From contig CADECW010000021.1 of NCBI GenBank assembly GCA_902825855.1, forward strand, positions 1-64,000: a stretch of 64,000 nucleotides of DNA. Direction: 5' to 3'. The position numbers and the translations under genes were made by a program. This document shows positions 1-64,000 of this stretch, piece by piece. A model generated the notes under the pieces. It was not told where the DNA came from, ran no database searches, and saw only the letters and a program-made list of their open reading frames with translations. The DNA is from an uncultured Rhodospirillales bacterium. Lineage in GTDB: Bacteria > Pseudomonadota > Alphaproteobacteria > Reyranellales > Reyranellaceae. Position 1 is the stretch's first letter. Every line of letters begins with the position of its first letter.

Positions 1-65
1 ATCGATCCCAGGTATAGAACCCACAGTTCGTCCCATCTCCAGATATTGGTTAATCTAGCAAAAGC

Positions 66-452
66 AGGTCAGACGGCCTGTAAGCCGGGTTCTGTCCTCG
101 CCTTTCGGCGATGGATGGCCATTCCTCTGGGACGCCCGTCGCCGAGCGCCTCGCGCGACCGACCCGGGCAGCGACGCGGAAACACCGCTGCCGGTTGCCC
201 GGCGTGCCGCCCCTATTTGGTCTTGCTCCCGGTGGGGTTTGCCGTGCCGCTTCCGTTGCCGGTCGCGCGGTGGGCTCTTACCCCACCGTTTCACCCTTGC
301 CGGCGAGCGAACCCGCCCGGCGGTCTGTTCTCTGTGGCACTTTCCCTGGGGTCGCCCCCGCCGGCTGTTAGCCGGCACCGTGTCTCCGTGGAGCCCGGAC
401 TTTCCTCACCACGCGGTTGCCCGCCCGGTGCAGCCATCCGGCCGTCTGACCT
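66..452 (-). ncRNA. rnpB: RNase P RNA, bacterial class A
   Basis: This is the catalytic RNA of RNase P, which trims tRNA 5' leaders. On the minus strand the conserved core GAGGAAAGTCCGGGCTCC lies near 395-415, ACAGAGAACAGACCGCC near 315-330, and the 3' signature GAACCCGGCTTACAGGCC near 73-93. The ends are set by the P1 helix: the 5' arm, complement of 440-451, pairs perfectly with the 3' arm, complement of 67-78. The length of about 390 nt is normal for an alphaproteobacterium. Plus-strand reading frames across this region are shadows. Confidence 0.97.
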
Positions 453-463
453 GAGGCGCTTAG

Positions 464-1141
464 CTAGGCCTGGTGTTTCACCTGGTCAAGCAGGTCGGCC
501 AGCAGGGCGCGGGTCTCGGGATCGGCTATTCCGTCCGACCTGGACGGCCGAAAACGTCGCTGGAAAGAGGCGACGACATCGTCTGTCGTCACCTCGACGG
601 CGGGCGGATAGCCGAAACGCTGAAGAGCCGCCTGCATATCACCGTCGATCGGTTGCGCGCCCGCGCGCGGCCACAGACCCACGCCGCTGGCTGCCAGAGT
701 GGCCCAGGGGAAACGCAACCCCGGATCGACTTTCCGTCTGGGCGCAATGTCGGAATGGCCGACGACGTTGCGCGGCACGATCGCGGGATGACGCCTGGTG
801 ATATCGCGGCAGAGCGCGATCAAGGCGGCGATCTGCGCTTCGGGATAGTCGTGCCGATCACCGTGCAGGTTGACGATCTCGATGCCGATCGACGCGCCAT
901 TGAGCGCATCGCGGCCGCGCCAGTGCGACCGGCCGGCGTGCCAGGCGATGCGATCTTCAGCGACCAGTCGATACGCGGTGCCGTCCTCTGCCAGGACGTA
1001 GTGCGCGCTGACGCGATTGGGCCGCCTGTCGTCACACAGGACTTTCAGCGATTCGTCGAGCGGCAGCTCGGTGTAATGCAGCACCAGGACGTCGACCGCC
1101 GACTGGCGCGCCGCATGATTGGGCGACGGACGCTCGATCAC
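464..1141 (-). CDS. N-acetylmuramoyl-L-alanine amidase (Amidase_2 family) with C-terminal peptidoglycan-binding domain
   Basis: This 225-residue protein is predicted to cleave the bond between MurNAc and the stem peptide of peptidoglycan or its fragments, as AmpD and AmiD do. The zinc triad expected for the fold is visible as H22 in VLHYTE, H129 in GHSDIAP and D139 in KVDPG. The conserved Glu of IGIEIVN is E88. Residues about 165-220 look like a PG_binding_1 domain. No clear signal peptide or lipobox is present, so a cytoplasmic AmpD-like recycling role and an envelope AmiD-like role are both possible. Its start overlaps the stop of the TerB-DnaJ gene upstream, suggesting co-transcription. 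Confidence 0.88.
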   Translation of the reverse strand: MIERPSPNHAARQSAVDVLVLHYTELPLDESLKVLCDDRRPNRVSAHYVLAEDGTAYRLVAEDRIAWHAGRSHWRGRDALNGASIGIEIVNLHGDRHDYPEAQIAALIALCRDITRRHPAIVPRNVVGHSDIAPRRKVDPGLRFPWATLAASGVGLWPRAGAQPIDGDMQAALQRFGYPPAVEVTTDDVVASFQRRFRPSRSDGIADPETRALLADLLDQVKHQA

Positions 1142-1851
1142 GCAGGAACCAGGCCGCGCTCGCGCCGCAGCCGGTCATAGGCATCGTTGATCAAGGCAAG
1201 CTTGCGGGTCGCCATGGCGATGGCCTCCTCGGGCAGGCCCTGTGCTATCAACCGATCCGGATGGTTGGCCTTGACCTGGCGCAGCCACGCCTCGCGGACC
1301 TGCTCGTCGGTCGCCAGCGGATCGATGCCCAAGATCGTGCAGGGCTCGCATTCGACGACGCCGAGGGCCGCCGCCTTGGCGCGCTCGTAGCGTGCGCTGC
1401 TGAGGCCGAAGATACGCGAGACCTCCAGCAGATAGTCGGCTTCGGCGACGTCGATCGGGCCATCCGCCTTGGCGATGCCGAACAAACCCTCGAGCACGTT
1501 CTCCAGAATCTCGGGCGCGTCGGGAAACAGCGCCGCGAGTTGACGCGCATAGGTTTCGTAACCGGCGGCATCGCGCTTGGCGAGATTGAAAAAGCGCTCG
1601 ACGTTGCGCTCCTCTCCTGGCGGCACCTGGAAGAAATCGCGAAAAGCCCTCGCCTCCGAGTCCGACACCTCGCCGTCGACGCTCGCCATCTTGGCGCCGA
1701 GCGCGATCACGCCGATGGTGAAGGCGATCTGGCGCAGCCCGGGATGCGCGCCGTCGTCGGCCGGCGGCGAGGTGAGACCGAGCAGAGAGCCGAACGACTC
1801 GCCGTTGGCGAGCCGCGTCACTCCCTCGACGATCTTGTCCCAGATCTTCAT
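1138..1851 (-). CDS. TerB-like domain plus C-terminal J-domain protein (DjlA-like architecture)
   Basis: This 237-residue protein has an all-helical TerB-like module at about residues 35-150, containing the repeated acidic pattern [12 protein letters not shown] and [14 protein letters not shown]-terminal J domain follows at about 168-232 with an intact HPD tripeptide in KANHPDRL, which is needed to stimulate a DnaK ATPase. The order matches DjlA-type cochaperones, but no N-terminal membrane helix is evident. Its stop overlaps the amidase start, so the pair is probably co-transcribed. The client or stress role cannot be read from the sequence. Confidence 0.85.
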
Positions 1852-1874
1852 GCCGCTCCGCTACGCGTTCCCGC

Positions 1875-2606
1875 TCACAGGATCAAGGAGCCGATCGCCA
1901 CGCCAACCAGCAGGACGAGCGCAAGGCGTCGGTAGAATCCCTCGCTGGCCAGGGGAAAAAGCTTTGCCCCCAACAAGCCACCCAGCATGACGGCGGGAGC
2001 CATGATCATGCCGAGCACGACCGTGTCCCAGTCGACAAGGCCACGGGCGACGAACGCTGCCATGGCGACGAGATCGACGAACACGAAATAGGTCGTGAGG
2101 TTGGCACGCACGCGCGTCACAGTTTCGTCACCTGCGAGGTAATAGAAGGCGATCGGCGGACCGGCCATGCCGGCAAGGCCGTTGAGAAAGCCGCTGACGA
2201 CGCCCGCCGCCAGCGTCGTCGTCGGTCGCGGCCGGCCGGCAAAGCGCCACCCGCTCGCCAGCAAGACAACCGCGCCGAGCACGATCGCCGAGATCGCCCA
2301 CCGCATCGGCTCGGGAGCGGCCAGCGTCAGCACGATATTACCGAGGGGAACGCCAACGGCGGCGGCCAACAGCAGCAGGCCGATGCGGCGCCAGTCGACC
2401 AGGCCGACGACGCCCGGAACCACGGGCAGGGCAACGGCGATCTCCAGCAGCAGGCACAGGGCCACGCCGACAGCCGGACCATAGAAGGCCGAAAAGATGG
2501 GAGTCATGATCATCGCCGCGCCAAATCCCGCGAATCCCCGCACCATGCCTGCAATGCAGGCCACCGCAGCGCAGATCAGGAAAGGAAGTGCAAGCAAGTC
2601 CGGCAT
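1875..2606 (-). CDS. TauE/SafE-family sulfite exporter-like membrane permease
   Basis: This 243-residue, strongly hydrophobic protein has about seven to eight transmembrane segments and the Gly-rich inverted-repeat pattern of the TauE/SafE (DUF81) family ([18 protein letters not shown] near the N-terminus, [19 protein letters not shown] in the second half). Members export or import sulfite, sulfoacetate or other organosulfur anions across the inner membrane. No sulfur gene lies next to it, so the substrate is unknown. It is co-directional with, and about 20 bp upstream of, the TerB-DnaJ/amidase pair, and divergent from uvrB. Confidence 0.88.
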
Positions 2607-2686
2607 CGGGCCCTAGCCTATCCCGATGTCAGGGAATGGCAGCATCCCGTCAGCTGTAGCATTGCAGGTGCACAGCCCGGGCATCA

Positions 2687-2692
2687 TATAAT
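2687..2692 (+). promoter_or_regulatory. Perfect TATAAT -10 element overlapping the furthest-upstream uvrB ATG
   Basis: The hexamer TATAAT spans 2687-2692, so its last two bases are the first two of the ATG at 2691. A weak -35-like TTGCAG lies at 2662-2667 with a long 19-bp spacer. Transcription would begin about 2699-2700, which is the ATG at 2700. No GTTC-N7-GTTC alphaproteobacterial SOS box was seen upstream. Confidence 0.5.
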
Positions 2693-2699
2693 GCAGGTC

Positions 2700-4889
<2,190 letters not shown>

Positions 4890-4968
4890 ACATCTTCTGG
4901 ACCAGCGGTTTCCAGCGCCATCATGATGATGGGGGCGTTGAAAGCACACGGTCCGGAAGAGCACGACG

Positions 4969-5805
4969 ATGAAACCAGGGATAGTCGCGGCCCTGCTGAC
5001 GCTGGTCGTTGCCGGGCAGTCTTCGGCCCAGACCCGCGAGCAGGTCGTGCGCATCCCGGTGGCCGGCGGTGTGTCGATGGTCGCCACCGTGATGCGCCCG
5101 CCGGGCGAGGACAAGAAGCCAGTGGTCGTCATCAACCATGGCTCGCCGGCCGACGGCTCGCAGCGGGCCAGGATGGCGCTGCCGCGCTACAACGGGCTCT
5201 CCTCTTGGTTCGCGTCGCGCGGCTACGTCGTCGTCCTTCCGCTGCGCCGCGGCTACGGCGAGACGGGCGGGGCATGGGCCGAAACCTATGGCACCTGCCA
5301 GAATCCAGACTACTACACCGCCGGACTGCACGGTGCCGCCGACATCCAGGCCGCGCTCGACTTCATACGCAGGGAGCCCTACGTCGCCGCGGACCGCTCG
5401 CTCATCGTCGGGGAGTCCGCCGGCGGCTGGGCGACGCTCGCCCTCTCCAGCCGGAACCCGGCGGGCGTGGCGGGCATGATCGACTTCGCCGGCGGCCGTG
5501 GCGGCCATCAGAAGCTCCCCGACGGCGGCCTCGGCAACTGCACACCCGGTGCCCTGGTGACGGCGGCCGGAAAGTACGGCGCCACGGCGCGCGTACCGAC
5601 GCTCTGGATCTACACCGCCAACGACAGCTTCTTCGAACCCAGCCTCGCGAAGCGCATGTTCGAGGCCTACAACGCCGCCGGCGGCAACGGCACCTATCGC
5701 CCGCTCGGCGCCTTCGGCAACGACGGCCACGCCCTCGCCGGCACCGACAGTGGTGTGGGAACGTGGCAGGGCCCGGTTTCGGAGTTCCTCGCCACCCTCA
5801 GATAG
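4969..5805 (+). CDS. Secreted alpha/beta-hydrolase (dienelactone hydrolase / peptidase S9-like)
   Basis: This 278-residue protein begins with a signal peptide (hydrophobic residues 5-16, cleavage near SSA-QT), so the enzyme should be periplasmic or outside the cell. The nucleophile elbow GESAGG places the catalytic Ser at residue 150. An Asp in YTANDS and a His in NDGHALAG are candidates for the rest of the triad. INHGSP near residue 56 resembles the oxyanion-hole HG loop. The substrate is unknown: the fold covers dienelactone hydrolases, acyl-peptidases and esterases. It lies about 80 bp after uvrB and converges on the ABC permease. Confidence 0.8.
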   Translation: MKPGIVAALLTLVVAGQSSAQTREQVVRIPVAGGVSMVATVMRPPGEDKKPVVVINHGSPADGSQRARMALPRYNGLSSWFASRGYVVVLPLRRGYGETGGAWAETYGTCQNPDYYTAGLHGAADIQAALDFIRREPYVAADRSLIVGESAGGWATLALSSRNPAGVAGMIDFAGGRGGHQKLPDGGLGNCTPGALVTAAGKYGATARVPTLWIYTANDSFFEPSLAKRMFEAYNAAGGNGTYRPLGAFGNDGHALAGTDSGVGTWQGPVSEFLATLR

Positions 5806-5809
5806 TTCG

Positions 5810-6586
5810 TCAGTCTTCCGGCAGCGCGCTCTCGTGCCAGCGGCGCAGCAGGAGGTCGCTGAGCCAGCTGAGCAGCAGATAGATGACGATGCCGGTCGCC
5901 GAGATCAGCACCAGGGCCGCGAACATGCGCGGGATCTTGAGCTGGTAGCCTGATTCGAGGATGCGCCAAGCGAGACCCGAGGCATTGCCGCCGGTGCCCG
6001 CGACGAACTCCGCCACCACCGCGCCGATCAACGCGAGGCCACCCGATATCCTGAGGCCGCCCAGGAAGTACGGCAGTGCCGACGGCAGGCGCAGATCGAC
6101 CAGGGTGCGCCAACGACCGGCGCCGTAGAGCTGGAACAGGTCGAGCAGATGAGGATCGACCGAGCGCAGGCCGAGGATGGTGTTCGACAGGATCGGAAAG
6201 AATGCCACCAGCCAGGCGCAGATCAGCAACGAGAACTCGACATGGTCGACCCACACGATGATCAGCGGCGCAATGGCGACGATCGGCGTCACCTGGAGGA
6301 TGATGGCGTAGGGGAACAGCGACAGCTCGACCCAGCGCGACAGCGAAAACAGGATGGCGAGCAGGCCGCCGACCACGACGGCGGCGGCCAGCGCCTCGAG
6401 CGTGATGCGCACGGTGACCAGCAGCGAGGGCTCCAGCGTGCCCCAGTCGGCGACCAGCGTCTTCGCCACCAGGATCGGTCCGGGCAGGATGTACGACGGG
6501 ATGGCGGCGGCGCGCACGACGCCCTCCCACAGGACCAGCATCAGGGCTCCGAGCACGATCGGCGCAATCATCTTGGCGTTTGTCAT
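5810..6586 (-). CDS. ABC transporter permease, SsuC/TauC-like (BPD_transp_1 family)
   Basis: This 258-residue inner-membrane permease has six predicted helices and the cytoplasmic coupling-helix region LFQLYGAGRWRTLVDLRLPSALPYFLGGLRIS, which carries the EAA-loop position typical of nitrate/taurine/aliphatic-sulfonate importers. The start (ATG ending at 6586) overlaps the ATPase stop as ATGA, indicating translational coupling. The substrate-binding protein normal for these importers is absent here, so the ligand cannot be assigned. Linkage to the intradiol dioxygenase upstream suggests an aromatic or related organic anion; this is inference. Confidence 0.9.
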   Translation of the reverse strand: MTNAKMIAPIVLGALMLVLWEGVVRAAAIPSYILPGPILVAKTLVADWGTLEPSLLVTVRITLEALAAAVVVGGLLAILFSLSRWVELSLFPYAIILQVTPIVAIAPLIIVWVDHVEFSLLICAWLVAFFPILSNTILGLRSVDPHLLDLFQLYGAGRWRTLVDLRLPSALPYFLGGLRISGGLALIGAVVAEFVAGTGGNASGLAWRILESGYQLKIPRMFAALVLISATGIVIYLLLSWLSDLLLRRWHESALPED

Positions 6587-7329
6587 GTGGCCATCGCCTC
6601 GGCCAACCGCGACGAGGCCTGCCGACACCAGGCCGCATACTCCGACGAGGTGCGAAAACCCTGGCTGCGCGGATAGGGCTCGGTGACGGCAAGCTCGGCC
6701 GAGACGCGGCCCGGCCGTGTCGCCATCACGACGATGCGCTGCGACAGGAACACCGATTCGAAGACCGAGTGCGTGACGAACACGACCGTTACGCGGCTTT
6801 GCTGCCACAGCTCCAGCAGGTCGTCGTTGAGGCGATGCCGGGTGATCTCGTCGAGGGCTGCGAATGGCTCGTCCATCAGCAGCAGCTTGGGTTGGATCAC
6901 CAAAGCGCGGGCCAGCGACACCCGCATCTTCATGCCGCCCGACAGTTCGCGCGGCCACACGCGCTCGAAGCCTTTCAGCCCGACATCGCCGAGCGCCTCG
7001 GCTGCCTTTGCGTCGCGCTCGCTCTTGGCGATGCCGCGCAGCTTCAGCGGCAGCGCGACGTTGGCGAGCGCGGTGGCCCACGGCATCAGTGTCGGCTCCT
7101 GGAAGACGAAACCGAGGTCCGGCCTGGCCGTTTCGTCCGACCATTCGACCGTACCGGCCGCCGGCTCCGTCAGGCCGGCGATCAGGCGCAGCAATGTGGA
7201 TTTGCCGCAGCCCGACGGTCCGAGCACGCTCAGGAACTCGCCTTGCCGCACGTCGAGCGATACGTCCGTGAGGGCTTCTACGCCGTTGGCAAAGACCTTG
7301 GAGACGCCGCGAACGCCGACCAGTCGCAT
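6583..7329 (-). CDS. ABC transporter ATP-binding protein, SsuB/TauB/NrtD-like
   Basis: This 248-residue nucleotide-binding subunit would energise the adjacent permease. Walker A is GPSGCGKST (about residues 38-46), the Q-loop is in FVFQEPTLMPW, the signature is LSGGM, and Walker B is KLLLMDEPFAALDE, followed by a switch His in FVTHSVFE. Its start codon directly abuts the dioxygenase stop codon (TGAATG) and its stop overlaps the permease start. The three genes therefore form one tight operon read from 8199 to 5810. Confidence 0.95.
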   Translation of the reverse strand: MRLVGVRGVSKVFANGVEALTDVSLDVRQGEFLSVLGPSGCGKSTLLRLIAGLTEPAAGTVEWSDETARPDLGFVFQEPTLMPWATALANVALPLKLRGIAKSERDAKAAEALGDVGLKGFERVWPRELSGGMKMRVSLARALVIQPKLLLMDEPFAALDEITRHRLNDDLLELWQQSRVTVVFVTHSVFESVFLSQRIVVMATRPGRVSAELAVTEPYPRSQGFRTSSEYAAWCRQASSRLAEAMAT

Positions 7330-8199
7330 TCAGGCCGACGGCAGCGTCAGGTCGAGCGTCGCAGTCCATACCGGCATCGGCAGAGTATCGCGTGCTGCGA
7401 GATTGGCCGGCAGGTCCTTGCGATCGGCGATTTTCTTGAACGGCAGGACGAGGCCCGCGCGCACGCCGAACACCGCGTCGCCATCGAGATACTTGTCGTC
7501 CTCGGGGAAGAACTCGGTGATCAGCGGCTTGTGGCCCGGCGCATTGATGATCATGTGCAGATGCGCCGGCCGCCAGGCGTTGCGGCCCAGCGCACGCAGC
7601 ATGTCGCCGGCCGGACCGTCGTCGGGCACCGTGTACGCGATCGGACGCACCGTCGAATAGGAGAAGGTCCCGTCGTCAGCTACCTTGAGCTGGCCGTGAT
7701 AGTTGGTCGGCGAGTTCTTCGGGTCCTGCTGGGAATAGAGTCCGTTGCCGCCATTCTGCCAGAGCTGCAGCATCGCGCCCCTGGCGGGTGCCCCCTTGCC
7801 GTCCCTGATGCGGCCGTGCACGACCAGCGGCTCGCCGACCTGGCCCTTCCACAGATCGCCGCCGTTGGGCAGTTCGGGCGCGCCCTCGATAAGGAATGGC
7901 CCCAGCACCGACGACTGCGTTCCGGTGGTCGCCGCGTTGATCATGTCGACCAGGGACGACACGCCCAAAAGATCGGAGAATAGGATGTACTCGTTGCGTT
8001 TGTCGTCGGTGAACCGGGTCGCGCGCGTGAGCGCGTCGATCGCAGCACCCCACTCCGCCTGGGTGACCTTGTTGTCGCGCACGAAGCTGTGCAGGTGACC
8101 GGCCAGGTTCACCAGCAGGGTGCGGGTGCGCTCGGATGGCGCATTCTTGGCATAGTCGGCGAAAGCCTGAGTGATGCTGGTCGGCGTCAGGTTACGCAT
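7330..8199 (-). CDS. Intradiol ring-cleavage dioxygenase (catechol/hydroxyquinol 1,2-dioxygenase family)
   Basis: This 289-residue non-haem Fe(III) enzyme is predicted to cleave a catecholic ring between the two hydroxyls. The four iron ligands are visible: Y155 in GLYSQQ, Y189 in IAYTVPDD, and H213 and H215 in RPAHLH. LGPF near residue 99 is a family hallmark, and the N-terminal helical dimerisation region is present. Catechol, hydroxyquinol or a substituted catechol are possible; the sequence alone does not separate them. A GGAGGAG ribosome-binding site precedes the ATG. It is first in an operon with an ABC importer, suggesting uptake and ring cleavage of one substrate. Confidence 0.88.
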   Translation of the reverse strand: MRNLTPTSITQAFADYAKNAPSERTRTLLVNLAGHLHSFVRDNKVTQAEWGAAIDALTRATRFTDDKRNEYILFSDLLGVSSLVDMINAATTGTQSSVLGPFLIEGAPELPNGGDLWKGQVGEPLVVHGRIRDGKGAPARGAMLQLWQNGGNGLYSQQDPKNSPTNYHGQLKVADDGTFSYSTVRPIAYTVPDDGPAGDMLRALGRNAWRPAHLHMIINAPGHKPLITEFFPEDDKYLDGDAVFGVRAGLVLPFKKIADRKDLPANLAARDTLPMPVWTATLDLTLPSA

Positions 8200-8226
8200 G
8201 AAGAGCTCCTCCGCAGGGCAGCCGCT

Positions 8227-8835
8227 CTAGCGGGCCGCTCTCAGGAGAGCATCGTAGTCGGCGCGCAGCAGGGCGAACAACAGGTGGTCGGCCCACTGGC
8301 CGTTGATGCGGAGGTACTGGCGGGCCAGCCCCTCCTCATGGAAACCGACCTTGGCCAGCACGGCCTTGGACGGCTCATTGTGGGGCAGACAGGCGGCCTC
8401 CAGGCGGTGCAGCCGGAGGTCGTCGAACACGAAGGGCAAGGTGGCGCGCAATCCGTCGGTCATCAGGCCCTGGCCGGCGTAGGGCTGGCCCATCCAGTAG
8501 CCGACCGAAGCGGCCTGGGCGACGCCGCGCCGGACGTTGCTGAGGTTGATGCCGCCAGCCAGCCGGCGCCCCTCGTTGGTGAAGATGAACAGGCCGTAAG
8601 CCTCGCCGGACCGCCATTCGCGGGCCTGCTGGCGGAGTCGGCGTCGGTAGTGGTCGCGGCCCAGGGAATCCTCCGGCCAAGTCGGTTCCCACGGCGTGAG
8701 AAAAGCCCGGCTGCGGGCCCTGAGCTCCGCCCATTCGGCCCAGTCGTCCATGGACGGAGCGCGCAAAAATACCCGCCGGCCGGCGATTCTGGTCATCCCG
8801 GACAGCGACAATGGGACATCGGCAAAGCGGAACAT
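8227..8835 (-). CDS. rimJ: GNAT N-acetyltransferase, RimJ-like
   Basis: This 202-residue GNAT protein resembles ribosomal-protein-alanine acetyltransferase RimJ. It has the characteristic start RVFLRAPSMDDWAEWAELR, an acceptor-loop PWEPTW, a central VGYWMGQPYAGQGLMTDGLRATLPFVF acetyl-CoA region, and the C-terminal EAACLPHNEPSKAVLAKVGFHEEG. RimJ acetylates the N-terminus of ribosomal protein S5; relatives modify other substrates. A -10-like TACTAT on the minus strand at 8844-8849 lies only 8 bp from the ATG and no Shine-Dalgarno is seen, so the mRNA may be nearly leaderless. Confidence 0.85.
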   Translation of the reverse strand: MFRFADVPLSLSGMTRIAGRRVFLRAPSMDDWAEWAELRARSRAFLTPWEPTWPEDSLGRDHYRRRLRQQAREWRSGEAYGLFIFTNEGRRLAGGINLSNVRRGVAQAASVGYWMGQPYAGQGLMTDGLRATLPFVFDDLRLHRLEAACLPHNEPSKAVLAKVGFHEEGLARQYLRINGQWADHLLFALLRADYDALLRAAR

Positions 8836-9002
8836 CTTGGTCTATAGTAATCCAGCTTTGGAATTGTTACATGTTTTCCGAGGCTTGACGTAGGAAATTG
8901 AGACTGTCAGCCGCGCAGCCTTATAGAGGCCAGGCCTTGAAAAGGCTCAACGGTGATATGAAATTCCCCCTCCTCACCTGAGGCATCCCGTTCAGGACAG
9001 CC

Positions 9003-9851
9003 ATGGAAACAGATAGGAACAGCAACGTCGGCCACAAAGGCCGCTTTTATCTGACCAAGAACATCTGGGTCCCGCAGGAGCCCATCGAGAAGCTCAATCT
9101 CAAGATGTCGGACATGATCCTGCGCCGCATGCCCAAGCTACCGCTGGGCGGCGAGGATGCGATCCGGGTCTTCCCGGTCCTGGCTGAGCTCAAGAAGAGC
9201 CACGACAAGATCAAGGCGGACCTCAACTACCTCTTGAGCCATCACGAGGAGATCCCGGCACTGCACGAGGTCCATCCCCGCGACCTGTTCGTGCCCGGTC
9301 GCGCCTGGCGCACCTTCCTGATCAAGATCTGGGGCCACGAGATCAAGGAGAACACCGCCGCGGTGCCGGATACCTACGAGGCGATCCAGCGCATCCCGGG
9401 CGTCCATACCGCTCTGTTCAGCATTCTCGCCGGCGGTGCGGAGATCGAGCCCCATCGCGGCTCGGCCGCCGGCGTGATCCGCTTCCACTATCCGCTGATC
9501 GTGCCGACCGAGCCTGAGAAGTGCTGGATCGAGATCGGCGGCCACCACTTCTTCTGGAAGGAAGGCGAGCCGTTGGTGTTCGACGACACGCGCGAGCATT
9601 GGGTCAAGAACCAGACCGCCGAGACGCGCGTGGTGCTGATCATCGACTTCAACGCCGACATGCCGTTCCCGGTGAACATCTACACCACGCTTCGCTACAA
9701 TCTGATCCGCCGCAGCGCCGAGGTCGCGGCCGTCAGGGAGCGCGCCGCCATCGGCGTGCCGCCGCGCAACCCGCCGCCGCCGAAGATGTCACAGGGCCTG
9801 ATCAGCATGGCGAGCCATACGACCTCGCCGGTGAACGTCGACCGCAGGTAG
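9003..9851 (+). CDS. Aspartyl/asparaginyl beta-hydroxylase family 2-oxoglutarate dioxygenase
   Basis: This 282-residue protein contains the Asp/Asn beta-hydroxylase cupin (LpxO/ASPH-like), an Fe(II)/2-oxoglutarate oxygenase fold. A first metal His is in EIEPHRGSAAG, a partner His in FDDTREHWVKNQ, and the 2-oxoglutarate-binding Arg in TRVVLIIDF. The N-terminal 100 residues are a less conserved extension. Bacterial relatives hydroxylate lipid A acyl chains, peptides or free amino acids, so the substrate is open. No membrane segment is seen. It stands alone, divergent from rimJ across about 165 bp and convergent with the YcjF-like gene. Confidence 0.85.
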   Translation: METDRNSNVGHKGRFYLTKNIWVPQEPIEKLNLKMSDMILRRMPKLPLGGEDAIRVFPVLAELKKSHDKIKADLNYLLSHHEEIPALHEVHPRDLFVPGRAWRTFLIKIWGHEIKENTAAVPDTYEAIQRIPGVHTALFSILAGGAEIEPHRGSAAGVIRFHYPLIVPTEPEKCWIEIGGHHFFWKEGEPLVFDDTREHWVKNQTAETRVVLIIDFNADMPFPVNIYTTLRYNLIRRSAEVAAVRERAAIGVPPRNPPPPKMSQGLISMASHTTSPVNVDRR

Positions 9852-9853
9852 GC

Positions 9854-10762
9854 TCAGCCGAGCGGCAGAGGGCGGATCTCGGCCCTCGCGACCGCTCCCA
9901 GTGCCAGCATCCGTCGCACGACGATGAGCGCCTCGCCGGCCGTGCCGACGACGGCGGCAGCCAGGCGATCCTGCGCCGCCTTCGTCGCGAATTCGATGGC
10001 GGTACTCATCAGCGCGGTCGAGGAGGCGAGGAACAGCGAACGGGTCATGACGCGGAACAGGCTGCGCAGGCTATGGCGCAGGCCATAGACGGCCATGAGG
10101 TCGCGAATCAGCATCACGCTCAGCACCAGAACCACGATTGCGTCGAGTGCCGGATGGGGACAGGACGACACGCCGAAGCCGGCGCGCAGTGCCGCCTTCT
10201 GGATGCGCTGGTCGGCCTCGCGATCCATCGCCTGGAAGACCTCGCGATTGAGCAGCTCGATCACGTCGCGGTCGGAGTGATGCGGCTGGAGCGCCAGCGC
10301 TGCGGCATTGAGCCGGCCCAGGATCAGCGGCTTGTCGGAATAGAGCGCGCGCAGGGCGCCGAGCAGCCGCATGCCACTGCCGGCACCGTCGAGCTTGGCG
10401 AGTTGCACTGCCATCTCGCGGGCGCGCTCCGCGGACTTGAGTTTGCGCAGCGCCCGCGTCTGGCGCGCGATAAGCCAGGCAAGCGAGCCCGACAGAACGA
10501 CCAGCGTGACGAAATAGAGGCCGTCCAGCACGCTGGCATCGCGGATCGCCTTTTCAGCCAGCGTCACCGCCGCGTTGACCACGATCAGGACCAGGATGAG
10601 GCTCGCCGAGCCCAGCGCAAGCCAGGCCGCCAGGCTCGGCCGCCCCTCGCCTCCGCTGCCGATCTGCACGTCCGGCGCGCCTGGCGTCGGTTCGGCGAGA
10701 GGCAGTTCGCCCGGCCGGAACTCGCGATCGACGAGCTGTCGATCGGTGGTCGATACAGTCAT
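9854..10762 (-). CDS. YcjF-like inner-membrane protein (TIGR01620/DUF697-type)
   Basis: This 302-residue protein has a charged N-terminal region of about 45 residues, then two membrane helices at about 46-68 and 83-101, a soluble helical segment, and a third hydrophobic pair near 205-260, as in YcjF proteins. It follows the YcjX-like ATPase by 25 bp on the same strand, the conserved ycjX-ycjF pairing. In enterobacteria these genes sit near the phage-shock locus, but the molecular role is not established. No psp genes are present here. Confidence 0.8.
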   Translation of the reverse strand: MTVSTTDRQLVDREFRPGELPLAEPTPGAPDVQIGSGGEGRPSLAAWLALGSASLILVLIVVNAAVTLAEKAIRDASVLDGLYFVTLVVLSGSLAWLIARQTRALRKLKSAERAREMAVQLAKLDGAGSGMRLLGALRALYSDKPLILGRLNAAALALQPHHSDRDVIELLNREVFQAMDREADQRIQKAALRAGFGVSSCPHPALDAIVVLVLSVMLIRDLMAVYGLRHSLRSLFRVMTRSLFLASSTALMSTAIEFATKAAQDRLAAAVVGTAGEALIVVRRMLALGAVARAEIRPLPLG

Positions 10763-10787
10763 GTCGTCTCCATGGGCCCGATGTCAT

Positions 10788-12173
10788 TCACCCGATCAGC
10801 GATTGCAGGACCTTGTCCAGATTTATGTGCGGCAGGGGCTTTTCGAAAGGCGCGCCGAGCTGCGGCGGCTCGAAATCCCTGATGTTGAACACGAAGCCCG
10901 GCCAGCTCTCCCGATCGGGGATCTGGCCAGGGATCTCGCCAGGGCGCACCTCGATGGCATCGGAACGGCCGCGCGGCACGCCGCGCAGGAACTGCAGGGC
11001 CTCGCCCTGCCATAGTCGGGTCGCCTGTGCGGTTGCCCGCACCGAAGCGATGGCCAGCAGGCCGGACTGCCGGGCATTGGCGCGCACGAACGGCTCGCCC
11101 AGCATGTCGCGCAGCAGCCCGACCAGGTTGTTGAGCTGACCCGACGTGATGTGGTCGGCCTTGGTCGCGACCAGCGACAGCCGATCGAGGCGGCCGATCG
11201 GCAGGATGCGGGCCAGCGGATGCTGCAGATCCTCGAACGCCTCGACGACCGTCCGCGTCGCGAGTGCGAGGTCGGCGAATGCTTCCTGGCCCTGCTGCAA
11301 TGCCGTCAACAGATCGACCAGCACGACCTGGCGGCGCAGCCGCCCGAACACCTGGTCGTAAAAGCGCTGGACCAGCCTGCGGTAAGCCTCGTAGCGCCGC
11401 GCCAGCGCCGCGCCGTTGGTACCCGCACGCGAGGAGCGCGCCCGGCTGAGCGGGAAGAACAGGGTATCGAGCGGCGCGGCGGCGCCGAGGAAGCGGCCCG
11501 GTTGCAGGAACGACAGGCCTTCGGACCGGCAGCGCTTCAGGTAGTCGACGTAGGCGCTGCCGATGTGGGCCAGCGCGAAGGGATCCTCATTCGCCGCCGG
11601 ATCGAGCGCCATGGCTTGCGCCAGCCACTCGGTCGACAGCGCCGAGCGCTTGCCGGAGTTGGCGAGTTCTTCCATCTCGGCCGACCACTCCTCGTAGTCG
11701 AGCGAGAGCAGCGGCAGGTCGAGCAGCCACTCGCCCGGATAGTCGATGAGATCGAGGTGCAGCGTGTGCGGCTCCAGCAGGCGCCGGTCGAGCCGCGACG
11801 GCGGTGCGAGGCGCAAGCGCACCCGGATTCCGCTCAGGCCGTCGGTTGGCTCCGGCCAGCGCGGTGGCTCGGCCAGTAGCTCGGCAAGGCGCTCGCGGTA
11901 GGGAAATGGCGGCAGCCCGGGAATGTCCCGCAGCTCGACCTCGCGCACGCGCTCGCGCCACGGAAAGAACGGAAAGGCCTCGACCGGTGCATCCTTGGCG
12001 TGCAGGAGAGCGTGCACGAAAGAAGTGACGAACACGGTCTTGCCCGAGCGTTGCAGGCCGGTGACGGCGATGCGATAGCCGGCGTGGTTCAATGGCGACA
12101 CACTCGCCAGTGCGGACGCGATGGCGTCGAGGGAATCTGCGGCAAGGCTGGGCAGCCGGGTCAGCGGTGACAT
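10788..12173 (-). CDS. YcjX-like P-loop GTP/ATP-binding protein
   Basis: This 461-residue protein carries a P-loop GLQRSGKT near residues 32-39, a YcjX-family DLIDYPGEWLLDLPL segment resembling a G3 motif, and VATKADH resembling the G4 base-recognition motif. I start it at the ATG ending at 12173 (MSPLTRLPSL). The frame stays open for 62 more codons, but that extension is basic and low in conservation and runs into the divergent TerB gene's upstream region. It is paired with the YcjF-like membrane protein. The biological role is unproven; a stress-related envelope function is inferred from the family. Confidence 0.88.
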   Translation of the reverse strand: MSPLTRLPSLAADSLDAIASALASVSPLNHAGYRIAVTGLQRSGKTVFVTSFVHALLHAKDAPVEAFPFFPWRERVREVELRDIPGLPPFPYRERLAELLAEPPRWPEPTDGLSGIRVRLRLAPPSRLDRRLLEPHTLHLDLIDYPGEWLLDLPLLSLDYEEWSAEMEELANSGKRSALSTEWLAQAMALDPAANEDPFALAHIGSAYVDYLKRCRSEGLSFLQPGRFLGAAAPLDTLFFPLSRARSSRAGTNGAALARRYEAYRRLVQRFYDQVFGRLRRQVVLVDLLTALQQGQEAFADLALATRTVVEAFEDLQHPLARILPIGRLDRLSLVATKADHITSGQLNNLVGLLRDMLGEPFVRANARQSGLLAIASVRATAQATRLWQGEALQFLRGVPRGRSDAIEVRPGEIPGQIPDRESWPGFVFNIRDFEPPQLGAPFEKPLPHINLDKVLQSLIG

Positions 12174-12283
12174 GGCGCGCCAGTCTAGTCCGCGCGACCA
12201 GAACATTGAATCGCTGCAATCTCCTGTTGGACGCATCGAGATGCCTTTTCCTGGACACAGTGCGGTGGCAATCGGAAGACGCC

Positions 12284-12784
12284 ATGATTGATCGTCTGTT
12301 GGACTTTTTCGCGGGTCGCGGCGAGTGGACCTCCGAGAGGCGCGTCGACGATCTCCCATTGGCGGTCGGCGCCCTGCTGATCGAGCTGGCGCGCATGGAC
12401 GACAAGGTCAATGCCAGCGAGCGACGTATCATCGAACAGCTGCTCGCCCGCACGTTCAGTCTCGATGCCAACCGCGCGCAATCGCTTGTCGAGCAGGCTG
12501 ATCGGGAGATGCAGCGCTCCGCCCAGTACTTCCCCTTCACGCAGCAGATCTGCCGGCAGGCCAGCTCCGACATGCGCGTGCAGGTCATCGAAATGTTGTG
12601 GACGGTCGCCTACTCCGACGGCGCCCTCGACCCCGACGAGGATGCCCTGATCCGCCAGGTGGCGGGGTTGATACAGGTGTCCGACCGGGAGCGCGGCAGC
12701 GCGCGCAAGAGAGCACTGGAGAAGCTTGCGAGCGACGAATTCCACCGGCCGGTTCGCCGTTCGCCATGGTGCGTCGCCGACTGA
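12284..12784 (+). CDS. TerB-family (tellurite-resistance-like) helical protein
   Basis: This 166-residue protein has two acidic helical repeats, ARMDDKVNASERRIIEQ and AYSDGALDPDEDALIRQ, typical of TerB/co-chaperone-associated domains that can bind metal. The start ATG at 12284 is preferred because the upstream part of the open frame is arginine-rich shadow sequence antisense to ycjX. No transmembrane segment or export signal is present. It is divergent from ycjX and convergent with the M16 peptidase. The function is unknown; a direct role in tellurite resistance should not be assumed from the family name. Confidence 0.8.
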   Translation: MIDRLLDFFAGRGEWTSERRVDDLPLAVGALLIELARMDDKVNASERRIIEQLLARTFSLDANRAQSLVEQADREMQRSAQYFPFTQQICRQASSDMRVQVIEMLWTVAYSDGALDPDEDALIRQVAGLIQVSDRERGSARKRALEKLASDEFHRPVRRSPWCVAD

Positions 12785-12815
12785 CTGGCTTGGGCGCCTA
12801 GAGTGGAATGTTGCT

Positions 12816-14084
12816 CTACGCCGCCAGACGTGCCGCAATCTTGTCGAGCGGCTCCAGCTCGTCGATCGGACCGAGCGCGGCGAGCGTGAGCTCGCCCTGC
12901 AGGAGCCGCCGCGCGACCCGCTGCACGGCCGCCTGATCGACCGCCTCGATGCGGGTCACGATCTCGGCATACGGGATCGGCCGGCCATGGATGATCAGAT
13001 GGCGGGCCGCCTGCTCCGAGCGTGCGCCACTCGATTCCAGCGCCATCAGCGTGCCGGCCTTGATCTGGTTGCGGGCGCGTACCAGTTCGGCCTCGGTCAG
13101 CGTATCGGCGACACCGGCGAATTCCTCGCACACCGCCGGCACCAGTTCGCCGAGGTCGTCCTCGCCCGTGCCGGCATAGATGCCGAACAGGCCGCCATCG
13201 GCATAGGCTGTGTTGAAGCAATGGATGCCGTAGACCAGGCCCCGCTCCTCCCGGATGCGCTGGAACAGACGCGAGGACATGCCGCCGCCGAACAGGGTCG
13301 AGTACACCGCGAGCGCGAAGTAGTCGGGGTCGCGATAGCCGATGCCCTGGCAGCCCAGCACCAGGTGCGCCTGCTCGAGCACCCGCGACTCGCGGCCGTC
13401 GCCGCCGACATAGGCGAGCGGCACCGGCGGCATGGCGTTGGCAGGCGTGCGCGGCACCGAGCCGAAATGCTTCTCCGCAAGTTCGACGATCTGGTTGTTC
13501 TCGACGCGCCCGGCGGCCGACAGGACCATGTTGGACGCCGTGTAGTGACGGGCGAGGAAGGCGAAGAGATCGTCGCGGCCGATCGCCTCGACGGTCTCGG
13601 CCGTTCCCAGCACCGGCCGGCCGAGCGGCTGGCCGGGAAACGCGGTGACCTGGAACTGGTCGAACACCAGGTCGTCGGGGGTGTCGAGCGCCTGGCCGAT
13701 CTCCTGCAGGATGACGCCGCGCTCGCGCTGCAGTTCGTCGGGATCGAACACCGAGTTGCGCAGGATGTCGGCCACCATCTCGATGCCCAGCGCCACGTCC
13801 TCCTTCAACACCGAGGCATGGTAGGCCGTGATCTCGCGGCCGGTATAGGCGTTCAGGCTGCCGCCGACATTCTCGATCTCCTCGGCGATGGCGCGTGCCG
13901 AGCGCGTACGCGTGCCCTTGAACGCCATGTGCTCCAGCATGTGGGCCATGCCATTGAGCTCGGCGGATTCGTGGCGCGTGCCGCAGGCGACCCAGATGCC
14001 AAGCGAAGCCGACTCGACCTCGGGCATCGCATCGACCGCTACGCGCAGGCCGTTGGGGAGGGTGGTGACCTTGACGTTGCTCAT
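12816..14084 (-). CDS. M16-family zinc metallopeptidase (mitochondrial processing peptidase-like)
   Basis: This 422-residue peptidase has the inverted zinc motif HxxEH at H48-M-L-E51-H52 (AHMLEHMAFKGT), with the third-ligand Glu expected about 75 residues later within ERGVILQEIGQ. The length and single catalytic M16 domain with an inactive-type second half match bacterial homologues of the mitochondrial processing peptidase. It is the last gene of a long minus-strand array and starts 7 bp after thrC ends. The pairing of thrC with an M16 peptidase is common in alphaproteobacteria. Confidence 0.93.
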   Translation of the reverse strand: MSNVKVTTLPNGLRVAVDAMPEVESASLGIWVACGTRHESAELNGMAHMLEHMAFKGTRTRSARAIAEEIENVGGSLNAYTGREITAYHASVLKEDVALGIEMVADILRNSVFDPDELQRERGVILQEIGQALDTPDDLVFDQFQVTAFPGQPLGRPVLGTAETVEAIGRDDLFAFLARHYTASNMVLSAAGRVENNQIVELAEKHFGSVPRTPANAMPPVPLAYVGGDGRESRVLEQAHLVLGCQGIGYRDPDYFALAVYSTLFGGGMSSRLFQRIREERGLVYGIHCFNTAYADGGLFGIYAGTGEDDLGELVPAVCEEFAGVADTLTEAELVRARNQIKAGTLMALESSGARSEQAARHLIIHGRPIPYAEIVTRIEAVDQAAVQRVARRLLQGELTLAALGPIDELEPLDKIAARLAA

Positions 14085-14091
14085 CGCCGTC

Positions 14092-15528
14092 CTATCGCCT
14101 TGCCGTACGAGGTTGTCGTAGCGCTGCCATGCGCTCGTCGATCAGTACCTGCAGCGCAGCGATGTCGTTGGGAAGCCCGTCGACGCGTTCGGTGCGCTCC
14201 ATCAGGTCTGCAAGCCGCGGCGGTAGCGCCGGGCGTTCGCCGGTCGCCTTCTCGACCGCATCCGGAAACTTGGCCGGATGGGCGGTCGACAGAACGACCA
14301 TCGGCACCTTGGCATCGCGCCGGTGATGCTGGGCCACGGCGTAGCCGACCGCCGTATGGGTATCGAGCGTCATGCCGAAGCGCTTGCGACAGTCGACGAT
14401 TGCTTTCAACGTTGCTTCGTCATCGAGCCGGCCGGCGTCGAACAGCTCGCGCACACCGCCCAGCGCATTGGCGCCGACTGCGAGCGTGCCGCTGCTCCTG
14501 AAGCCGGCCATCGCCTCGGCCAGCGCCTTGCCGTCGCGGCCGTAGAGATCGAACAGCAGGCGCTCGAAGTTGCTGGAAATCTGGATGTCCATGCTGGGAC
14601 TGTAGGTCGGCACGACGTGGGTCATGGTCATGGCGCCGGCATCGAAGAAGCGCGCCAGTATGTCGTTGCTGTTGGTCGCCACGACGAAGTGCGAAACCGG
14701 CAAGCCCATCTGGCGGGCTGCATAGCCTGCATAGACGTTGCCGAAGTTGCCCGTCGGCACCGTGAAGGCGACCGGCCGGTCGGGCGCGCCGAGCTTCACG
14801 GCCGCCCAGAAGTAGTAGACGATCTGCGCCATCACACGGGCGAAGTTGATCGAGTTCACCGCCGTAAGCGCATGGCGATCGCGGAAGGCGAGATCGTTGA
14901 AGCACGCCTTGGCGAGGTCCTGGCAGTCGTCGAACGTACCCTCGATGGCGACGTTGTGCACGTTGGGCGCCAGCACCGTCGTCATCTGGCGACGCTGGAC
15001 CTCGCTGACCCGACCGTGCGGGAACAGCATGAAGATGTCGATCGTCCGGCGGTCGCGCACCGCCTCGATGGCGGCCGAACCGGTGTCGCCTGAAGTGGCG
15101 CCGACGATGGTGGCATGCTGCTGCCGCGCCGTCAGCGTGTGGTCGAGCATGCGGCCCAGGAGCTGCAGCGCCACGTCCTTGAAGGCGAGCGTGGGGCCGT
15201 GAAACAGCTCCATCAGGTGAAGACCGCTGTCGCCGAGCGGCAACACCGGCGCCACCTCCGGCGTCTCGAACGAGGCATAGGCCTCGCTGATCAGGCGGCG
15301 GAAGGTCGGCTCGTCGAAGGCATCGCCGATGAACGGCCGCATCACCCGAAGGGCGACCTCGTTGTATGGCTGGCCCTTGAGGGCGGCGATCTCCGTCTTG
15401 GAAAATTGCGGCCATTCGGCCGGCAGGTAGAGGCCGCCGTCGCGGGCAAGACCCGCCAGCATGACGTCCTCGAAGCCAAGCGGCTCAGGGCTACCCTGCG
15501 AGCCGTGGCGCGTGCTGATATAACGCAC
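14092..15528 (-). CDS. thrC: Threonine synthase
   Basis: This 478-residue PLP enzyme converts O-phospho-L-homoserine to L-threonine. It starts with the family signature YISTRHG, has the GLYLPAEWPQ segment, and the PLP Schiff-base lysine is K117 in PTLAFKDVAL. TSGDTGSAAIEA and TVPTGNFGNVYAGY are the substrate and cofactor loops. The length is that of the longer fungal/proteobacterial subgroup. It lies between a DUF1272 gene and the M16 peptidase, all on the minus strand with short gaps. Confidence 0.96.
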   Translation of the reverse strand: MRYISTRHGSQGSPEPLGFEDVMLAGLARDGGLYLPAEWPQFSKTEIAALKGQPYNEVALRVMRPFIGDAFDEPTFRRLISEAYASFETPEVAPVLPLGDSGLHLMELFHGPTLAFKDVALQLLGRMLDHTLTARQQHATIVGATSGDTGSAAIEAVRDRRTIDIFMLFPHGRVSEVQRRQMTTVLAPNVHNVAIEGTFDDCQDLAKACFNDLAFRDRHALTAVNSINFARVMAQIVYYFWAAVKLGAPDRPVAFTVPTGNFGNVYAGYAARQMGLPVSHFVVATNSNDILARFFDAGAMTMTHVVPTYSPSMDIQISSNFERLLFDLYGRDGKALAEAMAGFRSSGTLAVGANALGGVRELFDAGRLDDEATLKAIVDCRKRFGMTLDTHTAVGYAVAQHHRRDAKVPMVVLSTAHPAKFPDAVEKATGERPALPPRLADLMERTERVDGLPNDIAALQVLIDERMAALRQPRTARR

Positions 15529-15552
15529 AGAAGAACTCCGACTACTACCCTG

Positions 15553-15804
15553 TCACGCCACTTGGCGGCAGGCTGCATGATCCTTGCGGACCCTCTTTGT
15601 CGAAGCGGGGTGTTTCTCCAGCATCCGCGCCGGGCGCGTCGGACGCTTCACGAGGTCACCGCCGCAATTCGGGCAAAGTCCGCCCAGCCGAGTTCGGGCG
15701 CAGTCCGCGCAGAACGTGCACTCGTAAGTGCAGATCAGCGCATCCGACGCGCCGTTGGGCAGGTCCTTGTCGCAGCATTCGCAGTTGGGGCGGAGATCCA
15801 GCAT
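15553..15804 (-). CDS. DUF1272 domain protein, small zinc-ribbon-like
   Basis: This 83-residue protein has three cysteine clusters: CECCDKDLP, CTYECTFCADCA and CPNCGG. They are spaced as in DUF1272 and presumably bind zinc. The C-terminal 25 residues are basic. It sits 9 bp after the M32 peptidase and 24 bp before thrC on the same strand, so it is probably part of that transcript. No function is known for the family. Confidence 0.85.
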   Translation of the reverse strand: MLDLRPNCECCDKDLPNGASDALICTYECTFCADCARTRLGGLCPNCGGDLVKRPTRPARMLEKHPASTKRVRKDHAACRQVA

Positions 15805-15813
15805 GGCTCCCTC

Positions 15814-17316
15814 TTACGCCGACAAGTAGCGGGTTTCCAGATGAGCCTTGAAGGCGGCGGTCCCAAGGCGATCGCCGGTGGCCTCTTCCAGGACCTGGTC
15901 GGTGGTTTGCAATGAGCCCTTGCCGTGCACATTAAGCCGCAGCCAGGCCAGCAAGGGCGCGAAATCGCCCTTGGCGATTGCCTGCATCAGCCCCGGATCG
16001 GCACGTCGGGCCGCAGCGAAGAGCTGAGCCGCGGCCAGTGCGCCCAGGGTATAGGTAGGGAAATAGCCCCAGCCGCCATCCGGCCAATGGATGTCCTGCA
16101 GGCAGCCCAGCGCGTCGTTGGGCGGCACGATACCCAAGAGCTCGCGCATGCCCTCGTTCCAGGCGCCGGGCAGGTCAGCGAGCTCGAGGTCGCCCGAAAG
16201 CATCGCCCGCTCCAGCCGGTAGCGCAGCATGACGTGCAGCGGATAGGTCACCTCGTCGGCGTCGACGCGGATGTAGCCCGGCGCGACGCGCGTGTAGATC
16301 CGATGAATGTTGTCGGCCGTCCAGGCCGGGCCGTCCTTGCCGAAGGCCGCGCGCATGCGCGGTGCGGCGAACGCGAGGAAGGCGTCGCTGCGACAGGCCT
16401 GCATCTCCATCAGCAGCGACTGGCTTTCGTGCAATGTCATGCCGCGCGCATTGCCGACCGGCTGGCGCCGCCAGTCGCGCGGCAGGCCGAGCTCGTAGAG
16501 GCCGTGACCGGTCTCGTGCAGCACGCCCATCAGGGCGCGCGCGAAGTCGGCCTCGTCGTAGCGTGTGGTGATGCGGACGTCGTCGGCCGTGCCGCCGGTG
16601 AAGGGGTGCGCCGAGACATCGAGTCGACCGTGCGTGAAATCGAAGCCGAGCCGGCTGCACATCTCCTGGCCGAGCTTGCGCTGATGTTCGACGGGGAACG
16701 GCCCGTCGAGTTCAAGCGGCTCGCCCGTCCTTGCCTGACGTTCCATGACGCGGCCCAGCAGATCGGGCAGGAAGCTGCGCAGTTCGCCGAACAGCTCGTC
16801 GATGCGCACCGAGCGGCCGCCCGGTTCGAACTCGTCGAGCAGCGCGTCGTAGAGCGAGGTGCCGAGCGCCGCTGCCTTGGCTTCGCCGACCCGGCGCATG
16901 ATCGCCAGCACGTCGTCGAGGGTCGGCAGCAGCGACTTGAAGTCGGCGTTCTGCCTGGCCTCGCGCCAGACCATCTCGCAGGCCGACGTGGCCCGCGTGC
17001 GCGCCTCGACCAGATCGGCCGGCAGCGCGCTCTCATGCACCCACAGCCGCCGCATCTCGCGCAGGTTGGCGGCACGCCAGGGATCGAGGCCGGTGGCCCC
17101 CTCCTCAGCCCGCGACAGCAGCTCGGGCATGTCGGGTGCCGCGATCATGCCGTGGGCGATGACGCCCAGGGTCGCAAGCTGGTCGGCGCGATCCTCGCTG
17201 GCGCCGGACGGCATCATGGCCGAGCGGTCCCAATTCAGGATCGAGCTGGCGCGGTTGACGGCACTCAACCGCGCGAAGCGGCGCTCCAGCTCGGCGTAGG
17301 GATCGTTGGCGATCAT
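15814..17316 (-). CDS. Carboxypeptidase M32 (thermostable carboxypeptidase Taq family)
   Basis: This 500-residue metallocarboxypeptidase has the M32 zinc motif HETGH in MGVLHETGHGLYELG, with a downstream glutamate helix around MTLHESQSLLMEMQ. The family-typical GTADDVRITTRYDE and TYPLHVMLRYRLE segments are also present. It acts in the cytoplasm, removing C-terminal residues from peptides. The start (ATG ending at 17316) overlaps the SURF1 stop as ATGA. The frame remains open far upstream, but that part is SURF1 in another frame. Confidence 0.95.
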   Translation of the reverse strand: MIANDPYAELERRFARLSAVNRASSILNWDRSAMMPSGASEDRADQLATLGVIAHGMIAAPDMPELLSRAEEGATGLDPWRAANLREMRRLWVHESALPADLVEARTRATSACEMVWREARQNADFKSLLPTLDDVLAIMRRVGEAKAAALGTSLYDALLDEFEPGGRSVRIDELFGELRSFLPDLLGRVMERQARTGEPLELDGPFPVEHQRKLGQEMCSRLGFDFTHGRLDVSAHPFTGGTADDVRITTRYDEADFARALMGVLHETGHGLYELGLPRDWRRQPVGNARGMTLHESQSLLMEMQACRSDAFLAFAAPRMRAAFGKDGPAWTADNIHRIYTRVAPGYIRVDADEVTYPLHVMLRYRLERAMLSGDLELADLPGAWNEGMRELLGIVPPNDALGCLQDIHWPDGGWGYFPTYTLGALAAAQLFAAARRADPGLMQAIAKGDFAPLLAWLRLNVHGKGSLQTTDQVLEEATGDRLGTAAFKAHLETRYLSA

Positions 17317-18059
17317 GGCTTGACCTTCGTGCGGCCGGCGATGGTGAGGCGACCGTTCTCCCAGTGATAGGCGAGATAGACACCGGCCAGCGCCAGCGCG
17401 AGCAGGAACCACGTGATGGCGTACTGCAGGTGGTCGTTGGGGATGTCGAGACGCGTCTGGCCGCCGATCGGCACGCCGCCTGGATTGGCTGCGGAATCGG
17501 CTTCGAGGAAGAACGTGTCGAGCTTGGGATCGGGCGCGGCCCCCGCCAGGCTGCGCATCAGCGGCACGTCGACGTGGAACCAGACGTTCTTGTCCGGCAC
17601 GTTCTCGGGTGCGAACTGGCGGCGCTCCTGGTTGCGGCGCACGACACCCGTGAGGTCGACGCGACCTGCGATCTGTCCCTGGGCGCGCCTCGCCGGGTCC
17701 TTCTGCTCCTGTGGAATCCAGCCGCGATCGAACAGCACGATGCGGCCATCGTCGGTACGCAGAGGCGTCACGACCTGCAGGCCGACCTTGTTCTTGAGGT
17801 TGCGCGCGGCGAGGTAGAACTCCTTGTCGTTCAGGAACGCGCCCGACACGGTCACGCGGCCGTACTCGTGCCGCAGCGGATTGCCGCGCAGCAGCTCGTC
17901 GAGCGCGATCGGCGCCGCCGCCTGGTTGACCTCGATACGATGCAGGATGTCGCGCTTCCATTCGCGGCGCTCCATCTGCCAGATGCCGAGACCGAGCGAG
18001 ACCAGGAAGATCGGAAGCGAGATGAGGGTGGGCCACAAGGCTGGCCTGAGCCGGATCAT
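17313..18059 (-). CDS. SURF1-family cytochrome oxidase assembly protein
   Basis: This 248-residue inner-membrane protein assists haem a insertion into subunit I of aa3 oxidase. It has an N-terminal helix (residues about 8-24) and a C-terminal helix (about 212-232, HLQYAITWFLLALALAGVYL) flanking a periplasmic beta domain with VLFDRGWIPQE, as usual for SURF1/Shy1. The start is the ATG ending at 18059, 8 bp after the DUF983 gene. It overlaps the M32 gene by 4 bp. Confidence 0.94.
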   Translation of the reverse strand: MIRLRPALWPTLISLPIFLVSLGLGIWQMERREWKRDILHRIEVNQAAAPIALDELLRGNPLRHEYGRVTVSGAFLNDKEFYLAARNLKNKVGLQVVTPLRTDDGRIVLFDRGWIPQEQKDPARRAQGQIAGRVDLTGVVRRNQERRQFAPENVPDKNVWFHVDVPLMRSLAGAAPDPKLDTFFLEADSAANPGGVPIGGQTRLDIPNDHLQYAITWFLLALALAGVYLAYHWENGRLTIAGRTKVKP

Positions 18060-18067
18060 GCGCTCTC

Positions 18068-18430
18068 CTATCCGTCCAGGGCCGTCGAGCGATGGGTGTA
18101 CTGCTGGGCGATCAGCCACGCCTTCAGCACGCGTAGCATCCAGACGCCGAGCCCGACGGTGAAAGGTCCCCAGATCAGGACATGCACCCACCAGGGCGGC
18201 TCGAAGCGGAACTCGACCCAGAACACCAGGATCATGACGATGGCACCCAGTCCCATGATGACGAACACCGCGGGCCCGTCGCCCGCGTCGTTGCCGCGCA
18301 GGTCGAGGCCGCATTCCGGGCAGCGCTCGACAACGCCCAGGAGCCCGCGGAACAGCCGGCCGCGGCCGCAGCGCGGGCAGGCGCCGCGCAGGGCGACGTC
18401 GACAGGCGATTGCCGCGGCCAATCCGGCAT
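18068..18430 (-). CDS. DUF983 small membrane protein with zinc-ribbon motif
   Basis: This 120-residue protein begins with two CxxC knuckles, ACPRCGRGRLF and RCPECGLDL, followed by two membrane helices at about 52-72 and 80-100. DUF983 proteins typically sit between ctaE and the SURF1 gene in alphaproteobacteria, as here, which implies a role in oxidase assembly, perhaps metal handling; the mechanism is not established. The open frame extends into ctaE, but the ATG ending at 18430 is the first codon outside it. Confidence 0.85.
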   Translation of the reverse strand: MPDWPRQSPVDVALRGACPRCGRGRLFRGLLGVVERCPECGLDLRGNDAGDGPAVFVIMGLGAIVMILVFWVEFRFEPPWWVHVLIWGPFTVGLGVWMLRVLKAWLIAQQYTHRSTALDG

Positions 18431-18497
18431 GCACACGCTCCCAAAGGCGAACCGCCGGGGATCGCCCGGCGGTTCGAACATAGTCTGTGGCGTTGCC

Positions 18498-19376
18498 TCA
18501 GTGCAGGGCGATCGGCGCGTTGCCCGAGCCCCACCAGTAGATGCAGAAGAAGAGGAACAGCCACACCACGTCGACAAAATGCCAGTACCAGGCGGCCGCC
18601 TCGAAGCCGAAATGCTGGGTCGGCTTGAACTGGCCGGCCATGGCGCGGAACAGGCAGACCAGCAGGAAGGTCGTGCCGACCAGCACGTGGAAGCCGTGGA
18701 AGCCGGTGGCCATGAAGAACGTCGACGAATAGATGTTCTCACGGAAGCTGAACGGCGCGTTGATGTACTCGTAGGCCTGGATGGCGGTGAAGCAGACGCC
18801 GAGGATCACCGTCAACGTCAGCCCGCGCACCGCATCGCGCTTGTTGCCCTCGAGGATCGCATGGTGCGCCCAGGTTACCGTGGTGCCCGACAGCAGCAGG
18901 ATCAGCGTGTTCATGAAGGGCAGGTCGAACGGCGCGATGACGCTGATGCCCTTGGGCGGCCAGATGCCGCCGACTGCCTCGGCGCGCACCGGCATCTCGG
19001 GCGAATTCGGGAACAGCGAGGCGTCGAAGAAGGCCCAGAAGAAGGCAGCGAAGAACAGCACCTCCGAGGCGATGAAGAGGATCATGCCGTAACGCAGGCC
19101 GAGCTGGACCACGGCCGTGTGGTACTTGCGCGATTCGACGATGACGTCGCTCCACCACCAGAACATCACGGCGAGGATCAGCACCAGGCCGGGCGCGATG
19201 ATCCACCACTGCACCGCCTTGACGATGCTGGCGATGCCGGTGCCCAGCATCTCGGGATGCATGCCGAGCCCCGCGCCGACCGCCAGCAGCAGCGCACCCA
19301 GCGCGCCCAGCGCCGGCCACGGGCTGGGATCGACCAGATGGTAGGGATGCTTGGGAGTGCCGTCGGCCATGATCAT
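18498..19376 (-). CDS. ctaE: Cytochrome c oxidase subunit III
   Basis: This 292-residue subunit has seven predicted helices and conserved segments KYHTAVVQLGLRYGMILFIASEVLFF, FFDASLFP, TTVTWAHHAI and GFHGFHVLVGT. It stabilises the D-channel side of subunit I and binds lipids. I use the ATG ending at 19376 because it overlaps the ctaG stop (ATGA); an in-frame ATG ending at 19370 is the alternative. It belongs to the cta operon between ctaG and the DUF983 gene. Confidence 0.97.
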   Translation of the reverse strand: MIMADGTPKHPYHLVDPSPWPALGALGALLLAVGAGLGMHPEMLGTGIASIVKAVQWWIIAPGLVLILAVMFWWWSDVIVESRKYHTAVVQLGLRYGMILFIASEVLFFAAFFWAFFDASLFPNSPEMPVRAEAVGGIWPPKGISVIAPFDLPFMNTLILLLSGTTVTWAHHAILEGNKRDAVRGLTLTVILGVCFTAIQAYEYINAPFSFRENIYSSTFFMATGFHGFHVLVGTTFLLVCLFRAMAGQFKPTQHFGFEAAAWYWHFVDVVWLFLFFCIYWWGSGNAPIALH

Positions 19377-19972
19377 CCACCCTTTCCAGTGGCATCGGCA
19401 GGAACGCTGCCGAGCAAGGTCTTCGCCCGCTCCGTCTTGGCCTCGAAGAAGGTGTACGAGAGCGTGATGGTGCGGACGTTGTCGTAACGCCGATCCTTGT
19501 CCATCTCCGGATCGACGAAGAATACTACGGGCATGTCGACCGACTGCCCGGGCAGCAGCAACTGCTCGGTGAAGCAGAAGCATTGCAGCTTGTTGAACCA
19601 CGGGCCCGAATGCTCGGGCGTCACGTTGTAGGTCGAGGTGCCGACGATCGGCCGCTGCGAGACGTTGGTCACTCGGTAGAAGACCATCTTCTCTTCGCCC
19701 AGCCTGACCTTGACCTCGCGCTCGAGCGGCGTGAAGCGCCACGGCAGGTTGGCATCGACGTTGGAATCGAAGCGCACGTTGACGGTGCGCGACAGCACGG
19801 GGCGATCCCCTCCCTGGGCGCCCTGCTCCAGGGCGATCCTGGGCGTGCCGCCGAAACCGGTGGCGCGGCAGAACATGTCGTACAGCGGCGACGCGGCGTA
19901 CGCGAGCGCCAGCATGCCGCCGACAGCGGCGGCGAGGGTCCAGGCAAGCCGGGCGTTCTTGTCGCCGCTCAC
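19373..19972 (-). CDS. ctaG: Cytochrome c oxidase assembly protein CtaG (Cox11 family, copper delivery to CuB)
   Basis: This 199-residue protein is anchored by one N-terminal helix (about residues 9-27) with a periplasmic immunoglobulin-like domain. The copper-binding CFCF motif is present in LQCFCFTEQ. An additional conserved Cys lies in DMFCRATG. Cox11/CtaG proteins insert copper into the CuB site of subunit I. Its start overlaps the preceding small membrane gene and its stop overlaps ctaE, both as ATGA. Confidence 0.96.
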   Translation of the reverse strand: MSGDKNARLAWTLAAAVGGMLALAYAASPLYDMFCRATGFGGTPRIALEQGAQGGDRPVLSRTVNVRFDSNVDANLPWRFTPLEREVKVRLGEEKMVFYRVTNVSQRPIVGTSTYNVTPEHSGPWFNKLQCFCFTEQLLLPGQSVDMPVVFFVDPEMDKDRRYDNVRTITLSYTFFEAKTERAKTLLGSVPADATGKGG

Positions 19973-20115
19973 TGCTGCGGCCCCATGCGCACGATGGTGA
20001 GCACGAAGAAGATCACGACCAGCACCAGCAGGAAGCCGGCCACGACCAGGTTCTTGCCGCGCTGGCGGCGGTGCATGTCTGAATCGCCGGGGCGGTTATC
20101 GGCCATCACGCTCAT
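19969..20115 (-). CDS. Small single-helix membrane protein of the cta operon
   Basis: This 48-residue protein has a short charged N-terminus and one hydrophobic helix at about residues 23-43. It starts with ATGA overlap on the ctaB stop and ends in ATGA overlap with ctaG, so the three are translationally coupled. Comparable tiny CoxF-like proteins lie between ctaB and ctaG in other alphaproteobacteria and are thought to assist oxidase assembly. An internal ATG ending at 20106 is an alternative start. Confidence 0.8.
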   Translation of the reverse strand: MSVMADNRPGDSDMHRRQRGKNLVVAGFLLVLVVIFFVLTIVRMGPQQ

Positions 20116-21041
20116 CCGGCCAGCATCCGGGACACCAGCTGGTCGACTGGCAAGGCGGCGAAGAGCGCGGCGAGGTAGACCAGCGAGAAACGGAACATGC
20201 GGCGGGCCGGGCCATGGCCCGTCGCATCGTCGGCCGCGCGCCACACGGTCACGGCGTGGCCGACGAAGGCGAGGCCCAGCACCACGGCGACGGCGCCGTA
20301 GAGCCAGCCGACCGCGCCCATCAGCGTCGGCACCAGCGCCACCGGCAGCAGCACCAGAGTGTAGATCAGCATCTGCCGCTTGGTCTCGCGCTGTCCCGAC
20401 ACCACCGGCAGCATGGGCACGCCGGCGCGGCGATAGTCGTCGCTGCGATAGAGCGCCAGCGCCCAGAAGTGAGGCGGCGTCCACAGGAAGATCAGGCCGA
20501 ACAGGGCGATCGAAATCGGCGAGACGTCGCCGGTGACGGCGGCCCAGCCGATCATCGGCGGGAAGGCGCCGGCGGCGCCACCGATCACGATGTTCTGCGG
20601 CGTGCGGCGCTTCAGCCACACCGTGTAGATGAAGACGTAGAACAGGATCGCGGCGGTGAGCAGCGCGGCCGCGGCGAAGTTGGTCGACACCGCCATCAGC
20701 AGGACGGAGAAGATCGACAGCAGCACACCAAGGCCCAGCGCATCGTCCGGCGCCACTCGGCCGGCGGGCAGGGGCCGGTTGGCGGTGCGCGCCATCAACC
20801 CGTCGAGATCGCGCTCGTACCACATGTTGATGCAGCCTGCGGCGCCCGAGCCGAGCGCAATCGCCAGCACGGCGAGCGCGGCGGTGAACGGATGCAGATG
20901 GCCGGGCGCGATCATCACGCCGACCAGGCCGGTGAACACGACCAGCGACATGACCCTGGGCTTCAGCAGGTCGACATAGTCGCGCACGCGCGTCGGCGGC
21001 GCCTCGTCGAATGCCCTCAGGATCTGTGTCGTATCGCTCAT
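20112..21041 (-). CDS. ctaB: Protoheme IX farnesyltransferase (haem O synthase)
   Basis: This 309-residue UbiA-type prenyltransferase adds a farnesyl tail to haem b, giving haem o, the precursor of haem a. The first Asp-rich motif NMWYERDLDGLMARTANRPLP is intact, and a second polar loop YRSDDYRRAGVPMLP follows. About eight to nine helices are predicted. It lies 46 bp after ctaD and overlaps the small membrane gene. Confidence 0.96.
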   Translation of the reverse strand: MSDTTQILRAFDEAPPTRVRDYVDLLKPRVMSLVVFTGLVGVMIAPGHLHPFTAALAVLAIALGSGAAGCINMWYERDLDGLMARTANRPLPAGRVAPDDALGLGVLLSIFSVLLMAVSTNFAAAALLTAAILFYVFIYTVWLKRRTPQNIVIGGAAGAFPPMIGWAAVTGDVSPISIALFGLIFLWTPPHFWALALYRSDDYRRAGVPMLPVVSGQRETKRQMLIYTLVLLPVALVPTLMGAVGWLYGAVAVVLGLAFVGHAVTVWRAADDATGHGPARRMFRFSLVYLAALFAALPVDQLVSRMLAG

Positions 21042-21087
21042 TGCTCAATCAAGGCGAAGGCGCCGCAGGGGCGCCTTCGCTCCTATC

Positions 21088-23603
<2,516 letters not shown>

Positions 23604-23976
23604 GCAATCGTCCCTTCAGCAGGCCGCTCGCTCTCAAGGGTTCCGGCCCGCAAAATCCCCCGCATTTCAAAGCGGTTAGTACCAGATATAGGCCTGTGAC
23701 GTAACGGGTTTTCGGCCTTGGTCGGTATGTGGCGGCCGGTCGCACTCGCGGATCAAACACGCGGGAAAGAGCCTCGCTGCGGTCTGCCTCTTGCACGGTG
23801 ACGGCGACTGACGGTGTGTCACGTTGGCATCGCACCGCGAATTCCCCTCAAGCGAACCGCTTCACTGCTTCGGTTCCTGCACTCCAAACGCCGGTTTCGC
23901 GTTGATGCTTGTCTTTCCGGGATCGGCAAGTATGGTCGCGCGCCGACCGGATCGGCATGGTGAGAGTGAGGGTCCC
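23604..23976. other. Intergenic region between divergent ctaC and the PPIase gene
   Basis: No convincing gene is seen. On the minus strand TACTAA (23676-23681) sits 17 bp from TTACGT (23699-23704), a weak sigma70-like candidate for ctaC transcription. The plus-strand reading frame entering the PPIase from 23824 has no signal-peptide logic before the ATG at 23977. Confidence 0.5.
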
Positions 23977-24525
23977 ATGATGCGTCTGGCACTGACGCCG
24001 TTATTCGTCGCCATCTCTTTAATGTTCGCAGGAGCGACCGCCGCCATGGACAAGGAAAACACGCTCTATATCGACCTGAAGGACGGCCGTGTGGTCATCG
24101 AGATGCGTCCCGACCTCGCCCCCAAGCACGTGGCTCAGATCAAGAAGCTCGCGCGCGAGGGCAAGTACGACGGCGTCGTGTTCCATCGGGTGATCGACGG
24201 CTTCATGGCCCAGACCGGCGATCCGACCGGCACCGGTTCGGGCGGCATGGGCGAGAACCTGCCAGCCGAGTTCTCCAAGGAGCCGCATGCGCGCGGCGCC
24301 GTGTCGATGGCCCGCACCAGCGATCCCAACAGCGCACGGAGCCAATTTTTCATCGTGTTCAAGGATTCGAACTTCCTCGACGGTCAGTACACCGTATGGG
24401 GCAAGGTCACGTCGGGCATGGAGTTCGTCGACAAGATCAAGAAGGGCCAGGGCCAGTCGGGCTCGGTGCCGGCGCCGCAGGACAAGATGATCAAGGTCCA
24501 GGTCGCGGCGGACGCGAAGAACTGA
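23977..24525 (+). CDS. Periplasmic cyclophilin-type peptidyl-prolyl cis-trans isomerase
   Basis: This 182-residue PPIase has a signal peptide (hydrophobic residues about 4-18, cleavage near ATAA-MD), then a bacterial cyclophilin domain. Catalytic-site residues appear in VVFHRVIDGFMAQTGDPTGTGSGG, SMARTSDPNSARSQFFIV and FLDGQYTVWGKV. It would assist proline isomerisation of periplasmic proteins. It stands alone, divergent from the oxidase operon. A hairpin (24725-24733 with 24744-24752) lies downstream in the otherwise empty interval to 24820. Confidence 0.93.
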   Translation: MMRLALTPLFVAISLMFAGATAAMDKENTLYIDLKDGRVVIEMRPDLAPKHVAQIKKLAREGKYDGVVFHRVIDGFMAQTGDPTGTGSGGMGENLPAEFSKEPHARGAVSMARTSDPNSARSQFFIVFKDSNFLDGQYTVWGKVTSGMEFVDKIKKGQGQSGSVPAPQDKMIKVQVAADAKN

Positions 24526-24820
24526 CAACCGGTCTCGTCTGCCGACGTTTGGCGCCGGGCGAGGCATTCAGACAGTTACGCTAGTTGCGCTACCGCTTTT
24601 CGCTGTCGGCGAGAGCCGGATCGACCAGCCAGTGCGCGGTCGTCCGGCCGGGCCCTCCCGCGAACACGATCGACGCGCGATGTCGGTCGCACGCCTTCTG
24701 GTTTCGGATCAACGATGCATAGAGCGGCAGCACCGGACGCGATGCTGCCGCCCGACACTATAACTCACGTCGACAGATGTCAAGAACTGTGGTTACTTGA
24801 GCCACTTCGATACTCAACTC

Positions 24821-25198
24821 CTATTCCTTCGTCACCGTGTGGAAGGTCTTGGAGATGATCTGCCAACGACCGTCCACCTTCAGCAGCGTCAGATAGTCGG
24901 TGAAGTAGCGCGGCGGTAACTGGCATTCGACCTTGGCGATCGCCGTGGTCGGCCCGGAGAAGTCGATCGATACGATGCGGTCGACGCGCGCGCTGCCCTT
25001 GGCCTTCCCGGACGGCCGCCCTTCCACCATCTTGAACCAGTCGCCACGCGGCCAGTCGGTGGCCTTGCCGTCGCCGCCCGCGGCGTAAAGATGCGAAGCG
25101 GGATGGAATGCATCGCCCAGCTTTTTGGTGTCGCCCTCGTAGAGACCGTCGAAATAGACCTGCAGCATCTTCTCGACCGCCGAGACTTCCGAACTCAT
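24821..25198 (-). CDS. NTF2-like/SnoaL-type small protein
   Basis: This 125-residue protein has a cone-shaped NTF2-like fold signature: an N-terminal helix VEKMLQVYFDGLYEGD, then FHPASHLY, and C-terminal strands YFTDYLTLLKVDGRWQIISKTFHT. Such proteins bind or act on small hydrophobic molecules, and many (Cif-like, lumazine-binding) are of unknown substrate. It is the second gene after the MDR-family reductase (15-bp gap), so the two may act on a common metabolite. Confidence 0.8.
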   Translation of the reverse strand: MSSEVSAVEKMLQVYFDGLYEGDTKKLGDAFHPASHLYAAGGDGKATDWPRGDWFKMVEGRPSGKAKGSARVDRIVSIDFSGPTTAIAKVECQLPPRYFTDYLTLLKVDGRWQIISKTFHTVTKE

Positions 25199-25213
25199 TG
25201 CTGTCCTCCGTGT

Positions 25214-26203
25214 TCAGATTGCCCCGTTGGGGCTGACCAGGATCTTGCCGTTGCGTCCGCCCTTGTCGGCGTGCGCCAGCGCGTCCCTGATATTCTCGAT
25301 CGGGTAGACCGTGTCCACCGGCGCGGAAAGCTTGCCGGCCATGACCTGTCCGCCGAGGTCGGCGTAGATCGCACGAATCTCCGCGGGACTGCGCCGCGCC
25401 AGGAAGCGGCCCAGCATGAAGCCGGTGAGTCGTACGCCGCGATAGATGAAGTTGTTGCGCGTGACCTTCGGGTCCTCGCCGCTCATCGAGCCGTAGTGGA
25501 CGAGGGTACCGTCGGTCGCGAGGCAGTCGGCCAGCCGGCCCGTGGCTGCGCCGCCGATCGCCTCGATGCCCAGCATGATCCTGGCGTCGCCCGTGGCCTC
25601 GGTGACTTGGCGCGCCAGGTCGTTGCCGTCGGCGACCACGCTGTCGGCGCCGAGCGCCTGCAGTTCGCCGGCAAGATCGGCGCGGCGCACGACATTGACC
25701 GTGCGCAGGCCGCGCTGCCTGGCCAGTACGATCAGCAGCCTGCCCACGGCGGAGTTCGCGACATTCTGGATGACCCAGTCGCCGGGCTTCAGGTCGACGA
25801 AGTCCGAAAGCATCAACTGTGCGGTCGGCGGGTTGATGCGCACCATCGCAGCCTGCCTGAGGTCGATGCCGGCCGGCAGCGCGATCGCATCGTCGCCCTT
25901 TACCTTGCGTCGCTGCGTCCAGTTCTCGCGCTGCAGATTGATGACAAGGTCACCCTTCTTGACGTGCTTGACCGCCGAGCCGACGGCCGTGACGCGGCCG
26001 ACGCATTCGGCGCCCGGCGTAGCCGGCAGTGGCGGCTTCAGCCGATAGCTGCCGCGGCAGAACCACATGTCGGCGGGATTGATGGGGAACGCCAGCACGT
26101 CGAACACGACTTCGTCGGCGGCCGGCTCGCCGACATCGGCCACGTCAGCGCAGCGCGCGACATCCCATGGCGTTCCATAGCGGTCGATCTGGACCTGCTT
26201 CAC
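25214..26203 (-). CDS. MDR-family NADPH-dependent oxidoreductase, 2-enoyl thioester reductase-like
   Basis: This 329-residue medium-chain dehydrogenase/reductase resembles MECR/ETR1 enoyl reductases: PINPADMWFCRGSY near the N-terminus, PGAECVGRVTAVGS, a nucleotide-binding stretch VIQNVANSAVGRLLIVLARQRG, and a C-terminal helix after YPIENIRDALAHA. No structural-zinc Cys cluster is seen. I start it at GTG 26203 because GGAGGAGCAGC precedes it; a GTG nine codons upstream (26230) is less well supported. It precedes the NTF2-like gene. Confidence 0.85.
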   Translation of the reverse strand: MKQVQIDRYGTPWDVARCADVADVGEPAADEVVFDVLAFPINPADMWFCRGSYRLKPPLPATPGAECVGRVTAVGSAVKHVKKGDLVINLQRENWTQRRKVKGDDAIALPAGIDLRQAAMVRINPPTAQLMLSDFVDLKPGDWVIQNVANSAVGRLLIVLARQRGLRTVNVVRRADLAGELQALGADSVVADGNDLARQVTEATGDARIMLGIEAIGGAATGRLADCLATDGTLVHYGSMSGEDPKVTRNNFIYRGVRLTGFMLGRFLARRSPAEIRAIYADLGGQVMAGKLSAPVDTVYPIENIRDALAHADKGGRNGKILVSPNGAI

Positions 26204-26284
26204 GCTGCTCCTCCCGAACTTCACGAGCACTTTGTTGGCCCGTCGATTGCTTATATGGTGATTCGGCAGGGGGTGGAACGCCGG

Positions 26285-27721
26285 ATGACGGCCAAGGTAT
26301 TCGATGAGATGAACTCAGGCGCGGCGGACGCCGTCCGCGCGCCCTATCGCGCCGTCGCCAACTGGCTGGCGCAGACCTCACCAGAGAAGGTCGCGGCGAC
26401 GCGGCACGAGGTCGACGTCTTCTATCGTCGGCACGGCATCACCTTCGGCGCCTACGGCGCCGTCGACGGCGCGGAGACGACGATCCCCTTCGACATCATC
26501 CCGCGCGTCATCGCCTGGGACGAATGGGAATACCTGCACAAGGGCCTGGTGCAGCGCGTGCGCGCACTCAACGCCTTCCTGTCCGACGCCTACGGCGCCC
26601 GCGAGATCTGCCGCGCCGGCGTCATGCCCGAGCAGCAGGTGCTGATGAACGCCGAGTTCGTCGCCATGGCGCAGGGCCTGCAACTTCCGGGCGGCGTGCA
26701 CGCCCATATCGCCGGCATCGACCTGGTGCGCGTCGGCGAGAAGGACTTCTACGTCCTCGAGGACAATGTGCGCACGCCCTCGGGCGTATCCTACGTACTG
26801 GAAAATCGCGAAGTCATGATGCGGCTGGCGCCCGAGCTGTTCTCGGCCATGCGCGTGCTGCCGGTCGCCGACTATACCGAGGAGCTGCTGGCAACCCTGC
26901 GCTCGGTGTCGTTCAGCGACGATGCCGAGCCCAACGTCGTGCTGCTGACACCAGGCCACTACAACAGCGCCTACTTCGAGCACGCCTTCCTGGCCGACGA
27001 GATGGGCATCGAGCTGGTCAAGGGCTCCGACCTGTTCGTCGACGAGGGTCGCGTCTACATGCGCACGCCGCGCGGACCGCAGCGCGTCGACGTGATCTAT
27101 CGGCGCGTCGACGACGCCTTCCTCGATCCGCTGGCGATGCGGCCGGACTCCTTCCTCGGCGTCGCCGGGCTGCTGGGCGCGCTGCGCGCCGGCCGCGTCA
27201 ATATCGTCAATGCGCTCGGCAACGGCGTGGCCGACGACAAGTCGACCTACACCTACGTGCCCGAGATGGTGCGCTTCTATCTCGGCGAGGAGCCGATCCT
27301 GAACAACGTGCCGACCTGGCGTTGCGATCGCGCCGACGACTTCAAGTACGTGCTCGAGCGCCTGTCCGAACTGGTGGTCAAGGAAATCCACGGCTCGGGC
27401 GGCAAGGGCATGCTGGTCGGCCCGACGTCGAACAAGGCCGAGATCGAGGAATTCACCGCCCTGCTCAAGGCGCGGCCCGACAATTACATCGCCCAGCCGA
27501 CATTGGCGCTCTCGACCTGCCCGACCTTCGTCGGCCAGGGCGTGGCGCCGCGCCACGTCGATCTTCGCCCCTTCGTGCTGTCGGGCCGCAAGACCACCAT
27601 CATTCCCGGCGGACTGACTCGCGTGGCGCTGAAGGAGGGTTCGCTGGTCGTCAATTCGAGCCAGGGCGGCGGCACCAAGGACACCTGGGTCCTGGCGCCC
27701 GGCGCGGCAGCGGGTCGTTGA
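26285..27721 (+). CDS. Circularly permuted ATP-grasp protein (DUF404/DUF407 family)
   Basis: This 478-residue protein matches the circularly permuted ATP-grasp family: IPFDIIPRVIAWDEWEYLHKGLVQRVRALNAF, FYVLEDNVRTPSGVSYVLENR, VDVIYRRVDDAFLDP, ALGNGVADDKSTYTYVPEMV and VVKEIHGSGGKGMLVGP. ATP-grasp enzymes form amide or peptide bonds through acyl phosphates. By comparative genomics the ATP-grasp/alpha-E/transglutaminase trio has been predicted to make or attach peptide-like products. ATG 26285 follows a GGGGGTGG stretch; ATG 26255 is an alternative. It is first of three genes. Confidence 0.9.
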   Translation: MTAKVFDEMNSGAADAVRAPYRAVANWLAQTSPEKVAATRHEVDVFYRRHGITFGAYGAVDGAETTIPFDIIPRVIAWDEWEYLHKGLVQRVRALNAFLSDAYGAREICRAGVMPEQQVLMNAEFVAMAQGLQLPGGVHAHIAGIDLVRVGEKDFYVLEDNVRTPSGVSYVLENREVMMRLAPELFSAMRVLPVADYTEELLATLRSVSFSDDAEPNVVLLTPGHYNSAYFEHAFLADEMGIELVKGSDLFVDEGRVYMRTPRGPQRVDVIYRRVDDAFLDPLAMRPDSFLGVAGLLGALRAGRVNIVNALGNGVADDKSTYTYVPEMVRFYLGEEPILNNVPTWRCDRADDFKYVLERLSELVVKEIHGSGGKGMLVGPTSNKAEIEEFTALLKARPDNYIAQPTLALSTCPTFVGQGVAPRHVDLRPFVLSGRKTTIIPGGLTRVALKEGSLVVNSSQGGGTKDTWVLAPGAAAGR

Positions 27722-27772
27722 GATGACTTCATGCTGTTTCGCAGCGGAAAAAGCTGAGCGCGCGAGCGGCGC

Positions 27773-28708
27773 ATGCTGAGCAGCACCGCCAAGAACATCT
27801 ACTGGATGGGCCGCTACCTGCAGCGCGCCAAGTCGACGGCGCGGCTCATCGAGGCGACGCAGCGCATGGCCCTGCAGTCGCGCGGCGAGGAAGCCGCCGG
27901 TGTGGCGCTGATCTTCGGCATGGAGGACGAGTTCCGCCAGCGCCAGCAGCAGTCGAGCGGCCGGCTGCCGAACCTCATCGACTTCCTCGTGATCGACGAG
28001 AAGAACCCCTCCTCCCTGGTCAGCTCGATCGGCGCGGCGCGGCGCAACGCCCGCGAGGAGCGCAACAACATCACGGTCGACGTCTGGGAGAGCCTGAACG
28101 GCCTGTGGCTCGAGCTGAGCGAGCGCCTGCGCGGCAATCGCGCGCTGCTCGACCGCGGCGCATTGATCGAATCGGTGAAGAAGCAGGCCGTCATGATCTT
28201 CGGCGCCGCGCAGGTAACGCTGTTGCGCGACGAAGCCTACAACTTCCTGCAGCTCGGTGCCTTCCTCGAGCGCGCCGACAACACCGCGCGCATCCTCGAC
28301 GTGAAGTTCCACGTGCTGCGGCCGGACGGCAGCCCGCACGCGCAGGATCTCGACTATTTCGCCTGGTCCGAGGTGCTGGCCTGCATCGGTGCGGTGCGCA
28401 CCTATCGGCGCATCTATCGCAGTGCGCTCGATCCCGTGAAGGTCGCCGAGCTGATGATGCTGCGTCGCGATGTGCCGCGCTCGGTCCATCATTGCCTGTG
28501 GATGGTCGACCTCAGCATGCGCGAGCTCGCCGAGGCCTATGGCACGCATGGCGAGGCCGATCGACTGGCAGGCGAGCTGCATGCGCGCCTGCGCTACGCC
28601 CGCATCGATCAGGTGTTCGACACCGGCCTCAAGAAATTCCTCGGCGGCGTGCGCGGTGACATCGCCACCCTGTCCGATCAGATCGGCCGCCAGTTCCTGC
28701 TCGACTGA
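27773..28708 (+). CDS. Alpha-E domain protein (DUF403)
   Basis: This 311-residue all-helical protein starts with the family signature MLSSTAKNIYWMGRYLQRAKSTARLIEATQ (only key residues noted: N-Y-W-M-G-R-Y-x-E/Q-R-A). It contains FLQLGAFLERADNTARILDVKFH and the C-terminal helical repeats. Alpha-E proteins almost always accompany circularly permuted ATP-grasp proteins and may act as a scaffold; no catalytic role is proven. The gene follows the ATP-grasp gene by 51 bp and precedes the transglutaminase-like gene by 7 bp. Confidence 0.9.
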   Translation: MLSSTAKNIYWMGRYLQRAKSTARLIEATQRMALQSRGEEAAGVALIFGMEDEFRQRQQQSSGRLPNLIDFLVIDEKNPSSLVSSIGAARRNAREERNNITVDVWESLNGLWLELSERLRGNRALLDRGALIESVKKQAVMIFGAAQVTLLRDEAYNFLQLGAFLERADNTARILDVKFHVLRPDGSPHAQDLDYFAWSEVLACIGAVRTYRRIYRSALDPVKVAELMMLRRDVPRSVHHCLWMVDLSMRELAEAYGTHGEADRLAGELHARLRYARIDQVFDTGLKKFLGGVRGDIATLSDQIGRQFLLD

Positions 28709-30871
<2,163 letters not shown>

Positions 30872-30873
30872 GG

Positions 30874-31239
30874 TCAATTTTCCTCAAGCTGATTCGCCGG
30901 ATAGAAGTCGGCGACAAACAACAGAGCGTCCTTTTCTGCTCGGTTCAGCTTGTCGAAGCGCAGTCTCATCTTGCGTTCGAGTCCGAGTAACACGCTATGG
31001 ATGTCGACTGGCAGCGGTGCGATAGAATCGATGGTACATCGGACGCTGGGGTCGTCCGACAAAGTGTGTCCTAGTGAGTCGAATGTGACATGATCTTGCG
31101 TCGTGATCCGGCGCGCTTCGATCCTGTCATTACCTACCGCTTCGACAAGACAGATGAGACTCACCTCTTGATTTGGGCAGGTCGCGTGGAAGATATCCCC
31201 CGGGAGAAGACGACTGAGCTTTTCTCTCCGATCCACCAC
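30874..31239 (-). CDS. Hypothetical protein of 121 residues
   Basis: I do not recognise a family. The protein begins with MVDRREKLSRLLPGDIFHATC, has mixed beta-type segments (VSLICLVEAV, RIEARRITTQDHVTF) and ends in an amphipathic helix KMRLRFDKLNRAEKDALLFVADFY. The composition is that of a real soluble protein rather than a shadow. It is probably third in a minus-strand cassette with the two small genes at 31249-31810, 9 bp after the second. The region is visibly lower in GC and less codon-biased than the flanks, hinting at acquisition. Confidence 0.6.
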   Translation of the reverse strand: MVDRREKLSRLLPGDIFHATCPNQEVSLICLVEAVGNDRIEARRITTQDHVTFDSLGHTLSDDPSVRCTIDSIAPLPVDIHSVLLGLERKMRLRFDKLNRAEKDALLFVADFYPANQLEEN

Positions 31240-31248
31240 GCGCTCCCC

Positions 31249-31593
31249 CTACTTTCGCTGCAAACTGAAGGGCCTAAGAATCCCAGGTATCTCGGAGCTT
31301 GGTTCGTTCTCGATACCGAGCCTCTTCACGGCGCACTTATGGCACAAAATGTCGCCTTCAACCCGGTAAGCACCTGTCATTCCAGACGGTCGGCCACCCT
31401 TACAGCTCGTGCACATCAGATCGCCCGCAGCAACTGGCTCCACATCCTGTATTGACTGGGGTGCTTCGCCGCTCGCCATAGCGGCGCGTCCGCCGCCAAG
31501 AAATGCCAAGTTGTTTGCTGGGTCTGGATTAATCGCGTCGCGTGGGCGCTTCGCATCGCGTTCAAGGAAGCGCCCAGCGGCAGATCTATTCAT
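31249..31593 (-). CDS. Hypothetical small protein with two CxxC motifs
   Basis: This 114-residue protein is predicted. The N-terminal half is low-complexity; the C-terminal half has LMCTSCKGG and ILCHKCAVKRLG, spaced about 22 residues apart as in a zinc ribbon. The start is the ATG ending at 31593, which overlaps the stop of the upstream frame within ATGAATAG, suggesting translational coupling. The family is not recognised. Zinc binding is inferred from the cysteine spacing only. Confidence 0.5.
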   Translation of the reverse strand: MNRSAAGRFLERDAKRPRDAINPDPANNLAFLGGGRAAMASGEAPQSIQDVEPVAAGDLMCTSCKGGRPSGMTGAYRVEGDILCHKCAVKRLGIENEPSSEIPGILRPFSLQRK

Positions 31594-31810
31594 CGCGAGT
31601 AGATCGATCGGGGTCGAGTTCCGGATTGTTGGGAACGACTCGTGGCACAACGTCCCGGGTGAGAACGCTAACGGTGTCCGGCGACTCCGCCATCGGCGGC
31701 AGGATCTCGAAGCAGGTTCTACCTTCTGCCCGATCCCAACCCAGATCGAGCCGTCCATCTCCTCGACCAGGCGTCAGCAACTGCGCAAGCCAATACACTG
31801 CCTTTGCCAC
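31586..31810 (-). CDS. Possible small hypothetical protein (74 residues)
   Basis: A GTG-started frame encodes 74 residues (MAKAVYWLAQLLTPG start) and ends by overlapping the start of the CxxC protein by 8 bp. It is supported only by that overlap and by plausible composition. No Shine-Dalgarno sequence, domain or homologue is evident, and the true start may differ. Confidence 0.3.
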   Translation of the reverse strand: MAKAVYWLAQLLTPGRGDGRLDLGWDRAEGRTCFEILPPMAESPDTVSVLTRDVVPRVVPNNPELDPDRSTRDE

Positions 31811-32170
31811 GGTACAGAGCGTGCTACTGCCAAGGAAACGGGGAACAACAAACTGTGGTGCACCGCAGCGAGCGTGTCACCTTCTTATGGTTCCGACGGA
31901 CGCACGGGCGTATCGGTGAAAGGACTTGGCGGTGCACCCGCCTCAGCAGTTCATATCCTCGAAAGCGATGGCCTGCCGCAGCGCACCAACCTTCGCTTGT
32001 CCGGCTTTGAAAACCACTAACACACCTCCTTCTCCACATCGATCGATTGACTCCCCCAAGCCGGAGTGAAACGATTTCAAGGACAAGGCTTCGCTCCGGA
32101 CGTGTTCGGCAGCGACCCACCTCCGGAGCTTGATTGGCGCAGACGAACGCGCAAGCAGGAGGACATTGTC
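31811..32170. other. Intergenic region upstream of the EF-G-like gene
   Basis: No credible gene is seen. The stretch separates the divergent small-gene cassette from the EF-G-like gene. A TTGACT at 32047-32052 could be a -35 element, but the -10 partner at 17 bp (AACGAT) is poor. Confidence 0.4.
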
Positions 32171-34246
32171 ATGAACGACATCAAATCCGAGACGATCCCT
32201 GGAGGCAGACCAGGCAGCGGCGCGCACCGCGTGGTGGCGCTGTGCGGGCCGTATCTCTCGGGTAAGACCAGCCTGCTCGAGAGCATCCTCTACGCCACGG
32301 GGGCCATCGGCCGGCGCGGTTCGACGCGCGCAGGCACCTCGATCGGCGACGGCGCCGCCGAAGCGCGCAAGCGCGGCATGGGCACCGAGCTCAACGTCGC
32401 CTCGGTCGACTATCTCGGCGATCAATGGACCTTCCTCGATGTCCCGGGCTCCATCGAGTTTCAGAACGACGCTTTCGCGGCGCTCGCCGTCTGCGACACG
32501 GCCGTTCTCGTCTGCGAGCCCGCGCCGGAGCGCGTCGTGGCGCTGACGCCGCTGCTGAAATTCATCGAAGACAACCACATCCCCCACATCATCTTCATCA
32601 ACAAGATCGATTCCGCCGAAGTCCGCGTGCGTGACATGCTGTCGGCGCTGCAATCGATCTCTTCGCGCAAGCTGTTGCTGCGCCAGGTGCCGATCCGCCA
32701 GGCCGCGTCCGACGGCAGCGACGAGACGGTGGGCTATGTCGACCTCGTGAGCGAGCGCGCCTACCGCTACAAGTCGAGCGGCGCCTCGGACCTCATCGAG
32801 ATGCCGGCCGAGATCCTGCCGCGCGAAAGCGAAGCCCGCCGCGAGATGCTCGAGACGCTGTCGGAGTTCGACGACCAGCTGCTCGAGCAGCTGATCGAGG
32901 ATATCGCACCCGAGAAATCGCTGATCTACCGCGACCTGCACGACGAGTTCGGCGCCGACCAGATCGCGCCCGTGCTGCTGGGCGCCGGTGATCGCGAGAA
33001 CGGCGTGCGCCGACTGCTGAAAGCCCTGCGCCACGACACGCCCTTCGTCGCCGAGACCGCCAAGCGGCGCTCGCTGCCGTCCAACGGCGTTGCCATGGCC
33101 GAGTGCTTCAAGGTCCTGCACCAGAGCCACGCCGGCAAGCTGTCGCTCTGCCGCGTCTGGTCGGGCAGCCTGGTCGAGGGCCAAAGCGTCGGCGGGCAGC
33201 GTATAGGCACGCTGCTCCGGCCGTTCGGCCAGCGTCTCGACAAGATCGGCGAGGCGAAGGCTGGCGAGATCGTGGCGTTGGCCAAGGCCGATGCGCTGTC
33301 GGGCGGCCAGTCGCTGTCGGCCGCAGGCATCGCCGCGAGCGAGGACTTCCCCAAGGCCGAGTCGCCGGTGTTCGCCCTGTCGCTGCGCGCCAAGAACCGC
33401 AATGACGAGGTCAAGCTGTCGGGCGCCCTGCACAAGATCGTCGAGGAGGATCCGTCGCTCTCCTTCGAGGCGCGCGGCGAGACCCACGAGCTGCTGCTCA
33501 AGGGCCAGGGCGAGATGCATCTCAAGGTCGCGGTCGACAAGCTCGCCGGCCGCTACAACGTCGCCGTCGATACCGAGACACCGCGCGTCGCCTACCGTGA
33601 GACCATCCAGGGCGGCAGCACGCAGCATGCCCGCTACAAGCGCCAGACCGGCGGGCACGGCCAGTTCGCCGACATCAAGGTCGAGATCAAGCCGCTGGCG
33701 CGCGGCTCGGGCTTCCGCTTCGTCGACAAGGTCGTGGGCGGCGTGGTGCCGCGCAACTTCATCCCGGCGGTCGAGGAAGGCCTGATCGACTACCTGAAGG
33801 AGGGCCCTCTCGGCCAACCGGTGGTCGACCTCGAGGTCACGCTGTTCGACGGCCAGTACCACTCCGTCGACAGCTCGGAAATGTCGTTCAAGATGGCCGC
33901 GCGCATCGCCATGAGCGAGGCCATGCCCAAATGCAAGCCGGTGCTGCTGGAGCCCATCCTCAAGGTGACGGTGGCGGCACCGAACGATGCAACGCCGCGC
34001 ATCCAGCGTCTCATCTCCGGCCGCCGCGGCCAGCTGCTGGGCTACGACGCCCGCGACGGCTGGAGCGGCTGGGACGAGGTTTCCGCGCTGATGCCGGAGG
34101 CCGAGATCGCCGACATGATCGTCGAGATCCGCTCGGTGACGCAGGGTGTCGGCACCTTCCGCACCGAATTCGACCATCTGCAGGAGCTGGTCGGACGGAC
34201 CGCCGAGCGCATCGTCGAGGAAACCAAGAAGCGCGCCGCGGCCTGA
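32171..34246 (+). CDS. Elongation factor G-like translational GTPase (EF-G paralogue)
   Basis: This 691-residue GTPase has EF-G domain order: a G domain, then domain II (HAGKLSLCRVWSGSLVEGQSV), III, IV (GHGQFADIKVEIKPL) and V. G1 is GPYLSGKT (26-33) and G4 is NKID (144-147). G3 reads DVPGS (90-94) instead of DTPGH, so the catalytic His is Ser94; the switch I sequence is also divergent (RGMGTELNVAS). This matches the EF-G-like/EF-G2 class rather than the main elongation factor. The function is unknown. AGGAGG 8 bp before ATG 32171 fixes the start. Confidence 0.88.
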   Translation: MNDIKSETIPGGRPGSGAHRVVALCGPYLSGKTSLLESILYATGAIGRRGSTRAGTSIGDGAAEARKRGMGTELNVASVDYLGDQWTFLDVPGSIEFQNDAFAALAVCDTAVLVCEPAPERVVALTPLLKFIEDNHIPHIIFINKIDSAEVRVRDMLSALQSISSRKLLLRQVPIRQAASDGSDETVGYVDLVSERAYRYKSSGASDLIEMPAEILPRESEARREMLETLSEFDDQLLEQLIEDIAPEKSLIYRDLHDEFGADQIAPVLLGAGDRENGVRRLLKALRHDTPFVAETAKRRSLPSNGVAMAECFKVLHQSHAGKLSLCRVWSGSLVEGQSVGGQRIGTLLRPFGQRLDKIGEAKAGEIVALAKADALSGGQSLSAAGIAASEDFPKAESPVFALSLRAKNRNDEVKLSGALHKIVEEDPSLSFEARGETHELLLKGQGEMHLKVAVDKLAGRYNVAVDTETPRVAYRETIQGGSTQHARYKRQTGGHGQFADIKVEIKPLARGSGFRFVDKVVGGVVPRNFIPAVEEGLIDYLKEGPLGQPVVDLEVTLFDGQYHSVDSSEMSFKMAARIAMSEAMPKCKPVLLEPILKVTVAAPNDATPRIQRLISGRRGQLLGYDARDGWSGWDEVSALMPEAEIADMIVEIRSVTQGVGTFRTEFDHLQELVGRTAERIVEETKKRAAA

Positions 34247-34262
34247 CATTGGTCACAAGGCA

Positions 34263-34288
34263 GTGAAGCCGCCTGCGGGCGGCTTCAC
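34263..34288 (+). terminator. Hairpin after the EF-G-like gene
   Basis: A perfect 11-bp inverted repeat (34263-34273 with 34278-34288, loop TGCG) lies 16 bp after the EF-G-like stop. There is no T run, so it may act as a weak or Rho-assisted terminator. Confidence 0.5.
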
Positions 34289-34312
34289 GCAGCCAAATGC
34301 GGCCCCCATAGT

Positions 34313-34341
34313 TTCTCCTATGGAGTCGTTCCATAGGAGAA
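34313..34341 (+). promoter_or_regulatory. Inverted repeat that would sequester the selenoprotein ribosome-binding site
   Basis: A perfect 12-bp inverted repeat, TTCTCCTATGGA (34313-34324) and TCCATAGGAGAA (34330-34341), encloses a 5-base loop. The right arm contains AGGAGA (34335-34340), the Shine-Dalgarno for the ATG at 34347. Folding of the leader would block initiation, suggesting translational control. A promoter or operator role of the DNA palindrome is also possible. Confidence 0.6.
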
Positions 34342-34346
34342 TGTTC

Positions 34347-34781
34347 ATGTTCAACAGGAGGTCCATGATGGTAGGTGGCCTGGCGATGGCCACCGCACCG
34401 TCATTGACACGCATCGCGCAAGCCCAGTCCGGGAAGCCGATGCTGGTGTTCGTCGGTCACGAACTTTGAGGTGGCTGCAAGATCTGGCGTGCCCAGTCTG
34501 AACCCGACTTCGTCAAATCGGACGCAGCCAAGAAGCTCGCCTATCGTGTCGTCCATCCGGCCAATGTGACACTGGTTCTGAAAGAAGAGAACTGGCCAGC
34601 CGACTCGCTGTGGGTCCGCGCCGCCTTCCTCGACAGCGACGAAGGAAAGTCCCGGCCCGACGCGACCCCGCGCTTCATCCTCGCCCAGGACGGCAAGGTG
34701 ATCCTCGCAGTCACCGGCAATGCCGGCTGGAAAGAAAAGATGTGGCCCAAGATCCAGGAAATCACTGGGACCAAGGCCTGA
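34347..34781 (+). CDS. Probable selenoprotein: exported thioredoxin-fold protein with UGGC active site (in-frame TGA read as Sec)
   Basis: This frame encodes 144 residues with a single internal TGA (34467-34469) at residue 41. A signal peptide with a twin arginine (NRRSMMVGGLA, cleavage near AQA-QS) precedes a thioredoxin-like domain: strand MLVFVG, then U41-G-G-C44 where a CxxC redox site belongs, and the cis-Pro strand DATPRFILAQDGKVI. Coding bias continues without other stops to TGA 34779. A SECIS-like hairpin follows the TGA. AGGAGA 6 bp before ATG 34347 sets the start. The alternative is a pseudogene made by a Cys-to-stop mutation. No sel genes lie in the window. Confidence 0.8.
34467..34499 (+). 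promoter_or_regulatory. Bacterial SECIS-like element at the in-frame TGA
   Basis: Counting the T of TGA as 1, AGA (14-16) pairs with TCT (31-33), U17 is bulged, CTGG (18-21) pairs with CCAG (27-30), and the loop CGTGC (22-26) carries G23 and U24. The bulged U17 and loop G23-U24 are the residues recognised by SelB in the E. coli fdhF SECIS. The UGA-to-loop spacing of 18 nt is in the normal range. Confidence 0.8.
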
Positions 34782-34791
34782 CTATCAGCCC

Positions 34792-34912
34792 CGTCATCCC
34801 GACCGGAGCCGACCGCAGCGAGGCGAAGTGGAGGGACCCGCTCTGTTGATGCGCCGGCCAGAAGAGGTCCCTCGGCTACGCCACCCTTCGGGCGGCTTCG
34901 CTCGGGATGACG
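34792..34912. repeat. Nested palindromic intergenic repeat
   Basis: CGTCATCCCGA (34792-34802) pairs with TCGGGATGACG (34902-34912), and GAGGGACC (34831-34838) pairs with GGTCCCTC (34866-34873), giving a long cruciform-like unit. Such GTCATCCCGA-bounded elements are a familiar dispersed intergenic repeat type in alphaproteobacteria. Only one copy is seen in this window. Confidence 0.65.
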
Positions 34913-34946
34913 ATGGGGCGCATGTTGTGACGAAGGAGTGCTGGTC

Positions 34947-35459
34947 ATGACCAACGAGCTATTCCGCAATCAACTCGCATCCTACGCGTCGGTGCATCGC
35001 GACTGGCGCAACAAGGCAACTCACTTCGTCGGCATCCCGGTCATCGTTTTCTCGCTGCTGCTGCTGCTGTCGTTGTGGCGCTTCGAGCTCGGCGACCGGC
35101 AGTTCACGCTTTCGCTGGCCGTCGCCATCATCGCGCTATTGGGCTGGATGGCGCTCGATCTCGGCATCGGCATCGTCATGGCCCTGCTCATGGCGGTTGC
35201 GTGGTACGCCGCGGCAGCCTTCGCCGGCGCGCTGGGCTCGCCGCAGGCGGTGTGGATCGCCTTCATGGCGCTGTTCGTCGGCGGCTGGGTGCTGCAGTTC
35301 CTCGGCCACCACTACGAAGGCAAGCGGCCGGCGCTGATCGACAATATCTTCCAGGCCTTCATCGGGCCGATGTTCCTGGTCGCCGAAGCCATGGTGATGT
35401 TGGGCCAGCGCCGCGATCTCGCCGAGCTCATGGGCGAAGGCGACGTCACGGCGCGGTGA
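34947..35459 (+). CDS. DUF962/Mpo1-like membrane protein
   Basis: This 170-residue protein has about four membrane helices and both DUF962 motifs: HRDWRNKATHFVGIPVIVFS near residue 17 and LQFLGHHYEGKRPAL near 118. The histidines correspond to those that bind Fe(II) in yeast Mpo1, a dioxygenase that shortens 2-hydroxy fatty acids; the bacterial role is not established. GAAGGAG (34932-34938) 8 bp before ATG 34947 supports this start over the GTG at 34938. Confidence 0.85.
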   Translation: MTNELFRNQLASYASVHRDWRNKATHFVGIPVIVFSLLLLLSLWRFELGDRQFTLSLAVAIIALLGWMALDLGIGIVMALLMAVAWYAAAAFAGALGSPQAVWIAFMALFVGGWVLQFLGHHYEGKRPALIDNIFQAFIGPMFLVAEAMVMLGQRRDLAELMGEGDVTAR

Positions 35460-35524
35460 GCAGGGTTGATTTGCGCCCGTCCCGCTGGCATCCCAGATAG
35501 GGCCAGGCGCAACGGAGTCTGTTC

Positions 35525-36481
35525 ATGCTGATCAAGCGCAAACGCGACTGGGAATTGGGCGAAAAAGAGGCGACGCCGGAAAGCCTCTATCTGCGGCGCC
35601 GGTCCCTGGTGAAGGGAATGGGTTTGGGCGCGGCCTCGCTCGCCCTTCCCGCCATCGCCGCCGCGCAGGACAAGGATCCGTCGGCGGCCCTCTATCCTGC
35701 CAGGCGCAACGACAGGTACGGCGTGCCGACGCCGATGACCGGCGAAAAGCTGGCCACGACCTACAACAACTTCTACGAATTCGGCACCGACAAGAGCATC
35801 TGGCGCGACGCCCAGAAGCTCGAAGTCCGCCCATGGACCATCAAGGTCTCGGGCATGGTCGAGAAGCCGTTCGAGATCGGCATCGACGACCTTCTGGCCA
35901 AGGTGCAGCTCGAGGAACGCGTCTACCGTCACCGCTGCGTAGAGACGTGGTCGATGATCGTGCCGTGGAGCGGCTTTCCGATGCGCTCCCTCGTCGAACT
36001 GTGCAAGCCGACGAGCAGCGCCAAATTCGTGGTGATGAAGACGCTCAGCAAGCCGGCGGTGATGCGCGAGCAGCGCGACCCGCTTTATCCCTGGCCCTAC
36101 ACCGAGGGGCTGGCGATGGACGAGGCGATGAACGATCTCACCTTCATCGCCACCGGCCTCTACGGCAAGCCGATCCACAAGCAGAACGGCGCGCCGCTGC
36201 GCCTGGTGGCGCCGTGGAAGTACGGCTTCAAGAACGTGAAGTCGATCGTCTCGCTCGAATTCAGCGACAAGCGGCCGGTCTCGTTCTGGGAAAGACTGCA
36301 GTCGAGCGAGTACGGCTTCTGGGCCAACGTCAATCCGCAGGTGCCGCATCCGCGCTGGAGCCAGGCGACCGAGAAGCCCCTGGGGAGCGACGAGCGGATC
36401 CCGACCCTGCTCTACAACGGCTACGGCGAGTTCGTGGCCGGGCTGTACGCCGACCGCAAAGCGGAAAAGCTCTTCATGTAG
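35525..36481 (+). CDS. msrP: Protein-methionine-sulfoxide reductase catalytic subunit MsrP (YedY)
   Basis: This 318-residue periplasmic molybdopterin enzyme reduces methionine sulfoxide in exported proteins. A Tat signal RRRSLVKGMGLGAASLALP (residues 24-42) ends near AAAQ. The sulfite-oxidase-fold Mo ligand is Cys138 in YRHRCVETWSM. The family-specific C-terminal block YNGYGEFVAGLYADR is present. The haem membrane partner MsrQ, usually adjacent, is not encoded here, so electron delivery must come from elsewhere. It lies two genes after the exported thioredoxin-like selenoprotein, possibly a related redox function. Confidence 0.95.
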   Translation: MLIKRKRDWELGEKEATPESLYLRRRSLVKGMGLGAASLALPAIAAAQDKDPSAALYPARRNDRYGVPTPMTGEKLATTYNNFYEFGTDKSIWRDAQKLEVRPWTIKVSGMVEKPFEIGIDDLLAKVQLEERVYRHRCVETWSMIVPWSGFPMRSLVELCKPTSSAKFVVMKTLSKPAVMREQRDPLYPWPYTEGLAMDEAMNDLTFIATGLYGKPIHKQNGAPLRLVAPWKYGFKNVKSIVSLEFSDKRPVSFWERLQSSEYGFWANVNPQVPHPRWSQATEKPLGSDERIPTLLYNGYGEFVAGLYADRKAEKLFM

Positions 36482-36554
36482 TCCTGCCTTTGCCTTGCCG
36501 CGCCGGCCCGCGCTAAAACGGGCCGACGGTCGAGGGCTCGAGGGAGGATTTTCA

Positions 36555-37517
36555 GTGAAGTTGAATCGCCGTTCCGTGCTTGCGGGCGCCGCCGCCCTGT
36601 CGACGTCGCCGAAGGCATTTGCACAGGCCTATCCCAGCAAGCCGATCAAGATCGTGGTGCCCTTTGCCGCCGGCAGCGCCACCGACCTGACAGCGCGCGG
36701 CCTTGCCGCCAAGCTGCAGGATATCCTGAAGCAGCCGATCGTCGTCGACGACAAGCCCGGCGCCTCCGGCCAGCTCGGAGCCTCCGCCGTCGCGACCGCC
36801 CCGGCCGACGGCTACACCCTGTTGATGGGGACGAATTCGACGAACGCGGCGAACCAGGCGTTGTTCAAGAAGCTGTCCTATGACCCCGACAAGGATTTTG
36901 CTCCGATCATGCGCTGCGTGACCGGCGTGAACGTGCTCGTGGTCAACAACGACCTGCCGATCAAGTCGGTCGCGGAGCTGATCGACTACGCCAAGAAGAA
37001 TCCCGGCAAGCTGAACTATGCCGAAGCCAGCGCATCGCAGCGGCTGTCGGCCGAGATGTTCAACAAATTGGCGGGCGTGAAGATCGAGCGCGTGCCTTAC
37101 AAGGCAAGCCCGCAAGCGCTGGGCGACGTGATGGCGGGCCAGGTGCAGCTCATGTTCCCCGACCTGCCACAGGGCCTGGCGCAGATCGAAGCCGGCAAGG
37201 TGCGCGGGCTCGCCACCACGGGCCCGCAACGGACAACGGTCGCCCCCAACCTGCCGGCCATCGCCGAGACCGTGCCTGGCTATTCCTTGGTCTATTGGCT
37301 CGCGGTGTTCGCTCCGGCCGGCACGCCAAAGGACATCCAGAAGACGCTGGCCGATGCCATCGCAGAGGCGCTGAAGGATCCGGCGACGGCCAAGGCCATG
37401 ACCCAAGGCCGCATGGAGATCTCGCCATTGCCGCTCGAGCAGTTCGCCGCCTACGTCAAGGAACAGACCACATGGTGGACGACCGAGATCAAGGCGGCAG
37501 GCATCGAACCAGAATGA
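36555..37517 (+). CDS. Bug/TctC-family tripartite tricarboxylate transporter substrate-binding protein
   Basis: This 320-residue exported binding protein begins with a twin-arginine-like signal (LNRRSVLAGAAAL, cleavage near AFA-QA) and has the Bug signature YPSKPIKIVVPFAAGSATDLTAR, then QPIVVDDKPGASGQLGA, DGYTLLMG and VPYKASPQALGDVMAGQVQLMF. Bug proteins bind carboxylates or amides for TctAB-type uptake, but no tctAB genes are near. An AGGGAGGA site 6 bp before the GTG at 36555 sets the start. It precedes an acyl-CoA cluster, so a carboxylate feeding that pathway is plausible. Confidence 0.92.
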   Translation: MKLNRRSVLAGAAALSTSPKAFAQAYPSKPIKIVVPFAAGSATDLTARGLAAKLQDILKQPIVVDDKPGASGQLGASAVATAPADGYTLLMGTNSTNAANQALFKKLSYDPDKDFAPIMRCVTGVNVLVVNNDLPIKSVAELIDYAKKNPGKLNYAEASASQRLSAEMFNKLAGVKIERVPYKASPQALGDVMAGQVQLMFPDLPQGLAQIEAGKVRGLATTGPQRTTVAPNLPAIAETVPGYSLVYWLAVFAPAGTPKDIQKTLADAIAEALKDPATAKAMTQGRMEISPLPLEQFAAYVKEQTTWWTTEIKAAGIEPE

Positions 37518-37535
37518 AGGGGCCGGAGTGAAAAG

Positions 37536-38297
37536 ATGAACAAGGTCATCATCGAGAAGACGGGGCCGATCAAGACCATCTGGATGAACCGGCCGGAGAA
37601 GCGCAACGCACTCGACAGCGAGCTGTTGCGCGAGATGATCGAAGCCCTGAAAGCGCCGGTCTCGCCCGAGGATCGCGTCATGGTCATCCGCGGCAAGGGC
37701 GACGTATTCTGCGCTGGCCTCGACATGGCCGAGCGCAGCAAATCGGCCGGCGACGGAAAGGCGAGCGGCATCGAGGTCATGCTGCGCGCCATAGAACTCT
37801 GCCCGCTGCCCGTCGTAGCCGTCGTGCAGGGCGACGCCATCGCCGGCGGCAATGAGCTCGCGCTGCATTGCGACATCGTGGTGGCGAGCCAGAAGGCGCG
37901 TTTCGGCATGTCGCTGGCCCAGGTCGGCCTCGCTCCCAACTGGTTCCTGGCCAAGAAGCTGATGGAGGTGCTGGGACCGGTGACGACACGCGAGATGCTG
38001 CTGCTGGGCGATCCCCTGCCCTCGACCAAGCTGCATGCCCTGGGTTTGATCGCACGCTGCGTGCCCGCCGACCAGCTCGAGGCAGAGGCGGCCAAGGTGA
38101 TCGATCGCCTCGCTGCCAACGCCCCCCTGTCGCTCAAGGCGATGAAGGCGCTGACCGTGCGCCAGCTCGAGTTCCGCGATTCGATCAAGCACGACGATGT
38201 CGATGCGCTGGTCGTGGCGGCGATGCAGAGCCAGGACGCGCAGGAGGGCATGAAGGCCCGCCTGGAGAAGCGCACCGCGAAATTCCAGGGCAAGTGA
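37536..38297 (+). CDS. Enoyl-CoA hydratase/isomerase-family (crotonase) protein
   Basis: This 253-residue crotonase-fold protein has the oxyanion-hole segments DVFCAGLDMAER and GDAIAGGNELALHCDI. The Glu equivalent to rat Glu144 is in GNELAL. The second hydratase Glu, normally in FGxPEVxLG, is missing: the segment reads RFGMSLAQVGLAPNW. The enzyme may therefore be an isomerase, hydrolase or other crotonase rather than a classical hydratase. It is first of a co-directional group with a small unknown protein, an acyl-CoA dehydrogenase and a CoA transferase. Confidence 0.88.
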   Translation: MNKVIIEKTGPIKTIWMNRPEKRNALDSELLREMIEALKAPVSPEDRVMVIRGKGDVFCAGLDMAERSKSAGDGKASGIEVMLRAIELCPLPVVAVVQGDAIAGGNELALHCDIVVASQKARFGMSLAQVGLAPNWFLAKKLMEVLGPVTTREMLLLGDPLPSTKLHALGLIARCVPADQLEAEAAKVIDRLAANAPLSLKAMKALTVRQLEFRDSIKHDDVDALVVAAMQSQDAQEGMKARLEKRTAKFQGK

Positions 38298-38298
38298 C

Positions 38299-38640
38299 GT
38301 GGCGCTCCGCCTGCGCCTGGACAAGCCCTGGCGTCCGCTGACGTCGGAAGTCGTCGATCGCCTGCCCGGCCAGCTCGGCGTCTACCAGATCGCCGACGCC
38401 AAGGGCACGGTCGTCTTCATCGGTCAGGCCGGCGCGCGCTCGCCCTTCGGCCTGCGCAGCGAATTGCAGCGCGAAGCGAGCCAACGTGCCTCGGGCCATC
38501 AGTTCCGTGTCGAGGTCAACCAGCAGTACCGCACGCGCTGGTTCGAGCTCCTCATGGTGTACCAGGCCGACCACGGAAGCCTGCCCAGCGACAATGCCAA
38601 GAACCCGCCGCCTGCGCTCGGCAGGTTGAGCCCGAACTGA
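38299..38640 (+). CDS. Small protein with GIY-YIG-like motif
   Basis: This 113-residue protein starts with GTG one base after the crotonase stop. GVYQIADAKGTVVFIGQAG resembles the paired GIY and YIG strands of the GIY-YIG nuclease fold (GVY and FIG), followed by a helix GLRSELQREASQRA. Full catalytic residues of nucleases are not clear, so a non-nuclease relative is likely. Its embedding between acyl-CoA genes gives no direct hint of function. Confidence 0.65.
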   Translation: MALRLRLDKPWRPLTSEVVDRLPGQLGVYQIADAKGTVVFIGQAGARSPFGLRSELQREASQRASGHQFRVEVNQQYRTRWFELLMVYQADHGSLPSDNAKNPPPALGRLSPN

Positions 38641-38650
38641 CGAGGCAAAC

Positions 38651-39817
38651 ATGGATTTCGAGCCGAGCTCCGAACAGCAGATGCTGATCGACCAGGTGCG
38701 TCGCTACGTGCGCGAGGAGATCATCCCGCTCGAGGCCAAGCTCGATCCCGACGCCGCCGAACTTGATCCCGCCGATCACACAAGACTGGTCGAGAAGACC
38801 AAGGCGATGGGCCTCTACGGCATCGACATTCCCAAGGAGTTCGGCGGGCCCGACATCGACATCGTGACCCGCGTGCTGCTCGCCATCGAGATGGCCCAGC
38901 ACCGCGCCGGGCTCTACGTACCCTGCTACGGCACCTTCGGCGGCGCCGGCCTCGCCCAGATCTTCGAGGCCAACGAGGACCAGAAGGAGCGCTATCTCTA
39001 TCCGACGCTGCGCGGCGAGAAGAAGCCGTTCTTCGGCCTGACGGAGCCGTCGGGCGGCAGCGATCCGGCGCGCGCCATCCAGACGCGCGCCGAGCGCAAG
39101 GACAATGGCTGGGTGCTGAACGGCGCCAAGATCTTCATCTCCGGCGCCGATCGCGCGCAGTACGGCATCGTCTTTGCCCGCACCGACGCCTCCAAGGGCC
39201 GCGCCGGCATCACCTGCTTCATCGTCGATGCCGGAACGCCCGGCTTCCATGTGCGGCGCGTCGTGCACACGCTGCGCTCGTCGAGCTACGCCACCGAGCT
39301 CGAGTTCAAGGACTGCTGGGTGTCGGATCACCAGATTCTGGGCGAGGTCAACAAAGGCTTCGCCGTCGCCAACGATCGCCTGACCCGTCAGCGCATTCCT
39401 TATGCCGCAGGCTGCATCGGTGTGGCGATCGCGGCCCATGAAATGGCGATCGAATGGGCCAAGATGCGCAGCACCTTCGGCGACAAGCTCGCCAACCGAC
39501 AGGCCATCCAGTGGATGCTCGTCGACAACGAGATCGACATCCGCACAGCGCGACACTTCACGCTCGAAGCCGCCGAGAAGGCACGCCGCGGGCTGCCCTT
39601 CCGCACCGAGGCCGCCATCGCCAAGCTCACCGCCTCGGAGGGCGGCGGCCGCGTCGTCGACCGCGCCATGCAGATCCATGGCGGCATGGGCATGACCAAG
39701 GACCTGCCGCTCGAGCGATGGTATCGCGAGATGCGCATCCGCCGCGTCGGCGAGGGCCCGAGCGAAGTGCAGCGCGTCGTGATCGCGCGCGAGATCCTGG
39801 GCAGCAGCTTGCGATGA
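38651..39817 (+). CDS. Acyl-CoA dehydrogenase
   Basis: This 388-residue flavoenzyme has the ACAD order of N-terminal helices, the central FAD/substrate segment FFGLTEPSGGSDPARAIQTRAERKDNGW (key TEPxxGSD), and the C-terminal helical domain with the FAD-binding IHGGMGMTKDLPLERWYREMRIRRVGEGPSEVQ. It oxidises an acyl-CoA to the 2-enoyl-CoA and passes electrons to ETF. Chain length or branching preference is not readable. Its stop overlaps the CoA-transferase start (ATGA), so the two probably act on one substrate. Confidence 0.95.
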   Translation: MDFEPSSEQQMLIDQVRRYVREEIIPLEAKLDPDAAELDPADHTRLVEKTKAMGLYGIDIPKEFGGPDIDIVTRVLLAIEMAQHRAGLYVPCYGTFGGAGLAQIFEANEDQKERYLYPTLRGEKKPFFGLTEPSGGSDPARAIQTRAERKDNGWVLNGAKIFISGADRAQYGIVFARTDASKGRAGITCFIVDAGTPGFHVRRVVHTLRSSSYATELEFKDCWVSDHQILGEVNKGFAVANDRLTRQRIPYAAGCIGVAIAAHEMAIEWAKMRSTFGDKLANRQAIQWMLVDNEIDIRTARHFTLEAAEKARRGLPFRTEAAIAKLTASEGGGRVVDRAMQIHGGMGMTKDLPLERWYREMRIRRVGEGPSEVQRVVIAREILGSSLR

Positions 39818-40932
39818 GCAAGCCGCTTGCCGGCATCAAGGTCGTCGAGTTCGGCCAGAACCTTGCCGGCCCCTATTGCGGACAGATCCTGGCCTTCCTC
39901 GGCGCCGAGGTCGTGAAGGTCGAACGTCCGGAAGGCGACGACGCGCGCAAGTGGGGGCCTCCTTTCATCGAAGGCGACTCGGTCGGCTTCATTGCCCTCA
40001 ACCGCGGCAAGAAATCGATCACATGCGATCTGGCCGACAAGGCTGAGCGCGAAGCGCTGATCGAACGGATCGGTGCCGCCGACGTCTTCATCCACAATCT
40101 GCGGGCCGACGTGCCGCCCAAGTTTGGCATCGATGGTGCCTCGCTCACCCGCCGCTTCCCGCGCCTGATCTATGCCGACCTTGGCGCCTTCGGCCATCTC
40201 GGGCCGTGGAGCGCGCGGCCGGGCTACGAGCCGATCATCCAGGCGGTCGCGGGGCTGATCTCGCTGAACGGCGACCCGTCGGGGCCGGAGGCGCGAATCG
40301 GAGTATCCATCATCGACCTGTCGACCGGCATGTGGACGGCGATCGGCGTGCTGGCAGCGCTCGCTCAACGAGCGGTCACGAACCGCGGCAGCCTGGTCAA
40401 CACGTCGCTGTTCGAGAGCGGCCTGATGTGGGCATCGAACCACGCCGCCAATTTTTCCGTGACCGGCAAGATGGCGGCGCGCCAGGGCACCGGCCATCCT
40501 TCGCTCACGCCATATCAGGCGTTCGAGTGCATGGACGGACCGTTGATGATCTGTCCGGGCAACGACCGGCTGTGGCGCAAGTTCGCCGAAGCGCTCGGCC
40601 ATCCCGAATGGCCGGACGAGGCACGCTTCAAGACCAATGTCGAACGCATGCAGCATCGCGACCTGCTGCTGGGCATGATCGCCGAGATCATGCGGCACAA
40701 GAGCCGCGACTACTGGTCGGGCAAGCTCGATGCGCTGGGCGTCCCCAACGGGCCGCTCAATACCGTGCCGCAGGTGCTGGAACTCGCCCAGGTGGCGGCA
40801 CTCGGGATGTTTGCCAAGCCGTATGCCGGCTCGGACGCGCTGTTCCACGGCCTGCCCGTCAGCTTCGACGGCGAGCGGGCGGCCGACGTCGCCAAGGCGC
40901 CGAAGATCGGCGAACACAACGGAAAGATCTGA
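39814..40932 (+). CDS. CaiB/BaiF-family (class III) CoA transferase
   Basis: This 372-residue enzyme matches family III CoA transferases: LAGIKVVEFGQNLAGPYCGQILAFLGAEVVKVERPEGDDAR at the N-terminus, NRGKKSITCDL, and the conserved Asp in VSIIDLSTGMW expected to form the aspartyl-CoA intermediate. It would activate a carboxylic acid by transfer from another CoA thioester. With the adjacent acyl-CoA dehydrogenase and crotonase it forms a plausible carboxylate-degradation module fed by the Bug binding protein upstream; this is inference. Confidence 0.94.
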   Translation: MSKPLAGIKVVEFGQNLAGPYCGQILAFLGAEVVKVERPEGDDARKWGPPFIEGDSVGFIALNRGKKSITCDLADKAEREALIERIGAADVFIHNLRADVPPKFGIDGASLTRRFPRLIYADLGAFGHLGPWSARPGYEPIIQAVAGLISLNGDPSGPEARIGVSIIDLSTGMWTAIGVLAALAQRAVTNRGSLVNTSLFESGLMWASNHAANFSVTGKMAARQGTGHPSLTPYQAFECMDGPLMICPGNDRLWRKFAEALGHPEWPDEARFKTNVERMQHRDLLLGMIAEIMRHKSRDYWSGKLDALGVPNGPLNTVPQVLELAQVAALGMFAKPYAGSDALFHGLPVSFDGERAADVAKAPKIGEHNGKI

Positions 40933-40963
40933 CCGCGCGGGGCTCCGAGCGGGCCTGGAGAGA

Positions 40964-41845
40964 TCAGCCCGCGAAGCTAAGGGCGTATTCGCGCACGCGC
41001 TCGAGCGGGATGCGGGCGTGGCTTTGGACGATGATGAACTTGCCGCCGGGATCGGTGCCATTGGGCAGCTTGACCAGCCGCTCGAAGTCGTCGGCGCCCC
41101 AGACGCAGGACTGCTCCGAGAACAGGTGCACGCTGGCGCCATAGCAGGTGTTCCATTCGACATGATAGTCGAACAGGTTGCCCCGCAGTTCGGCGACGGT
41201 GGTGTAGAGCGAATACTCGGTCCATGGCACGCGCCACGGCCGACGCATCTTCGAGAAGACCAGCGCGCTGGTCGACGAGCCCTGCGTGCCGTTGCGCATG
41301 TAGTTCAGGCTCTGAGCCGCCAGGTCGCCATGCAGCAGGTTGGGCGTCACCGACAGGCCATGGCCCTTGGGGTCGTATTGCGTGCCGACCAGCTCGGTGA
41401 CGTTGCGCCACCAGGCGTGATGGACCTTGGGCTCCCAACGCGACAGGCCGCGGCCGTCGTCGACGAATGTGCGGGAGTCGAAGTCGCCGACGCAGCAAAC
41501 GTCGGAATCGAGCGTCAGGTAGCCGCCAAAGCCCAACTTCACTGGAACCTGCAGCTTGACGATCTGCTGCCGGTACCAGCCGGTCATCAGGTAGAAGCTC
41601 GAGAACGGCGAGAAGAAGTCGCTCTCCGGGCGCACCGAGACGTTGATATTCGGAAAGCGCGGCAGGCTGCTGCGCAACAGATGGAGGTCGGCGCCAGGCG
41701 AGACGATCAGGAGTTCGAAAGGCTTGCCGTCGCGCCAGTGCTTGGCCAGCGATTCGATGAGCAGACCGGCGCGTTCCAGATCGCCCCGGCGCGTAATCTT
41801 GCGCAGAGCCAGGGGCAGGATGGCTTGGCGGACTTCGGAAAACAT
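40964..41845 (-). CDS. DUF6492-like putative glycosyltransferase
   Basis: This 293-residue protein is predicted. It has a GT-A-like organisation: an N-terminal ILPLALRKITRRGDLERAGLLIESL segment and the acidic motif LTLDSDVCCVGDFD, a DxD-type metal and sugar-nucleotide site. SSFYLMTGWYRQQIVKL resembles DUF6492 proteins. The acceptor is unknown. I start at the ATG ending at 41845; a TTG at 41908 extends the frame by 21 less convincing residues. It is isolated at the edge of the accessory region, convergent with the CoA transferase. Confidence 0.7.
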   Translation of the reverse strand: MFSEVRQAILPLALRKITRRGDLERAGLLIESLAKHWRDGKPFELLIVSPGADLHLLRSSLPRFPNINVSVRPESDFFSPFSSFYLMTGWYRQQIVKLQVPVKLGFGGYLTLDSDVCCVGDFDSRTFVDDGRGLSRWEPKVHHAWWRNVTELVGTQYDPKGHGLSVTPNLLHGDLAAQSLNYMRNGTQGSSTSALVFSKMRRPWRVPWTEYSLYTTVAELRGNLFDYHVEWNTCYGASVHLFSEQSCVWGADDFERLVKLPNGTDPGGKFIIVQSHARIPLERVREYALSFAG

Positions 41846-42493
41846 CGTCTTGGTTGGCCTGAAAATACATGTGGGGCGGGATACCTGCCACATCAATTGC
41901 TTGGCCAACCTGCGAGCCGGGACCTACCAGCGGCAGAACGTCCCATTCGACCACGGAAAACTCGACCGCTTCGCTGCCAGGAGATCAGGAGGCCTCAAAT
42001 GACGCTATACAAAGGCGTTACGAGCCAAAGCGGGAGGTTCTCTCCACGACTCGGAAATTCTCCCCCCGCTATCCACAGGCGCCGGGCTCTGCATAAAGCC
42101 TCCCTTCTCCCGTTTCGTCCGGCATTGAACGTCTTCCGACCTGCGGTACGGATGGGGAACGGTAGGCAGTTACAGCCGCCGCGCACCTGCTCGACCAAAC
42201 GGATCGAGCCGCCCTCGATTTCGTCATCGTGAGGCGCCATCGGGTGTGCAAGCCAAGCGGCGGCGGCGGGACGGGCGGGCAAAGAATAGGCCCGGCAATA
42301 GACACCGGGCCTAGAGGCTCAGGCTTTGATAATGGGCTCTACGCCCAGGGCGATGCTACAAGCGCACAGCGCGAAAGAATCCACAGTTAGCACAATGTCC
42401 TTTCAGCATTCGCTACCCGTCGAGCCGAGTCATGCGTGCCCCCGGCAAAATCAAGCCGGCGACCTGCTCTCTGCTCCGTGGAGGGTGTCACCC
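41846..42493. other. Gene-poor stretch with a 9-bp hairpin
   Basis: No convincing gene was found; the 95-codon minus-strand frame at 41995-42282 has no protein-like features. TAGGCCCGG (42287-42295) pairs with CCGGGCCTA (42305-42313) across a 9-base loop, a possible terminator without a T run. Confidence 0.45.
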
Positions 42494-42997
42494 CTATCCA
42501 CCTGGACGCGCCGAGTCTTCAGGCGGGGCAGTCAATGTCGGCACGGTGTTGCGAATGCCGGCACTTCGACCAGCGATAGCCCAGTAGATCAAACCAGCCC
42601 AGGCACCGGAAACCGCGAACAGGACCATCTCGATCAATCCAGTCCGGTCCAAGCCGCCGATAGTGCGAAACGAAAACGTCCAGTAGGCCACCGCGCTGAG
42701 CAATGCGGCAGGAAACACATAGAAGTACGCCGAACGCCAACCGAACAATTCGGTCAGCATCAAGATCAGAAGCGCCGGAACAGCACTGACCACCATCGTC
42801 AAAAGTACGACAAAGATTCCGACGACGGGAGCCGCTACAAAGATGACCGGTGATACCGCGGTCAGATTCCAGTAGCTGGGTGCGTCCGGAAGCAGAGACG
42901 CAATGCCGAACAAGACCGCCAAGCCCAGGAGAAAGGCAAGCACCCCTGCGAAGTATGCTCCGGTCATCACAAGTAGGCGCCTAAGGGAGCGCATCAC
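42494..42997 (-). CDS. Hypothetical membrane protein with about four helices
   Basis: This 167-residue protein is strongly hydrophobic with helices at about residues 10-35, 47-75, 84-108 and 117-140, and a polar C-terminal tail. The N-terminus MMRSLRRLLVM is positively charged, consistent with an inner-membrane protein with its N-terminus inside. No family is recognised. It lies alone in the accessory region. Confidence 0.65.
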   Translation of the reverse strand: MMRSLRRLLVMTGAYFAGVLAFLLGLAVLFGIASLLPDAPSYWNLTAVSPVIFVAAPVVGIFVVLLTMVVSAVPALLILMLTELFGWRSAYFYVFPAALLSAVAYWTFSFRTIGGLDRTGLIEMVLFAVSGAWAGLIYWAIAGRSAGIRNTVPTLTAPPEDSARPGG

Positions 42998-43529
42998 CGT
43001 CTACGCAGCTTCGATTGCGTCGGTCAGCCAAAGGTGGCGCCACCCGTCTCGGCTAGAGTACACCAGCTTTCGAGCCGACGACCATCATGACGTGACAGAC
43101 CGTGAAGGCGACGGACAAGGAGATGAGGACGTACTCGACCGCCCGGCCGCGCTGCCAATGAAGGCGCCGGGTGGTCCTCGATGGCTTGCCGGTGATGCTG
43201 TTCGATGCTCGAAGCATGAGGCACCTGTCTCTACGTAAGGCGGAAGCGGGAATGTGCCCGACGGGGATGGGTGTACCTGCAGGCTGTGTCCTATCGATGT
43301 TGCAACGTGGGATATTTGTTTCGTTTGTTTCGCTGGATCGCGCGGCGCCGGCTTGGAGCCACGCGGCCGCGCTTTTTCCGCGCATCGGCAAGCAGAGATA
43401 CCGAAACAGGTTTGCGCGAACCGACAGCAACAGCACCCAAGTGCAGCCGTTAGTTTAGCGGTCAGCTCTCGGCAGGATTAGGGTACTTCGTGCGGCTGAA
43501 GCCGGAGCGGAAGCAGGAGAGGTAGGCCG
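42998..43529. other. Intergenic region before the first RTX esterase
   Basis: The only coding candidate is the Flp-like micro-gene at 43053-43217 on the minus strand. AGGAG about 10 bp before ATG 43530 serves the esterase. Longer overlapping frames in this stretch lack consistent codon bias. Confidence 0.4.
43053..43217 (-). CDS. Possible Flp/Fap-type pilin-like micro-protein
   Basis: A 54-residue frame from the ATG ending at 43217 encodes a basic N-terminus and then GRAVEYVLISLSVAFTVCHVMMVVG, closely resembling the Flp pilin processing and helix motif (G followed by A-x-E-Y-x-L-I). In Flp pilins a prepilin peptidase cuts after that Gly and the Glu lies at +5; here the Glu is about +4 from the second Gly. 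No tad genes are nearby. Evidence is motif resemblance only. Confidence 0.35.
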   Translation of the reverse strand: MLRASNSITGKPSRTTRRLHWQRGRAVEYVLISLSVAFTVCHVMMVVGSKAGVL

Positions 43530-45731
43530 ATGGCAAGCCCGCTCTTTGGTGAGATCTACGCGGTCGGCGACAGTTTTTCCGACAGCGGGGGAATTTTCAG
43601 AATCACCAGCGAGTTGCTGTCGCTCGTCGCAGGCGCCGGCATCGATACGCAAGGGCTTCAGCCGATCCCGGTCAGCCCACCTTATTCGGGCCGGTTCTCG
43701 AACGGACCGGTGCTTCCCGAAATCACCGCGGATCTGCTCGGTTCGCGGCTGATCAATTTTTCCTTCGGCGGCGCCGAAGCGCTTGGCACCCTGACCCTTC
43801 GCGAGGCTGCCGGTTCCGCGATTCCAGGACAGGTGCTGGCCGCCATTGCCGCACTCTCGCCCGACGTGAGGGCGCCGATCGAAGCGGCGCTCAATCAGAA
43901 CATCAATCTTCCACGGCAGCTCGCGGACCTCATAACGGCGACCTCGACGCAGCACCCTTCGGCAGATTCAGCGCTGATCAGCATGATCGGCCTCAACGAC
44001 CTCCGCGCCCTTGCCGCCACCTTCGACCCCGGCAATCCGCTCGCCTTGGTCGGCGCATTGCAGGTGGCAGGACAGATCGTTCAGGCCAATCTCGCCCTAG
44101 CCGGCACCGCTTTCAGCCTTGGGATCGGCACGGTCATTTTCGAGACCCTGCCCGCGGCCAGTTTCTTTCCGGTCACCGGCGAGCTTCCGCCCGCGTTCCC
44201 GGCGATCGGGGATACCCTCATAAACGCCATGAATTCCGGGCTCACGGCCGGTGCGCTCACCCTGCGGCTGCAGGGCCACGACGTGCGTGTCGTCGATCTT
44301 GCAAGAATGGCAGACGAGATCCGCGCGGACGCCGGAACTTACGGATTCCCGAGCCTCCAACAACCGGCGCTGCTCGGAAACGGTATCCAGTTCGCTGCCA
44401 ATCCTGCGGCTCTGCCGATCGAGCAAAGTGCATTTTTCGATCCCGTCCATCCGACCACTTACCTGCATGGCGTGTTCGGTGCGTTTTCGGCACTCTCCTT
44501 GAGCCATCGCACGGACTTTCGAGGCAATGGCAACGACTTCATCGTCGGCGGTTCCGGCGACGACTTCATCCTTGCGGGCGCTGGAAACGATCAGGCGCAG
44601 CTCGGCGCGGGCAATGACGTCCTGCTCAGCGGGCTCGGCAACGACTTCGCCGATGGCGGAGCAGGCTCCGACCTCATGTCGGGGGGGTCGGGCAACGATG
44701 GACTTGCAGGCAACGTTGGCGCGGACGTACTGGCCGGGAACGCGGGCGACGACACGCTGGACGGTGGCCCTGGCGACGATACGCTGATCGATGGGCCCGG
44801 GAACGATACGCTGTTGGGTGGCGACGGCGCTGACCTGTTCTTCGATGACGGCGCCGTGCTCAGATCCAGAATCGAAGGCAACGACAGCCATCAACTGTCG
44901 GACTTGGTGTATTTCCTGCGAGCGTTCGGGGGTAGCCAAGGCGTCCATGTGGGTGGTGGAAACGACTTCATCGATGGTGGCGAGGGCGTGGATACGGCCC
45001 ACTATTCCAGTTTGTCGAGCCACTACAGACTTGTCGTCGAACAGAGCACGGTCACAGTGCAAAACAAGGTCGAAGCCGATGGCTTTGACACCTTGGTAGG
45101 CGTCGAGCAGGTCCAGTTCGCCGACCGGATCTTGGAAACCTCCTGGTTCACCAGGGCCGCGTCGGTTCCGACAAGCCAGTTCACCGACCTGACGGATATG
45201 TACATCGCCTATTTCGACCGTGCACCCGACGCGGGAGGATTGTTCTATTGGGCAAGCCGGCTCAGCGACGGCATGACTCTGCAGGAGGTAGCCAGGAGCT
45301 TTTTCGTCCAGCCCGAATCCCTGGCAGCTTATCCGGCGAGTCAAACGACCACGGAGTTCGTAAGCAAGGTCTACGGCAATGTGCTCGGGCGAGACCCGGA
45401 CCAGGGCGGACTCGACTACTGGACCAATGCGCTCCAGACCGGTGACGTCAGCAAGGACGAGTTCGTGCTCGCCGTCATCTACGGCGCGAGGGCGTCCACG
45501 GGTAGTCCGACGGACGCGCAGTACCTCGCAAACAGGAACCTGGTTGGAAAGGACTATGCCGTGACCGAGGGTCTGAGCAACGTCGCCTGGGCACAGACGG
45601 TAATGGCGGACGTCGACGGCACGGCTGCCAGTGTGCAGGCGGCGTTCATGCTCACTGATTCATTTGCAGCTACTGCTGCCTCGCCGAACAGCTCGGAATT
45701 CGTGGTGCAAGTGATCGGCGTCGCGGTCTGA
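43530..45731 (+). CDS. GDSL/SGNH esterase with RTX calcium-binding repeats and DUF4214 domain (copy 1)
   Basis: This 733-residue protein has an SGNH hydrolase domain at about 1-330: block I GDSFSDSG with Ser15, block II NFSFGGA with Gly80, block III IGLNDL with Asn156, and block V FFDPVHPTT with Asp and His. About 335-450 is a run of RTX nonapeptides (GGxGxDxxx type), followed by DUF4214 repeats (MYIAYFDRAPDAGGLFYWASRL; VYGNVLGRDPDQGGLDYWTNAL). There is no N-terminal signal peptide, as expected for type I secretion, but no exporter is in the window. It is a likely extracellular lipase/esterase. A close paralogue lies at 50245. Confidence 0.88.
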   Translation: MASPLFGEIYAVGDSFSDSGGIFRITSELLSLVAGAGIDTQGLQPIPVSPPYSGRFSNGPVLPEITADLLGSRLINFSFGGAEALGTLTLREAAGSAIPGQVLAAIAALSPDVRAPIEAALNQNINLPRQLADLITATSTQHPSADSALISMIGLNDLRALAATFDPGNPLALVGALQVAGQIVQANLALAGTAFSLGIGTVIFETLPAASFFPVTGELPPAFPAIGDTLINAMNSGLTAGALTLRLQGHDVRVVDLARMADEIRADAGTYGFPSLQQPALLGNGIQFAANPAALPIEQSAFFDPVHPTTYLHGVFGAFSALSLSHRTDFRGNGNDFIVGGSGDDFILAGAGNDQAQLGAGNDVLLSGLGNDFADGGAGSDLMSGGSGNDGLAGNVGADVLAGNAGDDTLDGGPGDDTLIDGPGNDTLLGGDGADLFFDDGAVLRSRIEGNDSHQLSDLVYFLRAFGGSQGVHVGGGNDFIDGGEGVDTAHYSSLSSHYRLVVEQSTVTVQNKVEADGFDTLVGVEQVQFADRILETSWFTRAASVPTSQFTDLTDMYIAYFDRAPDAGGLFYWASRLSDGMTLQEVARSFFVQPESLAAYPASQTTTEFVSKVYGNVLGRDPDQGGLDYWTNALQTGDVSKDEFVLAVIYGARASTGSPTDAQYLANRNLVGKDYAVTEGLSNVAWAQTVMADVDGTAASVQAAFMLTDSFAATAASPNSSEFVVQVIGVAV

Positions 45732-46210
45732 TCGAGCGCAGGGATGGCCATGCGATAGCGCGACAGGCCCGAGAGATTGCACGCGGCGACTTAAGCGAAG
45801 CGGCTTTTCGATATGTAGTGGGATAGGCTGGGATTGGACCCCACATGGTGGGACCAAGCTCCCGATTCGCCGTGCGCGTACGGAAGGGTACAGCAACTTG
45901 TCTACACCCACGTAAGAGCGCACGCTCCTCCAGTGTGGGAAGGGAGTGTCGACGTCTCGTGGGATGACCGACTTCCCTTGTTGGGTGGGACGGTACGGGC
46001 GACTGTGCCGTCCTAACCCAATTCGCAACCGACAGCTCACAGGACTGGACTCGCGCGCCTCAGGCACTCGCGCGACTTTCCTTGCCGGCGCCGACGTTTG
46101 AGACACTCTTCCCGGTATGCGTGCGACGACATCTTCAGATTGTCTACAAAGAGTTCAAGGCAAAGCGACTGGCTGCTATTTGTCAGGCTGACTGGCGAAG
46201 GCGGAGCGCA
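45732..46210. other. Intergenic region with GTGGGA repeats and a long hairpin
   Basis: No gene is seen. GTGGGA occurs on the plus strand at 45818, 45848, 45935, 45959 and 45985. An imperfect inverted repeat pairs 45981-45996 with 46005-46021. It is not clearly a terminator, as no T run follows; a structured small RNA cannot be excluded. Confidence 0.45.
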
Positions 46211-46456
46211 ATGGAATCGGTCATGTCGACTTGGAGCAACATGACCGCCCCGCAGCAGATGCTGGTCGGTGGGCTTGGATTGCTGCTGGCCTACTGGATC
46301 ATCTCGGCAGCCGTGAGCCTGGTCGTACGGTGGCTTCTGGCGATCGCAGCCGTCGTTGTGTTGGCAGTCGCGATGGGCAGTACCTTCAAACTCACCATGC
46401 CGGACACGTTCTGCTCCATCCGCTGGCCGGCACCGATCGATGGGTTGTGCTCTTGA
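46211..46456 (+). CDS. Small membrane protein (81 residues)
   Basis: The protein has two closely spaced hydrophobic segments at about residues 17-37 and 41-56, followed by a short polar tail with two cysteines (TFCSIRW, GLCS). GGAG lies 4 bp before ATG 46211; ATG 46223 is an alternative. No family is recognised. It is convergent with the DUF11 protein. Confidence 0.5.
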   Translation: MESVMSTWSNMTAPQQMLVGGLGLLLAYWIISAAVSLVVRWLLAIAAVVVLAVAMGSTFKLTMPDTFCSIRWPAPIDGLCS

Positions 46457-46544
46457 GCCTGCACATCTGCGGCCAGGGAGCCAGGCATGCATGCGGTGCC
46501 GTCGAGGCGGTGGTAACCCCACTTCTACCCGCGCAGCGAACCAA

Positions 46545-47567
46545 TCAAGGCGACGATCGGACGACCCCGATCATTATCCCGCTCGCCAGGACCAGAACGA
46601 CCAACGGCAACAGAACGAAGAAGTAGGCACCGCCCGGACCGCGGATGAGCAACACCTTCCTGAGATCGTCCGGGTCGAACCAGCACGGATGCACCGAGCC
46701 TTTCGCAAAGCGTTCGACCGTTTGCTGCGAGGGAGCTGACGATCCCGATGTGAGCGATGTCTCAGGCAATGACGCAATACTATAAGTCGCCACTCCGAGC
46801 GCATCATACCGAACCGCAAACTCCGGAGCATAAGTGCTTGCTTCGTCGCTCTTGCCGGAGCTCTGGATGCTCCGGATCACCGAGTCCACGATCTGGCATG
46901 AGGTTTCGCGATAGTCGGTATAGCTGCGAAGGTCGCTGTGCGCCAAGCTTACGAAGTAGAAAAGAAACCCGACTGAAGCAACGATCGCTATCCAGGCGCC
47001 AACCGCCAGCCTCATCCTTTTTCGATCCCAGTGCACTTTGTGAGCACAGAACACGGCTCCGACGCCGGCAAGCCCAAGCAGTGCGAGCGTTGCCAGCCCG
47101 GCGGGAGTAATTCCAATTGGCCCAACGTAAAGGGTGTTCGCCGCCGGCACGGTGAGCAGTGTTGGCTTGGCTTCAATGCGAAAATAACCCGATGGTGGCG
47201 TAGTAATTTCAGTGGCGAGCGTAGCGATGCTGCCGGCCGCTTCCGAGCGCGTCAGGACCTCCAGCCGGCATTCTTTCCGAGCTCCCGCAGGCATGCTGCC
47301 TTCGTGCCATACGAGCCGGCCGGCATCCAAGGCGGCCGTAGCGCAGTCGCCATCGGCGCCGATCAAATAGCCAGGAGGAAGCGACGTGACAATGCGCGTG
47401 TACGGACTGTCGTCACCGGTGTTGGCGATCGTGACCGTGTAGCTGACGACGCTGCCGGCCGAGGGAGTGACGGGTTCGAATACCACAGATGAAGCAACAA
47501 AGCGGGGTTCTGCGGCATGTGTCGGTAGTGCGAGCATTGCCGCCGCGAGGAAACCCAGCCATCGCAT
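46545..47567 (-). CDS. Membrane-anchored protein with DUF11-like and DUF3592-like domains
   Basis: This 340-residue protein has a signal peptide (cleavage near THA-AE) and then a DUF11-type beta-sandwich at about 25-140 (VVSYTVTIANTGDDSPYTRIVTSLPPGY). A helix follows at about 148-172, another at about 184-206, and a DUF3592-like extracytoplasmic segment (SYTDYRETSCQIVDSVI to HPCWFDPDDLRKVLL). A final helix lies near 315-335. DUF11 is common in surface proteins; the combination is unusual. The function is unknown. Confidence 0.75.
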   Translation of the reverse strand: MRWLGFLAAAMLALPTHAAEPRFVASSVVFEPVTPSAGSVVSYTVTIANTGDDSPYTRIVTSLPPGYLIGADGDCATAALDAGRLVWHEGSMPAGARKECRLEVLTRSEAAGSIATLATEITTPPSGYFRIEAKPTLLTVPAANTLYVGPIGITPAGLATLALLGLAGVGAVFCAHKVHWDRKRMRLAVGAWIAIVASVGFLFYFVSLAHSDLRSYTDYRETSCQIVDSVIRSIQSSGKSDEASTYAPEFAVRYDALGVATYSIASLPETSLTSGSSAPSQQTVERFAKGSVHPCWFDPDDLRKVLLIRGPGGAYFFVLLPLVVLVLASGIMIGVVRSSP

Positions 47568-48408
47568 TCCATTGGCACCCCAGGTTCCGAACAGAATACA
47601 TGTCGTGACGGAACTGCGCCGCCGAATTTCCTGGCTCTGTGGACCTTTCTACGACGTCGCGCGTCGCCTGCGCCGCCGCCGTTGCACTGAAACCGATCAC
47701 TCACCTGCCGCGAACGGGCTCGGTTGCCGACTCGCGGGCAGGTCGACTCGCATCCGCGAAAGTCCATCTCGGCATCGAATACTTTGGCGGCCTTTTGGTG
47801 GTGCGCCAGCGCCCAGGGCGCCAGCAAGGAGTTTCGCAATTGCGGCCTCTCGGCAAAATTCTCGGGCGGCAGCGATGTCACGGTCATCGTGTCGGCCAAC
47901 CTCACCCCGGTATCGCAATCATTGATCCACGTCGTGCAGGCAACGCCACGGCAGCGCTTCACCGTGCCGACCAAATGGGACCAGGGGTCGGGAACTGCAG
48001 GCGCAGGCTTTCGCGCTGGGACCACGGTGCAGGTCGCCGTGCCGCCCTTTCCGGACAACTACGACGCGACGCGCAAGGCGAGCTGGTTTGCCGCCGCGGT
48101 TAGTTGCTGCGCGGCCGCGAACGCGCAAATTCGATAGTTGGCAATGTGCAACTGTTGCACCCAGCGCGGCGCTACCCAGACTCGAAAAAGCAACGGTCTC
48201 GGGTGTTAGGTACCAGGCAAGCGTCGCAATTCTGCGTGTTTGCACGCTCGTCCAATACCGCGTTGGTCGGGCCGGTGAAGCTGCCGCAACTCGGGGAGGG
48301 AGCCAAGGCAGTTTCCGGGCAGCGGTTCCCTATTGCCGTACGGCCGGTAGCGAGGTCCACAGCGTCCTACCGGCCCGCCTGCCCTCGCTGCTTCGTGAAC
48401 CCAAGTTG
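47568..48408. other. Mostly non-coding stretch with one possible gene remnant
   Basis: Apart from the candidate frame at 47724-48137, nothing convincing is seen. The stretch separates the DUF11 gene from tspO and appears degenerate. Confidence 0.4.
47724..48137 (+). CDS. Possible exported protein or gene remnant
   Basis: A frame of about 137 codons (TTG start) becomes protein-like from about 47790: CASAQGASKEFRNC could end a signal peptide, then SDVTVIVSANLTPVSQSL and VPTKWDQGSGTAGAGFRAGTTV. Third positions in that part are mostly G/C. There is no good start or ribosome-binding site, so it may be truncated at the 5' end. It would be discarded if homology searches return nothing. Confidence 0.3.
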   Translation: MPTRGQVDSHPRKSISASNTLAAFWWCASAQGASKEFRNCGLSAKFSGGSDVTVIVSANLTPVSQSLIHVVQATPRQRFTVPTKWDQGSGTAGAGFRAGTTVQVAVPPFPDNYDATRKASWFAAAVSCCAAANAQIR

Positions 48409-48891
48409 CTATTGAGCTCGATTGAGCAGGTATAGAGACCCATTCAGCAGTGTCGCAAATGCCACCCACAGGCCATACGGCACGAACAGCAGCGCGGCAC
48501 GAGGGCATTGATGGACGGTCGCCGCGACAAACGCCCAGATGGTGACCAGAAGCAGCGAGATGACGATCAGAGCCATCCCGATGCCATGCATCGCGAAAAA
48601 CACCGGTGACCACAGGAAGTTCAGCGCAAGCTGCGTCCACCATAAGCTCAAGGCTGCCGTCGATCGGCGGGACTGCCAGACCAGCCAGCCGGCAACACCA
48701 ATCATGACGTAGAGCGCGCTCCACACGGGACCGAACACCCAATTCGGAGGGATGAAAGCAGGCTTTGCCAAACTCGAGTACCAGACGTCAGGCCTGGTAA
48801 GGATGCCGACTGCAGTCCCTCCCCCCAAGGTTAGTGCGACGAAGATCGCAAGAGACCAAAGGCGTGGTTGCCAACCAGTAGCTTCAGCCAT
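48409..48891 (-). CDS. tspO: TspO/MBR (translocator/tryptophan-rich sensory) family membrane protein
   Basis: This 160-residue five-helix protein has the TspO signatures WYSSLAKPAFIPPNWVFGPVWSALYVMIGVAGWLVW and LWWTQLALNFLWSPVFF. TspO proteins bind porphyrins and steroids and in alphaproteobacteria modulate tetrapyrrole and redox responses. I start at MAEATGW (ATG ending at 48891); a longer upstream frame overlaps the divergent regulator. It is divergent from the winged-helix gene at 49048, which could regulate it. Confidence 0.93.
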   Translation of the reverse strand: MAEATGWQPRLWSLAIFVALTLGGGTAVGILTRPDVWYSSLAKPAFIPPNWVFGPVWSALYVMIGVAGWLVWQSRRSTAALSLWWTQLALNFLWSPVFFAMHGIGMALIVISLLLVTIWAFVAATVHQCPRAALLFVPYGLWVAFATLLNGSLYLLNRAQ

Positions 48892-49047
48892 GTGAACGCT
48901 CCGAACGCTTGTTTGACTGGTACGCAGCGCGCCATTCGTCAGATGACGCGAAAGCAGCACCAATCCGACATGCAGAGTGCACATTTTCGCCCCACGTCGC
49001 GCATACAAGCCCTGTCTGCGGAAGACGATGACTGGGGGAGGTGGCCA

Positions 49048-49494
49048 ATGCTTTTGGAAGCAATGCTGAAGCTTCATGCAGCGCGTGGTCTTTTGCCCGG
49101 GCTCGATACGCCGCTCGGCGGCGAGATTCTGATCTGGCTGCTGAAGGCGCGCGAGCGGCCGCGGCCCCTGATGGATTTGTACAATTCGAGCCGGTTTTCG
49201 GAGCCAACTGTCCGCACTCTACTGATGCGGCTGGTCGATCAAGGGCTTGTCGCCTTCCATTCCGACGATGTCGACCAGCGGAATCGCTTCGCGAAGCCGA
49301 CGCCGAAGCTCGTCGCGGCGGTTGAAGGCTACCTGGCGCTCGTTGTGAAGGCGGCTGCGCTGGCTGCAGAAGAGCTGCCATATGCCAAGCCCTCGATGGC
49401 TTCCCAGCCAACTGGTGCCAACGTGATGCGCGCTGTCGAAGTGGCCAATGCACCTGCCAAATCCTTGGGCAGCGAAGCGACTCTGGCTAACTAG
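49048..49494 (+). CDS. MarR-like winged-helix protein (paralogue 1)
   Basis: This 148-residue protein has a winged-helix core with RPLMDLYNSSRFSEPTVRTLLMRLVDQGLVAF as the recognition region, then DVDQRNRFAKPTPKLVAAVEGYLALV. The same pattern recurs in the protein at 52778-53167, indicating paralogy. GGGAGG 6 bp before ATG 49048 fixes the start. It is divergent from tspO and overlaps the convergent H1-like gene by 8 bp. A DNA-binding regulator is likely; the ligand and targets are unknown. Confidence 0.75.
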   Translation: MLLEAMLKLHAARGLLPGLDTPLGGEILIWLLKARERPRPLMDLYNSSRFSEPTVRTLLMRLVDQGLVAFHSDDVDQRNRFAKPTPKLVAAVEGYLALVVKAAALAAEELPYAKPSMASQPTGANVMRAVEVANAPAKSLGSEATLAN

Positions 49495-49768
49495 CCTTCC
49501 TGCGCGTCTTCTTCTTTGCGGCCTTGCCAGACGAACGCTTGGTATGCGACGCGGTTCGCTTCGCGATCTTTGCCGCTTTCTTGGTGGCCTTCACCGTTGT
49601 CTTGCGTCGACCGGTCTTGCGCTTGCCACTGGCCTTGCGTTTTGTGGCGCCGATAGCTTCGATGCCACGCTGCACGACCTTGACCGCCTCGCGCACGGCT
49701 TTCACGGCCGCAATCTCAGCGGTGACAACGGCGTCGGTCGCGGTGTCAGCTAGCGTCTTCCTGGCCAT
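49487..49768 (-). CDS. Histone H1-like Lys/Ala-rich DNA-binding protein
   Basis: This 93-residue protein has a helical N-terminal half (TATDAVVTAEIAAVKAVREAVKVVQRG) and a basic tail rich in K, R, T and A (KRKTGRRKTTVKATKK-type), resembling bacterial H1-like proteins that bind DNA without sequence specificity. The low-complexity tail limits homology inference. It overlaps the end of the winged-helix gene on the opposite strand. Confidence 0.65.
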   Translation of the reverse strand: MARKTLADTATDAVVTAEIAAVKAVREAVKVVQRGIEAIGATKRKASGKRKTGRRKTTVKATKKAAKIAKRTASHTKRSSGKAAKKKTRRKAS

Positions 49769-49908
49769 TTCGAACTCCTTGCGTTTGATTCCAGGTGGTC
49801 AGCCGGCACCATGGAAAGTTTGTGCTGCTGGCGACCAAGTCGGCCAGAACTGGTGATGGACGAAGGTGTCAGTTGCCATAAAAAGCCCCGCGGCAATAGC
49901 TGCTTTCT

Positions 49909-50019
49909 GTGATCGACACGCTCTTCGCGTTGCCTGACGGGACACTGCTCCTGACGTGGGCGTCCGCCTTGTCGGTACTTGTCGTGCTCATCTCGTCGCT
50001 GGTGCATCGCGCTCCCTGA
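49909..50019 (+). CDS. Possible single-helix membrane micro-protein (36 residues)
   Basis: A GTG-started frame encodes one hydrophobic helix (LLLTWASALSVLVVLISSLV) with a short charged end (HRAP). No ribosome-binding site is evident. Support is the transmembrane pattern only. Confidence 0.25.
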   Translation: MIDTLFALPDGTLLLTWASALSVLVVLISSLVHRAP

Positions 50020-50096
50020 CAGGCAGAGCAAGCGCATCCCCAAGCCCTGCAAGACACGGAGGATTGACGTTGTCGATATGCGCCGGAGGATCAGTC

Positions 50097-50228
50097 ATGA
50101 CTGACCTGCGACGCCGAATGGTCCGGCTGGAAGCGGTTCCTGGAGCCGCAAGCGGCATCTTGGGAATCGCCAGCGGCTATTGTATTTCTCCGCACAGCAA
50201 AGGCTCCCGTGCGAGTTGGGAGGAGTAA
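50097..50228 (+). CDS. Possible small protein upstream of RTX copy 2 (43 residues)
   Basis: ATG 50097 follows a strong CGGAGGA site (50084-50090) by 6 bp. The 43-residue product is basic at the N-terminus (MTDLRRRMVRLEA) and has no recognised domain. It ends 16 bp before the esterase start, so it could be a leader or coupled gene. Confidence 0.35.
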   Translation: MTDLRRRMVRLEAVPGAASGILGIASGYCISPHSKGSRASWEE

Positions 50229-50244
50229 GAGGAGAAGTAAGTCG

Positions 50245-52449
50245 ATGGCAAGCCCGGGCTTCGCTGAGATCTACGCATTTGGAGACAGCCTCTCCGATAG
50301 TGGAAGGATTTTCCAGGTCAGTAACCAGTTGCTCTCCCTTGCCGTAGCTGCCGGCATCGACACCCAAGGGCTACAACCATTTCCTGTCAGCCCTCCATAT
50401 GCGGGCAAGTTTTCCAACGGGGCCGTGCTACCTGAAATCATCGCCGATCTGCTTGATGCGAAACTGGTCAATTTTGCTTTCGGCGGCGCCGAAGCTCTTG
50501 GCACGCAATCCCTTCGCGAGGCCGCCGGCTCGGCAATTCCAGCACCGGTGCTAACCGCCATCGACGCACTCTCGCCCGCGGAGAGGGCGCCTATTGAAGC
50601 GACGCTCAGTCAGAATATCAATCTTCCAAGACAGCTCGCGGATCTCATAGCAGAGACATCCACGCATCACCCTTCGGCAGATTCAGCGCTGCTGAGTTTG
50701 ATCGGACTCGACGACCTTCGCGCACTTGCTGAGACTTACGACGCCGACAATCCGTTCGCTCTGATTGGCAGCACGTTGCAAATGGCCGCGGAAATTGTAC
50801 AAGCCAATGTCGACTTTGCCCGCACCGCGCTTGGCCTTGGGATCGGCACCGTTATTTTCGAGACGCTGCCCCTAGCCAACTTTTTCCCCGCCAGTTCCAA
50901 GCTTCCTGTCGAAATCTCGACTTTTGGCGACGCCGCCATCAGCGCAATCAATCTTGGTCTCCAGACTGGTGGGTCGGTGCTGCGCCTGCAGGGCTATGAC
51001 GTCCGCGTCGTCGATCTTGCAAGAATGGCGGACGACATCACTGCAGATCCCGCGACCTTTGGGTTCGTGAGCCCTGATCAGCCGACGTTGCTGGCGAACG
51101 GTACCGAATTTGCCGTTAACCCCTTGGCTCCACCCATCGAGCAGACCGCTTTCTTCGATTTTGTCCATCCGACCACGAATCTGCACGGTGTGCTCGCAGC
51201 GTTTTCGGCGCTATCGCTAACTCATCACAACGACTTCCGAGGCAACGACAACGATTTCATCAACGCCGGTCCTGGCGAAGATTTAATCCTCGCTGGCACT
51301 GGAAACGATCAGGCTTGGCTCGGCGACGGCAATGACGTCCTGCTGAGCGGCCTTGGCGATGATATGGCCGATGGTGAAATGGGCTCCGATCTGCTTTCAG
51401 GCGGCTCGGGCAACGATCGACTTTCGGGCGGCGCTGGAGCGGACGTGCTTGCGGGCAACACGGGCGATGACACGCTCGAGGGTGGCCCTGGCGACGACAC
51501 TCTCATCGATGGCAGCGGCAACGATAAGATACTGGCCGGCGCGGGCGACGATATCATCTTCGATGAAGCTGGACATCTGGGGGCTACCACCGGCGAAAAC
51601 GACAACTACCACCTGCCGGATGTTGCATATTTTCTTAGAGCGTTCGGAAACAACTCCGGGATACGTCAGGGCGGGGGCGACGATTATGTCGATGGTGGTG
51701 AGGGCATGGACACCGCCCATTACGCCAGCCCGTCGAGCCACTACAAACTCGTCATAGATCAGAGCACGATCACGGTGTTGGATCGGGTTGAGCCTGATGG
51801 CTTCGACACTTTGGTAAGTGTTGAGCGGGCCCAGTTCGCCGACCAGACATTGGAAACAACTTGGTTCACCAAGGCCGCTTCCGTGCCAGCAGCTCCCTTT
51901 GCAGTCCTGACCGATATGTACTTGGCCTATCTCGACCGCGCACCGGACGCGGTCGGGCTGTTTTATTGGGCGAGCAGGTTCAGTGACGGCATGACCTTGC
52001 AAGAAGTAGCGAGAAGTTTTTTCGTCCAGCCCGAGACAATTGCTGCTTATGCTGCCGGCCAATCAACTACGGAGTTTGTCGCCAAGGTCTACGACAATGT
52101 ACTTGGACGGGCTCCGGACCAGCCTGGACTGGATTATTGGATCGATGCGCTTCAGACTGGCGACGTCACGAAGGAAGAGTTCAACCTCGCCATAATCCAT
52201 GGCGCAAGAGCGGCGACTGGCAGTCCCGCCGATGCTCGGTATCTGGCGAATAGGGACTTGGTAGGGAAGGCCTATGCCATGACGGAGGGGCTGAGCAATG
52301 TTGCTTGGGCGAAGACCGTGATGGCTGATGTAGATGGGACTGCTGCGAGCGTGCAGGCTGCATTGCAGGTTATCGATGGAATGGCTACCGCTGCTGCAGC
52401 GCCCGGTAGCCCGGAGCTTGTCGTGCAGCTCATAGGGGTGGTGGTGTAA
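50245..52449 (+). CDS. GDSL/SGNH esterase-like RTX protein with DUF4214 domain (copy 2)
   Basis: This 734-residue paralogue of the protein at 43530 has the same order: SGNH domain, RTX nonapeptides, and DUF4214 repeats (MYLAYLDRAPDAVGLFYWASRF; VYDNVLGRAPDQPGLDYWIDAL). Block I GDSLSDSG (Ser15), block II NFAFGGA and block V FFDFVHPTT are intact. Block III reads IGLDDL, with Asp156 where copy 1 has the oxyanion-hole Asn. GGAGAAG about 8 bp before ATG 50245 sets the start. Codon use is less GC-biased than in copy 1. Activity may be reduced or altered. Confidence 0.88.
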   Translation: MASPGFAEIYAFGDSLSDSGRIFQVSNQLLSLAVAAGIDTQGLQPFPVSPPYAGKFSNGAVLPEIIADLLDAKLVNFAFGGAEALGTQSLREAAGSAIPAPVLTAIDALSPAERAPIEATLSQNINLPRQLADLIAETSTHHPSADSALLSLIGLDDLRALAETYDADNPFALIGSTLQMAAEIVQANVDFARTALGLGIGTVIFETLPLANFFPASSKLPVEISTFGDAAISAINLGLQTGGSVLRLQGYDVRVVDLARMADDITADPATFGFVSPDQPTLLANGTEFAVNPLAPPIEQTAFFDFVHPTTNLHGVLAAFSALSLTHHNDFRGNDNDFINAGPGEDLILAGTGNDQAWLGDGNDVLLSGLGDDMADGEMGSDLLSGGSGNDRLSGGAGADVLAGNTGDDTLEGGPGDDTLIDGSGNDKILAGAGDDIIFDEAGHLGATTGENDNYHLPDVAYFLRAFGNNSGIRQGGGDDYVDGGEGMDTAHYASPSSHYKLVIDQSTITVLDRVEPDGFDTLVSVERAQFADQTLETTWFTKAASVPAAPFAVLTDMYLAYLDRAPDAVGLFYWASRFSDGMTLQEVARSFFVQPETIAAYAAGQSTTEFVAKVYDNVLGRAPDQPGLDYWIDALQTGDVTKEEFNLAIIHGARAATGSPADARYLANRDLVGKAYAMTEGLSNVAWAKTVMADVDGTAASVQAALQVIDGMATAAAAPGSPELVVQLIGVVV

Positions 52450-52777
52450 TCGAGCTTGCCATGACTGGAAGTTCAATTGGGCTTGTCCCCAGGGCAAAAG
52501 GATGTAGCCCCGTTCGATTGGTCATTACCTTCGCTTCGTAGGACATCACGGCCGGCAATGTCTCAGGCAGGCGAACGGGCAGCTCGGCCAAGCCTTCGTT
52601 GCGTTCGCTCCCGGCAGCGGCTCCAGATCCTCGCCATCGCGACGACATCACCAGCCGGGTGGCGCGTCCGCTTGGTCGACAGAGATTCCCGTCGGCGTGC
52701 CGGCGCTGCCCTGGGTTGGCTTGGCAGCGAACGCCGTACGAGTCTCTGCGATCGGTTTCGAGCGCAGGCCAGGGCTT
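52450..52777. other. Intergenic region between convergent RTX copy 2 and winged-helix paralogue 2
   Basis: No gene is seen. Short frames on both strands lack ribosome-binding sites and protein-like composition. Confidence 0.45.
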
Positions 52778-53167
52778 TCAAGTTCCGAAACGTTCTATCG
52801 GCCGAGGACGGGCCATCGCCGGGGCCGGCGTCGCCAACTCGCTCGATTGGTCCGTTGTCACCAGTGCCCTGGTAAAGAGCGCCCTGTAGGAATCGAGAGC
52901 CATCAGAAGCTTCGGCGTTGCCTGCGCAAATGTCTGCCGCTGGTCGTCGGTATCTTCGCTGAGACTAACAAAGCCTTGGTCGACAAGCCGCTTCAGAGCC
53001 GTCCGCATGGTGGGCTCAGAGAACCGGCTTGAGCGATAGAGGTCCTTCAGAGGTCGTCGCCCGTGGGGACGCATCAGCCAGAAGACTATTGTCCTTCCCT
53101 TTTCCTCATCAAACCCCGGCACTGAAGACTGGGCCTTTTGTAGCTCTTCGATAAAATCGCAGAACAT
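52778..53167 (-). CDS. MarR-like winged-helix protein (paralogue 2)
   Basis: This 129-residue winged-helix protein has the recognition region RPLKDLYRSSRFSEPTMRTALKRLVDQGFV followed by DTDDQRQTFAQATPKLLMALDSYRAL, clearly related to the protein at 49048. GGAGG 7 bp before the ATG ending at 53167 sets the start. A perfect ATGAGC-GATT-GCTCAT palindrome at 53291-53306 upstream is a candidate operator. It converges on the second RTX gene; regulation of that gene is possible but unproven. Confidence 0.75.
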   Translation of the reverse strand: MFCDFIEELQKAQSSVPGFDEEKGRTIVFWLMRPHGRRPLKDLYRSSRFSEPTMRTALKRLVDQGFVSLSEDTDDQRQTFAQATPKLLMALDSYRALFTRALVTTDQSSELATPAPAMARPRPIERFGT

Positions 53168-53290
53168 CGCCGCCCTCCGATCACCACCTGGATCGGCTCC
53201 GGAAAGTATAGAAGTTGCGCTACACCGGCTGTGACGGCCGTCACTTAGACGATCAAACATGCGAAAATATCTTTGGGCGTTCCAACGGAT

Positions 53291-53306
53291 ATGAGCGATT
53301 GCTCAT
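53291..53306. promoter_or_regulatory. Palindrome upstream of winged-helix paralogue 2 (candidate operator)
   Basis: ATGAGC (53291-53296) and GCTCAT (53301-53306) form a perfect inverted repeat with a 4-base spacer, about 125 bp upstream of the winged-helix gene and 25 bp upstream of a short plus-strand frame. The size suits a MarR-type dimer site. Confidence 0.3.
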
Positions 53307-53329
53307 TTATGGTGTGAGAGGCCAAGGCG

Positions 53330-53449
53330 ATGCAGAGCATGGAGGCTGAAGCGCTGGACGTGCTCCAGGCTTCGCTGCGGTCCGATGACGAGCGCATGCG
53401 TCTGGAGGCGGTGAAGATCACGCTTCCTCAGACTGTTTACGAAGCTTGA
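53330..53449 (+). CDS. Possible short protein (39 residues)
   Basis: ATG 53330 opens a 39-codon frame giving a charged helical peptide (DVLQASLRSDDERMRLEAVKITLP), similar in feel to one HEAT-like or small-terminase helix pair. A weak AAGG site precedes it. It may be a fragment of a larger lost gene. Confidence 0.3.
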   Translation: MQSMEAEALDVLQASLRSDDERMRLEAVKITLPQTVYEA

Positions 53450-53633
53450 TTGCAGAACCTCTCCTTGCTGAGCTTTCTCGCCTGGATCTGGGCGCCGGCA
53501 GCCTGCAGCAGAAGAGCGGGGCGACACGGCTATTTGCGCGTTCAAGCATCTTGGCTTGGGAGGTATAGAGATGTTGGGGTCTGAGACGGGTGCTCATTGT
53601 GGGCATCGGCATCAACGAGAAGCGGAGACTGAC

Positions 53634-53873
53634 ATGATGAAATCTTCAATCCTCAGCGAGAAATCTTCGATCCTCATCGTGTTGGTGGCGGCAACCTTCC
53701 TCGGCGGCTGCGAGAACATGACGACAGGCCAGAAGGGCGCCGTAACGGGCGCGGCGCTCGGCACTGGCATTGGCGCGGTCGCCGGAGCCAGCTTTCCAGT
53801 GGTGATCGGCGCCGGCCTGATCGGTGGCGCTGCGGGCTACATCACGGGTTCGGCGATTGACAGTGGCAAGTAG
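53634..53873 (+). CDS. Small glycine-zipper lipoprotein
   Basis: This 79-residue protein has a signal peptide ending in the lipobox LGGC, so the Cys would be lipidated. A Gly-zipper follows (GAVTGAALGTGIGAVAGAS and GAGLIGGAAGYITGSAI), as in OsmB/YMGG-like outer-membrane lipoproteins. Such proteins are often stress-induced. ATG 53634 or 53637 may be the start. It is a single gene. Confidence 0.75.
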   Translation: MMKSSILSEKSSILIVLVAATFLGGCENMTTGQKGAVTGAALGTGIGAVAGASFPVVIGAGLIGGAAGYITGSAIDSGK

Positions 53874-54476
53874 CGAGGAAGGAGTCCGTTGCCGAGGCAG
53901 TTCGGCACCGGAGGGCAAAACGTTGCTGGATGGACTTCCTCACCGACTTTGCGCAGCGTAGGCGGCTTAGCCGCCGGCCCAGGAAAAATTTAGAGTCAGC
54001 GGCGGGAGACGTTCACGTTACGCGGTCGCCTGGTCGATCAAGTCTGCACGCACGCCTGCAGCATCGCCCTCCGCCGGAGGAGCAGATCCGCATGGTCGTA
54101 GCTCGCACGCGAGGCCGTTCCGGTCGGCGTGAGCAAGGGTAATCTCCACCAAAGCACTATCGAAGCCAGCCTCGTTGATCGATGCAGCGGCACAGTTCGT
54201 CCCCAATGCATCCCCACGCAGCGGCAGGACCACCACATAAAAAAAGCCCCGGAAATCCAAGGATTCCGGGGCCTAGTCAAACAGGGAGGCTTCACGTCTG
54301 GGAGACGTGGGATCATGAGGATCCCGAGTTTCGAACGCGAAAAGCGAACTGTTCGTGTCGAAAACCTGACTCGAAAATAGTCTTCGCATTGCACATGGGT
54401 AGGGGGGTATTTCCGGCAACTGGCATGCGATGGATGCATGCCTTTCATCGGCTATGCAATCCTGCAACTCTGCCTT
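53874..54476. other. Intergenic region downstream of the LysR gene and the lipoprotein
   Basis: No convincing gene is seen. It holds the minus-strand terminator at 54239-54272 and a small inverted repeat GGCATGC (54422-54428) with GCATGCC (54436-54442). Confidence 0.45.
54239..54272 (-). terminator. Rho-independent terminator, minus strand
   Basis: GCCCCGGAAATCC (54246-54258) pairs with GGATTCCGGGGC (54261-54272) with one bulge. On the minus strand the stem is followed by seven T residues (complement of 54239-54245). It lies about 200 bp downstream of the LysR gene and would end that transcript. Confidence 0.85.
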
Positions 54477-55367
54477 TCAGAAACGTGTCTCTGCCACCTT
54501 CCGCAGGAGGAAATCGCGGAACACGGCGATGCGTTTCGAGTGCCTCAATTCTTCGGGATAGGTGAAGTAGACATCGGTCGTACGGACATTCAGATCCGGC
54601 AGGACCATCTCGATCTTCGTCGATTCGCGCGCCAGATAGTCGGGCAGCGAGGCGATTCCCAGGCCCGATTCGACGGCGCGGAAGATGCCGTAAGTGTTGT
54701 TCACTCGCAGCACGACGACGCGGGCGGCCTGCTCGATGTTGCCCTCGCGCAGCAGCCAGTTGACGTCCTGCACAGGTGCGCGCGCGTCCTCGCCGAAAAT
54801 GATCAGGCGATGCTGGTCGAGTTCATCGACCGTCTTCGGCTTGCCGTAGCGCTGGATGTAGCCGTGCGAGGCGTAGACGTGGCTGCGCACGGTGAGCAGG
54901 TGGCGCTGCACGAGACCGGGCTGACGCGGCATGACCATGCGGATTGCGACATCCGCCTCACGCATGCCGAGATCGAGCTCGTTGTCCGACAGCACCAGGC
55001 TGACGTCGATCTCGGGGTAGGTCGCAATGAACTCATGCATCTGGGCGGTGAGCCAGGTCGAGCCGAAGCCGATGGTGGTCGTGACCTTCAGCCGGCCTGC
55101 CGGCTTGTCCTGGTTGGCGCGCAGCAGCGCCTCGGCGGTGTTGACCTTGGCGGCCATGTCGCGGGCGGTGCGGTACAGCAGTTCGCCCTGCTCGGTCAGA
55201 ATCAGGCCGCGCGCATGGCGATGGAACAGCATGACCCCGAGCTGCTCCTCGAGCGCACCGATCTGGCGCGAGATCGCAGACTGGCTGAGCTTCAGTGATT
55301 CGCCGGCGTGAGTAAAACTTCCCGCGTCAGCTACGGCCTGAAAGATCCGCAGCTTGTCCCAGTCCAT
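54477..55367 (-). CDS. LysR-family transcriptional regulator
   Basis: This 296-residue protein has the N-terminal LysR winged helix (MDWDKLRIFQAVADAGSFTHAGESLKLSQSAISRQIGALEEQLG pattern, key residues A-x-S-x-x-A-x-x-L-x-x-S-Q-x-A-x-S) and a periplasmic-binding-like effector domain. The C-terminus FYFTYPEELRHSKRIAVFRDFL type (VYFTYPEELRHS) is typical. It follows trxB by about 60 bp on the same strand, so it may be co-transcribed with it. The effector and targets are unknown. A terminator lies downstream. Confidence 0.93.
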   Translation of the reverse strand: MDWDKLRIFQAVADAGSFTHAGESLKLSQSAISRQIGALEEQLGVMLFHRHARGLILTEQGELLYRTARDMAAKVNTAEALLRANQDKPAGRLKVTTTIGFGSTWLTAQMHEFIATYPEIDVSLVLSDNELDLGMREADVAIRMVMPRQPGLVQRHLLTVRSHVYASHGYIQRYGKPKTVDELDQHRLIIFGEDARAPVQDVNWLLREGNIEQAARVVVLRVNNTYGIFRAVESGLGIASLPDYLARESTKIEMVLPDLNVRTTDVYFTYPEELRHSKRIAVFRDFLLRKVAETRF

Positions 55368-55427
55368 GATGTCGCCTCCCTAGGCCTCTGGCGGTCGCGC
55401 CGAAGGCCCTCTTCGCGCATTGCCCTG

Positions 55428-56399
55428 TTACTCCGCGGCTTGCGCGAGGCGGGCTTCCCGACCCGCCAACCATTTCTCCGCCTCGAGCGCTGCCATGCAG
55501 CCGGTGCCGGCCGCCGTTACGGCCTGACGGAAGATCTTGTCCTGCACGTCGCCCGCCGCATATACGCCTTCGACGTCGGTCGCCGTCGAATCGGGCTTGG
55601 TGATGAGATAGCCCTCGCTGTCCATGGCGAGCTTGCCTTTGAACAGCTCGGTATTGGGCGAATGGCCGATGGCGATGAACACGCCGTCGGTGGCGAGTTC
55701 CGTCTCCACCCCGGTCTTGACGTTCTTCACGCGCACGCCCTTGACCAGCGGCGCGGGCTTGGCCTCGCCCAGAATCTCCTGGAGTGCGTGATCCCACAGC
55801 ACCGTTATCTTGGGGTTCTTGAACAGACGATCCTGCAGGATCTTCTCGGCACGGAAGGCATCGCGACGATGGATGATCGTCACCTTCGAAGCGTGGTGCG
55901 TGAGATAGAGCGCCTCCTCGACCGCAGTGTTGCCGCCGCCGACCACGACCACTTCCTTGCCGCGAAAGAAGAAACCGTCGCAGGTCGCGCATGCCGACAC
56001 GCCGCCGCCGCGAAAGGTTTCCTCGGTCGGAATGCCTAGCCACTTGGCCGTGGCACCGGTCGAGATGATCAATGCATCTGCTTCATAGCGGTCGCCTGAA
56101 TCGCCGAGGCAGACGAACGGCCGGCGCGACAGGTCGACGTCGACGATAGTGTCGAAGAACAACTGCGTACCGACATGCTCCGACTGCTTCTGCATCTGCT
56201 CCATCAGCCAGGGGCCCTGAATAACGTCGGCGAAGCCCGGGTAATTCTCGACGTCAGTGGTAATGGTGAGTTGGCCTCCAGGCTGGATGCCCTGGACCAG
56301 CATCGGCTTCAGGCTGGCTCGAGCCGCATAGATGGCAGCCGTGTAACCGGCCGGTCCCGACCCCAGTATGAGCACCTTACCGCGATGAGTTGCCGCCAT
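55428..56399 (-). CDS. trxB: Thioredoxin reductase
   Basis: This 323-residue NADPH-dependent flavoenzyme reduces thioredoxin in the cytoplasm. It has the FAD-binding GSGPAGYTAAIYAARA, the active-site CATC (C137-C140) in VSACATCDGFFF, the NADPH-binding GGGNTAVEEALYL and the C-terminal GVYAAGDVQDKIFRQAVTAAGTGCMAA. The length is standard. It precedes the LysR gene and is divergent from the Lrp regulator. Confidence 0.97.
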   Translation of the reverse strand: MAATHRGKVLILGSGPAGYTAAIYAARASLKPMLVQGIQPGGQLTITTDVENYPGFADVIQGPWLMEQMQKQSEHVGTQLFFDTIVDVDLSRRPFVCLGDSGDRYEADALIISTGATAKWLGIPTEETFRGGGVSACATCDGFFFRGKEVVVVGGGNTAVEEALYLTHHASKVTIIHRRDAFRAEKILQDRLFKNPKITVLWDHALQEILGEAKPAPLVKGVRVKNVKTGVETELATDGVFIAIGHSPNTELFKGKLAMDSEGYLITKPDSTATDVEGVYAAGDVQDKIFRQAVTAAGTGCMAALEAEKWLAGREARLAQAAE

Positions 56400-56574
56400 G
56401 ACCTACCCGCATCCCGCAAACCGCATATCTTGGACATATATGCAAACCTCGCGCGGTATGCACGGGTGATCTGAGACCTCGGCGCAATTGTTCACAGAGA
56501 GCTGACGCAAACCCGCAACTTTATTGCGCGGCAGGCATGGTTCTGGCATAGAGCGCGGCCAACGGAGGAAATTG

Positions 56575-57051
56575 ATGGCCCGTGCAAAGCTCGATCGGAT
56601 TGATCGGCGCATTCTCAGCGACCTGCAGGCGAATGGGCGCATGACCAACGTGGAGCTGGCCGAACGCGCCGGCATTTCTGCCCCGCCCTGCCTGAGGCGT
56701 GTGCGGGCGCTCGAGCGGGCAGGCATCATCAAAGGTTACCATGCGGAACTGAGCCCCGAGACCCTGGGCTACAGCGTTTCGGTATTCGCGCTGGTCGGCC
56801 TGAACAGCCAGGCTGAAATCGACCTCAAGGCATTCGAAGAACTCATCGCAAAGTGGGATGAGGTGCGCGAATGCCACATGCTGGCCGGCGAGGCCGACTT
56901 CCTGCTGAAGATCGTCGCGGAGACCTGGGACGAGTACCAGAAATTCCTGACGACGCGCCTCACATCGGCGCCCAACGTCAGCCACGTGAAATCCATGATG
57001 GTGTTCCGCACTGCCAAGCAGCTCCCGGGAGTGCCGATCTCGGTGGAATAG
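56575..57051 (+). CDS. Lrp/AsnC-family transcriptional regulator
   Basis: This 158-residue regulator has the AsnC-type helix-turn-helix (LDRIDRRILSDLQANGRMTNVELAERAGIS) and the RAM effector domain (GYSVSVFALVGLNSQAEID to ECHMLAGEADFLLKI). GGAGGAA before ATG 56575 sets the start. It may respond to an amino acid. It is divergent from trxB and co-directional with the YciB-like gene. Confidence 0.93.
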   Translation: MARAKLDRIDRRILSDLQANGRMTNVELAERAGISAPPCLRRVRALERAGIIKGYHAELSPETLGYSVSVFALVGLNSQAEIDLKAFEELIAKWDEVRECHMLAGEADFLLKIVAETWDEYQKFLTTRLTSAPNVSHVKSMMVFRTAKQLPGVPISVE

Positions 57052-57181
57052 GCTGGTGTTCCCCGTGCCCTGAATACCGGTCCAACCTCCCCCGGGATAA
57101 TCCGAGATTCCTCTTGCGGGAAACGGTGTGTATCTATAGCGTGCGAAAAATACACGGCGTTACCGCTTCACGGAGGCTCAC

Positions 57182-57766
57182 ATGGCCAACCTGATGCATT
57201 CGGCCCGGTTGCTCGTCTCGGACCTCGCCTCGACGATCCTGTTTCTGGTCGTCCTGCTGACTACCAAGGACCTGATGCTGGCGGTGGGGCTGGGCGTCGG
57301 GCTTGGCGTCATTCAGATCGGCTGGATGAAGCTGCGCCGCCAGAAGATCGACACGATGCAGTGGCTCAGCATCGGCCTGGTAGTGGCCTCCGGCATCGCC
57401 ACCATGCTGACCAGCGATGCGCGCTTCGTGATGCTGAAGCCGTCGGTCATCTACTGCATCGTCGGCGCCTACATGCTGCGGCCGGGCTGGATGAATCGCT
57501 ACATGCCGCCGATCGCCGTGCAGATGGTGCCCGACATCGCCTGGATTTTCGGCTTCGTATGGGCCGGCCTGATGTTCGGCTCGGCCGCGCTCAACATCGT
57601 GCTCGCGCTGACGCTCGATCCGGTCACCTGGTCGGCGTCCATGTCGATCTGGGGCATCGCCAGCAAGGTCGCGCTGTTCCTGATCCAGTACGTGATCATG
57701 CGCGCCATCGGCGTGCGGCGCGGCCGGCGGGCCGCCGCCGCGGCTTCGGTCCCGGCCTCTACTTGA
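57182..57766 (+). CDS. YciB/IspZ-like inner-membrane protein (septation protein A family)
   Basis: This 194-residue protein has about five helices and a YciB-like organisation: [49 protein letters not shown], and [18 protein letters not shown]. YciB relatives contribute to envelope maintenance and division. A weak TATAGC -10-like element at 57135-57140 may drive it. It overlaps the end of the convergent greA gene by 8 bp. Confidence 0.78.
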
Positions 57767-58232
57767 ACTGGACGCCGACGACTTCGTAAGAGCGCGCGCC
57801 GCGTGGCGTCTGGACCTCGACGGTGTCGCCCACCGTCTTGCCGATCAGGGCGCGGCCGATCGGCGAAGTCACCGAAATCCGGCCCTTGGCGAGGTCGGCC
57901 TCGTAGGGGCCGACGATCTGGTATTTCACCTTCTCGTCGGTGTCCTCGTCGGCGAGGCGCACGGTGGCGCCGAACTTCACGACTTTGCCGGAAAGCTTGC
58001 TGAAGTCGATCACCTCGGCACGAGAGATGATATTCTCGATCTCGGCGATGCGGCCCTCGATGAATCCCTGGCGCTCGCGTGCCGACGTGTATTCGGCGTT
58101 CTCGGAAAGGTCGCCATGCTCGCGCGCCGCCGCGATCGCCTTGATGATCGCAGGGCGCTCCACGCTCTTCAGCTGCTTCAGTTCGTCCTCGAGGCCCTTC
58201 AGCCCCTCAGCCGTCATCGGAACCCGTTCCAT
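57759..58232 (-). CDS. greA: Transcription elongation factor GreA
   Basis: This 157-residue factor rescues backtracked RNA polymerase by stimulating transcript cleavage. The N-terminal coiled coil carries the acidic tip motif [13 protein letters not shown], and the C-terminal FKBP-like domain has IVGPYEAD and [14 protein letters not shown]. The ATG ending at 58232 (MERVPMT) is chosen over a longer start at 58274. It lies downstream of carB on the same strand. Confidence 0.96.
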
Positions 58233-58322
58233 TGCCTGATCGTCCTTAATGATTCGCGCGGCGTCAACGCCCATCCCGGCCCATCAGGCCGCTTGCGGTG
58301 CGCCGACCTGGGGTTCCGGAGG

Positions 58323-61568
<3,246 letters not shown>

Positions 61569-61576
61569 TTGATGTC

Positions 61577-62761
61577 TTACTTGCCCTTGCTCTTGTCGAT
61601 CATGTCGACGAAGCGATCGAACAGATAGTGGCTGTCGGTCGGACCGGGCGAGGCTTCGGGATGATACTGGACGGAGAAGGCCGGCTTGTCGGTGCAGCGC
61701 AGGCCCTCGTTGGTGCCGTCGAACAGCGAGACGTGGGTGACCTCGGCCGTCTCAGGCAGCGATTCGGGAACGACGCAGAAGCCGTGGTTCTGCGAGGTGA
61801 TCTCGACCTTGCCCGTCGTCAGGTCCTTGACCGGCTGGTTGGCGCCGCGATGGCCACGCTCCATCTTGCGCGTCTTGCCTCCCAGCGTCAGCGCCAGGAT
61901 CTGATGGCCCAGGCAGATGCCGAACAGCGGCACCTTCCTGTCGAGCACGCCTTGCACCGCCGGCACGCTGTAGTGCGCCGTCGCCGCCGGATCCCCCGGG
62001 CCGTTCGACAGGAACACGCCGTCGGGCTTGTGGCGCAGGATGTCCTCGGCGGAGGCCGTCGCCGGCACGACCGTGACCTTGCAGCCGGTGTTGGCGAGGC
62101 AGCGCAGAATATTGCGCTTGGCGCCGTAGTCGACGGCGACGACGTGATACTTCGGCTTGTCGAGCTTGCCGTAGCCCTTGCCCAGCGCCCACTTCGTCTC
62201 GTTCCAGCTGTAGGTCTGCTTGGTCGTCACCTCGATCGCGAGATCCATGCCGTCGAGCCCGGGCCATTCCTCGGCGAGCTGGCGCAGCTTGGGGATGTCG
62301 AACTCGCCATCCGGCGAGTTGACCACCACGCCGTTGGGAGCGCCGCCGTCGCGGATGCGCCGCGTGATGGCGCGCGTATCGACGCCGCACACGCCAGGCA
62401 GGTTGTGGCTCTTCAGCCAGTCGTCGAGTGGCTTGGCGGCACGCCAGTTGGCGGGCTCGGTGATGTCGCCGCGCAACACCACGCCGCGCGCGGCCGGATT
62501 GATGCTCTCGACGTCCTCGACATTGGTCCCGACATTGCCGACATGGGGAAAGGTGAAGGAGATGATCTGCCCGGCATAGGAAGGATCGGTGATGATCTCC
62601 TGATAGCCGGTCATCGAGGTATTGAAGCAGACCTCACCCACCGCGTGGCGGGCAGCACCGACCCCCTTGCCCCAAAACACAGCGCCATCAGCCAGCACCA
62701 GCGCGGCCGTGGCCCAACGCGGCGCGGCGTCTGTCGCGCCGGCGGTCTTGAGGTTTGCCAT
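61577..62761 (-). CDS. carA: Carbamoyl-phosphate synthase small (glutaminase) subunit
   Basis: This 394-residue subunit hydrolyses glutamine and channels ammonia to CarB. The class I glutamine amidotransferase triad is visible: Cys in [10 protein letters not shown], and His and Glu in [11 protein letters not shown]. The N-terminal domain has [19 protein letters not shown]. The ATG ending at 62761 (MANLKTAG) is chosen because an upstream promoter fits it. It forms an operon with carB. Confidence 0.97.
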
Positions 62762-62825
62762 GATGAATTTCCGCTCTTTTGGCCCAACCGACCTCGCCCG
62801 GGGAGGCGACCTCGGAGCCGCGCGG

Positions 62826-62854
62826 TTTGTAACCAAGTGGTCGCACAGGGTCAA
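62826..62854 (-). promoter_or_regulatory. Candidate sigma70 promoter for carA-carB
   Basis: On the minus strand TTGACC (complement of 62849-62854) and TACAAA (complement of 62826-62831) are separated by exactly 17 bp. Transcription would start near 62819, giving a leader of about 58 nt before carA. Confidence 0.6.
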
Positions 62855-62959
62855 GGTGCTGCAGACTGCTAATTGGCAAGTGTTTTCAATTACTTATTTG
62901 CTTTGCCAACAGCGCCGCAGGTGTTTAGTTTCCGCCCTTCAATCGATCGGGGCACAACC

Positions 62960-63418
62960 ATGCTGCGCGACAATCTGAACGAGGCGCTGAAGGAGGCCAT
63001 GCGCGCCCGCGACATGACCACCGTAGGCGCCGTCCGCCTGATCCTGGCCAAGCTCAAGGAGGTCGATATCGCGGCCCGGACCGAGGCAAGCCGCGAGGGC
63101 GTGGCCGACGACCGCATTCTTTCCATGCTCCAGGGCATGATCAAGCAGCGAAACGAATCCGTGGCGCTCTACGAAAAGGGCAATCGCCCCGAGCTCGCCG
63201 AGAAGGAAAAGGCCGAAATCGCGGTCATCGAGCGCTTTTTGCCCAGGCAGATGGACGAGGCCGCCGTGACCGCGGCTGTCGCCGAGGCCGTGGCCTCGAC
63301 CGGCGCCAGGTCGGTCAAGGACATGGGCGGTGTCATGGCCGTCCTGAAGGGCAAGTACGCCGGACAGATGGACTTCGCCAAGGCCTCTGCGGCAGTGAAG
63401 AAAGCGCTGACGAGCTAG
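62960..63418 (+). CDS. GatB/YqeY-domain protein
   Basis: This 152-residue helical protein starts MLRDNLNEALKEAMRARDMTTVGAVRLILAKLKEVDI and contains EKAEIAVIERFLPRQMDEA and DMGGVMAVLKGKYAGQMD, the YqeY/Aim41 pattern related to the tail domain of GatB. The role is unclear, perhaps tRNA-dependent amidation or translation. It lies divergent from carA and upstream of dnaG, as in many alphaproteobacteria. ATG 62960 is chosen; the longer frame from 62873 has no support. Confidence 0.92.
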   Translation: MLRDNLNEALKEAMRARDMTTVGAVRLILAKLKEVDIAARTEASREGVADDRILSMLQGMIKQRNESVALYEKGNRPELAEKEKAEIAVIERFLPRQMDEAAVTAAVAEAVASTGARSVKDMGGVMAVLKGKYAGQMDFAKASAAVKKALTS

Positions 63419-63457
63419 TTATCGCATACTTGGTGCAAGAACTTATAGCCTGCGCGG

Positions 63458-63482
63458 CAGCCAGGGTGCTTCAGCCTGGCTG
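63458..63482 (+). terminator. Hairpin after the YqeY gene
   Basis: CAGCCAGG (63458-63465) pairs with CCTGGCTG (63475-63482) over a 9-base loop, about 40 bp after the yqeY stop. No T run follows, so termination strength is uncertain. Confidence 0.4.
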
Positions 63483-63566
63483 CTTCAGTGACAGCAATCC
63501 CCATTATCCCGAGGCGAGGGGCAAGCCGAGTCTACATTCAGTGTCAGGCGCCCTTTACACTGTCCC

Positions 63567-64000
63567 ATGGCCTTCTCCCCGGGCTTCCTCGATGAATTGC
63601 GCGCGCGCCTCAGCCTGTCCGACCTCGTCGGACGCAAGGTCACGCTGAAGCGCAAGTCGGGCGCGGAATACTCGGGCCTCTGCCCATTCCACAACGAGAA
63701 GACCCCGTCATTCACGGTCAACGACAAGAAGGGCTTTTTCCACTGCTTCGGGTGCGGCGCGCATGGCGACGCGGTGGGCTTCGTCATGAAGACCGAGGGC
63801 CTGTCGTTCCCCGAGTCGGTGGAGAAGCTTGCCCGCGAGGTCAACCTGCCGGTGCCGCGCGCCACGCCCGTCGAGCGCGAGCGTGCCGAGCGCGCAGCGA
63901 CCTTGCAGCAGGTCGTCGAAGAAGCATTGCGCTGGTTCCAGAAGCAGCTCCGGTTGCCGGTCGGGCGGCAAGGCCTCGACTACTTGCGCGGCCGAGGGCT
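63567..64000 (+). CDS. dnaG: DNA primase, N-terminal part (runs off the window)
   Basis: The first 144 codons of DnaG are present, beginning MAFSPGFLDELRARLSLSDLVG. The CHC2 zinc finger is complete: Cys and His in SGLCPFHNEKTPSF and two Cys in FFHCFGCGAHGDAVGF. The TOPRIM and helicase-interacting domains lie beyond the window end. DnaG synthesises RNA primers for replication. The start is ATG 63567, about 150 bp after yqeY. Confidence 0.95.
   Translation, partial: MAFSPGFLDELRARLSLSDLVGRKVTLKRKSGAEYSGLCPFHNEKTPSFTVNDKKGFFHCFGCGAHGDAVGFVMKTEGLSFPESVEKLAREVNLPVPRATPVERERAERAATLQQVVEEALRWFQKQLRLPVGRQGLDYLRGRG

Follow-up and report, generated by a model that had tools for sequence, protein, structure and literature searches.

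A probable selenoprotein gene encoding a thioredoxin-fold protein upstream of msrP in Reyranellaceae

The locus and its reading frame

The window (the whole stretch of DNA analysed, 64,000 nucleotides) carries the following features around the gene of interest, all on the forward strand.

32066–34246, +: EF-G-type GTPase, conserved upstream neighbour (NF009379, E 6e-289; synteny)
34312–34342, +: leader palindrome/hairpin with the Shine-Dalgarno sequence AGGAG (34335–34339) in its 3' arm; similar palindromes precede the Sec1 and Ser genes of relatives
34347–34781, +: predicted selenoprotein CDS of 144 aa, with the TGA of codon 41 as Sec and a terminal stop that is also TGA (34779–34781) (translation, relatives)
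34347–34427, +: Tat-like signal peptide carrying the pair R4-R5, with AQA(Q) at its end (R4, R5 and A26 invariant)
34467–34469, +: UGA codon 41, putative Sec (U of UGGC); codon identical in 19/19 relatives and in 65 non-redundant sequences, TGC/TGT in Cys homologues
34476–34478, +: Cys44 codon TGC, predicted resolving thiol of UGGC; invariant in the 52-row family alignment
34480–34499, +: predicted bacterial SECIS hairpin, pairs 14–16/31–33 and 18–21/27–30, bulged U17, 5-nt loop CGUGC (folding, synonymous constraint, covariation)
34488–34490, +: Arg48 codon CGT, source of loop G23-U24; CGT in 65/65 sec1, 9/9 sec2, 2/42 Ser paralogues and 0/10 Cys homologues
34668–34670, +: Pro108 (TPRF), where the thioredoxin fold has its cis-Pro; no substitution in A1 or A3, AF2 model
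34938–35459, +: Mpo1-like protein, frequent downstream neighbour (PF06127, E 3.9e-18)
35525–36481, +: msrP, catalytic subunit of the periplasmic protein-methionine-sulfoxide reductase, conserved downstream neighbour (NF003767, E 2.8e-127, 424 bits against a cut-off of 207)

The first-pass annotation had described a continuous frame broken by one TGA, and this codon (34467–34469, codon 41) is indeed the single internal stop of 34347–34781. Translation through it gives 144 residues, MFNRRSMMVGG...MLVFVGHEL-U-GGCKIWRAQSEPDF...TPRFILAQDG...TKA, in which the redox motif U41-G-G-C44 stands directly after the strand MLVFVG and TPRFILAQDG lies further downstream, again as had been reported. In the leaders of the window gene and of its relatives, the palindrome arms vary but stay complementary, with a conserved CATAnT 5' of them; these palindromes are found before Sec genes as well as before Ser genes (the paralogues described below), and could act in sequestering the ribosome site or in binding a regulator. 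On the other side of the gene, the intergenic stretch 34786–34920 has inverted ends (CCCGTCATCCCGA...TCGGGATGACG), occupies the site of the relatives' Ser paralogue, and looks like a dispersed palindromic element.

Conservation of the TGA and of the hairpin behind it

Scanning 84,980 species genomes yielded 19 relatives (tblastn identity 55–93%), and in each of the 19 a TGA occupies codon 41 and no other codon; random stops elsewhere in the gene, which the first-pass annotation had named as grounds for giving up its reading, are thus not what relatives carry. Within the order, 68 of the 76 genomes have the gene with one TGA at codon 41, while the remaining eight have Cys41 instead (G009), only the Ser paralogue (G063, G070), or no close copy (G001, G002, G006, G048, G064). 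Positions 41 and 44 read TGA...TGC in every one of the 65 non-redundant full sequences, and the placement of the TGA is far beyond chance. A CxxC thioredoxin gene of the usual kind, hit by a nonsense mutation or misread in sequencing, would show a single stop like this one in a single genome, and one relative does have a Cys copy broken by TAG (L108); however, the same codon is fixed across the order at the frequency just given, and the protein sequence is under purifying selection both 5' and 3' of it, so that we regard a pseudogene or assembly error as improbable in the extreme, in line with the original argument against random mutation. Sequencing error is excluded because the TGA-bearing relatives include an isolate genome, that of Reyranella soli NBRC 108950. 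Searches at the level of class and phylum, with scoring limited to 10 candidates at most in each genome, gave one weak stop-free match (37 bits) and one short fragment outside Reyranellaceae among 385 genomes of the class, and partial matches alone (~23 bits or less) among 398 genomes of the phylum; a search for plasmid-borne relatives found none.

Numbered from the T of the TGA, the nucleotides that follow can pair at 14–16/31–33 and 18–21/27–30, with U17 bulged and C22-G23-U24-G25-C26 in the loop, a structure matching the one first described (bulged U17, 4-bp upper stem, G23-U24 in the loop). The E. coli fdhF SECIS has a bulged U17, a 4-bp upper stem and G-U in its loop, and further resembles the present hairpin in its location soon after the UGA and in its 18 nt from UGA to loop. 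Bacterial SECIS elements are defined by an apical loop of 3–9 nt with G in its first two positions, a stem of at least 4 bp, a distance of 16–37 nt from the UGA and an MFE of –7.5 or lower; the corresponding values here are a 5-nt loop (CGUGC), 4 + 3 bp, 18 nt and –7.7 kcal/mol. The bSECIS consensus agrees with a hairpin close to the UGA and a G-U loop (PMC13188914). What sets our hairpin apart from both the E. coli fdhF SECIS and this consensus is the 5-nt loop CGUGC and the variable bulged base in a sister family, sec2, as detailed below.

The energy of the hairpin is unexceptional against shuffled sequences (z = +1.0), which we counted against the Sec reading, and because folding energy alone gives no support we took conservation as the evidence. 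Despite a G+C-rich genome, 65/65 sequences use CGT for Arg48, the codon that forms loop C22-G23-U24, although CGT makes up only 12% of Arg codons in the window's large ORFs and 8% of those at the other Arg positions of these genes, CGC being far commoner. The six multi-codon positions 44–46 and 48–50 show no synonymous variation at all and position 43 shows little, so that the mean is 0.05 bit over positions 43–50 vs. 0.87 bit for the 46 conserved columns elsewhere. In the Ser genes, pairs 14-33, 15-32 and 21-27 are largely gone.

A second, distant family, sec2 (motif UGPC, ~30% identical), is represented by 10 copies in eight Reyranella-group genomes (L111–L118, L130, L188; e.g., L113:1501–1932, + strand). 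Its members carry TGA at the aligned codon, and the loop codon is CGT in the nine that were found first and in the tenth. Between sec1 and sec2 the lower stem has changed in a compensatory manner, from A-U to C-G at 16-31 and from G-C to A-U at 15-32. Taking the two families together (19 distinct rows), we counted 14 double changes and obtained a covariation score of 0.261 (vs. 0.136); none of 500 shuffles and no slid control came as high, although the rows are kin and the counts do not stand for independent events. Position 17 is other than U in seven of nine sec2 copies, which we counted against the Sec reading; the bulged U that is the rule in E. coli is thus no general feature in these families. 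Taken as a whole, this pattern of codon usage and pairing shows selection at the RNA level on the predicted hairpin after the UGA.

Selenocysteine machinery and the exchange of residue 41

All four genes that the first-pass annotation had proposed to look for are present in the host genome: selA (10489–11580), selB (8597–10444) and the tRNA-Sec gene selC (8397–8492; anticodon TCA, i.e., UCA) form one cluster on contig C38, and selD is on C29. Of the order's 76 genomes, 69 have a recognisable SelA; among the 68 gene carriers the number is 63, and two of the five carriers in which SelA was not found have SelB. The three carriers showing neither protein, all fragmented assemblies (60–96% complete), were counted against the Sec reading, as were seven genomes that retain SelA or SelB without the Sec gene; further Sec users must therefore exist in Reyranellaceae. 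In G001, the order's outgroup genome, the gene, SelA and SelB are all absent. The gap between selA and selB is 45 bp in the window genome vs. ~0.8–2 kb in G064, G070 and G002 (L146–L148).

Selenocysteine in Alphaproteobacteria has been viewed as serving mainly formate dehydrogenase (PMC8124441). In the host genome, three full-length Fdh-alpha-type matches are without an in-frame stop, as is selD; gene 34347–34781 is therefore the only Sec user identified among the genes examined.

Residue 41 is Sec, Cys or Ser depending on the homologue, that is, there are the Sec and Cys forms that had been suggested as worth looking for, and Ser besides. Ten sequences have Cys41, among them a syntenic one (L107), and both the Cys41 copy of G009 and the TAG-broken Cys41 copy of G071 (L108) lie between EF-G and Mpo1/msrP: Sec and Cys are exchanged at one syntenic locus. 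G071 has its Sec copy elsewhere (L100) than this broken copy. In some relatives a tandem paralogue has TCG, TCC or TCA in place of the Sec codon (L015:6514–6954, L009:6624–7061, L045:2116–2559); these Ser paralogues form a single clade, mostly retain Cys44 (SEAC), have a decayed SECIS, and in two genomes occur without a Sec gene (L109, L110), while the window genome has none. The tree nests one Ser clade (100/100) among Sec sequences, at forks of moderate support, and the simplest reading of it is one change from Sec to Ser following tandem duplication. On the same tree sec2 is a clade by itself, and the Cys homologues mostly fall outside both groups.

A UGA can be passed in other ways, by near-cognate decoding as Trp, Cys or Arg, or it may end a regulated short product. 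Bacteria are known to read through UGA, and the insertion of Sec at codon 41 is something we infer; but the genome has the complete SelABCD set, the genes with Ser or Cys as residue 41 are precisely those in which the SECIS constraint is relaxed, and homologues have Cys at that site, which together leave this explanation very little room. Genome-wide reassignment of UGA was rejected, since the gene itself ends in TGA as an ordinary stop and most relatives likewise end in an ordinary stop. Having counted TGA conservation, selABCD, the SECIS constraint, the covariation with sec2 and the Sec/Cys exchange in its favour, we consider Sec insertion at codon 41 highly probable, and the original reading of the TGA as selenocysteine is strongly supported by the conserved TGA, selABCD, SECIS selection and Sec/Cys exchange. 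SelB with Sec-tRNA(UCA) would recognise the hairpin 14–33 nt after the UGA through its loop G23-U24, and the complex would then place selenocysteine at residue 41.

Fold, gene context and possible role

No model of Pfam-A or NCBIfam matched the selenoprotein family above its curated cut-off: the sole NCBIfam match of any A1 member, with E 0.24, was to an unrelated family, and Pfam thioredoxin-type matches were at E 0.018 or worse, under cut-off. Of the 119 families of prokaryotic selenoproteins catalogued in a 2026 review, several are UxxC thioredoxin-like (PMC13188914), and none of the 119 has UGGC or fits by motif and domain identifier, a comparison made on those two properties and not on the representative sequences. 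Known UxxC selenoproteins, namely Trx (PF00085), thiol:disulfide interchange (PF13098), DsbG-like (NF041057), SaoT (NF040730), HUIPC (NF047660) and GOS_C (NF045500), share with the present protein Sec as the first residue of UxxC, and differ from it in lacking UGGC and in that it matches no library model above cut-off. Among the papers covered by the literature search, none was relevant to Reyranella selenoproteins or to UGGC selenoproteins. The product is thus very probably a real selenoprotein, and apparently of an uncatalogued family, as set apart by motif and domain identifier, and the novelty first claimed for it agrees with the empty Pfam, NCBIfam and 119-family comparisons.

AlphaFold2, given the 52-row family alignment, modelled the mature domain with pLDDT ~97 (pTM 0.76), placing (C/U)xxC at the start of a helix with the cis-Pro opposite; C44 and P108 are invariant in the 52 sequences. 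In the VIA-align 2 comparison the first rank, tied with other thioredoxins, went to SoxS, a periplasmic thioredoxin (Z 9.9, rmsd 2.8, 92 aligned residues, 18% identity). The thioredoxin-like domain with a cis-Pro strand proposed from the sequence is thus seen in the model as well. SoxS of Paracoccus pantotrophus (PDB 3dml, 3d4t), the best structural match, is likewise periplasmic with a thioredoxin fold and a single CxxC site, but has Cys and belongs to a sox operon, whereas our protein has Sec and an msrP context. Identity with SoxS was rejected, as sox linkage is absent and the identified neighbours are EF-G, Mpo1-like, MsrP, TctC and enoyl-CoA hydratase. Pfam TAT_signal matched 12 of 20 members, all under cut-off; with its RR signal peptide the protein is most likely exported by Tat.

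The conserved block reads EF-G, Sec gene, (Ser paralogue), (Mpo1-like), msrP. Of 85 loci (with duplicates among the records), 78 have msrP downstream on the same strand, and in nine it is directly next, at 7–149 bp, a spacing from which the two genes are probably co-transcribed. In most relatives the Sec gene stands immediately, or almost immediately, upstream of msrP, which recalls MsrP/MsrQ envelope repair; the described MsrPQ system, however, does not include a selenoprotein, and the MsrQ-like gene is not at this locus. A role in envelope oxidative repair is our best functional guess, because NF003767 makes the neighbour MsrP, the periplasmic methionine-sulfoxide reductase, and the selenoprotein may work functionally with MsrP, though we put this somewhat short of an even chance. 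That it feeds MsrP for want of MsrQ is weakened by an MsrQ-like gene elsewhere in the genome (118.6 bits, cut-off 130).

It is moderately likely that the product is a periplasmic thiol/selenol oxidoreductase, in which Sec41 would be the attacking selenolate and Cys44 the resolving thiol of the U-G-G-C site; the direction and the substrate of the redox reaction we likewise infer. Expression with msrP would probably make it part of an envelope oxidative-damage repair set. Sec might instead be inserted into a protein that is no reductase, such as a disulfide oxidase or isomerase, a peroxidase, or a chaperone or metal-binding partner of neighbouring proteins. The closest fold, SoxS, is a specialised periplasmic thioredoxin at only 18% identity, and the tandem Ser paralogue suggests non-standard chemistry, but the thioredoxin fold, the conserved UxxC and the cis-Pro favour thiol-disulfide chemistry generally; we give such a non-reductase role appreciable, if minor, weight. 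More speculatively, the Sec thioredoxin, its Ser (SxxC) paralogue and MsrP might form a co-expressed envelope redox module, with the Ser partner doing chemistry beyond that of the Sec protein, and this selenoprotein, not formate dehydrogenase, might be the main reason that Reyranellaceae keep the Sec system, a proposal we hold tentatively and think rather unlikely as it stands.

Two selenoprotein families, with UGGC and the related UGPC, would thus have been missed by the libraries and by the 2026 catalogue, in a widespread soil and freshwater lineage where gene callers would truncate or drop the gene. Selenocysteine would be tied through msrP to envelope oxidative-damage repair in aerobic Alphaproteobacteria, and the tandem Sec/Ser pair together with the syntenic Sec/Cys exchange would offer a natural experiment on the retention or loss of Sec.
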